In this document: positions 1 to 47,111 of the stretch, one piece after another
Layout: the number at the start of each line of letters is the position of its first letter
Position numbering within the stretch: the stretch's first letter is position 1
Notes under the pieces: model-generated
The model's input: the letters and a program-made list of their open reading frames with translations, nothing else
The model's database searches: none
What the model was told of the DNA's origin: nothing
Assembly (NCBI GenBank): GCA_027730505.1
Contig: JAQCGT010000006.1
Coordinates: 1-47,111 of the forward strand
Source: Actinomycetota bacterium
GTDB lineage: Bacteria > Actinomycetota > Acidimicrobiia > Acidimicrobiales > Ilumatobacteraceae
Length of the DNA: 47,111 nucleotides
Direction of reading: 5' to 3'
Position numbers and translations under genes: made by a program

Positions 1-474
1 ATCGTGCTCAGCGTCTTCGCACTCAACTTCGGGTCGAACTGGTGGCGGCTCTCGCTCGTACTTGCCGCTCTCTCGTGGGTGCGGATCGCCCGTGTTGCGC
101 GTGGGGTGGTGCTGTCGATCAAAGAACAGGACTACGTGATGGCTGCGCGTGCAGCCGGCGCCTCACACACGCGGATCCTGTTCCGACACATCCTTCCGAA
201 CGTGGTCGGTGCCGTCACCGTCGAGATCACGCTGCTCGTCGGCTCGATCATCGTTCTGGAAAGCACGTTGTCATTCCTCGGACTCGGTGTTCGCCCACCC
301 GACACCTCGCTCGGCCGACTCGTCGCCGATGCCAAAGGCAACATCGACAACGATCCATTGCGCGTGCTCACCCCCGGCCTCGTGATCGTGCTCATTGTGT
401 TGTGTGTGAACTTCTTGGGTGACGGTCTGCGCGACGCCCTCGACCCGAGGGCGAGGTCGAACCGTGACGACTGA
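1..474 (+). CDS. Oligopeptide/dipeptide ABC transporter permease (DppC/OppC type), 5'-truncated
   Basis: This is the C-terminal part of an inner-membrane permease of a peptide-type ABC importer; the reading frame is open at the window's left edge, so the true start lies upstream. The visible part carries the cytoplasmic EAA-type coupling loop ([20 protein letters not shown], then ILPN), which contacts the ATPase subunits, followed by two or three hydrophobic helices ([23 protein letters not shown] and [29 protein letters not shown]). The ending [11 protein letters not shown] is typical of DppC/OppC proteins. Two ATPase genes follow with overlapping ends, completing the usual permease-ATPase-ATPase order. 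The substrate (peptide, nickel or another solute) cannot be read from this fragment, because the binding protein and first permease are outside the window. Confidence 0.93.
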
Positions 475-1459
475 GCCGTTACTCAGAGTCGACCACCTCG
501 AGGTCGGCTTCCCCTCGAAAGCCGGTGTGGTGCAGGCAGTCACCGATGTGAGTTTCGAGGTTCGTCCCGGTGAGACGCTGGCCGTTGTCGGTGAATCGGG
601 CTCGGGCAAGTCGGTCACGGCCCTCACCGTCATGCGTCTGCATCCGAAGTCAACCCGAATCTCCGGGTCGATCATGTTCGAAGGCCGCGATCTGCTGGCG
701 TTGGACGACGACGAGGTGCGGGCTGTGCGCGGCAACGAGATCGCCATGATCTTCCAAGATCCGATGACGGCGCTCAACCCGGTGTTCTCGGTGGGTTCGC
801 AGATCGTCGAGTCCATCAGGATCCATCAGAAGGTCTCCAAGCAGGCAGCGTGGAACCGTGCCGTCGAACTCCTGGCCCTCGTGGGCGTGCCCGAGCCGAA
901 ACGCCGCGCCGAGCAGTATCCGCACGAGTACTCGGGTGGTATGCGCCAACGCGCCATGATCGCCATGGCGATCTCAAACGAACCGAAGCTGCTCATCGCT
1001 GACGAACCCACGACGGCGCTCGACGTCACCGTGCAGGCTCAGGTGATGGACGTGCTCCACGACGTGCAACAAGCCACCGGCTCGGCGATGATGCTGATCA
1101 CCCACGATCTCGGACTCGTCGCCGGCAGCGCCGACCGGGTGCAGGTCATGTACGCCAGCCGACTTGTCGAGACCGGTGGGGTCGACGACATCTTCTACCG
1201 GTCACGCAACCCGTACACGAGGGCGTTGCTCGACTCGATTCCGGATCTCTTGGCGACGAGCGCTCGCCTCGAACCGATTCCGGGTAACCCGCCGAGCCTG
1301 CTGAACCCACCGTCGGGTTGTCCGTTCCGGCCTCGTTGTCTGATGGCGATCGAGCACTGCGCCGAATCGGTGCCCGAACTCGTCTCCATCGGTGAGGGCC
1401 ACGCCAGCCGTTGTCATCGCACCGCTGACATCGAACCCACCGCAGAGGCGACGTCATGA
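464..1459 (+). CDS. Peptide-type ABC transporter ATP-binding protein (DppD/OppD family)
   Basis: First ATPase subunit of the peptide-type importer; it hydrolyses ATP on the cytoplasmic face to power uptake. Walker A is GESGSGKS, the ABC signature YSGGMRQR, Walker [13 protein letters not shown], and the H-loop is in LITHDLG. The C-terminus has the oligopeptide-family extension with conserved cysteines ([17 protein letters not shown]), which in some relatives binds an iron-sulfur cluster. I chose the GTG at 464, which gives [16 protein letters not shown], the usual N-terminus, and overlaps the permease stop by 11 bases. An in-frame GTG at 419 would add 15 atypical residues inside the permease gene. 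The length, about 331 residues, is normal for the family. Confidence 0.93.
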
Positions 1460-2463
1460 CGGCGCCGGTGCTGCAGGTTCGCGAGCTCGTCACCGAGTTC
1501 CCGATCCGCGCCGGGGTGTTCCGTCGCGAGGTGGGGCGGGTGCAGGCCGTCAGCGACGTGTCGTTCGATCTCATGCCGGTCGAGACGCTCGGCGTGGTGG
1601 GGGAGTCAGGATGCGGCAAGACCACCCTCGGACGCTCATTGCTTCGCCTTGTCGAACCGACCTCAGGGTCGGTGCGTGTCGGTGACATCGAGGTCACGAC
1701 AGCCGACCGCCATGCGATGAAGCACGTGCGGTCGCAGCTGCAGATGGTGTTCCAAGACCCCTATGCGTCGCTCAATCCTCGAATCCCGGTGCGCGACATC
1801 ATCGCCGAGCCCATGCGGATTCACGGAGTCGACAAGGTTGAAGCAGCCGACCGTGTGGCGGATCTGTTGACCCGGGTGGGACTGCTCCCCGAACATGGCA
1901 ACCGCTACCCGCACGAGTTCTCCGGTGGCCAGCGTCAACGCATCGGCATCGCACGGTCGCTGGCGCTTCGGCCACGGATCATCATCCTCGACGAACCGGT
2001 GTCGGCCCTCGACGTCAGTATCCAGGCTCAGGTACTCAACCTGCTGGATGAGATCCAGGACGAATTCGAGCTGTCGTACGTGTTCATCGCCCACGACCTG
2101 TCGGTGGTGCGACACACGAGCGACCGAGTCGCAGTGATGTACCTCGGCAAGGTGGTTGAGATCGGTGCCCGTGATTCGATCTATGACACCCCGGCGCACC
2201 CGTACACCCACTCGCTGCTGTCCGCGGTACCGGTGGCTGACCCTCGCCGTGAGCGTTCACGACAGCGAATCATCCTCGAAGGTGATGTCCCGAGTCCGGC
2301 CAGCCCGCCACCCGGGTGCCGGTTTCATACTCGATGCCCGATTGCGCAGGACCGCTGTCGCAGTGAGGTCCCCGAGTTGCACACGGTGGCTGGCGGGCAG
2401 CAGGTGGCGTGTCACTTCCCGGTGGAGCCCGGTCAGACCCTGGTCGAACTCACCAAGCGCTGA
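1456..2463 (+). CDS. Peptide-type ABC transporter ATP-binding protein (DppF/OppF family)
   Basis: Second ATPase of the importer, expected to form a heterodimer with the preceding one. Walker A is GESGCGKT, the signature FSGGQRQR and Walker B IIILDEPVSALD. The C-terminal oligopeptide extension has the cysteine pattern CRFHTRCPIAQDRC. The ATG at 1456 overlaps the previous stop as ATGA, so the two genes are probably translationally coupled. The length, 335 residues, is typical. The stop at 2461-2463 overlaps the next start as TGATG, so the following membrane-protein gene may be on the same transcript. The substrate is not determinable here. Confidence 0.93.
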   Translation: MTAPVLQVRELVTEFPIRAGVFRREVGRVQAVSDVSFDLMPVETLGVVGESGCGKTTLGRSLLRLVEPTSGSVRVGDIEVTTADRHAMKHVRSQLQMVFQDPYASLNPRIPVRDIIAEPMRIHGVDKVEAADRVADLLTRVGLLPEHGNRYPHEFSGGQRQRIGIARSLALRPRIIILDEPVSALDVSIQAQVLNLLDEIQDEFELSYVFIAHDLSVVRHTSDRVAVMYLGKVVEIGARDSIYDTPAHPYTHSLLSAVPVADPRRERSRQRIILEGDVPSPASPPPGCRFHTRCPIAQDRCRSEVPELHTVAGGQQVACHFPVEPGQTLVELTKR

Positions 2464-2990
2464 TGGTTGACAGCGGGCGCGATCGCGGGGGGATCACCCT
2501 GCACTCATCGTGGTGGGGGATTGTGTCGGGTGTGATCTCGTCGTCGGTGCTCTGCGCCCTTGGTGCGTGGGCGGTGGCCACCGTCGGCTTCAAGGCGGTG
2601 CCCACCGTGATCCTCATCCTCGGCGTTGCGCTCGCCGTTGTCGTGTTCTTCGACTTGCCGCTCGCTTCACGGATCGACGAAATCGGTGTCGAGCGTCGGG
2701 CGCTGCTGCGACGGCATCGGCTTGGGTGGGAACGTGTTCGGGCGGTGAGCCGGGGGCGTCCGGCGGTCAGCATCCGCAAGCGCAGCCTCGATCCAGGGCC
2801 GCTGGTCGCCGTCGTCGGTCGGCGTCGTTACATGGTGATCGACCAGACGGAGAGTCTCGAGGAGTATCAGCGAATCATCGAAATTCTCCGCGGGCTCGGA
2901 CGTGATGACGACGCCGAACTGTTGCTCCCTCCGCCCGAGCAGCGGCCGCCGACCTGGACATACCGGCGCAGCCACTGGCAGGGCCGGTAG
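2463..2990 (+). CDS. Small membrane protein with PH-like domain
   Basis: A protein of about 175 residues with two adjacent membrane segments near the N-terminus (SSWWGIVSGVISSSVLCALG and a helix ending in VILILGVALAVVVFFDLP). A cytoplasmic part follows that looks like a bacterial pleckstrin-homology domain: IDEIGVERRALLRRHRLGWERVRAV, then PLVAVVGRRRYMVI. The tail is charged and proline-rich. This two-helix plus bPH layout is common in actinobacterial proteins of unknown role. The ATG at 2463 overlaps the upstream stop (TGATG). Co-transcription with the peptide transporter is likely, but a functional link is not shown. The PH assignment rests on pattern only. Confidence 0.75.
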   Translation: MVDSGRDRGGITLHSSWWGIVSGVISSSVLCALGAWAVATVGFKAVPTVILILGVALAVVVFFDLPLASRIDEIGVERRALLRRHRLGWERVRAVSRGRPAVSIRKRSLDPGPLVAVVGRRRYMVIDQTESLEEYQRIIEILRGLGRDDDAELLLPPPEQRPPTWTYRRSHWQGR

Positions 2991-3001
2991 CGTCGCCACC
3001 C

Positions 3002-3952
3002 GTGCCTGAGGCCCCCGCAGTAACACCAGACGAGCCGGTGATCGCGGCCGTTGGCCTTCGCAAGCGATTCGGCACCTTCGAGGCCGTGCGAGGCCTCGAC
3101 TTCACCGTGACCCGCGGAGAATGTTTCGGCTTTCTCGGCCCGAATGGCGCCGGAAAGTCGTCGTTGATGCGCATGATCTCATCGGTTTCGCCGACGAGCG
3201 ATGGACGGCTTCGTATCTTTGGTCTCGATCCCGCCACCGATGGCCCTGCGATCCGTGCCCGGATGGGTGTGGTTCCTCAGACCGACAACCTCGACCAGGA
3301 GTTGACCGTCGAGGAGAACCTCATCATCTACGGGCGCTACTTCGATCTCCCGCGGAGCGAGTGTCGGGCTCGGGCTCGAGAGCTGCTCGACTTCGTGAAA
3401 CTCGCCGACCGTGCCGGCTCGCGCGTCGAACCGCTCTCGGGAGGTATGAAGCGGCGGCTCACCATCGCCCGCAGTCTCATCAATCGTCCCGAGTTACTGC
3501 TCCTTGACGAACCCACCACCGGCCTCGACCCGCAGGCCCGCCACGTGCTCTGGGAGCGGCTCTACCAATTGAAAGAACAAGGCGTCACCCTGGTGCTCAC
3601 CACCCACTACATGGATGAGGCCGAGCAACTCTGCGACCGGCTCGTGGTGATGGATCACGGTGTGATCGTGGCTGAAGGCTCACCGCGCGGACTCATCGAT
3701 GAGCACGCCACACGCGAAGTGCTTGAGTTGCGTCTGGCCGCCAGCGATCGAACCGGCATCGCTGGCCACCTCGGCGACCTTGCGGTGCGGGTCGAGGATT
3801 TGCCTGACCGCGTGCTCGTGTACACCCCCGATGGCGACGCGGCGCTTGCCATCCTGAGGGCCGCCGGTATTCATCCGGTTGGCTCACTGGTTCGTCGCAG
3901 CTCACTTGAAGACGTCTTCTTGCGTCTCACTGGCCGGACCCTCACGGACTGA
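3002..3952 (+). CDS. ABC-2 type exporter ATP-binding protein
   Basis: ATPase of an ABC-2 exporter in the NodI/DrrA group, working with the two permeases that follow. Walker A is GPNGAGKSS, the signature LSGGMKRR and Walker B LLLLDEPTTGLD, with the H-loop in LTTHYMDEAEQLCDR. The C-terminus (SLEDVFLRLTGRTLTD) is the usual end of this group. The GTG at 3002 gives MPEAPAVTPDEPVIAAVGLRKRFG. The substrate is unknown; relatives export lipo-oligosaccharides, antibiotics or lipids. Its three-gene operon (ATPase-permease-permease) appears complete. Confidence 0.92.
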   Translation: MPEAPAVTPDEPVIAAVGLRKRFGTFEAVRGLDFTVTRGECFGFLGPNGAGKSSLMRMISSVSPTSDGRLRIFGLDPATDGPAIRARMGVVPQTDNLDQELTVEENLIIYGRYFDLPRSECRARARELLDFVKLADRAGSRVEPLSGGMKRRLTIARSLINRPELLLLDEPTTGLDPQARHVLWERLYQLKEQGVTLVLTTHYMDEAEQLCDRLVVMDHGVIVAEGSPRGLIDEHATREVLELRLAASDRTGIAGHLGDLAVRVEDLPDRVLVYTPDGDAALAILRAAGIHPVGSLVRRSSLEDVFLRLTGRTLTD

Positions 3953-3973
3953 CTGGCTGACTGGGCGACTGGC

Positions 3974-4756
3974 ATGAGCACCCCGTTGGCGATCAGGGTC
4001 TGGGAAGGTCAACTGATGACGGTGTGGCGCGCGTGGCGCACCGCCGTGGCGCTCAGCCTCACCCAACCGATCATCTTCCTGCTCGGTATGGGCCTTGGGG
4101 TCGGTGCTCTGGTCGACGATCGCGTTGGATCAGCGACGAGCCTCGGCGGTCTGAGCTATCTGCAATACCTCGCACCCGCGCTGCTCGCCACGACGGCCAT
4201 GACCGCTGGATCGTTCGAGGCGACCTACCCGGTGCTTGATGGCTTCAAATGGCGACGCACCTTCGAAGGGGTGTCCGCCACGCCGGTCGATCCGAGGGGC
4301 GTCGTGCACGGCTTGATGCTCTGGTGGACGACCCGGTTGGTGATCGGCTCACTCGGTGTCGGCCTCGCACTCATGGTCATTCCGTCAACGCGCGGGTGGG
4401 GCGTACCGGTGGCGATGCTGGCATCGATCCCGACCGGTTTGGCCTTCGCCGCTCCGCTCGCGTCGTGGACCGCCACCCGAGAGGATGAAACGTCATTTCC
4501 GCCGATACAGCGGTTCGTCATCACGCCGCTGTTTCTCTTCGGTGGCGCCTTCTATCCGATCGAGTCGCTGCCGGCGGCGTTGCGCCCGGTGGCGTGGGCG
4601 ACGCCGCTGTGGCACGGCGTTCAACTGTGCCGCGACCTGTCGGTTGGCGCGCTCGTCGCCAGTGACACCATCGTGCATCTCACCGTGATCTCGGCTTGGA
4701 TCGGGGCCGGTTATGTGGCGTGTCGGATCGCCTTTGATCGAAGGATCCGTCGATGA
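3974..4756 (+). CDS. ABC-2 type transporter permease (NodJ/DrrB-like), first copy
   Basis: Membrane protein of 260 residues with about six hydrophobic segments, as expected for an ABC-2 permease. The region YLQYLAPALLATTAMTAGSF and the later PIQRFVITPLFLFGGAFYPI, followed by LPAALRPVAWATPLWHGVQL, match the conserved core and C-terminal motif of NodJ-type permeases. It lies 21 bases after the ATPase gene and overlaps the next permease by four bases (ATGA). The two permeases probably form a heterodimer. Confidence 0.9.
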   Translation: MSTPLAIRVWEGQLMTVWRAWRTAVALSLTQPIIFLLGMGLGVGALVDDRVGSATSLGGLSYLQYLAPALLATTAMTAGSFEATYPVLDGFKWRRTFEGVSATPVDPRGVVHGLMLWWTTRLVIGSLGVGLALMVIPSTRGWGVPVAMLASIPTGLAFAAPLASWTATREDETSFPPIQRFVITPLFLFGGAFYPIESLPAALRPVAWATPLWHGVQLCRDLSVGALVASDTIVHLTVISAWIGAGYVACRIAFDRRIRR

Positions 4757-5562
4757 GTCAGACGGTGAGCACACTGACCCGGGTCCTTCCCGCGCTGCCG
4801 GGCACGCTGCGACGTTCGAGTCGCATGGTGGAGCGTTCGGTGATGGTCTACCGGCGCACCTGGATGATCATCGTGAGCGGATTCTTCGAACCGCTCTTCT
4901 ATCTGTTGTCGATCCGGATCGGATTCGGCGCGCTGATCGGCGACGTCACCGTCGACGGCGTCTCGATCGGGTATGCCGAGTTCGTTGCTCCGGCACTCAT
5001 GGCGAGCGCGGCGATGAACGGCGCCGTCTACGACTCGACGATGAACATCTTCTACAAGCTCAAGCACGCCAAGCTCTACGACACCGTGCTCGCCACTCCG
5101 CTCGGACCGACCGAGGTCGCAGCCGGCGAGATCATGTGGGCGCTGTTGCGCGGATTTTTGTATTCGGTGGCATTCCTCGTGTGCATCACGGCGCTCGGAA
5201 TGGCGTCGAGCCCGTGGATCCTGCTCGCCGTGCCGGCCTGCCTGCTCATCGGCTTCGCCTTTGCGGCGATGGGAATGGCGATCACGACCTACATGCGGGG
5301 CTGGAATGATTTTGAGTTCATCCCAGCGGCGACGCTGCCGATGTTCGTGTTCTCAGCAACCTTCTATCCGCTTTCGGCGTACGGCGACTGGGCTTGGATC
5401 GTGCAGGTGAGCCCGCTGTACCACGGTGTGGCGCTCGTGCGCGCCGCTGCGCTCGGCGACGCCGGCTGGGGGATCGTGGGCCATGTGGCGTACCTGCTGG
5501 TGATGGCCGCCATCGGGATTCGGATCGCCGGTGTGCGTCTCAGCACGTTGCTGCGCACCTGA
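4753..5562 (+). CDS. ABC-2 type transporter permease, second copy
   Basis: Second ABC-2 permease, 269 residues. It is similar in plan to the preceding one: a membrane-entry segment near residue 35 (MIIVSGFFEPLFYLLSIRIG), YAEFVAPALMASAAMNGAVY, and a C-terminal block PMFVFSATFYPLSAYGDWAW followed by VSPLYHGVALVRAAALG. The shared FYP...PLYHGV pattern with its neighbour indicates duplication within the operon. The start overlaps the upstream stop as ATGA. The exported substrate is not known. Confidence 0.9.
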   Translation: MSQTVSTLTRVLPALPGTLRRSSRMVERSVMVYRRTWMIIVSGFFEPLFYLLSIRIGFGALIGDVTVDGVSIGYAEFVAPALMASAAMNGAVYDSTMNIFYKLKHAKLYDTVLATPLGPTEVAAGEIMWALLRGFLYSVAFLVCITALGMASSPWILLAVPACLLIGFAFAAMGMAITTYMRGWNDFEFIPAATLPMFVFSATFYPLSAYGDWAWIVQVSPLYHGVALVRAAALGDAGWGIVGHVAYLLVMAAIGIRIAGVRLSTLLRT

Positions 5563-5580
5563 GCCGGTACCGTTGGGTCG

Positions 5581-5808
5581 GTGGACGTGCGCATCGGAGT
5601 GACCCAAGCCCCTCGAGAGATCACCGTCGAGATCGACGATTCCGGACGTGATGATCTCCGGGCTCGTGTAGACGCAGCGTTGTCGGGAGCGACCGATGTG
5701 TTGTGGCTCGACGATCGGCGTGGTCGCCAGGTCGCCGTTCCGGCGGCCAAGATCGCCTATGTCGAACTCGGATCACCCGAGGAGCGACGCATCGGCTTCG
5801 GTGGCTGA
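5581..5808 (+). CDS. DUF3107 family protein
   Basis: Small protein of 75 residues recognised as the actinobacterial DUF3107 family: DVRIGVTQAPREITVEI at the N-terminus, and VAVPAAKIAYVELGSPEERR followed by IGFGG at the end. Homologues occur widely in Actinobacteria and have no settled function. The GTG at 5581 gives the expected family length. Its 3' end overlaps the methyltransferase start at 5801 by eight bases, so the two genes are likely coupled. Confidence 0.85.
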   Translation: MDVRIGVTQAPREITVEIDDSGRDDLRARVDAALSGATDVLWLDDRRGRQVAVPAAKIAYVELGSPEERRIGFGG

Positions 5809-7048
5809 GCGACCCGGGCGGCGCGTCGCCGTTCGCGTCACGCCCGCTGGCCTGCGAGCCGTGCGGTCGGGTGACCCGTGGCTCTTCGACGGGTCGATCA
5901 CCTCGGTCAGTCCGGCTGACCTGCCAACTGGGTCGGTGGCGATCGTGTTTGACGATCGGCGTCGTGTGGCTGGCGTCGGCCTGTGGGATCCTGACTCACC
6001 GATTCGCGTCAAGATGCTCCATGCCGGCCCAGTCGAGGTCGGTCCTGAGCTGTGGTCCCAACGGTTCACCACGGCGCTCGCTTGCCGACAGGGCCTCGTC
6101 GATGATCCTGACACCACAGCGTGGCGATGGGTGCACGGCGAGAATGACGGCCTGCCTGGTCTGGTCGTCGACCGCTACGCCGACACGCTCGTCATCAAGT
6201 TGTATACGGCGGCGTGGTTCCCGCATCTCGACCAGATCGTCACGGCGCTCGGCGAGATCGCCGAACCCGAGCGCATCGTGCTCCGACTCTCTCGACGGGT
6301 CAGCGCACAGGTTTCCGACGTCAATGGGTTGGGCGACCACACGCTGAGCGATGGCAGCGTTCTCGTCGGCACCGTGCCGACCGCGCCAATTCGGTTCACC
6401 GAACGAGGTCTCGTCATGGAAGCCGACGTGATCGAAGGCCACAAGACCGGTCACTTCCTCGATCAACGTGACAATCATGCCCTCGTGCGGTCGATGGCCG
6501 ATGGCGCTCATGTGCTCGACGTCTTCTCCTCGACTGGCGGGTTCAGTGTTGCTGCTGCGGCCGGCGGTGCACGCAGCGTGCACATGGTCGACATCTCGCG
6601 ACCGGCGCTCGACACCGCCCGGCGGAACTTCGCTCACAACCGGCACATCGCCGCCGTGGCCCGTTGTGAGGTCACCGACGCCTGTGGGGATGCCTTCGAG
6701 GTGCTCGATCATCTCGCCCGGCAGGGTCGCGAATTCGATCTCGTGATCATCGATCCGCCGTCGTTCGCACAGAACGAAGCGGCGGTACCGAGAGCGCTTG
6801 CGGCGTATCGGCGACTGGTGCGTGCCGGCCTGGCCGTGACCGCTGCCGGTGGAACGTTGGTGCAGGCCTCATGTTCGAGTCGTGTCGATGCCGACCAGTT
6901 GGCGACTGCGGTCGCCGATGGCGCGCGCGGCTCAGGAAAACGCGTGCGGGAGATTCGCCGAACGGGTCACCCGGTCGACCACCCGATCGGGTTCGATCGC
7001 GGTGGTTACCTGACTGCGGTGTATGCCGCAGTCGCCGCCGCCGTCTGA
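5801..7048 (+). CDS. Class I SAM-dependent rRNA methyltransferase (RlmI/RlmK-like)
   Basis: Protein of 415 residues with a PUA-like RNA-binding N-terminus (GLRAVRSGDPWLFDGSI), a central linking domain, and a Rossmann methyltransferase domain. The SAM-binding motif I is VLDVFSSTGGFSVAAAAGG, motif II is VHMVDIS, and the catalytic motif is DLVIIDPPSFAQ; LVQASCSSRV matches the late strand of the YccW/RlmI family. These enzymes methylate a 23S rRNA cytosine; the exact target is not readable here. The GTG at 5801 was chosen over an upstream in-frame start because it overlaps the DUF3107 stop and gives the normal N-terminus MAERPGRRVAVRVTPAGLRA. The 3' end overlaps the convergent HD-domain gene by about 43 bases. 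Confidence 0.88.
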   Translation: MAERPGRRVAVRVTPAGLRAVRSGDPWLFDGSITSVSPADLPTGSVAIVFDDRRRVAGVGLWDPDSPIRVKMLHAGPVEVGPELWSQRFTTALACRQGLVDDPDTTAWRWVHGENDGLPGLVVDRYADTLVIKLYTAAWFPHLDQIVTALGEIAEPERIVLRLSRRVSAQVSDVNGLGDHTLSDGSVLVGTVPTAPIRFTERGLVMEADVIEGHKTGHFLDQRDNHALVRSMADGAHVLDVFSSTGGFSVAAAAGGARSVHMVDISRPALDTARRNFAHNRHIAAVARCEVTDACGDAFEVLDHLARQGREFDLVIIDPPSFAQNEAAVPRALAAYRRLVRAGLAVTAAGGTLVQASCSSRVDADQLATAVADGARGSGKRVREIRRTGHPVDHPIGFDRGGYLTAVYAAVAAAV

Positions 7049-7584
7049 GGTACGAAGAACTTCTCGATGATCGGCACGAAGGTGTCGAGCGGCGCTGACA
7101 CATAATCGGGGTCGAAAGCCGACTGGTCGTACTTCGCGCAGAACTCCTCCGTGTACTCGAAGTACGGAGACCCGCGGAACGGTTCACGGGCGTTGCGGTC
7201 CATGCCGATGTGGTGCCAGAAGTAGTAGCCCTGGAAGATGCCGTGATGCGCCACCATCCAGTGGTTGGCCTCCGACACGAACGGCTTGAGGATGCCCGCT
7301 GCGATGTCGGGGTGATTCATCGGCGCCAAGGTGTCACCGATGTCGTGGAGCAGCGCACACAGCACGTACTCCTCGTCACGGCCGTCCTCCATGGCGCGGG
7401 TGGCGGTCTGAATCGAGTGCTCCAACCGGTTGACCGGGAAGCCGCCGTCGTCGCGCTCGAGCATCTTCAGCTGCTCGATGATGTTGGCGGCCGCAAGCGC
7501 CTGAGTGACGGGCAACTCGTCTTTGATGATCGCCCAGTCGTCGGCGGTGGACTCCTCGAAACTGCGGAACGCTGCCTTGCTCAT
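7006..7584 (-). CDS. HD-domain protein, possible MIOX/PhnZ-like diiron oxygenase
   Basis: Protein of 192 residues with an HD-superfamily core: H56, the H80-D81 pair in LLHDIGD, H91 in MNHPDIA, a histidine-rich stretch NHWMVAHHGIFQGYYFWHHI (H108, H113, H114, H124, H125) and FCAKYDQSAFDPDY near the end (D153). HD proteins are usually metal-dependent phosphohydrolases. The late KYD motif and the spacing of the first histidine to the HD pair recall myo-inositol oxygenase and PhnZ, which use the fold for diiron oxygenation. That functional reading is inference. Of two ATG codons (7590 and 7584), I prefer 7584: a TACGGT -10-like element at 7591-7596 would place the transcript start almost on that codon. 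It converges on the methyltransferase gene. Confidence 0.8.
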   Translation of the reverse strand: MSKAAFRSFEESTADDWAIIKDELPVTQALAAANIIEQLKMLERDDGGFPVNRLEHSIQTATRAMEDGRDEEYVLCALLHDIGDTLAPMNHPDIAAGILKPFVSEANHWMVAHHGIFQGYYFWHHIGMDRNAREPFRGSPYFEYTEEFCAKYDQSAFDPDYVSAPLDTFVPIIEKFFVPQTAAATAAYTAVR

Positions 7585-7652
7585 GCGCATACCGTAGTCA
7601 CCGGTGCAGATATTCCCGTGACGGGGACGCCCATCGGGCAGACTCGTGATCG

Positions 7653-9146
7653 ATGTCGACGCTCACCGAGTTCGCCCGCAGCAACACCGCACTCGAACGT
7701 GAACAGATCGCTCACCTCAATCGGCTGGTGTCCGAGTGGGGAATGCTCGCCGACTTCTGTTTCTCCGACCTGTTGCTCTACGTGAAGACCACCGGTGGGG
7801 ACTGGCTCACGATCGGCCAGGTGCGACCGGCGACCGGGCAGACCATTTTCACGACCGACTTCGTCGGTTCGATTGCCAACGGCACCGAAATGCCCGTGCT
7901 CGAACGATGCGCCACCGAGGGCGTCCCGGTCGAAGCCGATGTGCAGGTCGAGGACCTTGCTGACGAGTCGAGGCTGATGGCGATTCCAGTGCGTCACGAG
8001 GGCCAGGTGATCGGCGTCCTCACCAAGGAATGGATCGAGCAGTCAGGACGTCGACCCGGCGAACTCGAGCGGGTGTACACGACGATCTTCGATCATTTCG
8101 TGGCGATGATCGCGGCCGGCACGTTCCCGACAGCGGCCCGTGTCGGCGATTCGAGCGCCGCACCGCGTGTCGGAGACGGTGTGATGTATCTCGACGGTGA
8201 TGCGTGTGTGCAGTACGTCTCGCCGAATGCGAACTCAGCGCTCCACCGGGTTGGTATCCAGACCAGCGCGGTCGGGATGCGCCTCGCCGAACTGGGCTTT
8301 CACGACGGCCCCGTTCGCCAGGCCTTTGAACGTGCCGTGCCGGTGATCGAGGAGTTCGAACAAGGGAGTGAGACCACGCTGCTGTGCCGCTGTGTGCCCT
8401 TTGTCGATGACGGACAGGTGTCCGGAGCGGTGCTGTTGGTGCGCGATGTCACCGAGTTGCGCCGCCGAGACCGCCTGCTGCTGTCGAAAGACGCGACGAT
8501 CCGCGAGATCCACCACCGGGTGAAGAACAACTTGCAGACGATCTCGTCACTTCTGCGCCTTCAGTCCCGACGCCTGACTCACCCAGAAGCGGTGGCTGCC
8601 GTGGGCGAGTCGGTGCGCCGCATCCGCACTATTGCCCTAGTGCATGAGGCTCTGTCGCGCGAGCCGGGTGACGACGTCACCTTCTTGGAGATCGTGCGCC
8701 CGCTGGTGCGGCTTGCCGAAGAAGGGCTGCAGTCGCCCGATCGTCCGGTTCGTTTCACGGTAACGGGTGACGGTGGAAGGATTCCGGCACGGATCGCCAC
8801 ACCGCTATCGGTCGTGCTTACCGAACTGTTGCAGAACGCGGTCGAGCACGCATTCGGCGACGGCGGAGCCGGTGGCGAGGTCGTCGTCGAACTGTCGCAC
8901 GACGACCAGTTGTCGATCCGCGTGATCGACAACGGTCGGGGCGTCGCGAGCGGCTTCGACCTCGAGCAGGCGACCGGCCTCGGTCTTTCGATCGTGCGCA
9001 CGCTCGTGACCACTGAGTTGGCCGGCACGATCTCGATCGATCCGGCCAGCACCGATGACCTCACCTCGGTTGGGCTCACGTCCGACGGCCCACAACGAGG
9101 GACGGTGGTGTCGTTGAGCGTGCCGGTCGTCGACGAGGACGACTGA
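7653..9146 (+). CDS. pdtaS: Sensor histidine kinase, PdtaS-like (HisKA_2 type)
   Basis: Soluble histidine kinase of 497 residues. The N-terminus (STLTEFARSNTALEREQIAH, then SEWGMLADFCFSDLLLYVKT) matches the GAF-like domain at the start of mycobacterial PdtaS. A PAS-like domain follows (GDGVMYLDGDACVQYVSPNA), then the HisKA_2 dimerisation box EIHHRVKNNLQTISSLLRLQ with the likely phosphorylated histidine at H288. The HATPase domain has the N-box ELLQNAVEHAFGD and the G-boxes DNGRGV and GLGLSIV. In mycobacteria PdtaS phosphorylates the RNA-binding antiterminator PdtaR; no PdtaR gene is visible here. There are no membrane segments. A WhiB1-like gene follows two genes downstream, echoing the mycobacterial neighbourhood. 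Confidence 0.88.
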   Translation: MSTLTEFARSNTALEREQIAHLNRLVSEWGMLADFCFSDLLLYVKTTGGDWLTIGQVRPATGQTIFTTDFVGSIANGTEMPVLERCATEGVPVEADVQVEDLADESRLMAIPVRHEGQVIGVLTKEWIEQSGRRPGELERVYTTIFDHFVAMIAAGTFPTAARVGDSSAAPRVGDGVMYLDGDACVQYVSPNANSALHRVGIQTSAVGMRLAELGFHDGPVRQAFERAVPVIEEFEQGSETTLLCRCVPFVDDGQVSGAVLLVRDVTELRRRDRLLLSKDATIREIHHRVKNNLQTISSLLRLQSRRLTHPEAVAAVGESVRRIRTIALVHEALSREPGDDVTFLEIVRPLVRLAEEGLQSPDRPVRFTVTGDGGRIPARIATPLSVVLTELLQNAVEHAFGDGGAGGEVVVELSHDDQLSIRVIDNGRGVASGFDLEQATGLGLSIVRTLVTTELAGTISIDPASTDDLTSVGLTSDGPQRGTVVSLSVPVVDEDD

Positions 9147-9194
9147 CGACCGTCGCGCGAGTTTCAGGGTGTGTCGCTCTGGCACACTTCGGGC

Positions 9195-10010
9195 ATGGAG
9201 AAGTGGTTGGTCGCCGCTGCGGTGGTGGTGGCGACATGGTTATTCACTCGGATCACCGGTTTGGTGTTGCGTCGAGTGGTTCGGCATCTGGCCGACCGGG
9301 CGGTTCGTCGAGATTCGGGCCCGTGGCGCGTGCGTTCGGGACGCACTGGCGAGGAGTCATCGAGTCTTCGCGAACAGCGTCGACGCCAGCGGGTCGATGC
9401 TGCATCGCGCATGTTGAACCATCTGGTGTCGGTGGTGGTGTGGATCGTGGCGCTCATCGTCGTCTTCCACGTTCTTGAGGTGGATGCAGCTTTTTTCTTG
9501 TCATCGGCCGGCTTCTTGGGTGCGGCGATGGCGATCGGCGGCCAGCACAAGGTCAACGACTATCTCACCGGCCTGCTCGTGCACTTCGAGGATCGCTACG
9601 GGGTGGCGGATCGTGTGGAATGGGAGACGCCGGTCGGCACCACGGTTTCGGGTGTCGTCGAACACGTCGGTTTGTTCACCACGCGGGTGCGTGATGAGAA
9701 CGGCTCGATCCATGTGCCGAACACCGTCATGAATCTGGTTCGCAATCTCTCCCAAGAGGCGTCAGCCACGACGCTTCGCCTCAAAGTTCATGAGCGGATC
9801 GACTCCGAAGCAGTCTCGACAACGCTGCGCGATCTGGCCGGCACAGCCGGGCTGACGGACGTGATTTTCTTGAGCGACATCGAGTCACATCAGCCGGCGA
9901 CCGGCGAGATTGAGATCGAGGTCACCACACCTCGTCCGCTCGATCCGCGCGAGCGGGCTCGCCTGGTGCAGCGTGCGGAAGAAGCGTTGCGGCGCGACGG
10001 CGCTGACTGA
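9195..10010 (+). CDS. MscS-family mechanosensitive channel-like protein
   Basis: About 271 residues. A membrane helix at the start (WLVAAAVVVATWLFTRITGLV) is followed by an unusually arginine-rich hydrophilic linker, then a second helix (SVVVWIVALIVVFHVLEVDA) and the pore-type segment FFLSSAGFLGAAMAIGGQHK. The following VNDYLTGLLVHFEDRYGVAD and SGVVEHVGLFTTRVRDENGS (beta domain) continuing into VPNTVM are classic MscS signatures. It probably gates in response to membrane tension. The ATG at 9195 is preferred over an in-frame GTG at 9171; neither has a strong ribosome site. It converges on the whiB gene, with 12 bases between stops. Confidence 0.85.
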   Translation: MEKWLVAAAVVVATWLFTRITGLVLRRVVRHLADRAVRRDSGPWRVRSGRTGEESSSLREQRRRQRVDAASRMLNHLVSVVVWIVALIVVFHVLEVDAAFFLSSAGFLGAAMAIGGQHKVNDYLTGLLVHFEDRYGVADRVEWETPVGTTVSGVVEHVGLFTTRVRDENGSIHVPNTVMNLVRNLSQEASATTLRLKVHERIDSEAVSTTLRDLAGTAGLTDVIFLSDIESHQPATGEIEIEVTTPRPLDPRERARLVQRAEEALRRDGAD

Positions 10011-10022
10011 ACGCCGGAGTCG

Positions 10023-10325
10023 TCAGGACGCGGCTCGAGCTGCGCGGGCCTCAGCTGCCCGCCGACGACGGATGTCGCGACGCTCCTCCTCGGAGAGCCC
10101 ACCCCAAATGCCCGAGTCTTGGTTGGTGGCGAGGGCGTAATCGAGGCAGGCGTCGGTCACGACGCACTCGCCGCACAACCTCTTGGCTTCCTCGATGGCG
10201 ACGATCGCATATCCGGTGGTCCCGATCGGAAAGAACAACTCCGGGTCGGTGTCACGGCACAGCGCCGCATCCCGCCAGGTGTCGTCGGCCATCGAGAGCG
10301 CATCGGTGCTGCCGGTCATCGTCAC
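10023..10325 (-). CDS. whiB1: WhiB-family iron-sulfur transcription factor (WhiB1-like)
   Basis: WhiB proteins bind a 4Fe-4S cluster and act with the main sigma factor. All four cluster cysteines are visible (C in ALCRDTDPELFFP, then CGEC and a fourth C in VVTDAC), as is the GIWGG turn (DSGIWGGLSEEERR), ending in a basic tail. The RDTDPELFFPIG stretch and the location near pdtaS point to the WhiB1 branch. The GTG at 10325 is preferred because AGGAG lies seven bases upstream; the ATG six bases further in is an alternative. A longer reading from 10379 would add about 18 residues with no conserved pattern. Confidence 0.88.
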   Translation of the reverse strand: MTMTGSTDALSMADDTWRDAALCRDTDPELFFPIGTTGYAIVAIEEAKRLCGECVVTDACLDYALATNQDSGIWGGLSEEERRDIRRRRAAEARAARAAS

Positions 10326-10465
10326 TGTGAGACTCCTAGGGGTGGGTCGCCGATAAGGGGGTATGGGTGTCCGGTACATCTGTCCGCACCCGGCAGAGAG
10401 ACGCTAGGTGCGCACCCGACCGTGCGCAAGGGGTCATCTGGCGTTCATCCACTAGTCATGGACAT

Positions 10466-10490
10466 GCCCCATCTCATTTAGAGATGGGGC
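10466..10490. promoter_or_regulatory. Perfect 10-bp inverted repeat in the whiB / GDPD divergent region
   Basis: Arms GCCCCATCTC and GAGATGGGGC pair perfectly around the five-base loop ATTTA. The element ends 34 bases before the GDPD start and lies 141 bases upstream of whiB. No T-run follows on either strand, and neither neighbour ends here, so it is unlikely to be a terminator. An operator, or a hairpin in the GDPD leader, fits better. A further TCATCTCATC follows directly. Confidence 0.55.
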
Positions 10491-10524
10491 TCATCTCATC
10501 CACCCGGCGATTAGGTTGCGCGGC

Positions 10525-11211
10525 GTGACACTCGTGATCGCCCACCGTGGCGCCAGCGCTGCCGCTCCTGAGAACACCATTGCCGCGTTCGAACTTGCGG
10601 TGGCTCTCGGTGCCGACGGAATCGAACTCGACGTTCGTCGCAGCCTCGACGGTCACGCGGTGATCCACCATGATGCCCATCTGCCCGACGGTCGCCTCAT
10701 CGCTGCCACGCTGCGGTCGGACCTCCCCGACACGGTTCCCGATCTTGCGGAAGCACTCGACGCCTGTGCCGGTGCGTTCGTCAACATCGAGATCAAGAAT
10801 CACCGCGCCGAACCCGACCATGACCCCGACGGCGCGCTCGTGGCGATCGTGGCTGACGAGATCAACCGACGAGACGATCCGACGTCACGATGGCTCGTAT
10901 CGAGTTTCGACCTAGCGACCATCGATGACATGCGCCGCGCCGCTCCCGGCGTGCGTACTGCGTATCTCACATCGAGGAAAGCCGAAGCGGGACTCCGGGC
11001 GACGGTGCTCGGTGGCCACGATGCCTGGCACCCTGAGTATCGCGACGTTGATGCGGGCTTCATCCGCCGCGCCCATGCCATGGGTATCGCCGTCAACGTC
11101 TGGACCTGTGATGAACCGGGCATCCAGCAGGTGCTCATGGCCGCTGGCGTCGACGGTATCTGCACCAATGTGCCCGATGTGGCACTAACCGTGCGGGCCC
11201 GTCAGGGCTGA
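10525..11211 (+). CDS. Glycerophosphodiester phosphodiesterase (cytosolic)
   Basis: Hydrolyses glycerophosphodiesters to glycerol-3-phosphate and an alcohol. The catalytic elements are all near the start: HRGASAAAPENTIAAFELA, the metal-binding ELDVRR, and HHD; the TIM-barrel continues through VNIEIKNH and ends with GIAVNVWTCDEPGIQQVLMA, followed by GVDGICTNVPD, the typical family close. There is no signal peptide. The GTG at 10525 gives MTLVIAHRG; a TTG nine bases upstream is possible but sits directly on AGG. At 228 residues it is a short, complete member. The stop lies two bases before the convergent lipid-kinase stop. Confidence 0.92.
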   Translation: MTLVIAHRGASAAAPENTIAAFELAVALGADGIELDVRRSLDGHAVIHHDAHLPDGRLIAATLRSDLPDTVPDLAEALDACAGAFVNIEIKNHRAEPDHDPDGALVAIVADEINRRDDPTSRWLVSSFDLATIDDMRRAAPGVRTAYLTSRKAEAGLRATVLGGHDAWHPEYRDVDAGFIRRAHAMGIAVNVWTCDEPGIQQVLMAAGVDGICTNVPDVALTVRARQG

Positions 11212-11213
11212 CG

Positions 11214-12140
11214 TCACGGCTGACCCGGCCACACGAGACGCACCGCCTCAGGCACGTGTTCGAAGCGCAGCGACGACACCTCACCCAAATGATCGCCATC
11301 GACCTGGAATGGCATCTGCCCATCGCCGACAGCGGTGACCGTCAACCCGTCCACCCCGGTCCACTCGATGACACCGTCAGCCCCAGCGAGTCCGCCACCA
11401 CGCAACGCGGAACCGAGAGCCCCAACGAGCGTCCCCACACGAAGATCGGTGAAGGTGACCACGACGAGCGACTCCGAAAGGCCAGCGGCTGGCGACACAT
11501 CGAGTGCCCGGTTGCCGAGATATGTGTATGGATTGGTGTTGAGCACCACGGCGAAGCGACCATCGTCCGTTGAACGCCCGTCGTCGCAACGAAGCGCGAA
11601 CTGTGGGTTCGCGCGGTCGTAACTGCGCAACCAGGTGTCGAACCCGGCCCAGATGAACAACGGGTGTCCGAACCAGCGCTTCAGAGAGGCATGCCGCTCC
11701 ACGGCCGCCACGACGGCAGCATCGAAGCCGACACCGGTGTGGAAACAGAAGTACCTGCCATTGACACGGCCGAGCCCGATCGGTCGCAGATCACCCGCAG
11801 CAAGTCCGGCGAGCAGGTGCGGTGTCGCAGCGACCGGATCGTTGGGCATACCGATCGTGCGAGCGAACACGTTTGTCGACCCTCCAGGAAGCGCAGCGAG
11901 CGCTGTGTCCGACCCGGCGATGCCGGTGGCGACCTCATTCAGGGTTCCGTCACCCCCGAACGCGATCACACAGTCGAGTCCACGTCGGGCGGCGTCCTGC
12001 GCGAATCGGATGGCGTGCCCTCGACGGTTCGTCTCCACCAATTCGACCTCGTGCAAGCGCGACAACTCACGGTGAACGGTCACGGTGTTGCGAGCCGTCA
12101 CCGACGAGGCGAAGGAGTTGACCACGAGCAGGATCCGCAC
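11214..12140 (-). CDS. Diacylglycerol/lipid kinase family protein (YegS/DgkB-like)
   Basis: Lipid kinase of about 308 residues. The ATP-binding signature is IAFGGDGTLNEVATGI, followed by ALPGGSTNVFARTIGMPND, both hallmarks of the DAGK catalytic domain; the C-terminal beta-rich domain includes FCFHTGVGFDAAVVAAVERH and ends PFQVDGDHLG. It probably phosphorylates diacylglycerol or a related lipid at the membrane. I chose the GTG at 12140 (MRILLVVNSFASS). A start at 12305 would add 55 residues with no family match and would run past the divergent etfB start. It shares a 73-base intergenic region with etfB. Confidence 0.88.
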   Translation of the reverse strand: MRILLVVNSFASSVTARNTVTVHRELSRLHEVELVETNRRGHAIRFAQDAARRGLDCVIAFGGDGTLNEVATGIAGSDTALAALPGGSTNVFARTIGMPNDPVAATPHLLAGLAAGDLRPIGLGRVNGRYFCFHTGVGFDAAVVAAVERHASLKRWFGHPLFIWAGFDTWLRSYDRANPQFALRCDDGRSTDDGRFAVVLNTNPYTYLGNRALDVSPAAGLSESLVVVTFTDLRVGTLVGALGSALRGGGLAGADGVIEWTGVDGLTVTAVGDGQMPFQVDGDHLGEVSSLRFEHVPEAVRLVWPGQP

Positions 12141-12160
12141 CGCTGCCGACGGTACCAGCG

Positions 12161-12174
12161 CAGGTGTCCACCTG
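12161..12174. promoter_or_regulatory. CAGGTG/CACCTG inverted repeat between lipid kinase and etfB
   Basis: CAGGTGTCCACCTG is an inverted repeat with six-base arms around TC. It sits in the divergent promoter region, just upstream of a possible etfB -35 element, which is where an operator would act on either gene. No regulator can be named from the sequence. Confidence 0.4.
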
Positions 12175-12176
12175 AG

Positions 12177-12207
12177 TTGGGCGGCATCGGTACCTGCGGG
12201 TAACAAT
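12177..12207 (+). promoter_or_regulatory. Putative etfB promoter giving a leaderless transcript
   Basis: TTGGGC (12177-12182) and TAACAA (12201-12206) are 18 bases apart, a plausible sigma-70-type promoter. The -10 lies only seven bases before the etfB ATG at 12214, and no ribosome-binding site is visible, so translation probably starts on a leaderless mRNA. Confidence 0.45.
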
Positions 12208-12213
12208 GTCGGA

Positions 12214-12990
12214 ATGAAGGTGATCGTGTGCGTTAAGCAGATTCCTGATCCGGCGCTTCCGGGCGAGCTGGATCCCTCCACCAACCAGCTCAAGCGCGAC
12301 GGCAAGCTGATTCTCGACGAGTCGGACAGCTACGGCGTCGAGATGGCGCTTCAGCTCGTCGACGCGGCTGGTGGCGGCGAAGTCGCCCTCGTGTCGATGG
12401 CCCCCAATGATGAGGTGTCGGGCATGCGCACCGCGCTTGCCATGGGCGCCGCCCAAGGCGTTCTGGTGTCGGATCCTGCCCTCGCCGGCTCCGATGCGCT
12501 CACCACTGCAAAGATCCTCGCCGCAGCCGTGCAGCGCCTTGGCGGGGCCGACCTGGTGATCGCCGGGACCGAGTCGTCCGACGGTTACACCGGCACCGTT
12601 CCCGAGCAAATGGCTGAGGTTCTCGGACTACCGTCGGTGACCTTCGCCAAGAAGGTCACCGTCGACGGTTCGACGCTCAAGGTCGACCGTCAGACCGAGG
12701 CCGGCTACGACGAGGTGACCTGCCCAATGCCCGCAGTCATCAGCGTGACCGCCGGCGTGGTTGAGCCCCGTTACCCAAGCTTCAAGGGCATCATGGCCGC
12801 CAAGTCGAAGCCGGTCGAGACCGTGACCGCCGGTGACCTGGGCGTCACCCCGGTGGGATGGGCCGGCTCCGGTCAAACCGTCGCCGCGGTAGCCCAGGCA
12901 CCTGCCCGTGAGGCCGGAACCGTCATCGAGGATGATGGCGAGACCTACGCCAAGATCGTCGAGTTCCTCGAGGGACTCAAGGTCATCTGA
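12214..12990 (+). CDS. etfB: Electron transfer flavoprotein, beta subunit
   Basis: EtfB, 258 residues, forms the ETF heterodimer with the EtfA encoded 35 bases downstream; ETF passes electrons from acyl-CoA dehydrogenases to the respiratory chain. The N-terminus [20 protein letters not shown] is diagnostic. [20 protein letters not shown] and [10 protein letters not shown] match the AMP-binding region, and [20 protein letters not shown] is the conserved recognition loop near the end. The acyl-CoA dehydrogenase at 21.8 kb is a possible electron donor. Confidence 0.96.
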
Positions 12991-13025
12991 TTCAGCCGGA
13001 ACGATCGAGACAGGACAACAACATC

Positions 13026-13982
13026 ATGAACATCTGGGTCTTTGCACAAGAGAGCAACGGAACTGCCACCTCAGGCACGCTCGAACTCCTCACCAAGGCA
13101 CGCTCCCTCGGCACCGTGTCGGCCTTCGTCGGCGGTGATGCCTCGGCCATCGCTGGCGTGCTCGGCGAATACGGCGCATCGACGGTGTACGCCACTGGCG
13201 ATCTCGGTGGCGCACTTCCCGGCGCCGCTGTGGCGTCGGCCATGAAAGCGGTCATCGACGGCGGCACCACCCCCGACCTGATCATGTTTCCGCAGAACTA
13301 CGAGGGCCGTGATGTGATGGCCCGCCTGTCGGTCAAGCTCGACCGAACGGTTCTCACCAACAACATTGACGTGACCGCCGACGGTGGCACCGTCACCGTG
13401 ACCACGCCGGTCTTCGGCGGCAACACGCTGGTCAGCACCAGCTTCTCGGGCTCGGCCCCCTACTTGGCAGCCTTCCGGCCCAAGTCGTTTGCCGCCGAGT
13501 CCGCTGGCGGTGGCGCCCCAGAGGTCGTGTCCGCTCCGGTGCCCGACCTCGGATCGACTGCAGGCGCGACGGTCACCGCCGTTCACGTCGAGGAGTCGAC
13601 CGGACCGAAGCTTGACGAGGCTGACATAGTCGTCGCCGGTGGTCGTGGCCTCGGAGAGGCCGACAAGTTCACCTTGGTCGACGATCTTGCCAAATTGTTG
13701 AAGGGCGCGGCCGGTGCCTCGCGAGCGATCGTTGACGCCGGATGGGTTCCCTATTCGATGCAGGTGGGCCAGACCGGCAAGGTTGTGAAGCCCAACGTCT
13801 ACATCGCTGCTGGCATCTCCGGTGCCACTCAGCACATGGTGGGAATGAAGGGCTCGAAGAACATCATCGCCATCAACAAGGACGCTGAGGCTCCCATCTT
13901 CGGTGTTGCCGATCTCGGCATCATCGGCGATGTGCACAAGGTGATGCCGAAGTTGATCGAGGCCCTCAAGGCCCGAGGCTGA
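13026..13982 (+). CDS. etfA: Electron transfer flavoprotein, alpha subunit
   Basis: EtfA, 318 residues. The N-terminal domain starts [12 protein letters not shown]; the C-terminal FAD-binding domain is clear: [60 protein letters not shown] and [20 protein letters not shown]. It is the usual partner of EtfB upstream, and an AGGA sits 14 bases before the ATG. It converges on a hypothetical gene 21 bases away. Confidence 0.96.
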
Positions 13983-14003
13983 TCGTCACTTCGACGGGGT
14001 CGT

Positions 14004-15011
14004 TCACTCGACGTCGTCGGCAGAGAACACCCACGACAGACCGTCATCGACGGAACTCGCAACGAGCCGGACGCGCCAACCGCCGTCCGGCTCGTGCGCG
14101 TCCCACGCCCACCAGCGCAAGCCACCTGCGGCATCTCCGAGTGCGTCTGGCGACGGAGGCCAGTCCTCGCCGAGATCGGTGATCGCAGCGAGCAACCACC
14201 ACGCCCCGAATCTGCCGATTGCTGCGCCTCGACGCCGTCCGTGCGCCCCACCGCTCGCCCCGGCCCACGCCAGCAGACCGATGGCGTCACCGGTGGTGAT
14301 CTCGGCCAGCCGGGCGCTTTGTGGCCCGAGATGAGCGATTGCATCGAGATGGTCGCCTTCGACACAGATCGCTTCTGCTCGACCGTTTGACCGTTCAGTC
14401 CAGGTCTCGAGCAGTTGACCGAACGCAAGGGCCGTGTCGTCATCGTCGACGCGCTTTGCTGTGTCAACGGCGGGCAGAGTGACGTCGGTGAGGGTCACCG
14501 GCGGCATCGGACGGTCGATGTGAACACCCTCATCGTCGTAACGGGCCAGTGCATACGACGGCTCCCACGAGGCGAGCGAGGCTGGAATATCGATCACCGG
14601 GGCGAGACGAGCGAGATCGTCGTCGGGGATCTCTTCGCCCCGCAACGCTCGTTCGTGGGCCACGTAGGTCGCTGTCGGGCCGTCACCGATCAGTCGGGAC
14701 AATCCAGTCCACGTGTGATGCATCGCCGCAACCTCGCTGAGCGGGCCGATGGTGAATCGCCCTGACTCCTCATCGAGCACCCGAGCGCACCATTCGTCAG
14801 GCGCCCACAACGCAAGGCGATATTCGGCGAGTGTTGCCACCGGCCAGAGCTGTCGACCGGTCGCCACCGCCGCTGCGCAGCGATCCCGAGTTCGCAACAA
14901 CCCGGGCCAATCGCGTGATGCGGTGCGGTCATCGACGAGTCGCACGAGGTCGTCGAGATCGGCCCGGTGAATGCGCTCATCGAGCACGTCGTCACGAACG
15001 GGTTCGTCCAT
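14004..15011 (-). CDS. Conserved-looking hypothetical protein, last gene of the SCO1664-type operon
   Basis: An acidic protein of 335 residues that I do not recognise. Visible blocks are a tryptophan-containing helical N-terminus (RADLDDLVRLVDDRTASRDW, CAAAVATGRQLWPVATLAEY), a central proline-rich stretch, and a glycine/alanine-rich segment (GDAIGLLAWAGASGGAHGRR) before a tryptophan-rich end (GGLRWWAWDAHEPDGGWRVR). No signal peptide or membrane helix is visible. The ATG at 15011 is preceded by GAGAGG at a good distance, and the gene begins 11 bases after the SCO1664-family stop, so co-transcription is likely. In many actinobacteria mshC follows in this position; this protein shows none of the aminoacyl-ligase motifs of MshC. 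Confidence 0.75.
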   Translation of the reverse strand: MDEPVRDDVLDERIHRADLDDLVRLVDDRTASRDWPGLLRTRDRCAAAVATGRQLWPVATLAEYRLALWAPDEWCARVLDEESGRFTIGPLSEVAAMHHTWTGLSRLIGDGPTATYVAHERALRGEEIPDDDLARLAPVIDIPASLASWEPSYALARYDDEGVHIDRPMPPVTLTDVTLPAVDTAKRVDDDDTALAFGQLLETWTERSNGRAEAICVEGDHLDAIAHLGPQSARLAEITTGDAIGLLAWAGASGGAHGRRRGAAIGRFGAWWLLAAITDLGEDWPPSPDALGDAAGGLRWWAWDAHEPDGGWRVRLVASSVDDGLSWVFSADDVE

Positions 15012-15022
15012 GGCGCAGCCTC

Positions 15023-15715
15023 TCACACCAGTGGCCACGGATAGCGCTGGCCACCGGTGTCGTCGGGAGGCAGCACCCCCTCAGCGGCGAGACGTTCGCA
15101 TCGATGACGCAACGCGTCTATCTCGTCGCTCGAGAGCAACCCGCGCAGTTCGTCGCCCGGATCATCGGCCACAGTGGTGAGCGCCTCGAGACGTTCTGCT
15201 GAGATGGACTCGCCGACGAACTCCCAGATCACCGTACGCAGTTTGAACGGCGCTGCGAAACACAAGCCGTTGTCGATGGCCCATACGCCGTCGTCGGCCA
15301 GCAGACAGTGCCCGCTCTTGCGGTCGGTGTTGTTCGCCGCGATGTCGAACAATGCGATGTCGGCGAGTCGGGAATGGAGGTCGGGTCGTTGTTCGTGAAT
15401 GGTGAAGTAGTGCTCGGAATGGTCAGCGTCGACGAACCACTGGAATGAGCCTTCGCCGAAGGGGCCGTCACGAAGGATCGTTGTCGGGACCACGCCCACG
15501 CCGAGCGCCTCGCTCAGCACCCATGCAGCACGTTCACGACGGTGTAGTCCTGGTTCGAAGTCCCACAGCGGGCGTTCACCGCGCAGAGGCTTGTAGATCG
15601 CTCGATGCTCGGTCTCGCCGGAGCGAACGAACACTGCGAAGGTGGCATTGGAACTCCACGGCATCCGGCCTTCGATTTCGATCTCGGCTGACTCGAGGAA
15701 AGCGACCTGGTCCAT
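15023..15715 (-). CDS. SCO1664 family protein (kinase-like fold)
   Basis: Protein of 230 residues matching the actinobacterial SCO1664 family, related to phosphatidylinositol-3/4-kinase-like folds. The catalytic-loop region is DIALFDIAANNTDRKSGHCL and the metal-binding region VWAIDNGLCF; YKPLRGERPLWDF carries a likely ATP-binding lysine. The physiological substrate is unknown. The ATG at 15715 overlaps the DUF3090 stop by one base (TGATG); an upstream start at 15775 would add 20 residues overlapping DUF3090. It is part of a four-gene operon on the minus strand. Confidence 0.85.
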   Translation of the reverse strand: MDQVAFLESAEIEIEGRMPWSSNATFAVFVRSGETEHRAIYKPLRGERPLWDFEPGLHRRERAAWVLSEALGVGVVPTTILRDGPFGEGSFQWFVDADHSEHYFTIHEQRPDLHSRLADIALFDIAANNTDRKSGHCLLADDGVWAIDNGLCFAAPFKLRTVIWEFVGESISAERLEALTTVADDPGDELRGLLSSDEIDALRHRCERLAAEGVLPPDDTGGQRYPWPLV

Positions 15716-16260
15716 CAGTTCATGCGCGGGCACGGATGTCCATCGGGGTCGATCGGTCCGCCGCACCAGCGACACGGCGGACGACCGGCGGCCACCACCC
15801 GGTCGGCATGCTCAAGAAATGCAGCCGCCTGACCCCGGGTGACGGCGATACGGATGGTGCCGAGATCATCGTTCGGATCAAGCCCGAGCTCGATCCCGGG
15901 GCCATCGAGGTCATTGTCATCGTCGTCGGGACCCCCGACCTCATCGAGCCGTATGACCACCCGATCGCCGTGAGCGTCGTAGCCGAGAGCGATGCTGCCG
16001 AGTATGAACCCATCACCGGTCGGAGGCGCCATGTCCATCGCCGCTGGCATGGGGCGATCCTCAGGAGGTGGGAGGTCTTGGAGCACATTCTCGAGGTAGC
16101 GCGACATCGCCGCCACCTGGGCCTTCTCACACTTCAGGTCGAACCGCCGTCCCCCGGAACGGATCTGCAGGAAGAACACTCGGGAACCGGGTCGGCCGAC
16201 CGTGCCGGTCGTGAACACGTCGACATCGTCGAGCCGCTCGTCGATCGGGTCGCCGCTCAT
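15715..16260 (-). CDS. DUF3090 family protein with C-terminal zinc ribbon
   Basis: Protein of 181 residues. The N-terminus VDVFTTGTVGRPGSRVFFLQ and a middle acidic stretch are typical of DUF3090. It ends with a short zinc-ribbon-like motif, CRWCGGPIDPDGHPCP. The ATG at 16260 overlaps the preceding phosphatase stop (ATGA), which fixes the start; a longer reading would enter the phosphatase gene. The family is found in a conserved actinobacterial cluster with a histidine phosphatase and an SCO1664-type protein, exactly as here. The function is unknown. Confidence 0.87.
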   Translation of the reverse strand: MSGDPIDERLDDVDVFTTGTVGRPGSRVFFLQIRSGGRRFDLKCEKAQVAAMSRYLENVLQDLPPPEDRPMPAAMDMAPPTGDGFILGSIALGYDAHGDRVVIRLDEVGGPDDDDNDLDGPGIELGLDPNDDLGTIRIAVTRGQAAAFLEHADRVVAAGRPPCRWCGGPIDPDGHPCPRMN

Positions 16261-16922
16261 GAAAGCGCCAGATCCCCGATCGGACCCCCGGTCGAGTTCA
16301 CGGCCAGCACCGCTGGGCCATGTGCCGTCCACGAGATCGCCGAGATCGAACACGTCGACACGACGATGCGCTGGAACAGGTCGAGGTGGGTGCCAACGGC
16401 GTGGGCGATCGCCGCCTTGATCGGATCGGCGTGCGACACACAGACGATGGTGCCGCCGGGATGCGCGGCACGAAGCCGGTCAAGAGCAGACACGATCCGC
16501 ACCTGCATCTCGGTGAAACTCTCACCGCCTGGGAAGCGGAATGTCGATGGCGCTCGCTGCACCGTCGACCACTCCGGCAGTTTCATGAGTTGTGCGAGTT
16601 CGGCTCCGGTCCAGGAACCGAAGTCGCATTCGAGCAGGCCCTTGTCGACGATTGGGCGCATGTTGCGCACACGTCCGATTGGCGCAGCGGTCTCGCGGGC
16701 GCGCTCGAGAGGGGAGCAGTAGATGGCGTCGACGCGCTTGAGTGCGGCGATGCGCTCGGCTGCTGAGTCAGCCTGAGCCTGACCGGTCTCGGACAGATGC
16801 AGCCCTTTGGCGCGTCCGGGAAGCACTTTGCCGGTGGTGGGGGTGTTGCCGTGGCGCACGAGCAGCACCGTCGTCATCGGCGTTGTGGTGCCCTTGCGGC
16901 GAGAGGTCGACTTCGCAGCCAT
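16257..16922 (-). CDS. Histidine phosphatase family protein (phosphoglycerate-mutase-like)
   Basis: First gene of the SCO1664-type operon, 221 residues. The catalytic RHG motif is in TTVLLVRHGNTP, the acid/base glutamate region is LLECDFGSWTGAEL, and the second catalytic histidine is in IVCVSHADPIKAAIAHAVG. The substrate is not known; it may be a phospho-sugar or inositol compound. The start at 16922 gives a basic leader MAAKSTSRRKGTTTP; an internal ATG at 16877 would give the more usual MTTVLLVRHG. A TAGGTT -10-like element just upstream supports 16922. It diverges from udgB. Confidence 0.88.
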   Translation of the reverse strand: MAAKSTSRRKGTTTPMTTVLLVRHGNTPTTGKVLPGRAKGLHLSETGQAQADSAAERIAALKRVDAIYCSPLERARETAAPIGRVRNMRPIVDKGLLECDFGSWTGAELAQLMKLPEWSTVQRAPSTFRFPGGESFTEMQVRIVSALDRLRAAHPGGTIVCVSHADPIKAAIAHAVGTHLDLFQRIVVSTCSISAISWTAHGPAVLAVNSTGGPIGDLALS

Positions 16923-16949
16923 CGGACTCTCAACCTACTGTCCGGCGCC

Positions 16950-17654
16950 ATGGCACGCATCGGCGAGGACCCCATCAGGCGCGCGGGGTTTGAGCAACTC
17001 GGCGCCGAAATCGTGGACTGCCGTTCTTGCGGGCGACTCGTGGAGTGGCGCGAGAAAGTCGCCCGAGAACGTCGGGCGGCCTACCGTCATCAGGAGTACT
17101 GGGGGAGGCCCATTACCGGCTTTGGCGATCCTGATGCCCGAGTGGTCGTGTTGGGGCTTGCGCCAGCGGCCCACGGTGCGAACCGCACCGGCCGGGTGTT
17201 CACCGGCGATCGAAGCGGTGACTGGCTGTTCCGATCGATGCACCGAGTAGGACTCGCGAATCAGCCCGAATCGGTCTCGGCGGACGACGGTCTGACGTTG
17301 ACCGACGCATGGGTGACGGCTGCGGTGCGATGTGCGCCGCCGGCGAACAAGCCGACGACGGACGAGCGTGACAACTGTGCGGGGTTCCTGCATCGAGAGT
17401 TCGATCTTCTCGAACGCTGCGCTGTCGTGGTCTGCCTCGGGGCATTCGGCTACGAGGCGGCATGCCGGCACTTCGGGGTGCGGCCTCGACCGCGATTCGG
17501 ACATGGGGTGGAGATTCCTGCTGCCGACGGGCGTCCAGCACTGATCTGTTCGTTCCATCCGAGTCAGCAGAACACCTTCACCGGCCGATTGACCGAAGCG
17601 ATGCTCGATGACGTCCTCAGCCGGGCGGTGGCGATCGCCGATAGCCTCCGTTGA
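16950..17654 (+). CDS. udgB: Uracil-DNA glycosylase, family 5 (UdgB)
   Basis: DNA-repair glycosylase of about 234 residues that removes uracil and other deaminated bases. Motif A is GLAPAAHGANRTGRVFTGDR, characteristic of family 5, and motif B is SFHPSQQNTFTGRLT. The N-terminal CRSCGRL begins the cysteine set for the 4Fe-4S cluster; further cysteines (VRCAPP, VVCLGAFGYEAAC) complete it. The ATG at 16950 gives MARIGEDPIRRAGFEQLG, a normal start. It diverges from the histidine phosphatase with 27 bases between starts. Confidence 0.92.
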   Translation: MARIGEDPIRRAGFEQLGAEIVDCRSCGRLVEWREKVARERRAAYRHQEYWGRPITGFGDPDARVVVLGLAPAAHGANRTGRVFTGDRSGDWLFRSMHRVGLANQPESVSADDGLTLTDAWVTAAVRCAPPANKPTTDERDNCAGFLHREFDLLERCAVVVCLGAFGYEAACRHFGVRPRPRFGHGVEIPAADGRPALICSFHPSQQNTFTGRLTEAMLDDVLSRAVAIADSLR

Positions 17655-17656
17655 TC

Positions 17657-17917
17657 GTGAGGTCCCGTCTCGTCATCACCGCTGCCCTCGTCGCTGTCGG
17701 CGCGCTCGGCACCGTCGGCTGTTCGAGTCCGCCACCGGCGCGCCTCGTGGCGCTTGAGATGATCGACACGCTCGATCAGCCTGAGTCGGTGCGTGATTGC
17801 ATGACCGCCAAGGTCGAGGCGATGACCGAACTCGAGGTCGAAGCGATCGCCGCGAGCGAGGATCAGTTGACCCTCGACGGCTTCAGCGCCGATCTCGCCT
17901 CCTGCATCGGCGGCTGA
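17657..17917 (+). CDS. Small predicted lipoprotein
   Basis: A protein of about 86 residues with an N-terminal signal peptide (RSRLVITAALVAVGALGTVG followed by C), whose lipobox suggests lipid anchoring outside the membrane. The mature part is short and acidic, with two cysteines (VRDCMTAKVEAM and ASCIGG) that could form a disulfide. No family is recognised. The GTG at 17657 follows the udgB stop by two bases; a TTG at 17651 is the alternative. Confidence 0.65.
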   Translation: MRSRLVITAALVAVGALGTVGCSSPPPARLVALEMIDTLDQPESVRDCMTAKVEAMTELEVEAIAASEDQLTLDGFSADLASCIGG

Positions 17918-17929
17918 TCAGCAGCGCTG

Positions 17930-19105
17930 TCAGCTCGCCGGCGTGGGCGCCGGAGCGGCTGCCTTCTTCTTTGGCGGTGGCACACCGATCGCTGGGTTGG
18001 GATCAGCGTCCTTCGGCCAACGGCGCCGGCTCACGATCGAGAGCATGCGCAACAGCTTCATCGCCTTCTCATCTTCTTGAGCCGGCCGGGCGATGATCGA
18101 ACCGTCGGCGATCATCCGGTTGATCACCTCGACACCGAGGTCGGTGCGCACGATGGTGAGCGTCCAGTCGTTGTCCTCGCCGATGCCACCGGTCGACACG
18201 TCGGCGTGCTCAGCAGCGAAGTCTGGGCAATGCATACAGCCTTTGCGAGTCCACTGATGGCATTCCTTGAGGTCGACTTCGTGATAGGAGCCGTCTTTCA
18301 TCCAGATCTGGAAGACGCCCTTGATGTTCATCTTCACCATGTCCTGCTTCGCGAGGCCGTACTTGGCCTCGAACAGTTCGGTGAAGATCGCGTCGTCGAA
18401 GGTCTTTGAGCACAGCAACCCGATGTTGAACTGGAACGGCTTGGAGACCTTGCCTGCTTTGCGATCCCACATGGTGGGTGGTGACGAGGTCTGACATCCC
18501 ATGCCGACGAGGGCGAGCCGTTGGTGCCCGGCCTCTTTGGCCTCACGGAGAGCGAGCGGATTCGCACAGTAGGTGTATCGACTGCCGGCTGTGGCGAGGA
18601 TCTCATCTCTGGTGGTGACGACTGCCGGCTTTGCCTTCCAGTGATCGTCGTCTTCCACGCCAGAGACCAACGCAGCATCGATGTAGTCGTGTTCGCGCAA
18701 CCAGATGAGCATTGCCGACACCAGTCCACCGTCTTGGCCCATCTTGTGAACCATCTCGTCGCTGGCGCGGGTGAGAAGCAGTTGCTGCCAGATCCCTGAC
18801 ATCTCGTCTGGTTCACGATGTCGGCCGAACAGGTGCATGTCAGCTGACGGCTCCCAGGCGCGGAACCGCGGGCAGGCCCTGGTGCACGTTGTGCAGCCCT
18901 TCTCGCCATGCACGCAGTTGTCCGGACCGAGTTCTTCTTCGAGGTGGAACGGGATGTACTTGCCCTCCTCGTGCTCGTAGCCGATCACGTCGTGTGGGCA
19001 GGTGACCACGCACCCGGCGCACCCGGTGCACAGGCCGGTGTCGATCACCTCGGCCTTCAATTCTTTCCACTGTGCGGTCCAGCGTGCGGGGGCGTCCGTC
19101 GTCAT
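17930..19105 (-). CDS. Coenzyme F420 hydrogenase/dehydrogenase beta-subunit (FrhB) family iron-sulfur flavoprotein
   Basis: Protein of 391 residues. The N-terminus has a ferredoxin-like domain with the full cluster motif CTGCAGCVVTCP (C26, C29, C32, C36) and a second partial set, CVHGEKGCTTCTRACP. The body matches the FrhB family: DGGLVSAMLIWLREHDYIDA, ALVGMGCQ, NIGLLCSKTF, KGCMHCPDFAAEHADVSTGG. Members bind FAD and move electrons between F420 and iron-sulfur partners. The tail is alanine/proline-rich. It starts 27 bases after the second P-II stop on the same strand, so it may belong to the ammonium operon, an unusual position. The electron partner is unknown. Confidence 0.88.
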   Translation of the reverse strand: MTTDAPARWTAQWKELKAEVIDTGLCTGCAGCVVTCPHDVIGYEHEEGKYIPFHLEEELGPDNCVHGEKGCTTCTRACPRFRAWEPSADMHLFGRHREPDEMSGIWQQLLLTRASDEMVHKMGQDGGLVSAMLIWLREHDYIDAALVSGVEDDDHWKAKPAVVTTRDEILATAGSRYTYCANPLALREAKEAGHQRLALVGMGCQTSSPPTMWDRKAGKVSKPFQFNIGLLCSKTFDDAIFTELFEAKYGLAKQDMVKMNIKGVFQIWMKDGSYHEVDLKECHQWTRKGCMHCPDFAAEHADVSTGGIGEDNDWTLTIVRTDLGVEVINRMIADGSIIARPAQEDEKAMKLLRMLSIVSRRRWPKDADPNPAIGVPPPKKKAAAPAPTPAS

Positions 19106-19132
19106 GGGACGAACGCTAGGCGATGGCGGACC

Positions 19133-19567
<435 letters not shown>

Positions 19568-19586
19568 TCAGGCGGACGTTGGCGCG

Positions 19587-21324
<1,738 letters not shown>

Positions 21325-21326
21325 GG

Positions 21327-21335
21327 GACCTCCTC
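21327..21335 (-). promoter_or_regulatory. Strong ribosome-binding site of amtB
   Basis: GAGGAGGTC lies on the minus strand two bases before the amtB GTG at 21324. It is the most consensus-like Shine-Dalgarno site I saw in the window and fixes the GTG start. Confidence 0.75.
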
Positions 21336-21414
21336 AGTTGTGGATGGGTAGGGATTCATGTCCGCAACCGAGGCCACGCTGCCCCTCGGACATCTCGAAC
21401 GGTAGGGGGCCTGT

Positions 21415-21452
21415 TTTTCGCCGGTGTCGCCCGAATGTTTCCAGTTCGTGAC
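21415..21452 (-). promoter_or_regulatory. GlnR-type binding site with four phased boxes upstream of amtB
   Basis: On the minus strand the boxes read GTCAC, GAAAC, GCGAC and GAAAA, each separated by exactly six bases, so each begins 11 bases after the last. The GlnR consensus in Streptomyces and relatives is GTnAC-n6-GAAAC, usually doubled. The first pair fits perfectly; the second pair has one mismatch per box. A TACCGT -10-like element follows (21399-21404 on the plus strand, reversed), so the site is placed for activation of amtB-glnK. Confidence 0.7.
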
Positions 21453-21479
21453 CAGTCGGTGCCGCCCGGTGTGAGCTGA

Positions 21480-21707
21480 TCAGGCGACGAGCATCCAGCC
21501 ACGACGGCGGACGGTCACGATGCGCTCGGCCCCGACGGCTCGCCTCACACCGACGATGAGCGAGTCGCATCGCCGGTCGCTGAGATCGGCGATGGCGGCG
21601 GACCGAGCCAACTCAGACCGGCTTACGACCCGCCCTTGGCGTTCGAGCAGAGCGCGATAGACGGCGAGTTCTTGAGGACTCAGTTCGGCGGGGGTAGCCG
21701 TTTTCAT
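21480..21707 (-). CDS. Stand-alone OmpR-type winged-helix DNA-binding protein
   Basis: Only 75 residues, consisting almost wholly of a C-terminal response-regulator-type winged helix: LSPQELAVYRALLERQGRVV, SRSELARSAAI, CDSLIVGVRRAVG, RIVTVRRRGWMLV. There is no receiver domain and no room for one upstream, since the acyl-CoA dehydrogenase diverges at 21814. Similar winged helices occur in GlnR and at the end of some uroporphyrinogen-III synthases. The gene ends 27 bases before the GlnR-like site of amtB, on the same strand. A GTG at 21734 would add nine residues. Its role is unproven; a nitrogen regulator is one possibility. Confidence 0.75.
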   Translation of the reverse strand: MKTATPAELSPQELAVYRALLERQGRVVSRSELARSAAIADLSDRRCDSLIVGVRRAVGAERIVTVRRRGWMLVA

Positions 21708-21767
21708 ACGGAAAGGTTCCCGCAGCCAGATCACACCTGTGTCGCAGCGATGTGAACGCTCTGTTTC

Positions 21768-21788
21768 ACCGGTCGGTTACCGATCGGT
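21768..21788. promoter_or_regulatory. Two tandem ACCG-TCGGT half-palindromes upstream of the acyl-CoA dehydrogenase
   Basis: ACCGGTCGGT (21768-21777) and the perfect palindrome ACCGATCGGT (21779-21788) are spaced 11 bases start to start, one helical turn, and end 25 bases before the dehydrogenase ATG. This looks like a repressor operator. No regulator is identified. Confidence 0.4.
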
Positions 21789-21813
21789 AGCGATCGTCGG
21801 GCAGAATCAGCAC

Positions 21814-23049
21814 ATGGATTTGACCTACCCCGTTGAAGCAGAAGAATTCCGCACCGAAATCCGTGCCTGGCTGGAACAGAACCTGCCCACTGGCTGGTTC
21901 GAACAGGGCTTCGAGATGAGCGAACCGGAGCGGGCCGAGTTCAACCGCACCTGGCCTGCGAAGTTGTTCTCAGGTGGCTGGATCTGCGCCACTTGGCCCA
22001 CTGAGTACGGCGGCAAGGGTCTCAGCACGATGCAGGGTGTCGTGCTCGCCGAGGAGTTCGCCCGTGCACGCGCACCCATGCGCGGTGACTTCTTCGGTGA
22101 CACGCTCGTCGGCCCCACGTTGTTGCAGTGGGGAACCGAGGAGCAGAAGAAGGAGTTCCTCCCGGGCATCTTGAAGGGTGAGACCCGTTGGTGCCAGGGC
22201 TTCTCCGAGCCCAACTCCGGCTCCGACCTCGCCAGCCTCAAGACCACGGCGGTGCTCGACGGCGACCAGTGGGTCATCAACGGCCAGAAGGTCTGGACCA
22301 CCCAGGGTCACCACGCCGACTATTGCTTCTTGCTGACCCGTACCGATGCCGATGCGCCCAAGCACGCCGGCATCTCGTATCTGCTCGTGCCGATGCGTCA
22401 GCCCGGCGTCGAGGTTCGGGGCATCACCCAGCCCGACGGCACGGCTGAGTTCTGCGAGGTGTTCTTCACCGACGCTAAGTGCCCGAAGGACAATGTGGTC
22501 GGCGGTGTCAACAACGGTTGGAAGGTCGCCAACTCGACGCTGGCGTTCGAGCGCGGTCAGTCAGCGACCACTGGCTACCGGCGTTTCGAGGAGGAGTACC
22601 GCCTGTTGGTGGAGACGGCCACGGCGAACGGCCGCATTGCGGAATCGACCATCCGGCAGCGCCTCATGGAGTTCTACACCAAGATTCAGATTCTTAAGAT
22701 CAATGGTCTACGCAACCTGTCGGCCACACTCACCGGCAGCCGTGACATGGGAACGATCGCCCTCGGAGCCACCAACAAGATGTTTTGGTCCGAGATGCAC
22801 AAGGCTGCAATGGAACTGGCCCTTGACATCTTCGGTGCTGATTCCATGCTCGTCGACACCGGCCCCGAGGCCGGGTCGTGGCCCGGTGCCCTGCGCGAGC
22901 GGCGGCGCTCGGGCTACCCGGTGAGCCCGATGATGTCGGCCTTCTTCTTCTCTCGCTCGGAGACGATCTGGGGTGGAAGCAGCCAGATCCAGCGCAACAT
23001 CGTTGGCGAGCGAGTGCTCGGACTGCCCAAGGAGCCCCGCCCGGGCTGA
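21814..23049 (+). CDS. Acyl-CoA dehydrogenase family protein
   Basis: Flavoenzyme of 411 residues that introduces the alpha-beta double bond into an acyl-CoA and passes electrons to ETF. The N-terminal helical domain starts MDLTYPVEAEEFRTEIRAWL; the middle domain has CQGFSEPNSGSDLASLKTTA and INGQKVWTTQG; the C-terminal domain contains TLAFERGQSATTGY and ends SETIWGGSSQIQRNIVGERV. The chain-length and side-chain preference cannot be told. The ATG at 21814 was chosen over an upstream start at 21739, because it gives the standard N-terminus and leaves the operator-like repeats in the promoter. Confidence 0.92.
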   Translation: MDLTYPVEAEEFRTEIRAWLEQNLPTGWFEQGFEMSEPERAEFNRTWPAKLFSGGWICATWPTEYGGKGLSTMQGVVLAEEFARARAPMRGDFFGDTLVGPTLLQWGTEEQKKEFLPGILKGETRWCQGFSEPNSGSDLASLKTTAVLDGDQWVINGQKVWTTQGHHADYCFLLTRTDADAPKHAGISYLLVPMRQPGVEVRGITQPDGTAEFCEVFFTDAKCPKDNVVGGVNNGWKVANSTLAFERGQSATTGYRRFEEEYRLLVETATANGRIAESTIRQRLMEFYTKIQILKINGLRNLSATLTGSRDMGTIALGATNKMFWSEMHKAAMELALDIFGADSMLVDTGPEAGSWPGALRERRRSGYPVSPMMSAFFFSRSETIWGGSSQIQRNIVGERVLGLPKEPRPG

Positions 23050-23127
23050 ACGTCGAGCGGCGTTACGTTCCGATGACGGGACGGTGTGCGGCAATGCCGC
23101 CGCTGCTGACTGCGTAACGTTCAGTTG

Positions 23128-24549
23128 ATGGACGAGCGTTTCGCACCCGACGGTACTGCCCGTCGATCGTCCGCGATCTTGAGCGAACTGCTCGACGGCA
23201 TCGGTGCCGAGGGCCTCGAGGAGCGTCAGCGTGCCGCTGAGGCGGAGATCCTCACCATGGGGATCACCTTCACCGTGTACAGCGACGGCGACAACATCGA
23301 CCGAGCGTGGCCGTTCGACGTGATCCCGCGCATCATCGACGGATCGGAATGGGACGGTGTCGAAGCTGGGTTGGTTCAACGCCTTCGGGCGCTTAACGCC
23401 TTCATCGACGATCTCTACAACGACCAGCGAATCATTGCCGACGGTGTGTTCCCCGCTGAGCTGCTCGCCGATTCAGCCAATTACCGGCCCGAATGCCGGG
23501 GTGTTCACCCGGCGCACGGCGTGTGGGCGCACATCTCGGGATCTGACCTCGTTCGTCACGACGATGGGCAGTTCTACGTGCTCGAGGACAATCTCCGAGT
23601 CCCGTCCGGCGTGAGTTACATGCTCGAGAACCGCGCTGTGACCAAGCGGGTGTTCCCCGACCTGTTTGAACGCCAAAGCATCCGGCCCGTCGACAACTAC
23701 ACGGACGAACTCAACCGCCTGCTCGTGTCGATTGCCCCGGGCGCAAAGCGCAACCCGCAGGTTGCGGTGCTCACGCCGGGGGTGTTCAACTCGGCGTACT
23801 TCGAGCACTCGTTCCTCGCTCAACGAATGGGTGCCGAGCTCGTCGAGGGCGACGACCTCGTGGTCGGTGTGGACGGCGTCGTGTCGATGCGAACCATCGA
23901 AGGGCTTGCACCGGTCGATGTGATCTATAGGCGGATCGACGACCTGTTTCTGGACCCGGAGGTGTTTCGCTCGGACTCGCTGATCGGGGTGCCGGGACTG
24001 ATGCGGGCCTGGCGTGAAGGAACGGTTGCGATAGCGAACGCCCCGGGCGCTGGTGTTGCTGACGACAAAGTCGTCTACGCCTGGGTGCCCGACATCATCC
24101 GCTATTACACGGGTGATGAGCCGCTCATCCCCAACGTGCCCACGTGGCGATGCATGTACGCAGATGAGCGACGCCACGTGCTCGACAATCTCCGTGAGCT
24201 CGTAGTGAAGCCAGCGAACGAGTCGGGTGGCTATGGCATCGTGATCGGAGACCGGGCCGATGATGCGACATTGCGTGAGTGCGCAGCGGCGATTGAGGCT
24301 GATCCCCGAAACTGGGTGGCGCAACCGATCCTGGCGTTGTCGACCGTGCCGACGATCGTCGGCGATGGCGAGATCGGCCAGCGCCACGTCGACCTCCGCC
24401 CATTCATCCTCACCGGCGAACGATCGTTCGTCACCCCGGGAGGATTGACACGTGTTGCGCTGCCGGAGGGATCGCTCGTCGTCAACTCGTCACAAGGCGG
24501 GGGCAGCAAGGACACCTGGGTGGTCGACGTCGAAGGCGGAGGTGCCTGA
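23128..24549 (+). CDS. Circularly permuted type 2 ATP-grasp protein (DUF404/DUF407)
   Basis: Protein of 473 residues, the complete form of the circularly permuted ATP-grasp family, predicted to ligate amino acids or amines to a carboxylate with ATP. Recognisable blocks are DLVRHDDGQFYVLEDNLRVP, SGVSYMLENR, the phosphate-binding segment LVVKPANESGGYGIVIG (Lys near 361 and glycine loop), WVAQPILALSTVPT and RHVDLRPFILTG, ending with TPGGLTRVALPEGSLVVNSS. The ATG at 23128 lies eight bases after a TAACGT -10-like element, which suggests a leaderless message. Three further genes follow with one- to four-base overlaps. The reaction product has not been established for this family. Confidence 0.88.
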   Translation: MDERFAPDGTARRSSAILSELLDGIGAEGLEERQRAAEAEILTMGITFTVYSDGDNIDRAWPFDVIPRIIDGSEWDGVEAGLVQRLRALNAFIDDLYNDQRIIADGVFPAELLADSANYRPECRGVHPAHGVWAHISGSDLVRHDDGQFYVLEDNLRVPSGVSYMLENRAVTKRVFPDLFERQSIRPVDNYTDELNRLLVSIAPGAKRNPQVAVLTPGVFNSAYFEHSFLAQRMGAELVEGDDLVVGVDGVVSMRTIEGLAPVDVIYRRIDDLFLDPEVFRSDSLIGVPGLMRAWREGTVAIANAPGAGVADDKVVYAWVPDIIRYYTGDEPLIPNVPTWRCMYADERRHVLDNLRELVVKPANESGGYGIVIGDRADDATLRECAAAIEADPRNWVAQPILALSTVPTIVGDGEIGQRHVDLRPFILTGERSFVTPGGLTRVALPEGSLVVNSSQGGGSKDTWVVDVEGGGA

Positions 24550-25478
24550 TGGCGCTGCTCTCCCGTGTGGCCGACCGTGTGCATTGGGGCGCCCGGTACA
24601 TCGAACGAGCCGAGGACACCGCCCGTGTTCTGCGCGCCTTCGGTGATCTCTACGTCGACTTCCCGGTCGCAGCGGGACTCACGTGGGGACCGCTCGTGGC
24701 GATCACCGGTGAGGCGCCGATCGTGAGCGATTCGGCTGACCGCGGCGAGCGCGAGGTACTGCACCGACTCATCGCCGATGCATCGAATCCCGGTTCGATC
24801 ATCGCTGCCGTGGAGGCGGCGCGCGAGAACCTGCGTACCACCCGCGAGGTAATGCCTCGAGAGGCGTGGCTCGCGATCAACCAAATCGCTCGGCTCGCTC
24901 GCGACGAGGCGCCACGGGCAGTTGGACGACGCAACCGTGATTGGTTCCTCACGCGGGTGATCGAGATCAGTCGGCGGCTCGACGGGGTGCTCGAGTCGAC
25001 GATGACCCGAGACCCGGCATGGCACATGTGGCGACTCGGTCGTCTCGTGGAACGAGCAGACATGACAACCCGTGTGCTCGGGGTGCGAGCCGCCTCATTG
25101 TTGCGCCCGGCTGAGTCGCTCGGCGCCGACCTCGCCGACGTGCAGTGGATGGGTGTGCTGCGCTCGCTGTCTGCGTTGCAGATGTACCAGCGCGCCGTCC
25201 GTGGGCCGATCGAGGCTGGTGATGTGATGCGCTTTTTGTTGTTCCACGAGGGGTTCCCGCGGTCGGTGCGCAGTTGTCTCGTGGGGATTCAGTCCGAGGT
25301 GCTGGCCCTTCCGGATCCGCGCGAGGTGCTCGAAGCGGTGGGTGATGCGCTGGCGGCGCTCGATGCGTGTGATCCTGAAGCAAGTGACGGTTGGGCGATC
25401 GATGCCGATATGGATCGTCTGCAAGTCTCGTTGGTCGCCCTCGACCGTGCCATTATCTCTCGTTACTTCACATGGTGA
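24549..25478 (+). CDS. Alpha-E domain protein (DUF403)
   Basis: All-helical protein of 309 residues: LLSRVADRVHWGARYIERAE at the start, then ASNPGSIIAAVEAARENLRT and MWRLGRLVERADMTTRVLGV, with the repeated ER-x-A pattern that gives the alpha-E family its name. It always occurs with circularly permuted ATP-grasp proteins and is thought to assist or regulate them; the mechanism is not known. The start overlaps the ATP-grasp stop by one base (TGATG), indicating coupled translation. Confidence 0.88.
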   Translation: MALLSRVADRVHWGARYIERAEDTARVLRAFGDLYVDFPVAAGLTWGPLVAITGEAPIVSDSADRGEREVLHRLIADASNPGSIIAAVEAARENLRTTREVMPREAWLAINQIARLARDEAPRAVGRRNRDWFLTRVIEISRRLDGVLESTMTRDPAWHMWRLGRLVERADMTTRVLGVRAASLLRPAESLGADLADVQWMGVLRSLSALQMYQRAVRGPIEAGDVMRFLLFHEGFPRSVRSCLVGIQSEVLALPDPREVLEAVGDALAALDACDPEASDGWAIDADMDRLQVSLVALDRAIISRYFTW

Positions 25479-27622
25479 TGTCGAACACCCCCATCGACGC
25501 TCTGCTCGGCGATCACGACCGACTGCTGTCGTGGCGCGAACGCGCCGACCGTCTGCTCGAGGCGGAAGGCGCCGGCCATCTCGTTCACGACCTGCCGGTG
25601 CGCTCCGATGGGCGAGCGACATCGGCGGCAAGCCGTCCGTGGCGTCTCGATCCGATTCCGATCACCCTTGATCGGGCAGTTCATGAATGGCTGGCGTCGG
25701 CGGTTGCCGAACGGATGCGTGCACTGTCGGTGGTACTGGACGACCTGCACGGAGCGCGCACCCTTCTGCGTTCTGGAGTCGTACCGGCTGACGTACTGTT
25801 CGCCTCTGGGGCGTATCGATCGGAGGCGGTGGGCTCTGCGCCTCGGCGATGGCTCACCGTGTACGCCGTCGATCTCATCGAGTCGGCCGATGGGGTCTGG
25901 CACATCGTGCAGGATCTCACCGACGCGCCGGTTGGCATCGGCTACACGCTGCTCGACAGGTCGGTGATGACTCGAGTCGCTCCGACGGAGATGGCGTCGG
26001 CGGGCGTGACCCCACTGCACGGCTTCGCCGATGCAATGCGATCAGCGCTCGCGTCGTGCTCGACGGCCGAGAGCCCCCGCATCGTCGTCTTCTCCGGCGG
26101 TCTCGATCATCCGTCGTACGTGGAGCAGGCGTACTTGTCGGTGCAACTCGGCGTGAACCTGGTGGAAGGCGCCGATCTCGTGGTGCGCCAGCGAAGGCTC
26201 TGGATACGGACGCTTGACGGCCTCGAACCGGTCGACGTGGTGTTGCGTCGCCTCGAGGATCCAGGCATCGATCCGTTGCAGGTCGATTCCTACGGCGCAG
26301 CCGGTGTGCCTGGTCTGCTGTCGGCCGCCCGTGCCGGTGGGGTGGACCTCGCGAACGCGTTCGGGTGTGGGGTAATCGAAGCGCTTGGTCGCTCCGGTCA
26401 TCTCGAGTCGGCGATCGCCGCGATGGCGCCCATCGGCGCAGCGCTCGCCCCGATGCCGGCAGACACCAAGGTCCGCCTCTTTCCGATGGTGGGTGATGAT
26501 GGCCCGCACGAGGCACCCGTGGTGGTGAGGATGTTTGCTGTCGACGACGGCGAAAGGGTGACGGTGCTGCCTGGTGGATCGGGCCGTGTGCTGGCGCCAG
26601 GCGATGACCCACGAGAGCCGACGGCCGGGGTGGCCAAAGATGTCTGGGCCTTGCGGGTGCCGGTGCGGCCGGTGCAGCGGCGCAGCCTGCCCCAAGTCGA
26701 CTTCGGCTCGTCGGTGCCGACCCGGGTCGCCGATTCGCTCTACTGGATGAACCGGTCGGCCGAACGCGCCGAGGCGATTGCCCGGCTGATGCGGACGATC
26801 ACGTCTTCGTTCGATCAGGACCCCGGTCTTCTTGAAGCTGACGGTGAACGTCGCCCGTCGATCGCGGCGGCGCTGTTGCGCAGCGTCACCACGCCGTTCG
26901 TTGGCGGTGAACCCGAACACGATGGCCTCGCCGATCACGCAGCAGCCGTGGCCGACGCTACCCGTGAACTCACGCGTCAGATCGGTTCGCTCATGAGTGA
27001 GGCCATCACGGTGCGCGAGTACCTGTCGGCCACCGGCGGGCGTCTGTTGGCGCATTTGGCCAGCATCCGAGCATCTCTCACCCATGACCGTCCGGACGTG
27101 GAACAACTCGATTCGTTGTTGGCTGACTTCGCTGCCCTGGCGGGCCTCTGGAACGAATCGACGGTGCGCGGACCGGCATGGCGAATCGGTGATCTTGGTC
27201 GGCGCCTCGAACGCGCAGCGTTGACCCGTCGACTGGTCGTCACCGGTCTGACCCCGGGAGCCGGTGAACCGCTTGGGGTGGGTGGTCCTGAGTCGTGGGC
27301 GGCGGAGATCACTCTTGCTGCATGTGAGAGCCTTGTCGCCTATCGACGCCGTCACCGCAGCGAGGTCGAGCGCCGCGCCGCAGTGGCGATTCTCATCGAG
27401 GATGAATCGAACCCTCGGTCGCTGCGTCATGCGATCACGGCGGTTCAGCGTCATGCTGCGGCGATCGGTTGGACCGACGGCGTGGCGATCACCGAGCGCC
27501 TCAGTGGTGCGATCGATCTGACCGGTGTGGCGGATGAACTCGCAGCGCTCGATTCGAGTGTGGTGTCACGTTGGTTCTCGGCGCCGACTCACCCAGTGCC
27601 GCTGTTCGGAGCGCTGCGATGA
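25478..27622 (+). CDS. Fused ATP-grasp-like / alpha-E protein, ATP-grasp part apparently inactive
   Basis: Protein of 714 residues. The first half follows the circularly permuted ATP-grasp plan (WHIVQDLTDAPVGIGYTLLD, VPGLLSAARAGGVDLANAFG), then jumps to RMFAVDDGERVTVLPGGSGR. The stretch holding the ATP-binding lysine, glycine loop and aQ motif of the first operon protein is missing; by eye about 60 residues are absent there. The second half is an alpha-E domain: SLYWMNRSAERAEAIARLMR, RGPAWRIGDLGRRLERAALT, ESNPRSLRHAITAVQRHAAA. It looks like a pseudoenzyme partner of the ATP-grasp protein. The ATG at 25478 overlaps the preceding stop (TGATG); GTG and ATG codons just upstream are alternatives. 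Confidence 0.82.
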   Translation: MSNTPIDALLGDHDRLLSWRERADRLLEAEGAGHLVHDLPVRSDGRATSAASRPWRLDPIPITLDRAVHEWLASAVAERMRALSVVLDDLHGARTLLRSGVVPADVLFASGAYRSEAVGSAPRRWLTVYAVDLIESADGVWHIVQDLTDAPVGIGYTLLDRSVMTRVAPTEMASAGVTPLHGFADAMRSALASCSTAESPRIVVFSGGLDHPSYVEQAYLSVQLGVNLVEGADLVVRQRRLWIRTLDGLEPVDVVLRRLEDPGIDPLQVDSYGAAGVPGLLSAARAGGVDLANAFGCGVIEALGRSGHLESAIAAMAPIGAALAPMPADTKVRLFPMVGDDGPHEAPVVVRMFAVDDGERVTVLPGGSGRVLAPGDDPREPTAGVAKDVWALRVPVRPVQRRSLPQVDFGSSVPTRVADSLYWMNRSAERAEAIARLMRTITSSFDQDPGLLEADGERRPSIAAALLRSVTTPFVGGEPEHDGLADHAAAVADATRELTRQIGSLMSEAITVREYLSATGGRLLAHLASIRASLTHDRPDVEQLDSLLADFAALAGLWNESTVRGPAWRIGDLGRRLERAALTRRLVVTGLTPGAGEPLGVGGPESWAAEITLAACESLVAYRRRHRSEVERRAAVAILIEDESNPRSLRHAITAVQRHAAAIGWTDGVAITERLSGAIDLTGVADELAALDSSVVSRWFSAPTHPVPLFGALR

Positions 27623-28506
27623 CCAGGCGTTATCGAGTGGTGCACCGGACCGAGTATCGCTACGGGGCGATGATGACCGACGGCTACTCGGTGGCTGTGG
27701 TGTCACCCCGGTCGACCGGACTGCAGACTGTTGTGTCAGCGGACGTGACGTCTGATCCTGAGCCCGACGAACGCGATGAGCGTGTTGACCAATGGGGCAA
27801 TCACATCGTGCAGTTCGGAGTGCACCGCCCGCATGATCATTCGACGATCGAGTCGGTGTCGGTGGTCGAGGTCGACACGGTGATGCATCCGGACGATCCG
27901 ACGCCGTGGGAGGACGTGGCGGCGATCATCGCCGCAGCCCAGGGCGATCAAGCGATCGGCGTGCGCCCTTTTGCGTCGTCGTCGCCCTTCGTCGATGTGG
28001 GGTCGAATTTGACAGCACTGCGAGCGTTGGCTGCGACGGTGGTGACCGCTGACATGAGTGTGGTCGACGTGGCTCGTGGGCTCTGTTCGACGATCTTCGA
28101 GGGTTTCGAGTTCGATCCCGGATTCTCCGAGGTGTCGACCCCGCTCGCCGATGTGTTGGCTGAACGTCGAGGTGTGTGCCAGGACTTCGCTCACTTGGCG
28201 ATCGGCGCACTTCGGTCGCTCGGCCTTGCGGCGCGTTACGTCAGTGGGTACATCGAGACCGACCCGCCGCCGGGGGAGGAGCGACTCATTGGTGCAGATG
28301 CGTCGCACGCCTGGTGTTCGATCTGGACGCCGGGGGCAGGATGGGTCGACTTCGATCCGACGAACGGTCACCTGCCGGTGGAACGGCATGTGACGGTGGC
28401 GTGGGGGCGTGATTACGCAGATGTGGTGCCGGTTCGCGGTGTGGTCATCGGGCCGAACGCCGATCAGGATCTCGTGGTGTCGGTCGACGTTGCTCGCGTG
28501 GGTTGA
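27619..28506 (+). CDS. Transglutaminase-like protein with N-terminal beta domain
   Basis: Protein of 295 residues that ends the ATP-grasp operon. The N-terminus RRYRVVHRTEYRYGAMMTDG is the beta-structured domain typical of this group. The papain-like transglutaminase core has the catalytic cysteine in RRGVCQDFAHLAIGALRSLG (C187), the histidine in DASHAWCSIWTPG (H230) and the aspartate in WVDFDPTNGH (D246), so the triad is intact. Relatives are predicted to cleave or form isopeptide bonds, perhaps acting on the product of the ATP-grasp ligase. The start overlaps the previous stop as ATGA. No signal peptide is seen. Confidence 0.88.
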   Translation: MTRRYRVVHRTEYRYGAMMTDGYSVAVVSPRSTGLQTVVSADVTSDPEPDERDERVDQWGNHIVQFGVHRPHDHSTIESVSVVEVDTVMHPDDPTPWEDVAAIIAAAQGDQAIGVRPFASSSPFVDVGSNLTALRALAATVVTADMSVVDVARGLCSTIFEGFEFDPGFSEVSTPLADVLAERRGVCQDFAHLAIGALRSLGLAARYVSGYIETDPPPGEERLIGADASHAWCSIWTPGAGWVDFDPTNGHLPVERHVTVAWGRDYADVVPVRGVVIGPNADQDLVVSVDVARVG

Positions 28507-28519
28507 CGACGGCGATTGA

Positions 28520-29137
28520 TCAGCGGCGTTTGGCGTTCTGCGCCTGCTCACGCCGCGTTTTGGCCTCGGCCTGCTTGCGGGCCTTGGCTTCCTTGCGCTT
28601 GGCTTTGATCGCTTCGCGCTCGGGATCATCGGCCACGGCGGCGACAGCGGGGGCAACCACTGGGCGGGATTCGACGGGCGGCAACTTGAGCACGTCGTCG
28701 TTCTTCAGCAGATCTCGGATGATCGGGGCAGCTGGCGCCTCGCCGGCGACGGTTGAGGCGAGCATCATGCGGGTGGCAGCGAGACCGTGACGCTCGATCA
28801 ACCCGGGAAGCACTCCCTGAAGGTCCTCGGTTGAGGGATGATCGGCGTGGTCACCGAGTTGTTCGATGCAATCGGCGAGGCATGCATCGGTGATGACCAT
28901 GATGATGCCTTCCATGGTGCCATCGAGTCGGCCCCGGCTGGCGGCGTCACGGATGTGGACCGGATCGGTCTCGCCGAGGACGAGTTCGGTGAGCGCGTCG
29001 AGGTGGTCTTCGTCGAGGGCCTCGACAAGGGCGGTGATCTCGGCGTCGGTGGCGAGCGAGATGGTTCGGTCGAGGAGTCCGAGGGACTGCAGACGGGTCT
29101 TCACCTGATTCACCCGGGGGAGGCTATCGGGACTCAC
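28520..29137 (-). CDS. Hypothetical protein with basic coiled tail
   Basis: About 205 residues, not recognised. A helical, acidic first half (ATDAEITALVEALDEDHLDA and LGETDPVHIRDAASRGRLDG) is followed by a linker and a strongly basic, likely coiled-coil end (EREAIKAKRKEAKARKQAEA, then KTRREQAQNAKRR), as in some nucleic-acid-binding proteins. The start is uncertain: GTG at 29197 would overlap a LacI-type operator, so I prefer the GTG at 29137; GTG at 29113 is also possible. It converges on the transglutaminase gene and diverges from the UgpC-like ATPase. Confidence 0.6.
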   Translation of the reverse strand: MSPDSLPRVNQVKTRLQSLGLLDRTISLATDAEITALVEALDEDHLDALTELVLGETDPVHIRDAASRGRLDGTMEGIIMVITDACLADCIEQLGDHADHPSTEDLQGVLPGLIERHGLAATRMMLASTVAGEAPAAPIIRDLLKNDDVLKLPPVESRPVVAPAVAAVADDPEREAIKAKRKEAKARKQAEAKTRREQAQNAKRR

Positions 29138-29166
29138 CGGGGTGCCAGAGGGCTGTAGAGTCTCGA

Positions 29167-29182
29167 CTGAAACCGCTTTCAG
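29167..29182. promoter_or_regulatory. LacI-family operator upstream of the UgpC-like ATPase
   Basis: CTGAAACCGCTTTCAG is a 16-bp near-perfect palindrome of the LacI/GalR type (TGAAA-CG-TTTCA). It agrees at 13 of 16 positions with the site before lacI at 33487. A TAGAGT -10-like element at 29156-29161 would place the transcript start within it, a good position for repression of the ATPase gene at 29243. Confidence 0.7.
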
Positions 29183-29242
29183 GTGGTTTGATGTCACGAC
29201 GTCATCTCGGCGCCATCATGGCGTCGCCGAAACGGGGGAATC

Positions 29243-30412
29243 ATGGCAACCGTCACGCTGTCCGGGGTCAACAAGGTCTACGACAACGGCTATCACGCCA
29301 TCCACGACCTGTCGCTCGAGATCGTCGACGGCGAGTTCCTCGTGCTGGTCGGCCCATCGGGCTGCGGAAAGTCGACTGCGCTGCGCATGATCGCCGGCCT
29401 CGAAACAATCACCTCCGGTGAGATGAAGATCGGCGATCGGGTTGTGAACGACGTGGAGCCCAAGGATCGCGACATCGCAATGGTCTTTCAGAACTACGCG
29501 CTGTACCCACACATGTCGGTGGCGGACAACATCGGCTTCGCCCTGAAACTGGCCAAGGTCCCGAAAGACGAGATCGAGGAGCGGGTGAAGCGAGCGGCCG
29601 AGATTCTCGAACTCACGACCTACCTCGATAGAAAGCCCGGACAGCTATCGGGCGGTCAGCGGCAGCGTGTCGCCATGGGACGAGCCATCGTGCGTCAACC
29701 CGCAGCGTTCTTGATGGACGAACCGCTGTCGAATCTCGACGCCAAACTGCGTGTGCAGATGCGGGCCGAGATCGCTGCGCTCCAGCGTTCGCTCGGCGTC
29801 ACCACGTTCTACGTCACCCACGACCAGGTCGAAGCCATGACGATGGGTGACCGGGTGGCGGTCATCAAGGACGGCTACCTCCAACAGGTTGACACCCCGC
29901 AGAATCTCTACGACCGCCCCGTCAATGTCTTCGTGGCGGCCTTCATCGGCTCACCGTCGATGAACCTCTTCGACGGTCGCCTCGCGCTTTCGGGCGACAC
30001 GGCCACGGTGACGCTCGGTTCGCAGACACTGACCCTCGGCTCCGAGGTGCTCGCTGCTCGACCAGCACTGCGCAACTACGACGGCCGCAATGTGGTGGTC
30101 GGCATTCGCCCCGAGGACTTCGAGGACAATGAGTTCGCCGGCGATGCGTCGGGCCGAACCATGACCGCCCCGGTGAAGCTCATCGAAGCACTCGGATCGG
30201 AGTTGATGGTGCACTTCTCGATCGATGCCCCGACGGTCGACTCGGGCGATCCCGATGCGCCTGAGACCCAGCCCGTCGACGGGCAGGCCAACGCGGTGGG
30301 TCGGTTCAATCCGCGCTCACGGGTGCGCTCCGGCGACACGGCGACGATTGCCGTGTCGACCGAGAACCTGCACTTCTTCGACGCCGAATCGCGTCTCGCA
30401 ATCTGGTCTTGA
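29243..30412 (+). CDS. Sugar ABC transporter ATP-binding protein (UgpC/MsmK/MalK family)
   Basis: ATPase of 389 residues of the carbohydrate-uptake class 1 type. Walker A is GPSGCGKST, the signature LSGGQRQR, Walker B FLMDEPLSNLD, and the H-loop is in FYVTHDQVEAMTM. A C-terminal OB-type regulatory domain begins around NLFDGRLALSGDTATVTL and carries VVVGIRPEDFED. Such ATPases can serve several sugar transporters; no permease or binding protein is nearby. GGGGGA precedes the ATG. A LacI-type operator lies 60 bases upstream, tying it to the lacI operon downstream. Confidence 0.92.
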   Translation: MATVTLSGVNKVYDNGYHAIHDLSLEIVDGEFLVLVGPSGCGKSTALRMIAGLETITSGEMKIGDRVVNDVEPKDRDIAMVFQNYALYPHMSVADNIGFALKLAKVPKDEIEERVKRAAEILELTTYLDRKPGQLSGGQRQRVAMGRAIVRQPAAFLMDEPLSNLDAKLRVQMRAEIAALQRSLGVTTFYVTHDQVEAMTMGDRVAVIKDGYLQQVDTPQNLYDRPVNVFVAAFIGSPSMNLFDGRLALSGDTATVTLGSQTLTLGSEVLAARPALRNYDGRNVVVGIRPEDFEDNEFAGDASGRTMTAPVKLIEALGSELMVHFSIDAPTVDSGDPDAPETQPVDGQANAVGRFNPRSRVRSGDTATIAVSTENLHFFDAESRLAIWS

Positions 30413-30427
30413 GAACCAGTTCGACGC

Positions 30428-31510
30428 TCAGCCCCAGCGGGGTTTGAGCGGCGAGTGGTTCATCTCGGGCAGCACGTATCGGGCGAAGAGGTCGCATTCG
30501 TCCTTGTGCGGGTAGCCCGACAGCACGAACGCTCCGATGCCGGCATCGCGGTACGCCTCAAGCTTGGCGAGCACCTGATCGGGATCACCGACGATGGCAG
30601 CACCGGCGCCGCTGCGCGCCCGACCGATGCCGGTCCACAGATTCGCTTCGGCATAGCCGTCATCACCGGCTGAGTCGCGCAGTTCGGCCTGGCGCTGCAC
30701 ACCGACCGAGGCGGCGTCGAGCGAACGATTCCGGATCTCGGCGCCGGTGTCGGCATCGAGTTTGGAGAGCAGTCGATCGGCAGCGGCTCGGGCTTCGGTT
30801 TCGGTTTCGCGCACGATCACGTGGGTGCGGAGACCGCACACCAGTGAACGGTCGTATGCAGCCGCCCGTTGGTTCATTTCGGCCACGGTCGCGCCGACTG
30901 ATGCCACGGTGTCGGGCCACGTGAGGAACACGTCGGCCTCAGCGGCTGCAACATCCTTCGCGTCCTCGGAGAAGCCGCCGAAGTAGAACGGCGGGCAGCG
31001 GCCGTCGACGGTTGCAGCGCGGGGCGGGTCAAGTGAGAGCTTCACGAACTCGCCGTCCATCTCGAGATGCTCGCCGTTGAGCAGGATGCGCAGTGCCTGC
31101 ATCCACTCACGGGTGCGCTGATAGCGCGGGCCCGACGGCAGCGTCTCGCCCGGGATGTCGGAGGAGATGATGTTGATCGTCAACCGTCCGTCGGCGAACT
31201 GATCGATGCTGGCCAGTTGTCGGGCCAACTGCGGCACCCACATCTCACCGATGCGAACCGCCAGCAACAAGTTGATGTCGGTGGTCTGTGTGGCGATGGC
31301 TGCGGCAAAGGCAGTCGAGTCGATGCCGAGGCCGTACCCGGACGGCAACAGCACATTGTCGAATCCGTTGCGGTCGGCGGTGCGCACGATGTCGGAGCAG
31401 TGCGACCAGGAACTCGCGAGTGATGGATCGGGAACACCGAGGAACTCGTAGTCGTCATCGCAGAGCGCGCCGAACCAGGCGACCTCTGCGGGGGTGGATG
31501 AATCGGTCAT
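30428..31510 (-). CDS. SsuD-like flavin-dependent (LLM class) monooxygenase
   Basis: Protein of 360 residues of the luciferase-like class, closest in pattern to FMNH2-dependent alkanesulfonate monooxygenase SsuD. Conserved features are FDNVLLPSGYG, NINIISSDIPGE-like ININIISS context (LTINIISSDIPGET), CGLRTHVIVRETETEA with the Arg and His of the SsuD active site, IGRARSGAGAAIVGDPDQV with the late arginine, and FVLSGYPHKDECDLF with a conserved histidine. SsuD enzymes cleave a C-S bond, releasing sulfite and an aldehyde. The start overlaps the aldo-keto reductase stop (ATGA). No flavin reductase gene is seen nearby. An F420-linked role is less likely but not excluded. Confidence 0.87.
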   Translation of the reverse strand: MTDSSTPAEVAWFGALCDDDYEFLGVPDPSLASSWSHCSDIVRTADRNGFDNVLLPSGYGLGIDSTAFAAAIATQTTDINLLLAVRIGEMWVPQLARQLASIDQFADGRLTINIISSDIPGETLPSGPRYQRTREWMQALRILLNGEHLEMDGEFVKLSLDPPRAATVDGRCPPFYFGGFSEDAKDVAAAEADVFLTWPDTVASVGATVAEMNQRAAAYDRSLVCGLRTHVIVRETETEARAAADRLLSKLDADTGAEIRNRSLDAASVGVQRQAELRDSAGDDGYAEANLWTGIGRARSGAGAAIVGDPDQVLAKLEAYRDAGIGAFVLSGYPHKDECDLFARYVLPEMNHSPLKPRWG

Positions 31511-32406
31511 GGCAGGGGTCTCCCTTCGGATGCCTGGACAATGGCGTAGACGTCGGACCGGTCAAGACGAACCGACGCTGCAGCGGTGGCCTCAGCGATG
31601 CGCTCGGGACGCTGGGTTCCGATGATCGCAATGGGTCGCGCCGGATGGGCGAGGACGAACGCAAGAGCGACCGTCGCTCGATCGGTGGATTCACGTGCTG
31701 CGATTTCGTCGAGCACGCTCACCAGTTCTGCGGGCACGCCCGAACCGGTGGCAAGTCGACCGCCGGCGAGTGGGCTCCACGCGAGGGGAAGCACACCTGA
31801 ACGCATGCACATATCCATGGTGCCGTCGCGCATCGGCGCCAGTTCGGCGGCGGAGAATTCGGGTTGGGTGCTCACGATGGGGAAGGGCAGATGAGCGGCG
31901 AGTGCCTCGGTCTGTGCAACGGTGTGGTTCGACACGCCGACCTCGCGGATCTTGCCCTCGGTGCGCAGCGCAGCGAGCGTGGCGGCGACCTCTGCCGGAT
32001 GGGCGAACATGTCCGGTCGGTGGATCTGGTAGAGGTCGATCGTGTCGACACCCAGCCGACGAAGCGAGTCTTCACAGGCAGTGCGAAGACCCTCGGGTGA
32101 TGAGTCATAGGGGACGGGCGGCTTGATCCCGCCCTTGGTGGCGAGCACCATGCGGTCACGCAGCCCGGGCGTGGTGCGCAAGACCTCGCCGAGCGCTTCC
32201 TCGACACTGCCGAAGCCGGTGCCGTTCCAGTCGAGGCCATAGACGTCGGCGGTGTCGATCAGATTGAGGCCGTTGTCGAGGGCGGACTCAACGAGAGCGC
32301 GTCGACGTTCGAGATCGGTGTCGGTGAATCGCCACATGCCGAACGCGATCGCGCCGACCGCTCCGAGTGAACCGAGCATGCGAGGTGTGGGGTCGACGAG
32401 GGTCAT
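31507..32406 (-). CDS. Aldo/keto reductase
   Basis: NAD(P)H-dependent carbonyl reductase of 299 residues with the complete catalytic tetrad: D51 and Y56 (NLIDTADVYG), K91 (LATKGG) and H129 (YQIHRPD). The end (PIAIIGTQRPERIAEATAAA) is the cofactor-binding region. The FGMWR start resembles the YdhF-like and SmoB-like branch, in which SmoB reduces 6-oxo-glucose. It is the middle gene of a lacI-AKR-SsuD operon: eight bases after lacI, and overlapping the monooxygenase. The substrate may be the aldehyde made by that enzyme; this is inference. Confidence 0.9.
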   Translation of the reverse strand: MTLVDPTPRMLGSLGAVGAIAFGMWRFTDTDLERRRALVESALDNGLNLIDTADVYGLDWNGTGFGSVEEALGEVLRTTPGLRDRMVLATKGGIKPPVPYDSSPEGLRTACEDSLRRLGVDTIDLYQIHRPDMFAHPAEVAATLAALRTEGKIREVGVSNHTVAQTEALAAHLPFPIVSTQPEFSAAELAPMRDGTMDMCMRSGVLPLAWSPLAGGRLATGSGVPAELVSVLDEIAARESTDRATVALAFVLAHPARPIAIIGTQRPERIAEATAAASVRLDRSDVYAIVQASEGRPLP

Positions 32407-32414
32407 GTGAGCTC

Positions 32415-33464
32415 CTATTCGGGTCGTGCGTTGGGTGAGGTGGAAGAGCGTGGCACCAGAGTGACGTCGTGACAGATGTGTTCGACCGCTTTGGTGTCGG
32501 CCGCGCTGAGTTGGTCGATGAGGAGTCGGGCAGCGGTGGAGCCGTGACCGGACACGTCCTGGGCGATGGTGGTCAACCCGATCACGGCTGACATCTCATG
32601 GTCATCGACCCCGATGATCGATACGTCGTCGGGAACACGCAGCCCATGTTCCCGCGCTGCTCGGTGCACGCCGAACGCCATCTCGTCACTGAGGGCGAAC
32701 ACGGCGGTTGGTGGATCGGCACGAGAGAACAGTTCGTCGCCGGCTGCGGCACCACCATCGACGGTGAAGCCTCCCGGAAGGACCATCGAGGCGTCGAGCG
32801 ACAGTCCGGATTCGGCGAGAGTGCTGGTGCTTCCAGCGAGCCGCAACCGTGGCACGGCGAAGCGAAACGGATCGAGGCGCGGGTCACCGATGGCGCCGAC
32901 GACGGCGATGCGGGTGTGGCCGAGCTCGAGAAGATGCCGGGTGGCGATCTCGCCGACCATTCGGTCGTCGATGCCGACGGTCGGGAAACCACCGCTGGCA
33001 GCGCCGATTGAGACGACTTCGATACCGATGTCGTGGAAGCGGTCGACGTGCGAGTCAGCGAGCGCATAGTCCACGAAGATCAGTCCGTCGACCCGGCGAC
33101 GAAGCCGGGCGGAGTCATCGGCGAGCCGGTCGAGATGTTCATGCGATGCGGCGGACATGACGATGAGGTCGAGACCCTGCTCAGCGCAGATCTCCTCGAT
33201 GCCGGCAACGACCTGAGCGAAGTACCAACCGCCGAGCAGTGGCACCACCACTCCGATGGTGCCGGTGCGACCTGATGCGAGTCTCGTGGCTGCTGGATCG
33301 GCGTGATAGTCGAGCCGACTGGCGGCGTCGACGACGGCTTGTCGTGTTGCCGGTGCCACATTGGGCAGACCTCGCAGCGCCCGACTCACCGTGGCGACCG
33401 AGACGCCGGCTGCCGCTGCGACGTCGTCAATCGTCGGGCGATCCCGAGCTGCTCTCTGCGGCAT
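32415..33464 (-). CDS. LacI-family transcriptional regulator
   Basis: Repressor of 349 residues. The N-terminal helix-turn-helix and hinge are clear: PTIDDVAAAAGVSVATVSRA, LRGLPNVAPATRQAVVDAAS. The periplasmic-binding-like effector domain follows (TIGVVVPLLGGWYFAQVVAG, GHTRIAVVGAIGD, DDVSIIGVDDHEMSAVIGLT, TTIAQDV). It is the first gene of a minus-strand operon with an aldo-keto reductase and an SsuD-like monooxygenase. A LacI-type operator 23 bases before its start indicates autoregulation; a second copy lies before the UgpC-like ATPase. The effector is unknown, plausibly a sugar. Confidence 0.94.
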   Translation of the reverse strand: MPQRAARDRPTIDDVAAAAGVSVATVSRALRGLPNVAPATRQAVVDAASRLDYHADPAATRLASGRTGTIGVVVPLLGGWYFAQVVAGIEEICAEQGLDLIVMSAASHEHLDRLADDSARLRRRVDGLIFVDYALADSHVDRFHDIGIEVVSIGAASGGFPTVGIDDRMVGEIATRHLLELGHTRIAVVGAIGDPRLDPFRFAVPRLRLAGSTSTLAESGLSLDASMVLPGGFTVDGGAAAGDELFSRADPPTAVFALSDEMAFGVHRAAREHGLRVPDDVSIIGVDDHEMSAVIGLTTIAQDVSGHGSTAARLLIDQLSAADTKAVEHICHDVTLVPRSSTSPNARPE

Positions 33465-33486
33465 ATGAACAGCCTACGGAGACTCA

Positions 33487-33502
33487 CTGAAGGCGCTTGC
33501 AG
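33487..33502. promoter_or_regulatory. LacI-family operator in the lacI / deoC divergent region
   Basis: CTGAAGGCGCTTGCAG is a palindrome-like site of the LacI type, 13 of 16 bases identical to the one at 29167. It is 22 bases upstream of lacI and 49 bases upstream of deoC, so it may control both directions. Confidence 0.65.
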
Positions 33503-33551
33503 CGACCTTCGTCCCTGTTCGGCGGTGCAACGGGGGGCCTAGGTTGATCTC

Positions 33552-34289
33552 ATGGAATTCGACCGTGTGCGGGTGGCGCGTCGCGCCATATCGATGATCG
33601 ACCTGACGGATCTTGCCGATGACGCTTCGCCGGTGGCGGTTGAGGCGCTCTGTGCCGAGGCGATGTCTCATGGTGTTGCGGCGGTTTGCGTGTGGCCCGA
33701 CTTTGTGGCGTCGGCCGCTCGGGCTCTCAACGGATCCGGCGTGTCGGTGGCGACGGTTGTCGATTTCCCGACCGGCGAGGAACGGCCGTTTGCGACTGCG
33801 GTGCTCGCCGAGCGGGCCATTGCGGATGGTGCGGACGAGATCGATGTGGTTCTGCCGTGGCGGGCATGGATGGCCGGCGGCACTGAGCGAGCCGCTCGAA
33901 TGCTTGACGCGGTCCGTTCGGCTGCGCCGCCGCCTGTGACGGTCAAGGTGATCATCGAGTCAGGGCAACTGGCGAGCCCCCACCTGATTGCTGACGCGAC
34001 GCGTTTTGCTATCGATCATGGCGCTGACTTCGTGAAGACCTCCACCGGCAAGACGCCGGTCTCAGCAACTCCGGAGGCGGTGGCAGCGATCCTCGACGTG
34101 GTGTCGACGTCCGACCGTATGGTCGGGGTGAAGGCATCGGGTGGTATCCGGACCTTTGATCAAGCGGCGGGATATCTCTCTCAGGTCGATGATCGGATGG
34201 GTGAGAGCTGGGCGAGCCCCGCCACCTTCCGATTCGGTGCCAGCGGGCTGCTCGCTGCGCTGGTGGCCGAGACAGTCAGTCCCGCTTGA
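33552..34289 (+). CDS. deoC: Deoxyribose-phosphate aldolase
   Basis: Class I aldolase of 245 residues that splits 2-deoxyribose-5-phosphate into glyceraldehyde-3-phosphate and acetaldehyde. The Schiff-base lysine is in DFVKTSTGKTPVSAT (K162), the second lysine in VGVKASGGIRTFDQA (K194), and EIDVVLPWRAWM matches the conserved proton-relay region. AGG precedes the ATG. It diverges from the lacI operon and shares its operator region; its 3' end overlaps the convergent rhodanese gene by 14 bases. Confidence 0.92.
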   Translation: MEFDRVRVARRAISMIDLTDLADDASPVAVEALCAEAMSHGVAAVCVWPDFVASAARALNGSGVSVATVVDFPTGEERPFATAVLAERAIADGADEIDVVLPWRAWMAGGTERAARMLDAVRSAAPPPVTVKVIIESGQLASPHLIADATRFAIDHGADFVKTSTGKTPVSATPEAVAAILDVVSTSDRMVGVKASGGIRTFDQAAGYLSQVDDRMGESWASPATFRFGASGLLAALVAETVSPA

Positions 34290-34689
34290 CCCACTTCGAT
34301 GAATTGCTGACGTCCTCGACTGAGCCACCGGCATCGGCCCAACCGTTGAAGCCGACGGTGAGGTGGGCGACGTTGGTGTAGCCGATGTCGTTGAGCACAG
34401 CGGTTGCAAGCGCTGAGCGCTGGCCACCGGCGCAGTACAGCACGTAGCGATCATCGAATTGGAACTGCTCGCGGTAGTAGGGGCTGTCGGGATCGAACCA
34501 GAATTCGAGCATGCCGCGTGGCGTCGAGACGGCGCCCGGTACTGAGCCCTTCTCCAAACGTTCGCGGAAGTCACGGATGTCGATCACCGTGCACGTGCCG
34601 GCCTCGATCTCAGCCTGAAGCTGCTCGACGGTGAGTTCTTCGATTCGGGCCTTGGCCTCAGCCACCATGTCGTTGACGGATCGCCTCAT
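34276..34689 (-). CDS. Rhodanese-like domain protein
   Basis: Protein of 137 residues, a single rhodanese domain: VIDIRDFRERLEKGSVPGAV, FDDRYVLYCAGGQRSALATA with the active-site cysteine, and LTVGFNGWADAGGSVED. It probably transfers sulfane sulfur. The ATG at 34689 (MRRSVNDMVAEAKARIEELT) was chosen; a start at 34740 would add 17 residues without family resemblance. It is convergent with deoC and divergent from the SDR gene. A link to the nearby SsuD-like sulfur chemistry is possible but unsupported. Confidence 0.88.
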   Translation of the reverse strand: MRRSVNDMVAEAKARIEELTVEQLQAEIEAGTCTVIDIRDFRERLEKGSVPGAVSTPRGMLEFWFDPDSPYYREQFQFDDRYVLYCAGGQRSALATAVLNDIGYTNVAHLTVGFNGWADAGGSVEDVSNSSKWVKRD

Positions 34690-34763
34690 GGCGGGAACGG
34701 TAGTCAGGTGCTGATCGTTCGCACGAGGTGCGCCGAACATGGATGTCGGCGGAGACTCTGGTC

Positions 34764-35441
34764 ATGACGCAGTTAGCAGGTGCTCGGGTGTTGGTGGTCG
34801 GAGCAACCGGTGGCCTCGGTCGGGCGTTGGTGGCGGCATTCACCGGCGCTGGTGCGAAGGTTGTCGGCTCGGCACGGACCGAAACGGTCGTCGACGGACT
34901 GTCGGCGTTCGTGCCCGGAGACATCACGTCAGCAGCCGACCGGGAGCGTGTCGTCGACACGGCGATCGAGCACCTTGGAGGACTCGATGTGGTGGTGGTG
35001 GCATCGGGCGCTGTTGGTTTCGGGCCGGTCGAGATGGTGCGATCGGACGATCTGGCTCATCTGGTCGATGTCGATCTGACAGCGCCGCTGGCACTGTGCG
35101 GGCTGGTTGCCCCGATGGTCGATGAGGGCGGCGCTGTCGTCGTGCTGACGGGTGCGGTTGTCGACACCCCGATGCTCGGCACCGGTGTGTACGCAGCGGC
35201 GAAGACTGGACTGTCGACGGCCGTCGGGGTGATGGCACGCGAGTGGCGCCGCCGCGGTGTCCGGTTCATCGATGCTCGTCCGCCGCACACCGAGACCGGG
35301 CTGTCAGAGCGGCCGTTGTTCGGCCAAGCCCCACGGCTCGGCTCGGGTCTGGCCCCCGAGCAGGTCGCGGCGCGGATCGTGACGGCTGTGGCGGGCGATG
35401 AGACGGTGCTCGCCCCCGATGCTTTCAGCAGTGCGCCGTGA
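34764..35441 (+). CDS. Short-chain dehydrogenase/reductase
   Basis: SDR oxidoreductase of 225 residues. The cofactor-binding motif is VLVVGATGGLGRAL and the active-site YAAAK is in GTGVYAAAKTGLSTAVGVMA. The usual catalytic serine region reads VVVLTGAVVDTPML, with T-G where most SDRs have S-S, so activity or specificity may be unusual. The end PEQVAARIVTAVAGDETVLA is typical. The ATG at 34764 follows GGAG at a suitable distance; longer starts at 34728 and 34743 are possible. The stop overlaps the next gene's GTG. Confidence 0.85.
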   Translation: MTQLAGARVLVVGATGGLGRALVAAFTGAGAKVVGSARTETVVDGLSAFVPGDITSAADRERVVDTAIEHLGGLDVVVVASGAVGFGPVEMVRSDDLAHLVDVDLTAPLALCGLVAPMVDEGGAVVVLTGAVVDTPMLGTGVYAAAKTGLSTAVGVMAREWRRRGVRFIDARPPHTETGLSERPLFGQAPRLGSGLAPEQVAARIVTAVAGDETVLAPDAFSSAP

Positions 35442-35836
35442 CCCTGGAACGCAATGTGTCGCTTCCGGCTGCGGCGGCGTCATCGATCGAGCAGATCATC
35501 GGGATCATGCTCGACTCGTTCATGGCAGGTGGTGATCCGTCGACGGGTCGCGGTGCGTTCGCATGGGGCATCGACATCGAGCAGGTCGTCGACCTCGAAC
35601 AGCGCATGCGTGACGTGTGGTCGCCAGAAGAGCTGTCTCGCGGCGAAGGCCCGGATCGTTCGATCGAGTTGTCAATCGAGGACGTGACGCTGGTGCTGCA
35701 GGGCATGGCCTTCACCGAGGTGATGAGCGCCGAATTGCCCTGGGTCGACATGGTGCGGTGGACGTCGGACTTTGTGACAGCGGAGTTACGTCAGCACTGG
35801 AACGACGACGAGTGGTCATCATTCAACGGGTCGTGA
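35438..35836 (+). CDS. Hypothetical protein coupled to the SDR gene
   Basis: Acidic protein of 132 residues, not recognised. It shows amphipathic helices (SSIEQIIGIMLDSFMAGGDP and VVDLEQRMRDVWSPEELSRG) and a tryptophan-rich end (ELPWVDMVRWTSDFVTAELR). No membrane segment or signal is visible. The GTG start lies within the SDR stop (GTGA), so the two are probably translated together. It converges on the GDPD lipoprotein gene 11 bases away. Confidence 0.7.
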   Translation: MTLERNVSLPAAAASSIEQIIGIMLDSFMAGGDPSTGRGAFAWGIDIEQVVDLEQRMRDVWSPEELSRGEGPDRSIELSIEDVTLVLQGMAFTEVMSAELPWVDMVRWTSDFVTAELRQHWNDDEWSSFNGS

Positions 35837-35847
35837 CCTTCAACGGA

Positions 35848-36963
35848 TCATGAGCCCGACCAGTGTCGGGCGGCGGCGACCGGTGCGCCGGCGATGATGC
35901 CGTCGGCACCCATTGCAACCATGGAGTCGTAGAACTCGATGTTCTCTTCCTCGCGGCCGTTGGGCCACACCCACACCTCATAACCCTCGTCGTGGGCGCG
36001 GGCGGTGAGATCTTCGCTCATCACTTCGATGTCACCGTAGGTGGGTGGCACCTGGAGGATCAGGTCGTTGGGATGCAGTTCACCACCAGCGAGGAACCAT
36101 CCCGACAACGCGGCGAGACCGGGTGAGGTGACGACGTCAGGGGCGAGTTCACGGAATGCGGCGATGACGTCATCATTGAATGAGGTGACGATCACCGAGT
36201 CGGTTCGATTGAGTTCGTCGATGAGACGGGCCAGTTCGGTTGCCGCTTCGATGCCGAGAGCGGTGTCCTGCTCGCCGTCGTAACCGCGCTGGATTTTGAT
36301 CTCGATGTCGAGCACGTGGTTCGGGTAGCGCTCGGCGATCTCGGTGAAGGTGGCGACACGGAAGTCGTCAGCGGTGTAGCCCTCGGGCGGGGCGGTGTCA
36401 CCGGTGCGCATCCCACGCCACACGTACGCCGACTCAGCTTCGTCGCGGCATGGCCAGCAGCCGGGCACGTGCCACCAGGCGTTGTCGAGCGCTGCGATCT
36501 CGTCGTAGGTCATGGCACGCACCTCGCCGATGGCTGGCGTTGTGCCGTCGACGGTGTCGTCGTGATGGACGATCAGCACATCGTCAGCGGTGAGTTGCAC
36601 GTCCATCTCAAGCACGTCGACGCCGGCGAGCACCGACTCTGCGTAGCCGTATGGGGTGGAGTGCGGGTGCTCCTGGTCGCCCCCGGCGTGAGCGGCGACG
36701 ATCGGCCGGTCGAGGGCGAGTAGCTCAGCGACGGTGGAGGCCTCTGGCGTGATCGGCACGGTGGTGGTGGTCTCTGGCAGCGTCGTCGTGGTCGCTTCGG
36801 TGGTGGTAGTGGCCTCGGTTGTCGTCGGAGCGGCAGTCGTCGCCGGTGCTTCGGTGGTGGCCGGGGCAGAGGTTCCGTCGGCAGCGGTGTCGCTTGCCCC
36901 GCCGCACGATGCGGCGAGGAGACCGGCAACAGCAAGGGTGATCACAGAGGCTGCAGTACGCAT
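35848..36963 (-). CDS. Secreted glycerophosphodiester phosphodiesterase lipoprotein
   Basis: Protein of 371 residues. A lipoprotein signal (SVITLAVAGLLAAS followed by C) is followed by a long threonine/alanine-rich linker (mostly ATT and TTT repeats, about residues 25-75), then a GDPD domain: AAHAGGDQEHPHSTPYGYAE, LEMDVQLTADDVLIVHHDDT, VLDIEIK, YEVWVWPNGR and ADGIIAGAP. The usual HRG is replaced by HAGG, while the metal-binding E-x-D and HHD are kept. It is likely anchored on the outer face and acts on phospholipid or wall-polymer diesters. It is a separate lineage from the cytosolic GDPD at 10.5 kb. Confidence 0.88.
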   Translation of the reverse strand: MRTAASVITLAVAGLLAASCGGASDTAADGTSAPATTEAPATTAAPTTTEATTTTEATTTTLPETTTTVPITPEASTVAELLALDRPIVAAHAGGDQEHPHSTPYGYAESVLAGVDVLEMDVQLTADDVLIVHHDDTVDGTTPAIGEVRAMTYDEIAALDNAWWHVPGCWPCRDEAESAYVWRGMRTGDTAPPEGYTADDFRVATFTEIAERYPNHVLDIEIKIQRGYDGEQDTALGIEAATELARLIDELNRTDSVIVTSFNDDVIAAFRELAPDVVTSPGLAALSGWFLAGGELHPNDLILQVPPTYGDIEVMSEDLTARAHDEGYEVWVWPNGREEENIEFYDSMVAMGADGIIAGAPVAAARHWSGS

Positions 36964-36989
36964 GTCCCCTGTTCTAGTGCAGCGATGGG

Positions 36990-38288
36990 TCAGCTGGGGA
37001 GCGCCGAGTAATCGGCATCGGCAACCGAGCGGCCTGACGCCAAGGCCTCGAGGGCGAAGCCGGCGGTGCGGCGATAGCCGTCGGTGACCTCGAGGATCTC
37101 GTCACGGCTGATGACGTCGTCGATGCTGTCGAAGCCGCCGGGCGCACGCTCATGCACAAGCTTCATCGGCATCTCGGGGCCGAGTCCACGGTTGGCGAGC
37201 ACAATGGCGCCGGTGGCGGGTCGACGGTGGGCTTCGTAGATCGTGAGGGCGGTGTCGGGATCGTTGCGATGAGCGAGTACGCAGCCGGTGAGCACCCGAG
37301 CGTCGAGGATGCCCTGCGACGCGCCGTTTGAGCCGATCGGGTACATGGGGTGAGCAGCATCGCCGAGCAGCGTGACGCGGCCCTCGGTCCAGGATTCGAG
37401 AGGATCACGGTCGACCATTGGGAACACGAACATGCTCGGTGCGGCGTGCAGGATCTTTGGCACATCGACCCAGTCGAACACCCAGTCGGAGAACATCGGG
37501 GCGATGTCGGCGAGATCGCCCACTCGGTTCCAGTCTTCACGTTCGGCGAGTTCACGTGAGTCGGTCCGGTACTCGGCGATGAAGTTCACGAGTTGCCGGC
37601 CATTCGGAAGATCACGGATTGGGTAGGCGATGAACTTCTGGTCGGGATGCCCGGCCCACACCATGGTGCGGCCGTCGAGGATCGGTTCGGCTTCGAGGGC
37701 GCCGCGGTAGAGCAGGGCACCGTTCCAGATGGGCATGCCCTCGTCGGGGTGGCGGAGGCGTCGGACGGTCGAGTGGATGCCGTCAGCGGCGATCACGATG
37801 TCGGCATCGATCGACTCGGCGGTGCCGGGATGATCGCGGACCTCGAAGGTGGCGCGTGCGCCGTCGTCGATGTTGCGTATGTCGACAAGGTGATGTCCGG
37901 TCTTGATTCGCTCGGGACCAAGTTCGCTCACGGCCGCTTCATGGAGCAAGACCTGGAGGGTGCCGCGATGGATTGAGAGTTGCGGCCAGCCGTAGCCAGC
38001 GGCACGACCGCGGGGCTCATCCCAGATCGTCTGGCCACGAGCGGAGAAATAGGCAAGCGTGGTCGGTGCGACGCCGTTCGATTCGAGACAGTCGAGAAGT
38101 CCGATGGCATCGAGTTCCCGCACGGCGTGGGGGAGCAGGTTGATGCCAACACCAAGGGGTTTGACCTCGGGGACCGACTCGCGCACGGCGACGTCGACAC
38201 CGGCTCGGTGGAGGCTAAGGGCTGCGGTGAGTCCGGCGATGCCGCCACCGACGATGAGGATCTCGTGTCGGGAATGCGCGGCGCTCAT
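36990..38288 (-). CDS. FAD-dependent monooxygenase (salicylate-hydroxylase-like)
   Basis: Protein of 432 residues of the aromatic hydroxylase class. The Rossmann motif is ILIVGGGIAGLTAALSLHRA, the DG motif ADIVIAADGIHSTVRRLRHP, and the second FAD-binding motif VTLLGDAAHPMYPIGSNGAS, followed by QGILDARVLTGC. It uses NAD(P)H and oxygen; the substrate is unknown. The start overlaps the fur-family stop as ATGA, so it is the second gene of a two-gene operon headed by a metal regulator, an unusual pairing. Confidence 0.9.
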   Translation of the reverse strand: MSAAHSRHEILIVGGGIAGLTAALSLHRAGVDVAVRESVPEVKPLGVGINLLPHAVRELDAIGLLDCLESNGVAPTTLAYFSARGQTIWDEPRGRAAGYGWPQLSIHRGTLQVLLHEAAVSELGPERIKTGHHLVDIRNIDDGARATFEVRDHPGTAESIDADIVIAADGIHSTVRRLRHPDEGMPIWNGALLYRGALEAEPILDGRTMVWAGHPDQKFIAYPIRDLPNGRQLVNFIAEYRTDSRELAEREDWNRVGDLADIAPMFSDWVFDWVDVPKILHAAPSMFVFPMVDRDPLESWTEGRVTLLGDAAHPMYPIGSNGASQGILDARVLTGCVLAHRNDPDTALTIYEAHRRPATGAIVLANRGLGPEMPMKLVHERAPGGFDSIDDVISRDEILEVTDGYRRTAGFALEALASGRSVADADYSALPS

Positions 38289-38698
38289 GTCCGCTTGGCG
38301 CAGGTCGGGCAGAGCCCGGTGACGGCGACGTCAATAGTTCGCGGTTCGAACCCACCGGAGCGCTTGAGTTGGACGCGGAGGGTGTCGACGACATCTGCTG
38401 CGTGATGGGTGGTGGCCCCGCAGCGGTCACAGACGAGGTGGATGACGGCGTCGTCGTGCGCCGGCTCCCACGTGCTCAATTCCCCGTGACGCGACTCGCG
38501 CACGAGTTCGAGATCGGCGAAGAGCGACAGCGTTCGGTAGACGCTTGACGAGTTCACGCCCGGGTCGAGCAGGTGTACGGCATCGACGATCTCGGCGGCG
38601 CTCAGATGACGTTCGGCGTCGTGCAGCACATCCCAGACCAGTTGTCGCGGGCGGGTGACGCGGTGGTCACTTCGTCGCAGCGCGGTCTCAAGAGTCAC
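38285..38698 (-). CDS. Fur-family metal-responsive repressor
   Basis: Protein of 137 residues. The winged helix covers RRSDHRVTRPRQLVWDVLHD to NSSSVYRTLSLFADLELVRE; the metal-binding part has HLVCDRCGATTHH and a second C-x2-C, CPTC, near the end, which form the structural zinc site. It may be Fur, Zur or the nickel regulator Nur. Divergence from a nickel/cobalt ECF transporter favours a nickel or cobalt role. A dyad in the shared intergenic region is a candidate binding site. It is co-transcribed with an FAD monooxygenase. Confidence 0.9.
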   Translation of the reverse strand: MTLETALRRSDHRVTRPRQLVWDVLHDAERHLSAAEIVDAVHLLDPGVNSSSVYRTLSLFADLELVRESRHGELSTWEPAHDDAVIHLVCDRCGATTHHAADVVDTLRVQLKRSGGFEPRTIDVAVTGLCPTCAKRT

Positions 38699-38759
38699 GG
38701 CCGCACCCTAGGCGTTCACGGTGGCGGCCAGGGCATGCCCGGTGAATTAGCGCTGAATT

Positions 38760-38782
38760 TTATTGCGAACGGATTGCAGTAA
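38760..38782. promoter_or_regulatory. Imperfect dyad between the Fur-family gene and cbiM
   Basis: The outer arms TTATTGC (38760-38766) and GCAGTAA (38776-38782) are inverted with one mismatch, and further inner positions also match; 16 of 23 positions agree with their complement. It is AT-richer than its surroundings. Fur-family boxes are usually such AT-rich dyads of about this length, and it is 46 bases before the preferred cbiM start. Confidence 0.5.
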
Positions 38783-38827
38783 TGGTGGGACATCTGTACG
38801 GTCATCTTTATGACATCCGTCCTCGCC

Positions 38828-39808
38828 ATGCACGCCCCAGACGGCTTCTTGGAGCCAGCCGTCGCTCTGGTGACTGGCGTGTTGTCCGTGGTGGTCATCG
38901 TCTTCGGACTGCGAGTGGCCGGCCGTGAACTCGGCGATCGGCAGATCCCGCTTGCCGGCATCGCCGCAGCGTTCATCTTCGCTGCCCAGATGTTCAACTT
39001 TCCGGTGGCGGCTGGCACGACCGGCCACCTTCTCGGCGGTGCGCTGGCGGCGATTCTGCTCGGCCCGTGGGTCGGCATGGTGGTGGTGTCGGTCGTGGTG
39101 GTGGTGCAAGCCCTGCTCTTCGCCGATGGCGGCCTGACCGCGCTCGGCTACAACGTGCTCAACATGGCGGTGGTGACCGCCTTTGGTGGTTGGGCGGTAT
39201 TCCGGCTCGCTCGGCGGTTCCTGCCACGTAACTCAACCGGTGTGGTCGGTGCGTCAGCGCTGGCGGCCGGCGTGTCGGTGGTGCTCTCGGCAGCGGCGTT
39301 CTCGATCGAATGGCTCTTCGGTGCCTCGGCCCCGGTGCCGTTCGACACAGTGTTCGGAGCCATGGTCGGCGTGCACGTGCTGATCGGTATCGGTGAGGCG
39401 GTGCTCACAGGTCTCGTGGTGGGTGCGGTGATGGCGTCACGTCCTGACCTCGTGGCCGGCGCAGCGGATCTCGATGCCGAGCAGCGTGCCCAGCGCGGCA
39501 AGGTGGGTATGAAGCCGTTCGTGATCGGTGGCGTGCTCGCCTCGATCGTGTTCGCCACGGTGGTCAGCCAGTTCGCCGTCGACAATCCTGACGGCTTGGA
39601 GAAGGTGGCGATCGACCAGGGCTTCATCGAATCGGGCACCGATCACGCGCTCGATTCATTCATCTTCGCTGACTATGCGACGTCGGGTGTTGGAAACGAG
39701 ACGCTGAGTCTCGCCATCGCCGGGCTGTTCGGCACGGTGGTGACGCTGGCGGTGGGCTTCGGTCTGCTCAGTGCGTCGCGGTCGGGTCGTCGCGCCGCAG
39801 CGATCTGA
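38828..39808 (+). CDS. cbiM: ECF nickel/cobalt transporter substrate-binding component with PDGLE domain (CbiM/NikM-like)
   Basis: Membrane protein of 326 residues. Metal is bound by the N-terminal Met and His2 together with His67; starting at 38828 gives MHAPDGFLEP and puts the conserved histidine (GTTGHLLGG) exactly at 67, so I prefer this over the upstream ATG at 38810. Helices follow through FIFAAQMFNFPVAAG and VVSVVVVVQALLFADGGLTA. The C-terminus carries a fused PDGLE domain (FAVDNPDGLEKVAIDQGF), which often replaces a separate CbiN/NikN subunit. It forms a transporter with the next two genes. Nickel versus cobalt cannot be decided. Confidence 0.9.
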   Translation: MHAPDGFLEPAVALVTGVLSVVVIVFGLRVAGRELGDRQIPLAGIAAAFIFAAQMFNFPVAAGTTGHLLGGALAAILLGPWVGMVVVSVVVVVQALLFADGGLTALGYNVLNMAVVTAFGGWAVFRLARRFLPRNSTGVVGASALAAGVSVVLSAAAFSIEWLFGASAPVPFDTVFGAMVGVHVLIGIGEAVLTGLVVGAVMASRPDLVAGAADLDAEQRAQRGKVGMKPFVIGGVLASIVFATVVSQFAVDNPDGLEKVAIDQGFIESGTDHALDSFIFADYATSGVGNETLSLAIAGLFGTVVTLAVGFGLLSASRSGRRAAAI

Positions 39809-39816
39809 GTTCGACG

Positions 39817-40593
39817 GTGTCCGGCGCACACGCTCACGGATCCGCGGTCGACAGTCTCTTCGTCGAGGCCGAGTCGGCTGTGCACGGCTTGGCGCCGGAG
39901 GCGAAGTTGGTGGCCCTCGTCGGTTTCGTGGTTGCTGCGGCGCTGACCCCTCGCACATCGGTGTGGGCGTTCGGCGTCTATGCCGTGGCGATTTGGTTGG
40001 TGGTGTTCGTGTCACATGTGCCGGTTCGGGTGGTGCTGCGGCGCCTGGCAGTCATCGTGCCGTTCGTGATCTTCGCCGTGTTGATCCCGTTCATCGGCGG
40101 AGGCGAGCAGACCCAGGTGCTTGGAGTGTCGTTGTCGGTCGATGGGCTCTGGGCGATGTGGAACATCTTGGCCAAGGCATCGATCGGGGCGACGGCGAGC
40201 ATCGTGTTGTCAGCCACGACGCGGGTGCCGGACGTGCTCACCGGATTGACCCGGCTACGGGTGCCACGGGTGCTGGTGGCGATCATTGCGTTCATGATGC
40301 GGTATCTCGATTTGTTGGTGCGTCAGTTGGGTCGTATGCGTACGTCGATGACGGCCCGGTGTCATGACCCTCGTTGGTTGTGGCAGGTGAAGCCGATCGC
40401 GTCATCGGCTGGGGCGTTGTTCGTGCGCTCATACGAGCGGGGAGAGCGGGTGCACCAGGCGATGCTGGCCCGTGGGTACACCGGCACGATGCCGACGCTT
40501 GACCGTCGCCCGGCGACGGCGGTCGATTGGTCTCGTGCAGCGAGTCTGCCGTTGGTTGCGGTGGTGACGCTGATCGTGGCGGTGGTGCTGTGA
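39817..40593 (+). CDS. cbiQ: ECF transporter transmembrane component (CbiQ/EcfT)
   Basis: Transmembrane scaffold of 258 residues that couples the metal-binding subunit to the ATPase. It has LAPEAKLVALVGFVVAAALT early, several helices, and the two coupling motifs SMTARCHDPRW and AMLARGYTG, equivalents of the Ala-Arg-Gly signatures. The first keeps only A-R. The GTG at 39817 is eight bases after the cbiM stop, and the stop overlaps the ATPase start (GTGA). Confidence 0.9.
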   Translation: MSGAHAHGSAVDSLFVEAESAVHGLAPEAKLVALVGFVVAAALTPRTSVWAFGVYAVAIWLVVFVSHVPVRVVLRRLAVIVPFVIFAVLIPFIGGGEQTQVLGVSLSVDGLWAMWNILAKASIGATASIVLSATTRVPDVLTGLTRLRVPRVLVAIIAFMMRYLDLLVRQLGRMRTSMTARCHDPRWLWQVKPIASSAGALFVRSYERGERVHQAMLARGYTGTMPTLDRRPATAVDWSRAASLPLVAVVTLIVAVVL

Positions 40594-41333
40594 GTTGCGC
40601 GCCATTGTCGGTTTCGCAGCTGCGATTCACCTATCCGGGTGAGCATCATGCGGCGCTCGACGGAATCGACCTTGAGGTGACGGCCGGTGAGCGGGTTGCG
40701 CTACTCGGGCCGAACGGCTCGGGCAAGACGACGTTCGTGATGCATCTCAATGGATTGCTCGAGTTGCAGAACGGTGCGATCACGATCGGTGATCTGGTGA
40801 TGAGCGAGGACAACCTGCGCGAGATCCGGCGCCGTGTGGGTGCAGTGTTTCAGGACGCTGATGATCAGTTGTTCATGCCGACGGTTCGTGACGATGTGGC
40901 GTTCGGCCCGGCGAATCTCGGTGTGGCTGGTGACGAACTCGATCGGTTGGTGGTTGAGACGCTGGAGCGGGTGGGGGCTGGCGCGTTGATCGATCGTTCG
41001 CCACATCACCTCAGTGGTGGTGAGAAGCGCCGGGTGGCGATCGCCACGGTGCTGTCGATGTCGCCTCATCTGTTGGTGCTTGACGAGCCGACGTCGGGTC
41101 TCGATCCTGCGGGCCGGCGAGAGTTGATCGATCTGCTCGTGTCGCTGCCGCAGACGCAGATGATCGTGACGCACGATCTTCCGTTTGCGTTGCAGATCTG
41201 TCCGCGCTCGGTGATCATTAGCGGTGGTCGGGTGGTTGCTGACGGCCCGACCCGCGAGCTGCTCGCGGACACGGCGCTACTCGCGCAGCACCGTTTAGAG
41301 CTGCCGTTTGGCTTCGACCCGACTCGGGTGTGA
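40590..41333 (+). CDS. cbiO: ECF transporter ATP-binding protein (CbiO/EcfA)
   Basis: ATPase of 247 residues. Walker A is GPNGSGKTT, the Q-loop region VFQDADDQLFMPTVRDDVAF is typical of CbiO, the signature is LSGGEKRR and Walker B LLVLDEPTSGLD, with the H-loop in VTHDLPFAL. Only one ATPase gene is present, so a homodimer is expected. The GTG at 40590 overlaps the cbiQ stop; a start at 40527 would lie deep inside cbiQ. Confidence 0.93.
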   Translation: MSCAPLSVSQLRFTYPGEHHAALDGIDLEVTAGERVALLGPNGSGKTTFVMHLNGLLELQNGAITIGDLVMSEDNLREIRRRVGAVFQDADDQLFMPTVRDDVAFGPANLGVAGDELDRLVVETLERVGAGALIDRSPHHLSGGEKRRVAIATVLSMSPHLLVLDEPTSGLDPAGRRELIDLLVSLPQTQMIVTHDLPFALQICPRSVIISGGRVVADGPTRELLADTALLAQHRLELPFGFDPTRV

Positions 41334-41357
41334 CTCAGCACGCTCGCGTGCAGTGCA

Positions 41358-41386
41358 CGGCTCCGAAGGTCGGTAATGCGGAGCCG
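41358..41386. other. Inverted repeat downstream of cbiO
   Basis: Arms CGGCTCCG and CGGAGCCG pair perfectly across a 13-base loop. It lies 24 bases after the cbiO stop, so it may end the cbiMQO message, though no T-run follows and it could instead stabilise the 3' end. It is also upstream of the P450 promoter. Confidence 0.35.
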
Positions 41387-41451
41387 GCGCACCATGGGTT
41401 GAATCTTCCGGCAGGGATTGATCCGTCTCGCCTCTGACGAGTTGTCAACTC

Positions 41452-41480
41452 TGTTCAGGTGACGCTTCGCGCACTACAAT
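41452..41480 (+). promoter_or_regulatory. Putative promoter of the P450 gene
   Basis: TGTTCA (41452-41457) and TACAAT (41475-41480) are 17 bases apart and resemble -35 and -10 elements; the second is a good match to TATAAT. The expected transcript start is about 39 bases before the P450 start, leaving room for the strong GAGGGG ribosome site at 41515. Confidence 0.45.
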
Positions 41481-41525
41481 TCGAGCTGGTCGGCACAGGG
41501 TCCACGGTGTCGTTGAGGGGGAATG

Positions 41526-42743
41526 ATGACCGCACTTGATCCAGTATCAGATTGGGCCAACGACTTTGAGATCTTCGACCCGGGCTTCATCAAAGATCCG
41601 TATTCGGTCTGGAGTGACCTTCGCGAGCAAGGTTGTCCTTTTGCGCGCACTGAACGGCGCGATGTGACGTTCATGCCGACAACGTATGAAGGGGTTCGCG
41701 CGATCACGACCGACACGGATACGTGGTCGTCGTTCTCGATAACGGTTACTCCGGTTCCCCAGGTGTATGACGCAAATGGTGACCGTATCCGCTCGATCAT
41801 CGCGAGCGATGAGCCCGATCACACTCGTGAGCGTCGTCTCATGCTTCCGTTCTTTTCTCCGAGGGCAGTGGAGAAGTACCGCGAGCACACACAGGAACTT
41901 TGCCGTGGGTTGATCAGAGAGTTCATCGAAGAGGGTTCCGCGGATATCGCTGAGCAATACGCCCGGCAGATTCCACCGCGCATCATCGCCGCCATTTTGG
42001 GTATCGAGCCAGAAATGGCTGATGAGTTCACGACGTGGGTGCAGGGAGCGCTTGAACTCGGCTTACAGGACGAAGAAATTCGTGAGCACTACTTGGCGAT
42101 TATCCAAAACTTCTTTGTTGAGCAGATTGAGTTGCGACAGACGAATCCGGGTGACGATCTCATCTCGTTCCTACTCGCCGCTGAACTCGACGGCGAGCCA
42201 GTGCCGATGCCGGTCATCCGTGGCAACGTCCAACTCATGTTGATCGCGGGTATCGATACGACTTGGTCGTCGATTGGTTCGGCGCTGTTACATCTTGCTA
42301 CTCACCCCGAGGATCGCCGACGCCTTGTCGAGGAGCCTGAACTCATCCCAACGGCAATCGAAGAGTTTCTGCGTGCGTATTCGCCAGTGACTATGGCCCG
42401 GGTTGCGAAGCATGACACGATGCTCGGAGACCGCGAAGTGAAGGCTGGCGAACGAGTGATTCTGACGTTCCCGGCGGCGAACCGTGACCCGGCGATGTTC
42501 GAGAACCCTGAAGAAGTGATCATCGATCGCGAGCACAACCGGCATATCGCTTTTGGTTCAGGAATCCATCGTTGTGCGGGTTCCAACCTTGCTCGTATGG
42601 AGATGCAGGTCGCGATTGAGGAGTTCTTGAAGATGATTCCTGAGTTTGAGATTGCCGACGCCGACGCAGTGACATGGGCGGGTGGCCAGGTTCGTGGGCC
42701 CCGCAACATCCCGGTCACGTTCCCTCGTCGCCAACCGGTGTGA
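41526..42743 (+). CDS. Cytochrome P450
   Basis: Heme monooxygenase of about 405 residues. The I-helix oxygen-binding motif is AGIDTTW (D244), the K-helix ExxR is in AIEEFLRAYSPV, and the heme-binding loop is FGSGIHRCAGSNLARME with the ligand cysteine near C350. There is no membrane anchor, as usual for soluble bacterial P450s. GAGGGG lies five bases before the ATG at 41526; an ATG at 41523 is also possible. No ferredoxin or reductase gene is adjacent. The base composition is clearly lower in GC than its neighbours', by eye near half in places, which may indicate later acquisition. The substrate is unknown. Confidence 0.93.
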   Translation: MTALDPVSDWANDFEIFDPGFIKDPYSVWSDLREQGCPFARTERRDVTFMPTTYEGVRAITTDTDTWSSFSITVTPVPQVYDANGDRIRSIIASDEPDHTRERRLMLPFFSPRAVEKYREHTQELCRGLIREFIEEGSADIAEQYARQIPPRIIAAILGIEPEMADEFTTWVQGALELGLQDEEIREHYLAIIQNFFVEQIELRQTNPGDDLISFLLAAELDGEPVPMPVIRGNVQLMLIAGIDTTWSSIGSALLHLATHPEDRRRLVEEPELIPTAIEEFLRAYSPVTMARVAKHDTMLGDREVKAGERVILTFPAANRDPAMFENPEEVIIDREHNRHIAFGSGIHRCAGSNLARMEMQVAIEEFLKMIPEFEIADADAVTWAGGQVRGPRNIPVTFPRRQPV

Positions 42744-42812
42744 GCGCCAGCGCGTTGTGGGCTGCATCCACGTAGCGCTCGCTGTACGCACTTCACGCGC
42801 TGTCGGCACTTC

Positions 42813-42887
42813 TGGTGCCCTCGGCAGGATTCGAACCTGCGCACACGGCTCCGGAGGCCGATGCTCTATCCCCTGAGCTACGAGGGC
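42813..42887 (-). tRNA. tRNA-Arg, anticodon CCG
   Basis: On the minus strand the acceptor stem pairs GCCCTCG with CGAGGGC, the D-arm reads GCTCAGGGGATAGAGC, the anticodon loop is CTCCGGA (anticodon CCG, codon CGG) and the T-arm contains GGTTCGAATCC. The 3' CCA is encoded (TGG at 42813-42815 on the plus strand). The anticodon stem's outermost pair appears mismatched (T-T). The gene lies between P450 and tetR; such tRNA genes often serve as integration sites, but I see no element here. Confidence 0.93.
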
Positions 42888-42940
42888 GGGATGACGTCTA
42901 TCGATGCTACCGGCGCTTGTGGAGCACCATGCCGGTGGTC

Positions 42941-43600
42941 TCAGCCCTGCGGCATGAACGCCGCCAACCCCCTCAAGATCACATCGGCGAGCGCATCGGG
43001 ATCAGGTCGATGCTCGTTGACCTCAACGAGTACCAGTCCATAGGACATTGCGGCGATATATGACGCCAGCGCCAGCGAATCGAGCGATGCGTCTGCAATA
43101 CCGGCCGCCTTTGCCTTATCGATCGTGGCGACAAGGTCGGTCATAACCTGAGTCTCAAGTTCAGTCACCGTCGGCAGGAACTCGGGATCGTGCACAGCGG
43201 TAGCGAGGGCGCTGGTTCGGACAAGACGGACCGGACCGCGAGAGGGGTCGGCGATCGCCCGGCAGATCTCGTAGAGACGAGTGACGAACTCCGCTCCCGG
43301 GTCATCGCCGGTGAGGGCATCGGCGAAGGCGTCGATGTCCTGTCCGGGCTGGTCACGCAGGCGAGCGAACTGGGCTGCCCGGATCAGCCCATTGCGGTCT
43401 CCGAAGTGGTGGTAGATGGTGCCGTACGAGACGCCCGTCACGTCGCAGATCTCGGCGATGCGCACACCCTGCTCGCCCTCTCGTTCGAGCACGGCCATCG
43501 TCGCTTCGACAACAGCGTCAATCTTGTCGAGAGCCCGTCGTTGGGGCGCGCGCTGACGGGGGCCACGGTCGGGGAGGAGGTGGTCGTTGTCGGCGCTCAT
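42941..43600 (-). CDS. TetR-family transcriptional regulator
   Basis: Repressor of 219 residues. The N-terminal helix-turn-helix is VVEATMAVLEREGEQGVRIA, EICDVTGVSYGTIYHHFGDR; the rest is a helical ligand-binding domain ending LRGLAAFMPQG. The ATG at 43600 gives MSADNDHLLPDRGPRQRAPQ; a start at 43759 would run beyond the divergent gene's start. It faces the large secreted protein gene across a 144-base intergenic region containing inverted repeats, so it may control that gene and itself. The ligand is unknown. Confidence 0.9.
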   Translation of the reverse strand: MSADNDHLLPDRGPRQRAPQRRALDKIDAVVEATMAVLEREGEQGVRIAEICDVTGVSYGTIYHHFGDRNGLIRAAQFARLRDQPGQDIDAFADALTGDDPGAEFVTRLYEICRAIADPSRGPVRLVRTSALATAVHDPEFLPTVTELETQVMTDLVATIDKAKAAGIADASLDSLALASYIAAMSYGLVLVEVNEHRPDPDALADVILRGLAAFMPQG

Positions 43601-43622
43601 GACGGTCGTGTCTACCGGTTCC

Positions 43623-43662
43623 TTGCATCCGGGTTCACAAAGTTGACATGATGTCGATGCAA
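43623..43662. promoter_or_regulatory. Inverted repeats and -35-like element in the tetR / secreted-protein divergent region
   Basis: TTGCATC (43623-43629) and GATGCAA (43656-43662) are a perfect inverted pair. Between them GACATGATGTC (43645-43655) is an 11-bp palindrome that overlaps a consensus TTGACA (43643-43648). A repressor bound here would block that -35 element. No clear -10 follows at the standard spacing. Confidence 0.4.
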
Positions 43663-43744
43663 TAAGCAAACACGGTGTCGGTTTATGCCCACACAGGTAT
43701 GCGCTGAACCATCGTGTGAACGCCGCCGAACCCCGGGAGTCATC

Positions 43745-46700
43745 GTGCGCACCAACCACCGTTCCATCAGGACACTTCTTGCCGGGGCACTCGCCGCCGG
43801 CTCTGTTGCACTAGTGATGCCGGCCAGTCCGGTGCAGGCAGCAGACGTAACCGTCACCATCGTCGACGGGAACGGCGACCCGATCGAGAGGGCGATGATT
43901 GCGTTCGTCGACGCTGACGGTGCTGCACTTGCCGGCGCCATTGCTGATGAGGAGGGCAAGGTCACTATCGACGACGCCGACGCAGCCGGTTACGTGGTAT
44001 CGGCGCCGGGCTATGGCACCATTCGTGGTGCCACCGTTCCTGCTGATGCGAGCACGGTCACGCTCACCGCATCGGACTCATCGTCACTGAGTTACTCGAA
44101 TGCCTACGGCGCACAGGTCTCGGGTGTGTTCGCCGACGGCGAGCCTGGGGTGTTCTACATCACCACTGACGGCATCCCATCGGTGTGGCGAACCCTTGAC
44201 TACGCCGGCACCTGGGCGCCGGTGCCCACCACCGCCTTCTCCGACGACGGCCTTCCGCAGTCGAATGCTGGTGGCTTGGTCACCTCGGGCTATCCGGGCG
44301 AGGTGGCAGTGGTCATTACGAACGCTGTCTGGTATTCGACCGACTTCGGCACTACGTGGGACAGCATCTCGCTTCCGACCGGGCTGAACAATCCGGTTGT
44401 GCGCTGGGCCCACAGCGTCGACGGAACCGATAACGCATCGGTGATCCTCGTCGCTGCAAGCGACTGGTCGGCAGCACAGGCAGCTGACATGACGGCGGAA
44501 AGCCCAGTGTTCGCAAGCATCGCGATCGGCGGCATCGTTGAACTCGGTGGTGCCGATGGCAAGGTCTTCCTCGTCGAGGCCACCACGACAAGCACAACGG
44601 TTGAGCAGATCACTCTGGGCTCGGGCGGTTGGACGAGAGGTGCGGCAGCCACGATCAACATGAGCCTTGCCGCTAGTCCTGATGATAAGGACGCGCTTGC
44701 CGTGGCCACGTTGAGCGAAACAGCAACGAGCCCGGATGCTGTGTTGCTCTACGAGCACACTGCAGGTGGGGGCGGCCACACGGGCGACTTCGAACTTGCG
44801 GTGAATAGTTCAGGAACATGGAGCGCCCCGATTAGCGATCTCGCTGGGCAGGGTGGCAACAACGACACCCCCTTTGATCGTGATTGGGATGACACGTACA
44901 TCAAGATCGGCACCGGCCACATTGACTACTGCGGTGAGAATGGAACCGGTACAGCAATTTCGATTGCACCGAAGCCGGGCGCAGGAACGTTCGACGACTT
45001 TGGCGTTATCGGCACCGTTGGAAACTGCATGTGGGGCCTCAACACGAGTGGAGCAGCCGCTGATTGGCCTGGAGCCACCAGTGCAGGCTCCGCTCAGTTA
45101 GCGAGTAACGAGGTCGGCGTGGTGTACCTCGACGGCATCAACAACAACACCGGCTTTGCTTGGTCAGCTAGCTACGACTTCTCCACCGACATGGTCGCCA
45201 TTGCCCCGAATGAGGCGGGCATCGCCAAGTCAGCGAACATCGTTGGGCACCGCCCGAGTTTTGGGCAGCGCGGGGCGCGAAGCCGCGATGACTTCATCCT
45301 CAACCTTGCTTCGCCGGGCACGGCAACTGACTCTGGTGGAATTGCGATCAATGGCCTGACCGCGGCTGTGGTGCGCGACATCGTCATGGATCCAAATGAC
45401 CCGACCGGCCAGAACTACGCCCTCATTACCTCGTCGGGCGGTGGCTCACGCGTGATGTTGACTACGGACGGCGGCGAGTCGTTCTCGACGGTCTCCGGAT
45501 CTGGCGGTGAGTCGATGGCATGGTGGAACGGCGACGGTATTGAGATGATGGCTGCCTTTGCCGGCCTCAATGGTGAGCTTTCGGTGAAGCCATTCGATCG
45601 CGATGCAACCGGCACTGACCCTTGGCAGATGTCCGAGGAATTTGCCATGACGGCCGCTGAACGAGAGGATGACACGACGGGCTTTTCGTTCTCCCCGGGA
45701 GGCCTTCGTCCGTCGGTGGCATATGACGGCGCTAACCGCACGTATCTCGCCGGTCTCGCCAAGGACGGCGGCGGACAGAACGGCGTCGCTGCCTCAGCGA
45801 TGGTGGGCGTCACAGGAACAAACAAGATCCTGATTGCCGGTAGCCGGATTTCGGGCGGCGGCGGCAGCGTCGATGCTGACTACTCAGCAGGCTCGGTTGG
45901 CATTCTCGAGTTGACTGTGGACGCAACGACGAAGGAAGTCACCGAGAGTGACTTCACCATCTTCGGAACGAATCTTTCCTCAGCTACCGGTGGAGATCCG
46001 TACGACGCGTTCAACGATCTGAGCCCTACTCAGGATGGTGCGTATAACGGTGGCGTTACGTCCATCGCATATTGCCCGGTCGGATCGGCAGCATCGGTCG
46101 CCGACACGGCCTTCATTACCGTCAGCGGAGGTGATGGCAGCGACGATGGCGTCTACAAGATCGTCGACGTGAGCGGTGCCGGTGGTGCGCCGACGCACTC
46201 AGCGGTGACAACCGACCCAGCGCTCACGGAGCTCCGGGTCGATTGCGACACCGGGTTGATGATCGGGGTTGTGCCCGGTGCAGGCGTCGGCGCTCCTGGT
46301 CCCACGCCGGGCGGCGGCGCTCCTGGTCCCACGCCGGGCGGCGGCGCTCCTGGTCCCACGCCGGGCACGCCAGTTGCTGCGGCCGCTTCCGATCCTGGTG
46401 TGTATCTGTCGACCGATGGTGTGTCGTTCGTGCGGATGACGCTCACGGTGACTAATCCGGACACGCTCGATATTCAGGCGGAGCCCGAATCGGGCGAGAT
46501 CACGATGGTGGTCGCAGGTGGAAACGGCGACGTCACGTCGGTTGAGATGAATGACTCGGATCTCGGGATCGACCTCGAAGCCATGGCAGATGCCCCTGAG
46601 GGTGATCCGGTTGACACGCCGGAATCAGCAGTGCAGCCCCCGGCGGACGGCGTTGTGCCGCTCAATAGTTCCGAGGACGGCATCAACACCGGCGGTGTTG

Positions 46701-47111
46701 CTGACATCGAGCTGCCGCCCTCGGCCGATGATGTCGCTCTTGAGGGCGAGGTTGGCGCAGCATCGGTACGGCGTTCGGTGAAGGCACTTGCTGACGATGT
46801 GCCGGTGTCGATCGGTTCGGCGTCCGGTGCGTTTGCATCAAGCGTTGGAGCTGCGAGCGCTGGTGGCACCGATGCTGATCCGACCTTCGTGCCGCTTACT
46901 CCCGCTCGCATCCTCGACACCCGTAACGCGGTTGGTGCGCCTGCTGCTCGTGTGGGTGCTCTCGACGGCTCGGGCGCTCCGCTCGAGTTGACGGTCGCCG
47001 GGAAGGGTGGTGTTCCGGCCACAGGGATCGGCGCTGTCGCACTGAACGTGACGGTGGTTGATGGTCAGGCGAATGATTTCGGTGGGTTCGTGACGGTGTA
47101 TCCGTGTGGTA
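43745..47111 (+). CDS. Very large secreted protein with Asp-box repeats and LDTR-type domain, 3'-truncated
   Basis: The frame is open to the window end, at least 1122 residues. A signal peptide (RTNHRSIRTLLAGALAAGSV, ending PVQA-A) is followed by a carboxypeptidase-regulatory-like beta domain (VTVTIVDGNGDPIERAMIAF, EEGKVTIDDADAAGY). Next comes a long beta-rich region with Asp-box-like motifs, as in BNR/sialidase propellers: WYSTDFGTTW (about residue 197), LTTDGGESF (573) and YLSTDGVSF (887). A proline/glycine linker of three GAPGPTPGG repeats precedes the last propeller-type stretch. The final part, VPLTPARILDTRNAVGAPAA and ELTVAGKGGVPATGIGAVAL, is a repeat domain seen in actinobacterial surface proteins. 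The GTG at 43745 was chosen for its signal peptide. Its role is unknown, probably at the cell surface. Confidence 0.85.
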   Translation, partial: MRTNHRSIRTLLAGALAAGSVALVMPASPVQAADVTVTIVDGNGDPIERAMIAFVDADGAALAGAIADEEGKVTIDDADAAGYVVSAPGYGTIRGATVPADASTVTLTASDSSSLSYSNAYGAQVSGVFADGEPGVFYITTDGIPSVWRTLDYAGTWAPVPTTAFSDDGLPQSNAGGLVTSGYPGEVAVVITNAVWYSTDFGTTWDSISLPTGLNNPVVRWAHSVDGTDNASVILVAASDWSAAQAADMTAESPVFASIAIGGIVELGGADGKVFLVEATTTSTTVEQITLGSGGWTRGAAATINMSLAASPDDKDALAVATLSETATSPDAVLLYEHTAGGGGHTGDFELAVNSSGTWSAPISDLAGQGGNNDTPFDRDWDDTYIKIGTGHIDYCGENGTGTAISIAPKPGAGTFDDFGVIGTVGNCMWGLNTSGAAADWPGATSAGSAQLASNEVGVVYLDGINNNTGFAWSASYDFSTDMVAIAPNEAGIAKSANIVGHRPSFGQRGARSRDDFILNLASPGTATDSGGIAINGLTAAVVRDIVMDPNDPTGQNYALITSSGGGSRVMLTTDGGESFSTVSGSGGESMAWWNGDGIEMMAAFAGLNGELSVKPFDRDATGTDPWQMSEEFAMTAAEREDDTTGFSFSPGGLRPSVAYDGANRTYLAGLAKDGGGQNGVAASAMVGVTGTNKILIAGSRISGGGGSVDADYSAGSVGILELTVDATTKEVTESDFTIFGTNLSSATGGDPYDAFNDLSPTQDGAYNGGVTSIAYCPVGSAASVADTAFITVSGGDGSDDGVYKIVDVSGAGGAPTHSAVTTDPALTELRVDCDTGLMIGVVPGAGVGAPGPTPGGGAPGPTPGGGAPGPTPGTPVAAAASDPGVYLSTDGVSFVRMTLTVTNPDTLDIQAEPESGEITMVVAGGNGDVTSVEMNDSDLGIDLEAMADAPEGDPVDTPESAVQPPADGVVPLNSSEDGINTGGVADIELPPSADDVALEGEVGAASVRRSVKALADDVPVSIGSASGAFASSVGAASAGGTDADPTFVPLTPARILDTRNAVGAPAARVGALDGSGAPLELTVAGKGGVPATGIGAVALNVTVVDGQANDFGGFVTVYPCG
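46289..46366 (+). repeat. Tandem 27-base repeat inside the secreted-protein gene
   Basis: Three exact in-frame copies of a 27-base unit (46289-46315, 46316-46342, and 46343-46366, the last lacking three bases) encode GAPGPTPGG. They form a flexible linker between propeller segments. The exact identity at the DNA level suggests recent expansion, so copy number may vary between strains. Confidence 0.85.

Follow-up and report, generated by a model that had tools for sequence, protein, structure and literature searches.

A putative GlnR operator and a conserved leader hairpin upstream of amtB in the Ilumatobacteraceae

The region upstream of amtB in the stretch of DNA analysed here (the window: 47,111 nucleotides of contig JAQCGT010000006.1, from an actinomycetote of the family Ilumatobacteraceae) is probably the promoter and leader of a GlnR-activated ammonium-uptake operon, in which a hairpin suggests a further, ANTAR-like layer of control. 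Along the minus strand, a small winged-helix gene is followed by four phased boxes of the GlnR type, a -10-like hexamer, the hairpin, a Shine-Dalgarno-like sequence and amtB (Table 1); an acyl-CoA dehydrogenase gene lies on the plus strand, divergent from the genes on the amtB side. In the model that we favour, GlnR would bind the four 11-bp-phased boxes under nitrogen limitation, cover the -35 region and recruit RNA polymerase to a -10 element fixed 10 bp downstream, so that amtB and glnK are activated. The transcript would start at or just before the hairpin with its C[AGCGTG]G hexaloop, an ANTAR protein, probably PdtaR-like, would read the loop and tune amtB after initiation, and the stand-alone winged-helix protein would join the same circuit. 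Extended to the family, amtB would be under double control: GlnR would start transcription and a PdtaR-type ANTAR protein would read a 5' hexaloop, mostly in a single-loop form and in one genus in a dual form present in several species, with the hairpin missing where the ANTAR protein is missing and an NnaR-like domain, encoded behind its own phased array, completing the circuit. We hold this family-wide picture tentatively, at somewhat below even confidence.

Table 1. Features of the amtB region in the window, with positions on the forward strand
Feature	Positions	Strand	Details
Second 11-bp phased array	21741..21767	-	GAAAC-n6-TTCAC-n6-GCGAC; 33 bp before the winged-helix gene
Stand-alone OmpR-type winged-helix protein, 75 aa	21480..21707	-	Directly 5' of the boxes; PF00486, E 1.5e-8
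Four phased GlnR-type boxes	21415..21452	-	GTCAC-n6-GAAAC-n6-GCGAC-n6-GAAAA; read from the sequence and scored
-10-like hexamer	21399..21404	-	TACCGT; 10 nt past the fourth box
Hairpin at the start of the predicted amtB leader RNA	21358..21393	-	Stem ATGTCCG/CGGACAT, inner stem GGGGC/GCCTC
Hexaloop of the hairpin	21375..21380	-	AGCGTG, closed by C-G, with A1 and G4; agrees with the ANTAR-target consensus in passages of PMC7496416 and PMC3369931
Shine-Dalgarno-like sequence of amtB	21329..21335	-	GAGGAGG; sequence
amtB, ammonium transporter, 458 aa	19948..21324	-	GTG start at 21324; PF00909, E 5e-125; TIGR00836 over cut-off
glnK, P-II protein	19587..19925	-	PF00543, E 8.2e-28 on 19587-19907; start read by eye from the ORF
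Second glnK-type P-II protein	19133..19471	-	PF00543, E 8.2e-30 on 19133-19468; start read by eye from the ORF
FrhB-like iron-sulfur protein, 3' of both glnK genes	17930..19105	-	PF04432, E 9.2e-29

The phased array upstream of amtB and its likely reader

The boxes lie on the amtB strand, as four 5-mers separated by spacers of exactly six bases each (GAACTG, ATTCGG and ACCGGC, reading from 21452 to 21415), which gives an 11-bp phase and two pairs of 5-bp a and b boxes, the layout of a GlnR operator. The initial annotation had described this arrangement, and had placed it about 90-130 bases before amtB; the last box indeed ends 90 bp from the GTG. The first pair is, as claimed there, a perfect gTnAC-n6-GaAAc, and the sole exact GTNACN6GAAAC in the window. 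By itself, a single a-b pair is weak evidence, because 0.39 are expected in the window and at least one occurs in 33 of 100 shuffled windows; genome-wide, its 11 matches barely exceed the 6 found with a reversed-pattern control, and no nitrogen gene was seen among the ORFs listed around the pair matches at L013. The full array scores 16 of 18 consensus bases, the best score in the window. None of 5000 dinucleotide-shuffled versions of the 156-nt region 5' of amtB attained it, and one of 40 shuffled versions of the whole window did. A looser four-box pattern (at most one mismatch) was found twice in the whole genome and never with the control. Besides the amtB site, the only such match is at G000:C188:738-797 (L051), an 11-bp-phased run of GTCAC, ATCAC, GAAAC and GAAAC.

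An array scoring at least 13 precedes amtB or glnK-amtB in 66 of the 74 family genomes read, a non-random set made up of the top 30 matches to amtB, the top 30 to the winged-helix protein and chosen regions. Forty-five of these arrays score at least 15, and some are doubtful (six score 13, among them those of G021 and G055); no array scoring at least 13 was found in the other eight genomes (G002, G008, G010, G011, G014, G029, G068 and G075). At the amtB loci of the family, 27 of 30 have an array scoring at least 13 with a first pair of at least 7. The b1 box is GAAAC in 58/66 arrays, b2 starts with GAAA in 65/66 (GAAAC in 31, GAAAT in 27 and GAAAA in 7), and GCGAC, the a2 box of the window, is the commonest form at its position (33/66). 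Since the box forms recur in this way across the arrays of 66 relatives, the second pair is not a decayed copy, and its earlier description as the weaker one does not stand. Downstream, a TANNNT hexamer starts exactly 10 nt past the last box in 64 of the 66 leaders, and in none at offsets 30-32 or 40-42. A -35 element at the usual spacer length would land on the end of a2 and the spacer that follows; a consensus scan of the amtB upstream region found no sigma-70 hexamer pair, as expected of an activator-dependent promoter in which the activator replaces the -35. A chance resemblance, for which one could argue from the single pair that about one shuffled window in three should contain, is refuted by this conservation and by the fixed spacing to the -10, in addition to the upstream-region shuffles, and we give it practically no credence.

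GlnR itself, which the initial annotation had proposed to look for, is encoded in the same genome by a 252-aa frame (G000:C54) whose three best PDB matches (8hig, 8hih and 8hml) are titled as GlnR of Saccharopolyspora erythraea and M. tuberculosis. It adjoins glnII (NF041605 above cut-off) and a second glutamine synthetase gene, in the order glnII, second glutamine synthetase gene, GlnR. Among 61 family genomes, 57 have GlnR once (E <= 1e-40); the four with no match at this threshold (G023, G031, G052 and G057) all carry the array, a combination that gaps in the assemblies or a different reader of the boxes might explain. The same pattern had also been expected near glnA and other nitrogen genes, and this held in part: phased arrays recur before glnII-glnA-glnR, in variant form, and the exact a-b-a-b pattern, within one mismatch, was found in the whole genome at no other gene identified as a nitrogen gene. 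The glnII array is TTCAC-n6-TTCAC-n6-GACAC-n6-GAAAC in the genome of the window, and TTCAC-n6-TTCAC-n6-GCAAC-n6-GAAAC and the like, instead of exact a-b-a-b, in its relatives. Two phased boxes are present in 19 of 20 glnII regions of relatives, all but L268, in which the gene is incomplete, and a third in phase in 17, as counted by a pattern scan over the whole stretches, with the arrays standing, by eye, just 5' of glnII. Published GlnR motifs also vary (gTnAc-n6-GaAAc, GTnAC-n6-GTnAC and t/gTAAC-n6-Gc/aAAC in passages of PMC10704036). Neither of the two outcomes that the initial annotation had named as refuting was thus obtained. The presence of GlnR and the recurrence of phased boxes upstream of nitrogen genes support the array as a putative GlnR operator of amtB, from which GlnR would activate the gene under nitrogen limitation, by analogy with Streptomyces as described in parts of PMC5826061.

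GlnR is one of eight PF00486 places in the genome, the others being six full-length regulators and the small winged-helix protein, and another OmpR-family member (of the MtrA or PhoP/RegX3 type, or the stand-alone protein) might be the main reader of the boxes, alone or in competition with GlnR. Repeats of TTCAC, which resemble PHO boxes, occur in the arrays of both glnII and the winged-helix gene. Since PhoP and GlnR are also competitors at the glnA, glnII and amtB genes of Streptomyces (passages of PMC10704036), a second regulator is possible at these TTCAC-containing arrays. The GlnR and MtrA motifs are nearly identical according to parts of PMC6277429, and the four genomes that keep an array with no GlnR match would also fit a different reader. 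The b boxes before amtB nevertheless hold the GlnR form across the family, amtB is a known GlnR target, and the winged-helix protein has no match in some of the genomes that keep the array (e.g. G012, G016 and G034). We regard a main reader or competitor other than GlnR as unlikely, and GlnR as the probable reader at amtB.

Some variation in gene content around the operon was also observed. In a close relative, L129, whose amtB is 95% identical, a second amtB lies between the two glnK genes (L129:7263-8447); none is present in the corresponding interval of the window (19471-19587), and the lineage of the window may have lost amtB2 and kept both P-II genes. A homologue of the FrhB-like gene also lies 3' of amtB in several relatives. 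Several genera have a gene of ~900 aa between the winged-helix gene and amtB; at L087:4564-7263 a sodium/hydrogen-exchanger protein with a C-terminal ACT domain is encoded, possibly an amino-acid-sensing ion antiporter beside ammonium uptake.

The leader hairpin as a candidate ANTAR target

In the family leaders, 3' of the array, the stem of the hairpin varies and the pattern of the loop is fixed: a closing C-G, six bases, A first and G fourth. This pattern, C[A..G..]G, occurs at +20 to +62 past the array in 56 of 66 leaders, whereas each of the 15 other combinations of letters at these two positions is present in 5-33 of 66. Two occurrences were judged to be due to chance and dropped: that of G033 has a three-pair stem that lies after the likely ATG (offset 53 vs 41), and the array of G055 is itself doubtful. 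The remaining hexaloops, in 54/66 leaders, come from 19 genera and comprise 17 loop sequences, an invariance of which part is selection, the pattern having been formed by eye on the first leaders; the other letter combinations and the shuffled flanks described below serve as controls for it. The hexaloop is lacking in 12/66, including five of six g25 leaders, two of six from g2, G021 and G055. No second hexaloop was found in the leader of the window, a consensus scan of 21250-21800 detected no terminator-like site, and no Rfam family came near its gathering score over 17800-22400, so a family name from that source was rejected for the hairpin. We also discarded CCCTA, which follows the hairpin, as a conserved repeat, as it occurs in only 24/66 leaders.

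The flanks of the hexaloop pair more stably than shuffled flanks, with a negative mean z in 18 of 19 genera and a Stouffer z of -6.9, a value that is not a strict probability because the genera are related. This measure was used instead of RNAalifold because it tolerates shifted stems; with an ungapped alignment, RNAalifold recovered the top two pairs only, the lower stem shifting register between genera. Individually, 23 of the 54 stems reach p<0.05. At least three contiguous pairs lie below the loop in 34, two in 7 and the closing pair only in 13, and the stems are weak in some genera (e.g. g18 and g10). Several glnK-first leaders (L148, L154, L157 and L159), which have no ANTAR-like hexaloop, carry a different, recurrent hairpin of the form GTTGC-AA(T/A)A-GCAAC or close to it, with another short stem after it.

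Beyond the family, 24 further amtB loci at the order, class and phylum levels were surveyed. Of two same-order genomes, one (L287, the same as L313) has C[AGCGTG]G 19 nt past a weak array (score 12); the class-level L289 has a strong array and no hexaloop, and L295 (array score 13) has a C[AAGGCC]G in which just the closing pair is present. Ten phylum-level stretches have an array scoring at least 13, and four of them (L318, L319, L322 and L327) contain C[A..G..]G; its stem has at least three pairs in L319 and L322.

Natural contrasts within the family bear on the identity of the factor that might read the loop. In genus g11 (15 genomes), the hexaloop is present in five of the six ANTAR-positive genomes with an array (G098, G120, G265, G267 and G268) and was not found in the sixth, G087, whereas the two ANTAR-negative genomes with an array, G033 and G109, have no such hairpin in the leader, the C[AAGGCA]G of G033 lying inside the coding region. 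Elsewhere in this genus, no array was found in the ANTAR-negative G264 or the ANTAR-positive G010 and G075, and G049, G063, G263 and G266 had no amtB match at the threshold. The contrast may represent a single loss, that is, one evolutionary event. Genus g22 provides the second contrast: a pair of C[A..G..]G hexaloops is present in four of its seven leaders, and the linker measures 13 nt in G081, 17 in G041, 17 in G092 and 30 in G056, the first three being canonical dual spacings. Both hairpins are not always kept in global folds, and second three-pair hexaloops do arise by chance: at least two were counted in 17/66 genomes over longer stretches, which ran to 40 nt past the start and extended into the glnK coding region in the case of g2 and g25.

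ANTAR proteins are encoded in 115 of 121 family genomes. The genome of the window has four PF03861 (ANTAR) places, one of which is a 192-aa receiver-ANTAR protein with 1s8n, presumably Rv1626 (PdtaR), as its best PDB match (E 6e-64). At G000:C39:167-1250 (L106), two ANTAR frames stand in tandem on the minus strand, with a third on the plus strand at a contig end; eight other g1 genomes searched had one ANTAR match each. In Geobacter, nitrogen genes including glnK-amtB are reportedly under ANTAR control. Known ANTAR-target RNAs consist of two stem-loops with hexaloops that have A1 and G4, joined by a linker of 2-25 nt (passages of PMC8164766). Selection with NasR identified the terminal C:G pair, A1 and G4 as determinants, and about 12 uM of NasR is needed for binding to a single hairpin (parts of PMC7496416); for EutV, altering A1, G4 or the closing pairs, or losing one stem, lowers induction, and binding is lost without the second stem-loop (parts of PMC3369931). 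The loop of the window has the C:G closing pair, A1 and G4, in a genome with ANTAR proteins. Because it is one hexaloop and the published definition is dual, an arrangement with a linker of 2-25 nt that is present in G081, G041 and G092, the hairpin of the window falls outside the ANTAR-target family as published, although it may work like a member.

Judged on the loop and its distribution, the prospect that an ANTAR protein, probably a PdtaR-like receiver-ANTAR regulator, recognises the loop and tunes amtB after initiation seems to us a little short of even, an estimate that allows for the 20 of 54 hexaloops whose stems do not reach three contiguous pairs. The hairpin could equally be real and have another role, as a stabiliser of the 5' end or a site for a different RNA-binding protein, and the chance of this we put at nearly one half. 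The single hairpin of the window, its lack of a terminator-like site, the weak stems of g18 and g10, and the ANTAR-positive genomes without the loop (in g2 and g25, and G021, G055 and G087) would all fit such a role. A plain stabiliser, however, needs no fixed loop, and here the C, A1, G4 and G are fixed while the stems vary; the paired hexaloops of four g22 leaders and the lack of the hairpin in the two ANTAR-less g11 leaders likewise speak for an ANTAR protein. Should the hairpin prove to be a target of this kind, a regulator found in nearly all family genomes would gain an assayable site in the mRNA of an ammonium transporter.

The stand-alone winged-helix gene

The gene directly 5' of the boxes encodes a protein with PF00486, over the cut-off, as its sole Pfam domain. 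Its AlphaFold2 model is a winged helix (pLDDT 90), and the top six chains matched to the model (Z 10.2-10.5, rmsd 1.6-3.1 A over 68-71 residues) are PhoP, YycF, OmpR, PhoB, DrrB and one AfsR; both sequence and fold place it with the OmpR/PhoB winged-helix DNA-binding domains. A PDB sequence search gave no match at E <= 0.01. The best NCBIfam match, with an E of 8.9e-10 and below cut-off, is to the C-terminus of NF005568, a uroporphyrinogen-III synthase with a winged-helix domain that we take to be of the NnaR type.

Relatives of the protein occur in 62 of 121 family genomes. The gene is in the same stretch as amtB in 50 of these, the other 12 not being resolved, and in 45 of the 50 it lies upstream of amtB on the same strand within 4 kb (17 at less than 500 bp and 28 at 1.5-4 kb); it was otherwise found once farther upstream, once downstream and three times on the opposite strand. 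Its dN/dS is 0.04-0.11 across four pairs of relatives. A phased array precedes the gene at 22 of 30 loci, compared with 0.005 expected from shuffles, by a pattern that was written after 15 of the loci had been viewed and that matches 14 of those 15 and 8 of the remaining 15. Among the named relatives, the best 32 (L129-L160) are labelled as Ilumatobacteraceae, Ilumatobacter, Acidimicrobiaceae, Acidimicrobiales or unplaced Actinomycetota MAGs, with the exception of L152, labelled Acidobacteria; the rest of the best 80 are weaker (31-41% identical) and nearly all from proteobacteria. Judged by these labels, the window most likely comes from the Ilumatobacteraceae, in the class Acidimicrobiia. 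In a sister family, a longer winged-helix protein (L313:745-1827), the N-terminal part of which has no Pfam match, is encoded at the same place upstream of amtB and is 38% identical to the 75-aa protein over 68 residues; the stand-alone form may thus be a reduced one. The gene and its own phased array probably belong to the same circuit as amtB. The gene is conserved and connects an NnaR-like domain with ammonium uptake in a way that can be tested.

Comparison with known systems

A GlnR-type operator at amtB is by itself ordinary for Actinomycetota. Our literature searches found no GlnR study with Acidimicrobiia or Ilumatobacter, and none with Acidimicrobiia among the matches listed for this class together with amtB and nitrogen regulation, so the site extends a well-known actinobacterial operator to a class for which we found no GlnR study. 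The amtB operator of Streptomyces coelicolor, as described in parts of PMC5826061, likewise has 5-bp a and b boxes upstream, with an atypical a2 at -35. It comprises three pairs (a3-b3, a1-b1 and a2-b2), whereas two are present here, where GCGAC is the commonest a2 and the -10 is fixed 10 nt downstream.

What goes beyond the GlnR site is above all the leader with its ANTAR-like hairpin, together with the small winged-helix gene; each of the two can be tested. NnaR, a HemD-winged-helix partner of GlnR (passages of PMC6277429), resembles the 75-aa protein in that the latter is nearest to the C-terminus of NF005568 and has its gene behind a phased array. The 75-aa protein differs in having no HemD domain, PF00486 being its only domain, so that it is not an NnaR in the full sense of HemD domain plus winged helix, and in being a stand-alone DNA-binding domain linked to amtB.

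For ANTAR proteins in Acidimicrobiia, our literature searches found no described target, and the main text of PMC8164766 contains neither 'Acidimicrob' nor 'ammonium'. The leader of the window resembles the targets of EutV, NasR and the actinobacterial sets (parts of PMC3369931, PMC7496416 and PMC8164766) in its C-G-closed hexaloop with A1 and G4, in the presence of an ANTAR protein in the genome and in its nitrogen-linked gene. It differs from them in having one hexaloop instead of two, with no terminator-like site, and in the position of the hairpin, at the predicted start of the transcript behind a GlnR-type array. If an ANTAR protein does read this loop, the single- and double-loop forms of the leader that occur in nature would offer a test of the rule that such proteins require two hexaloops.
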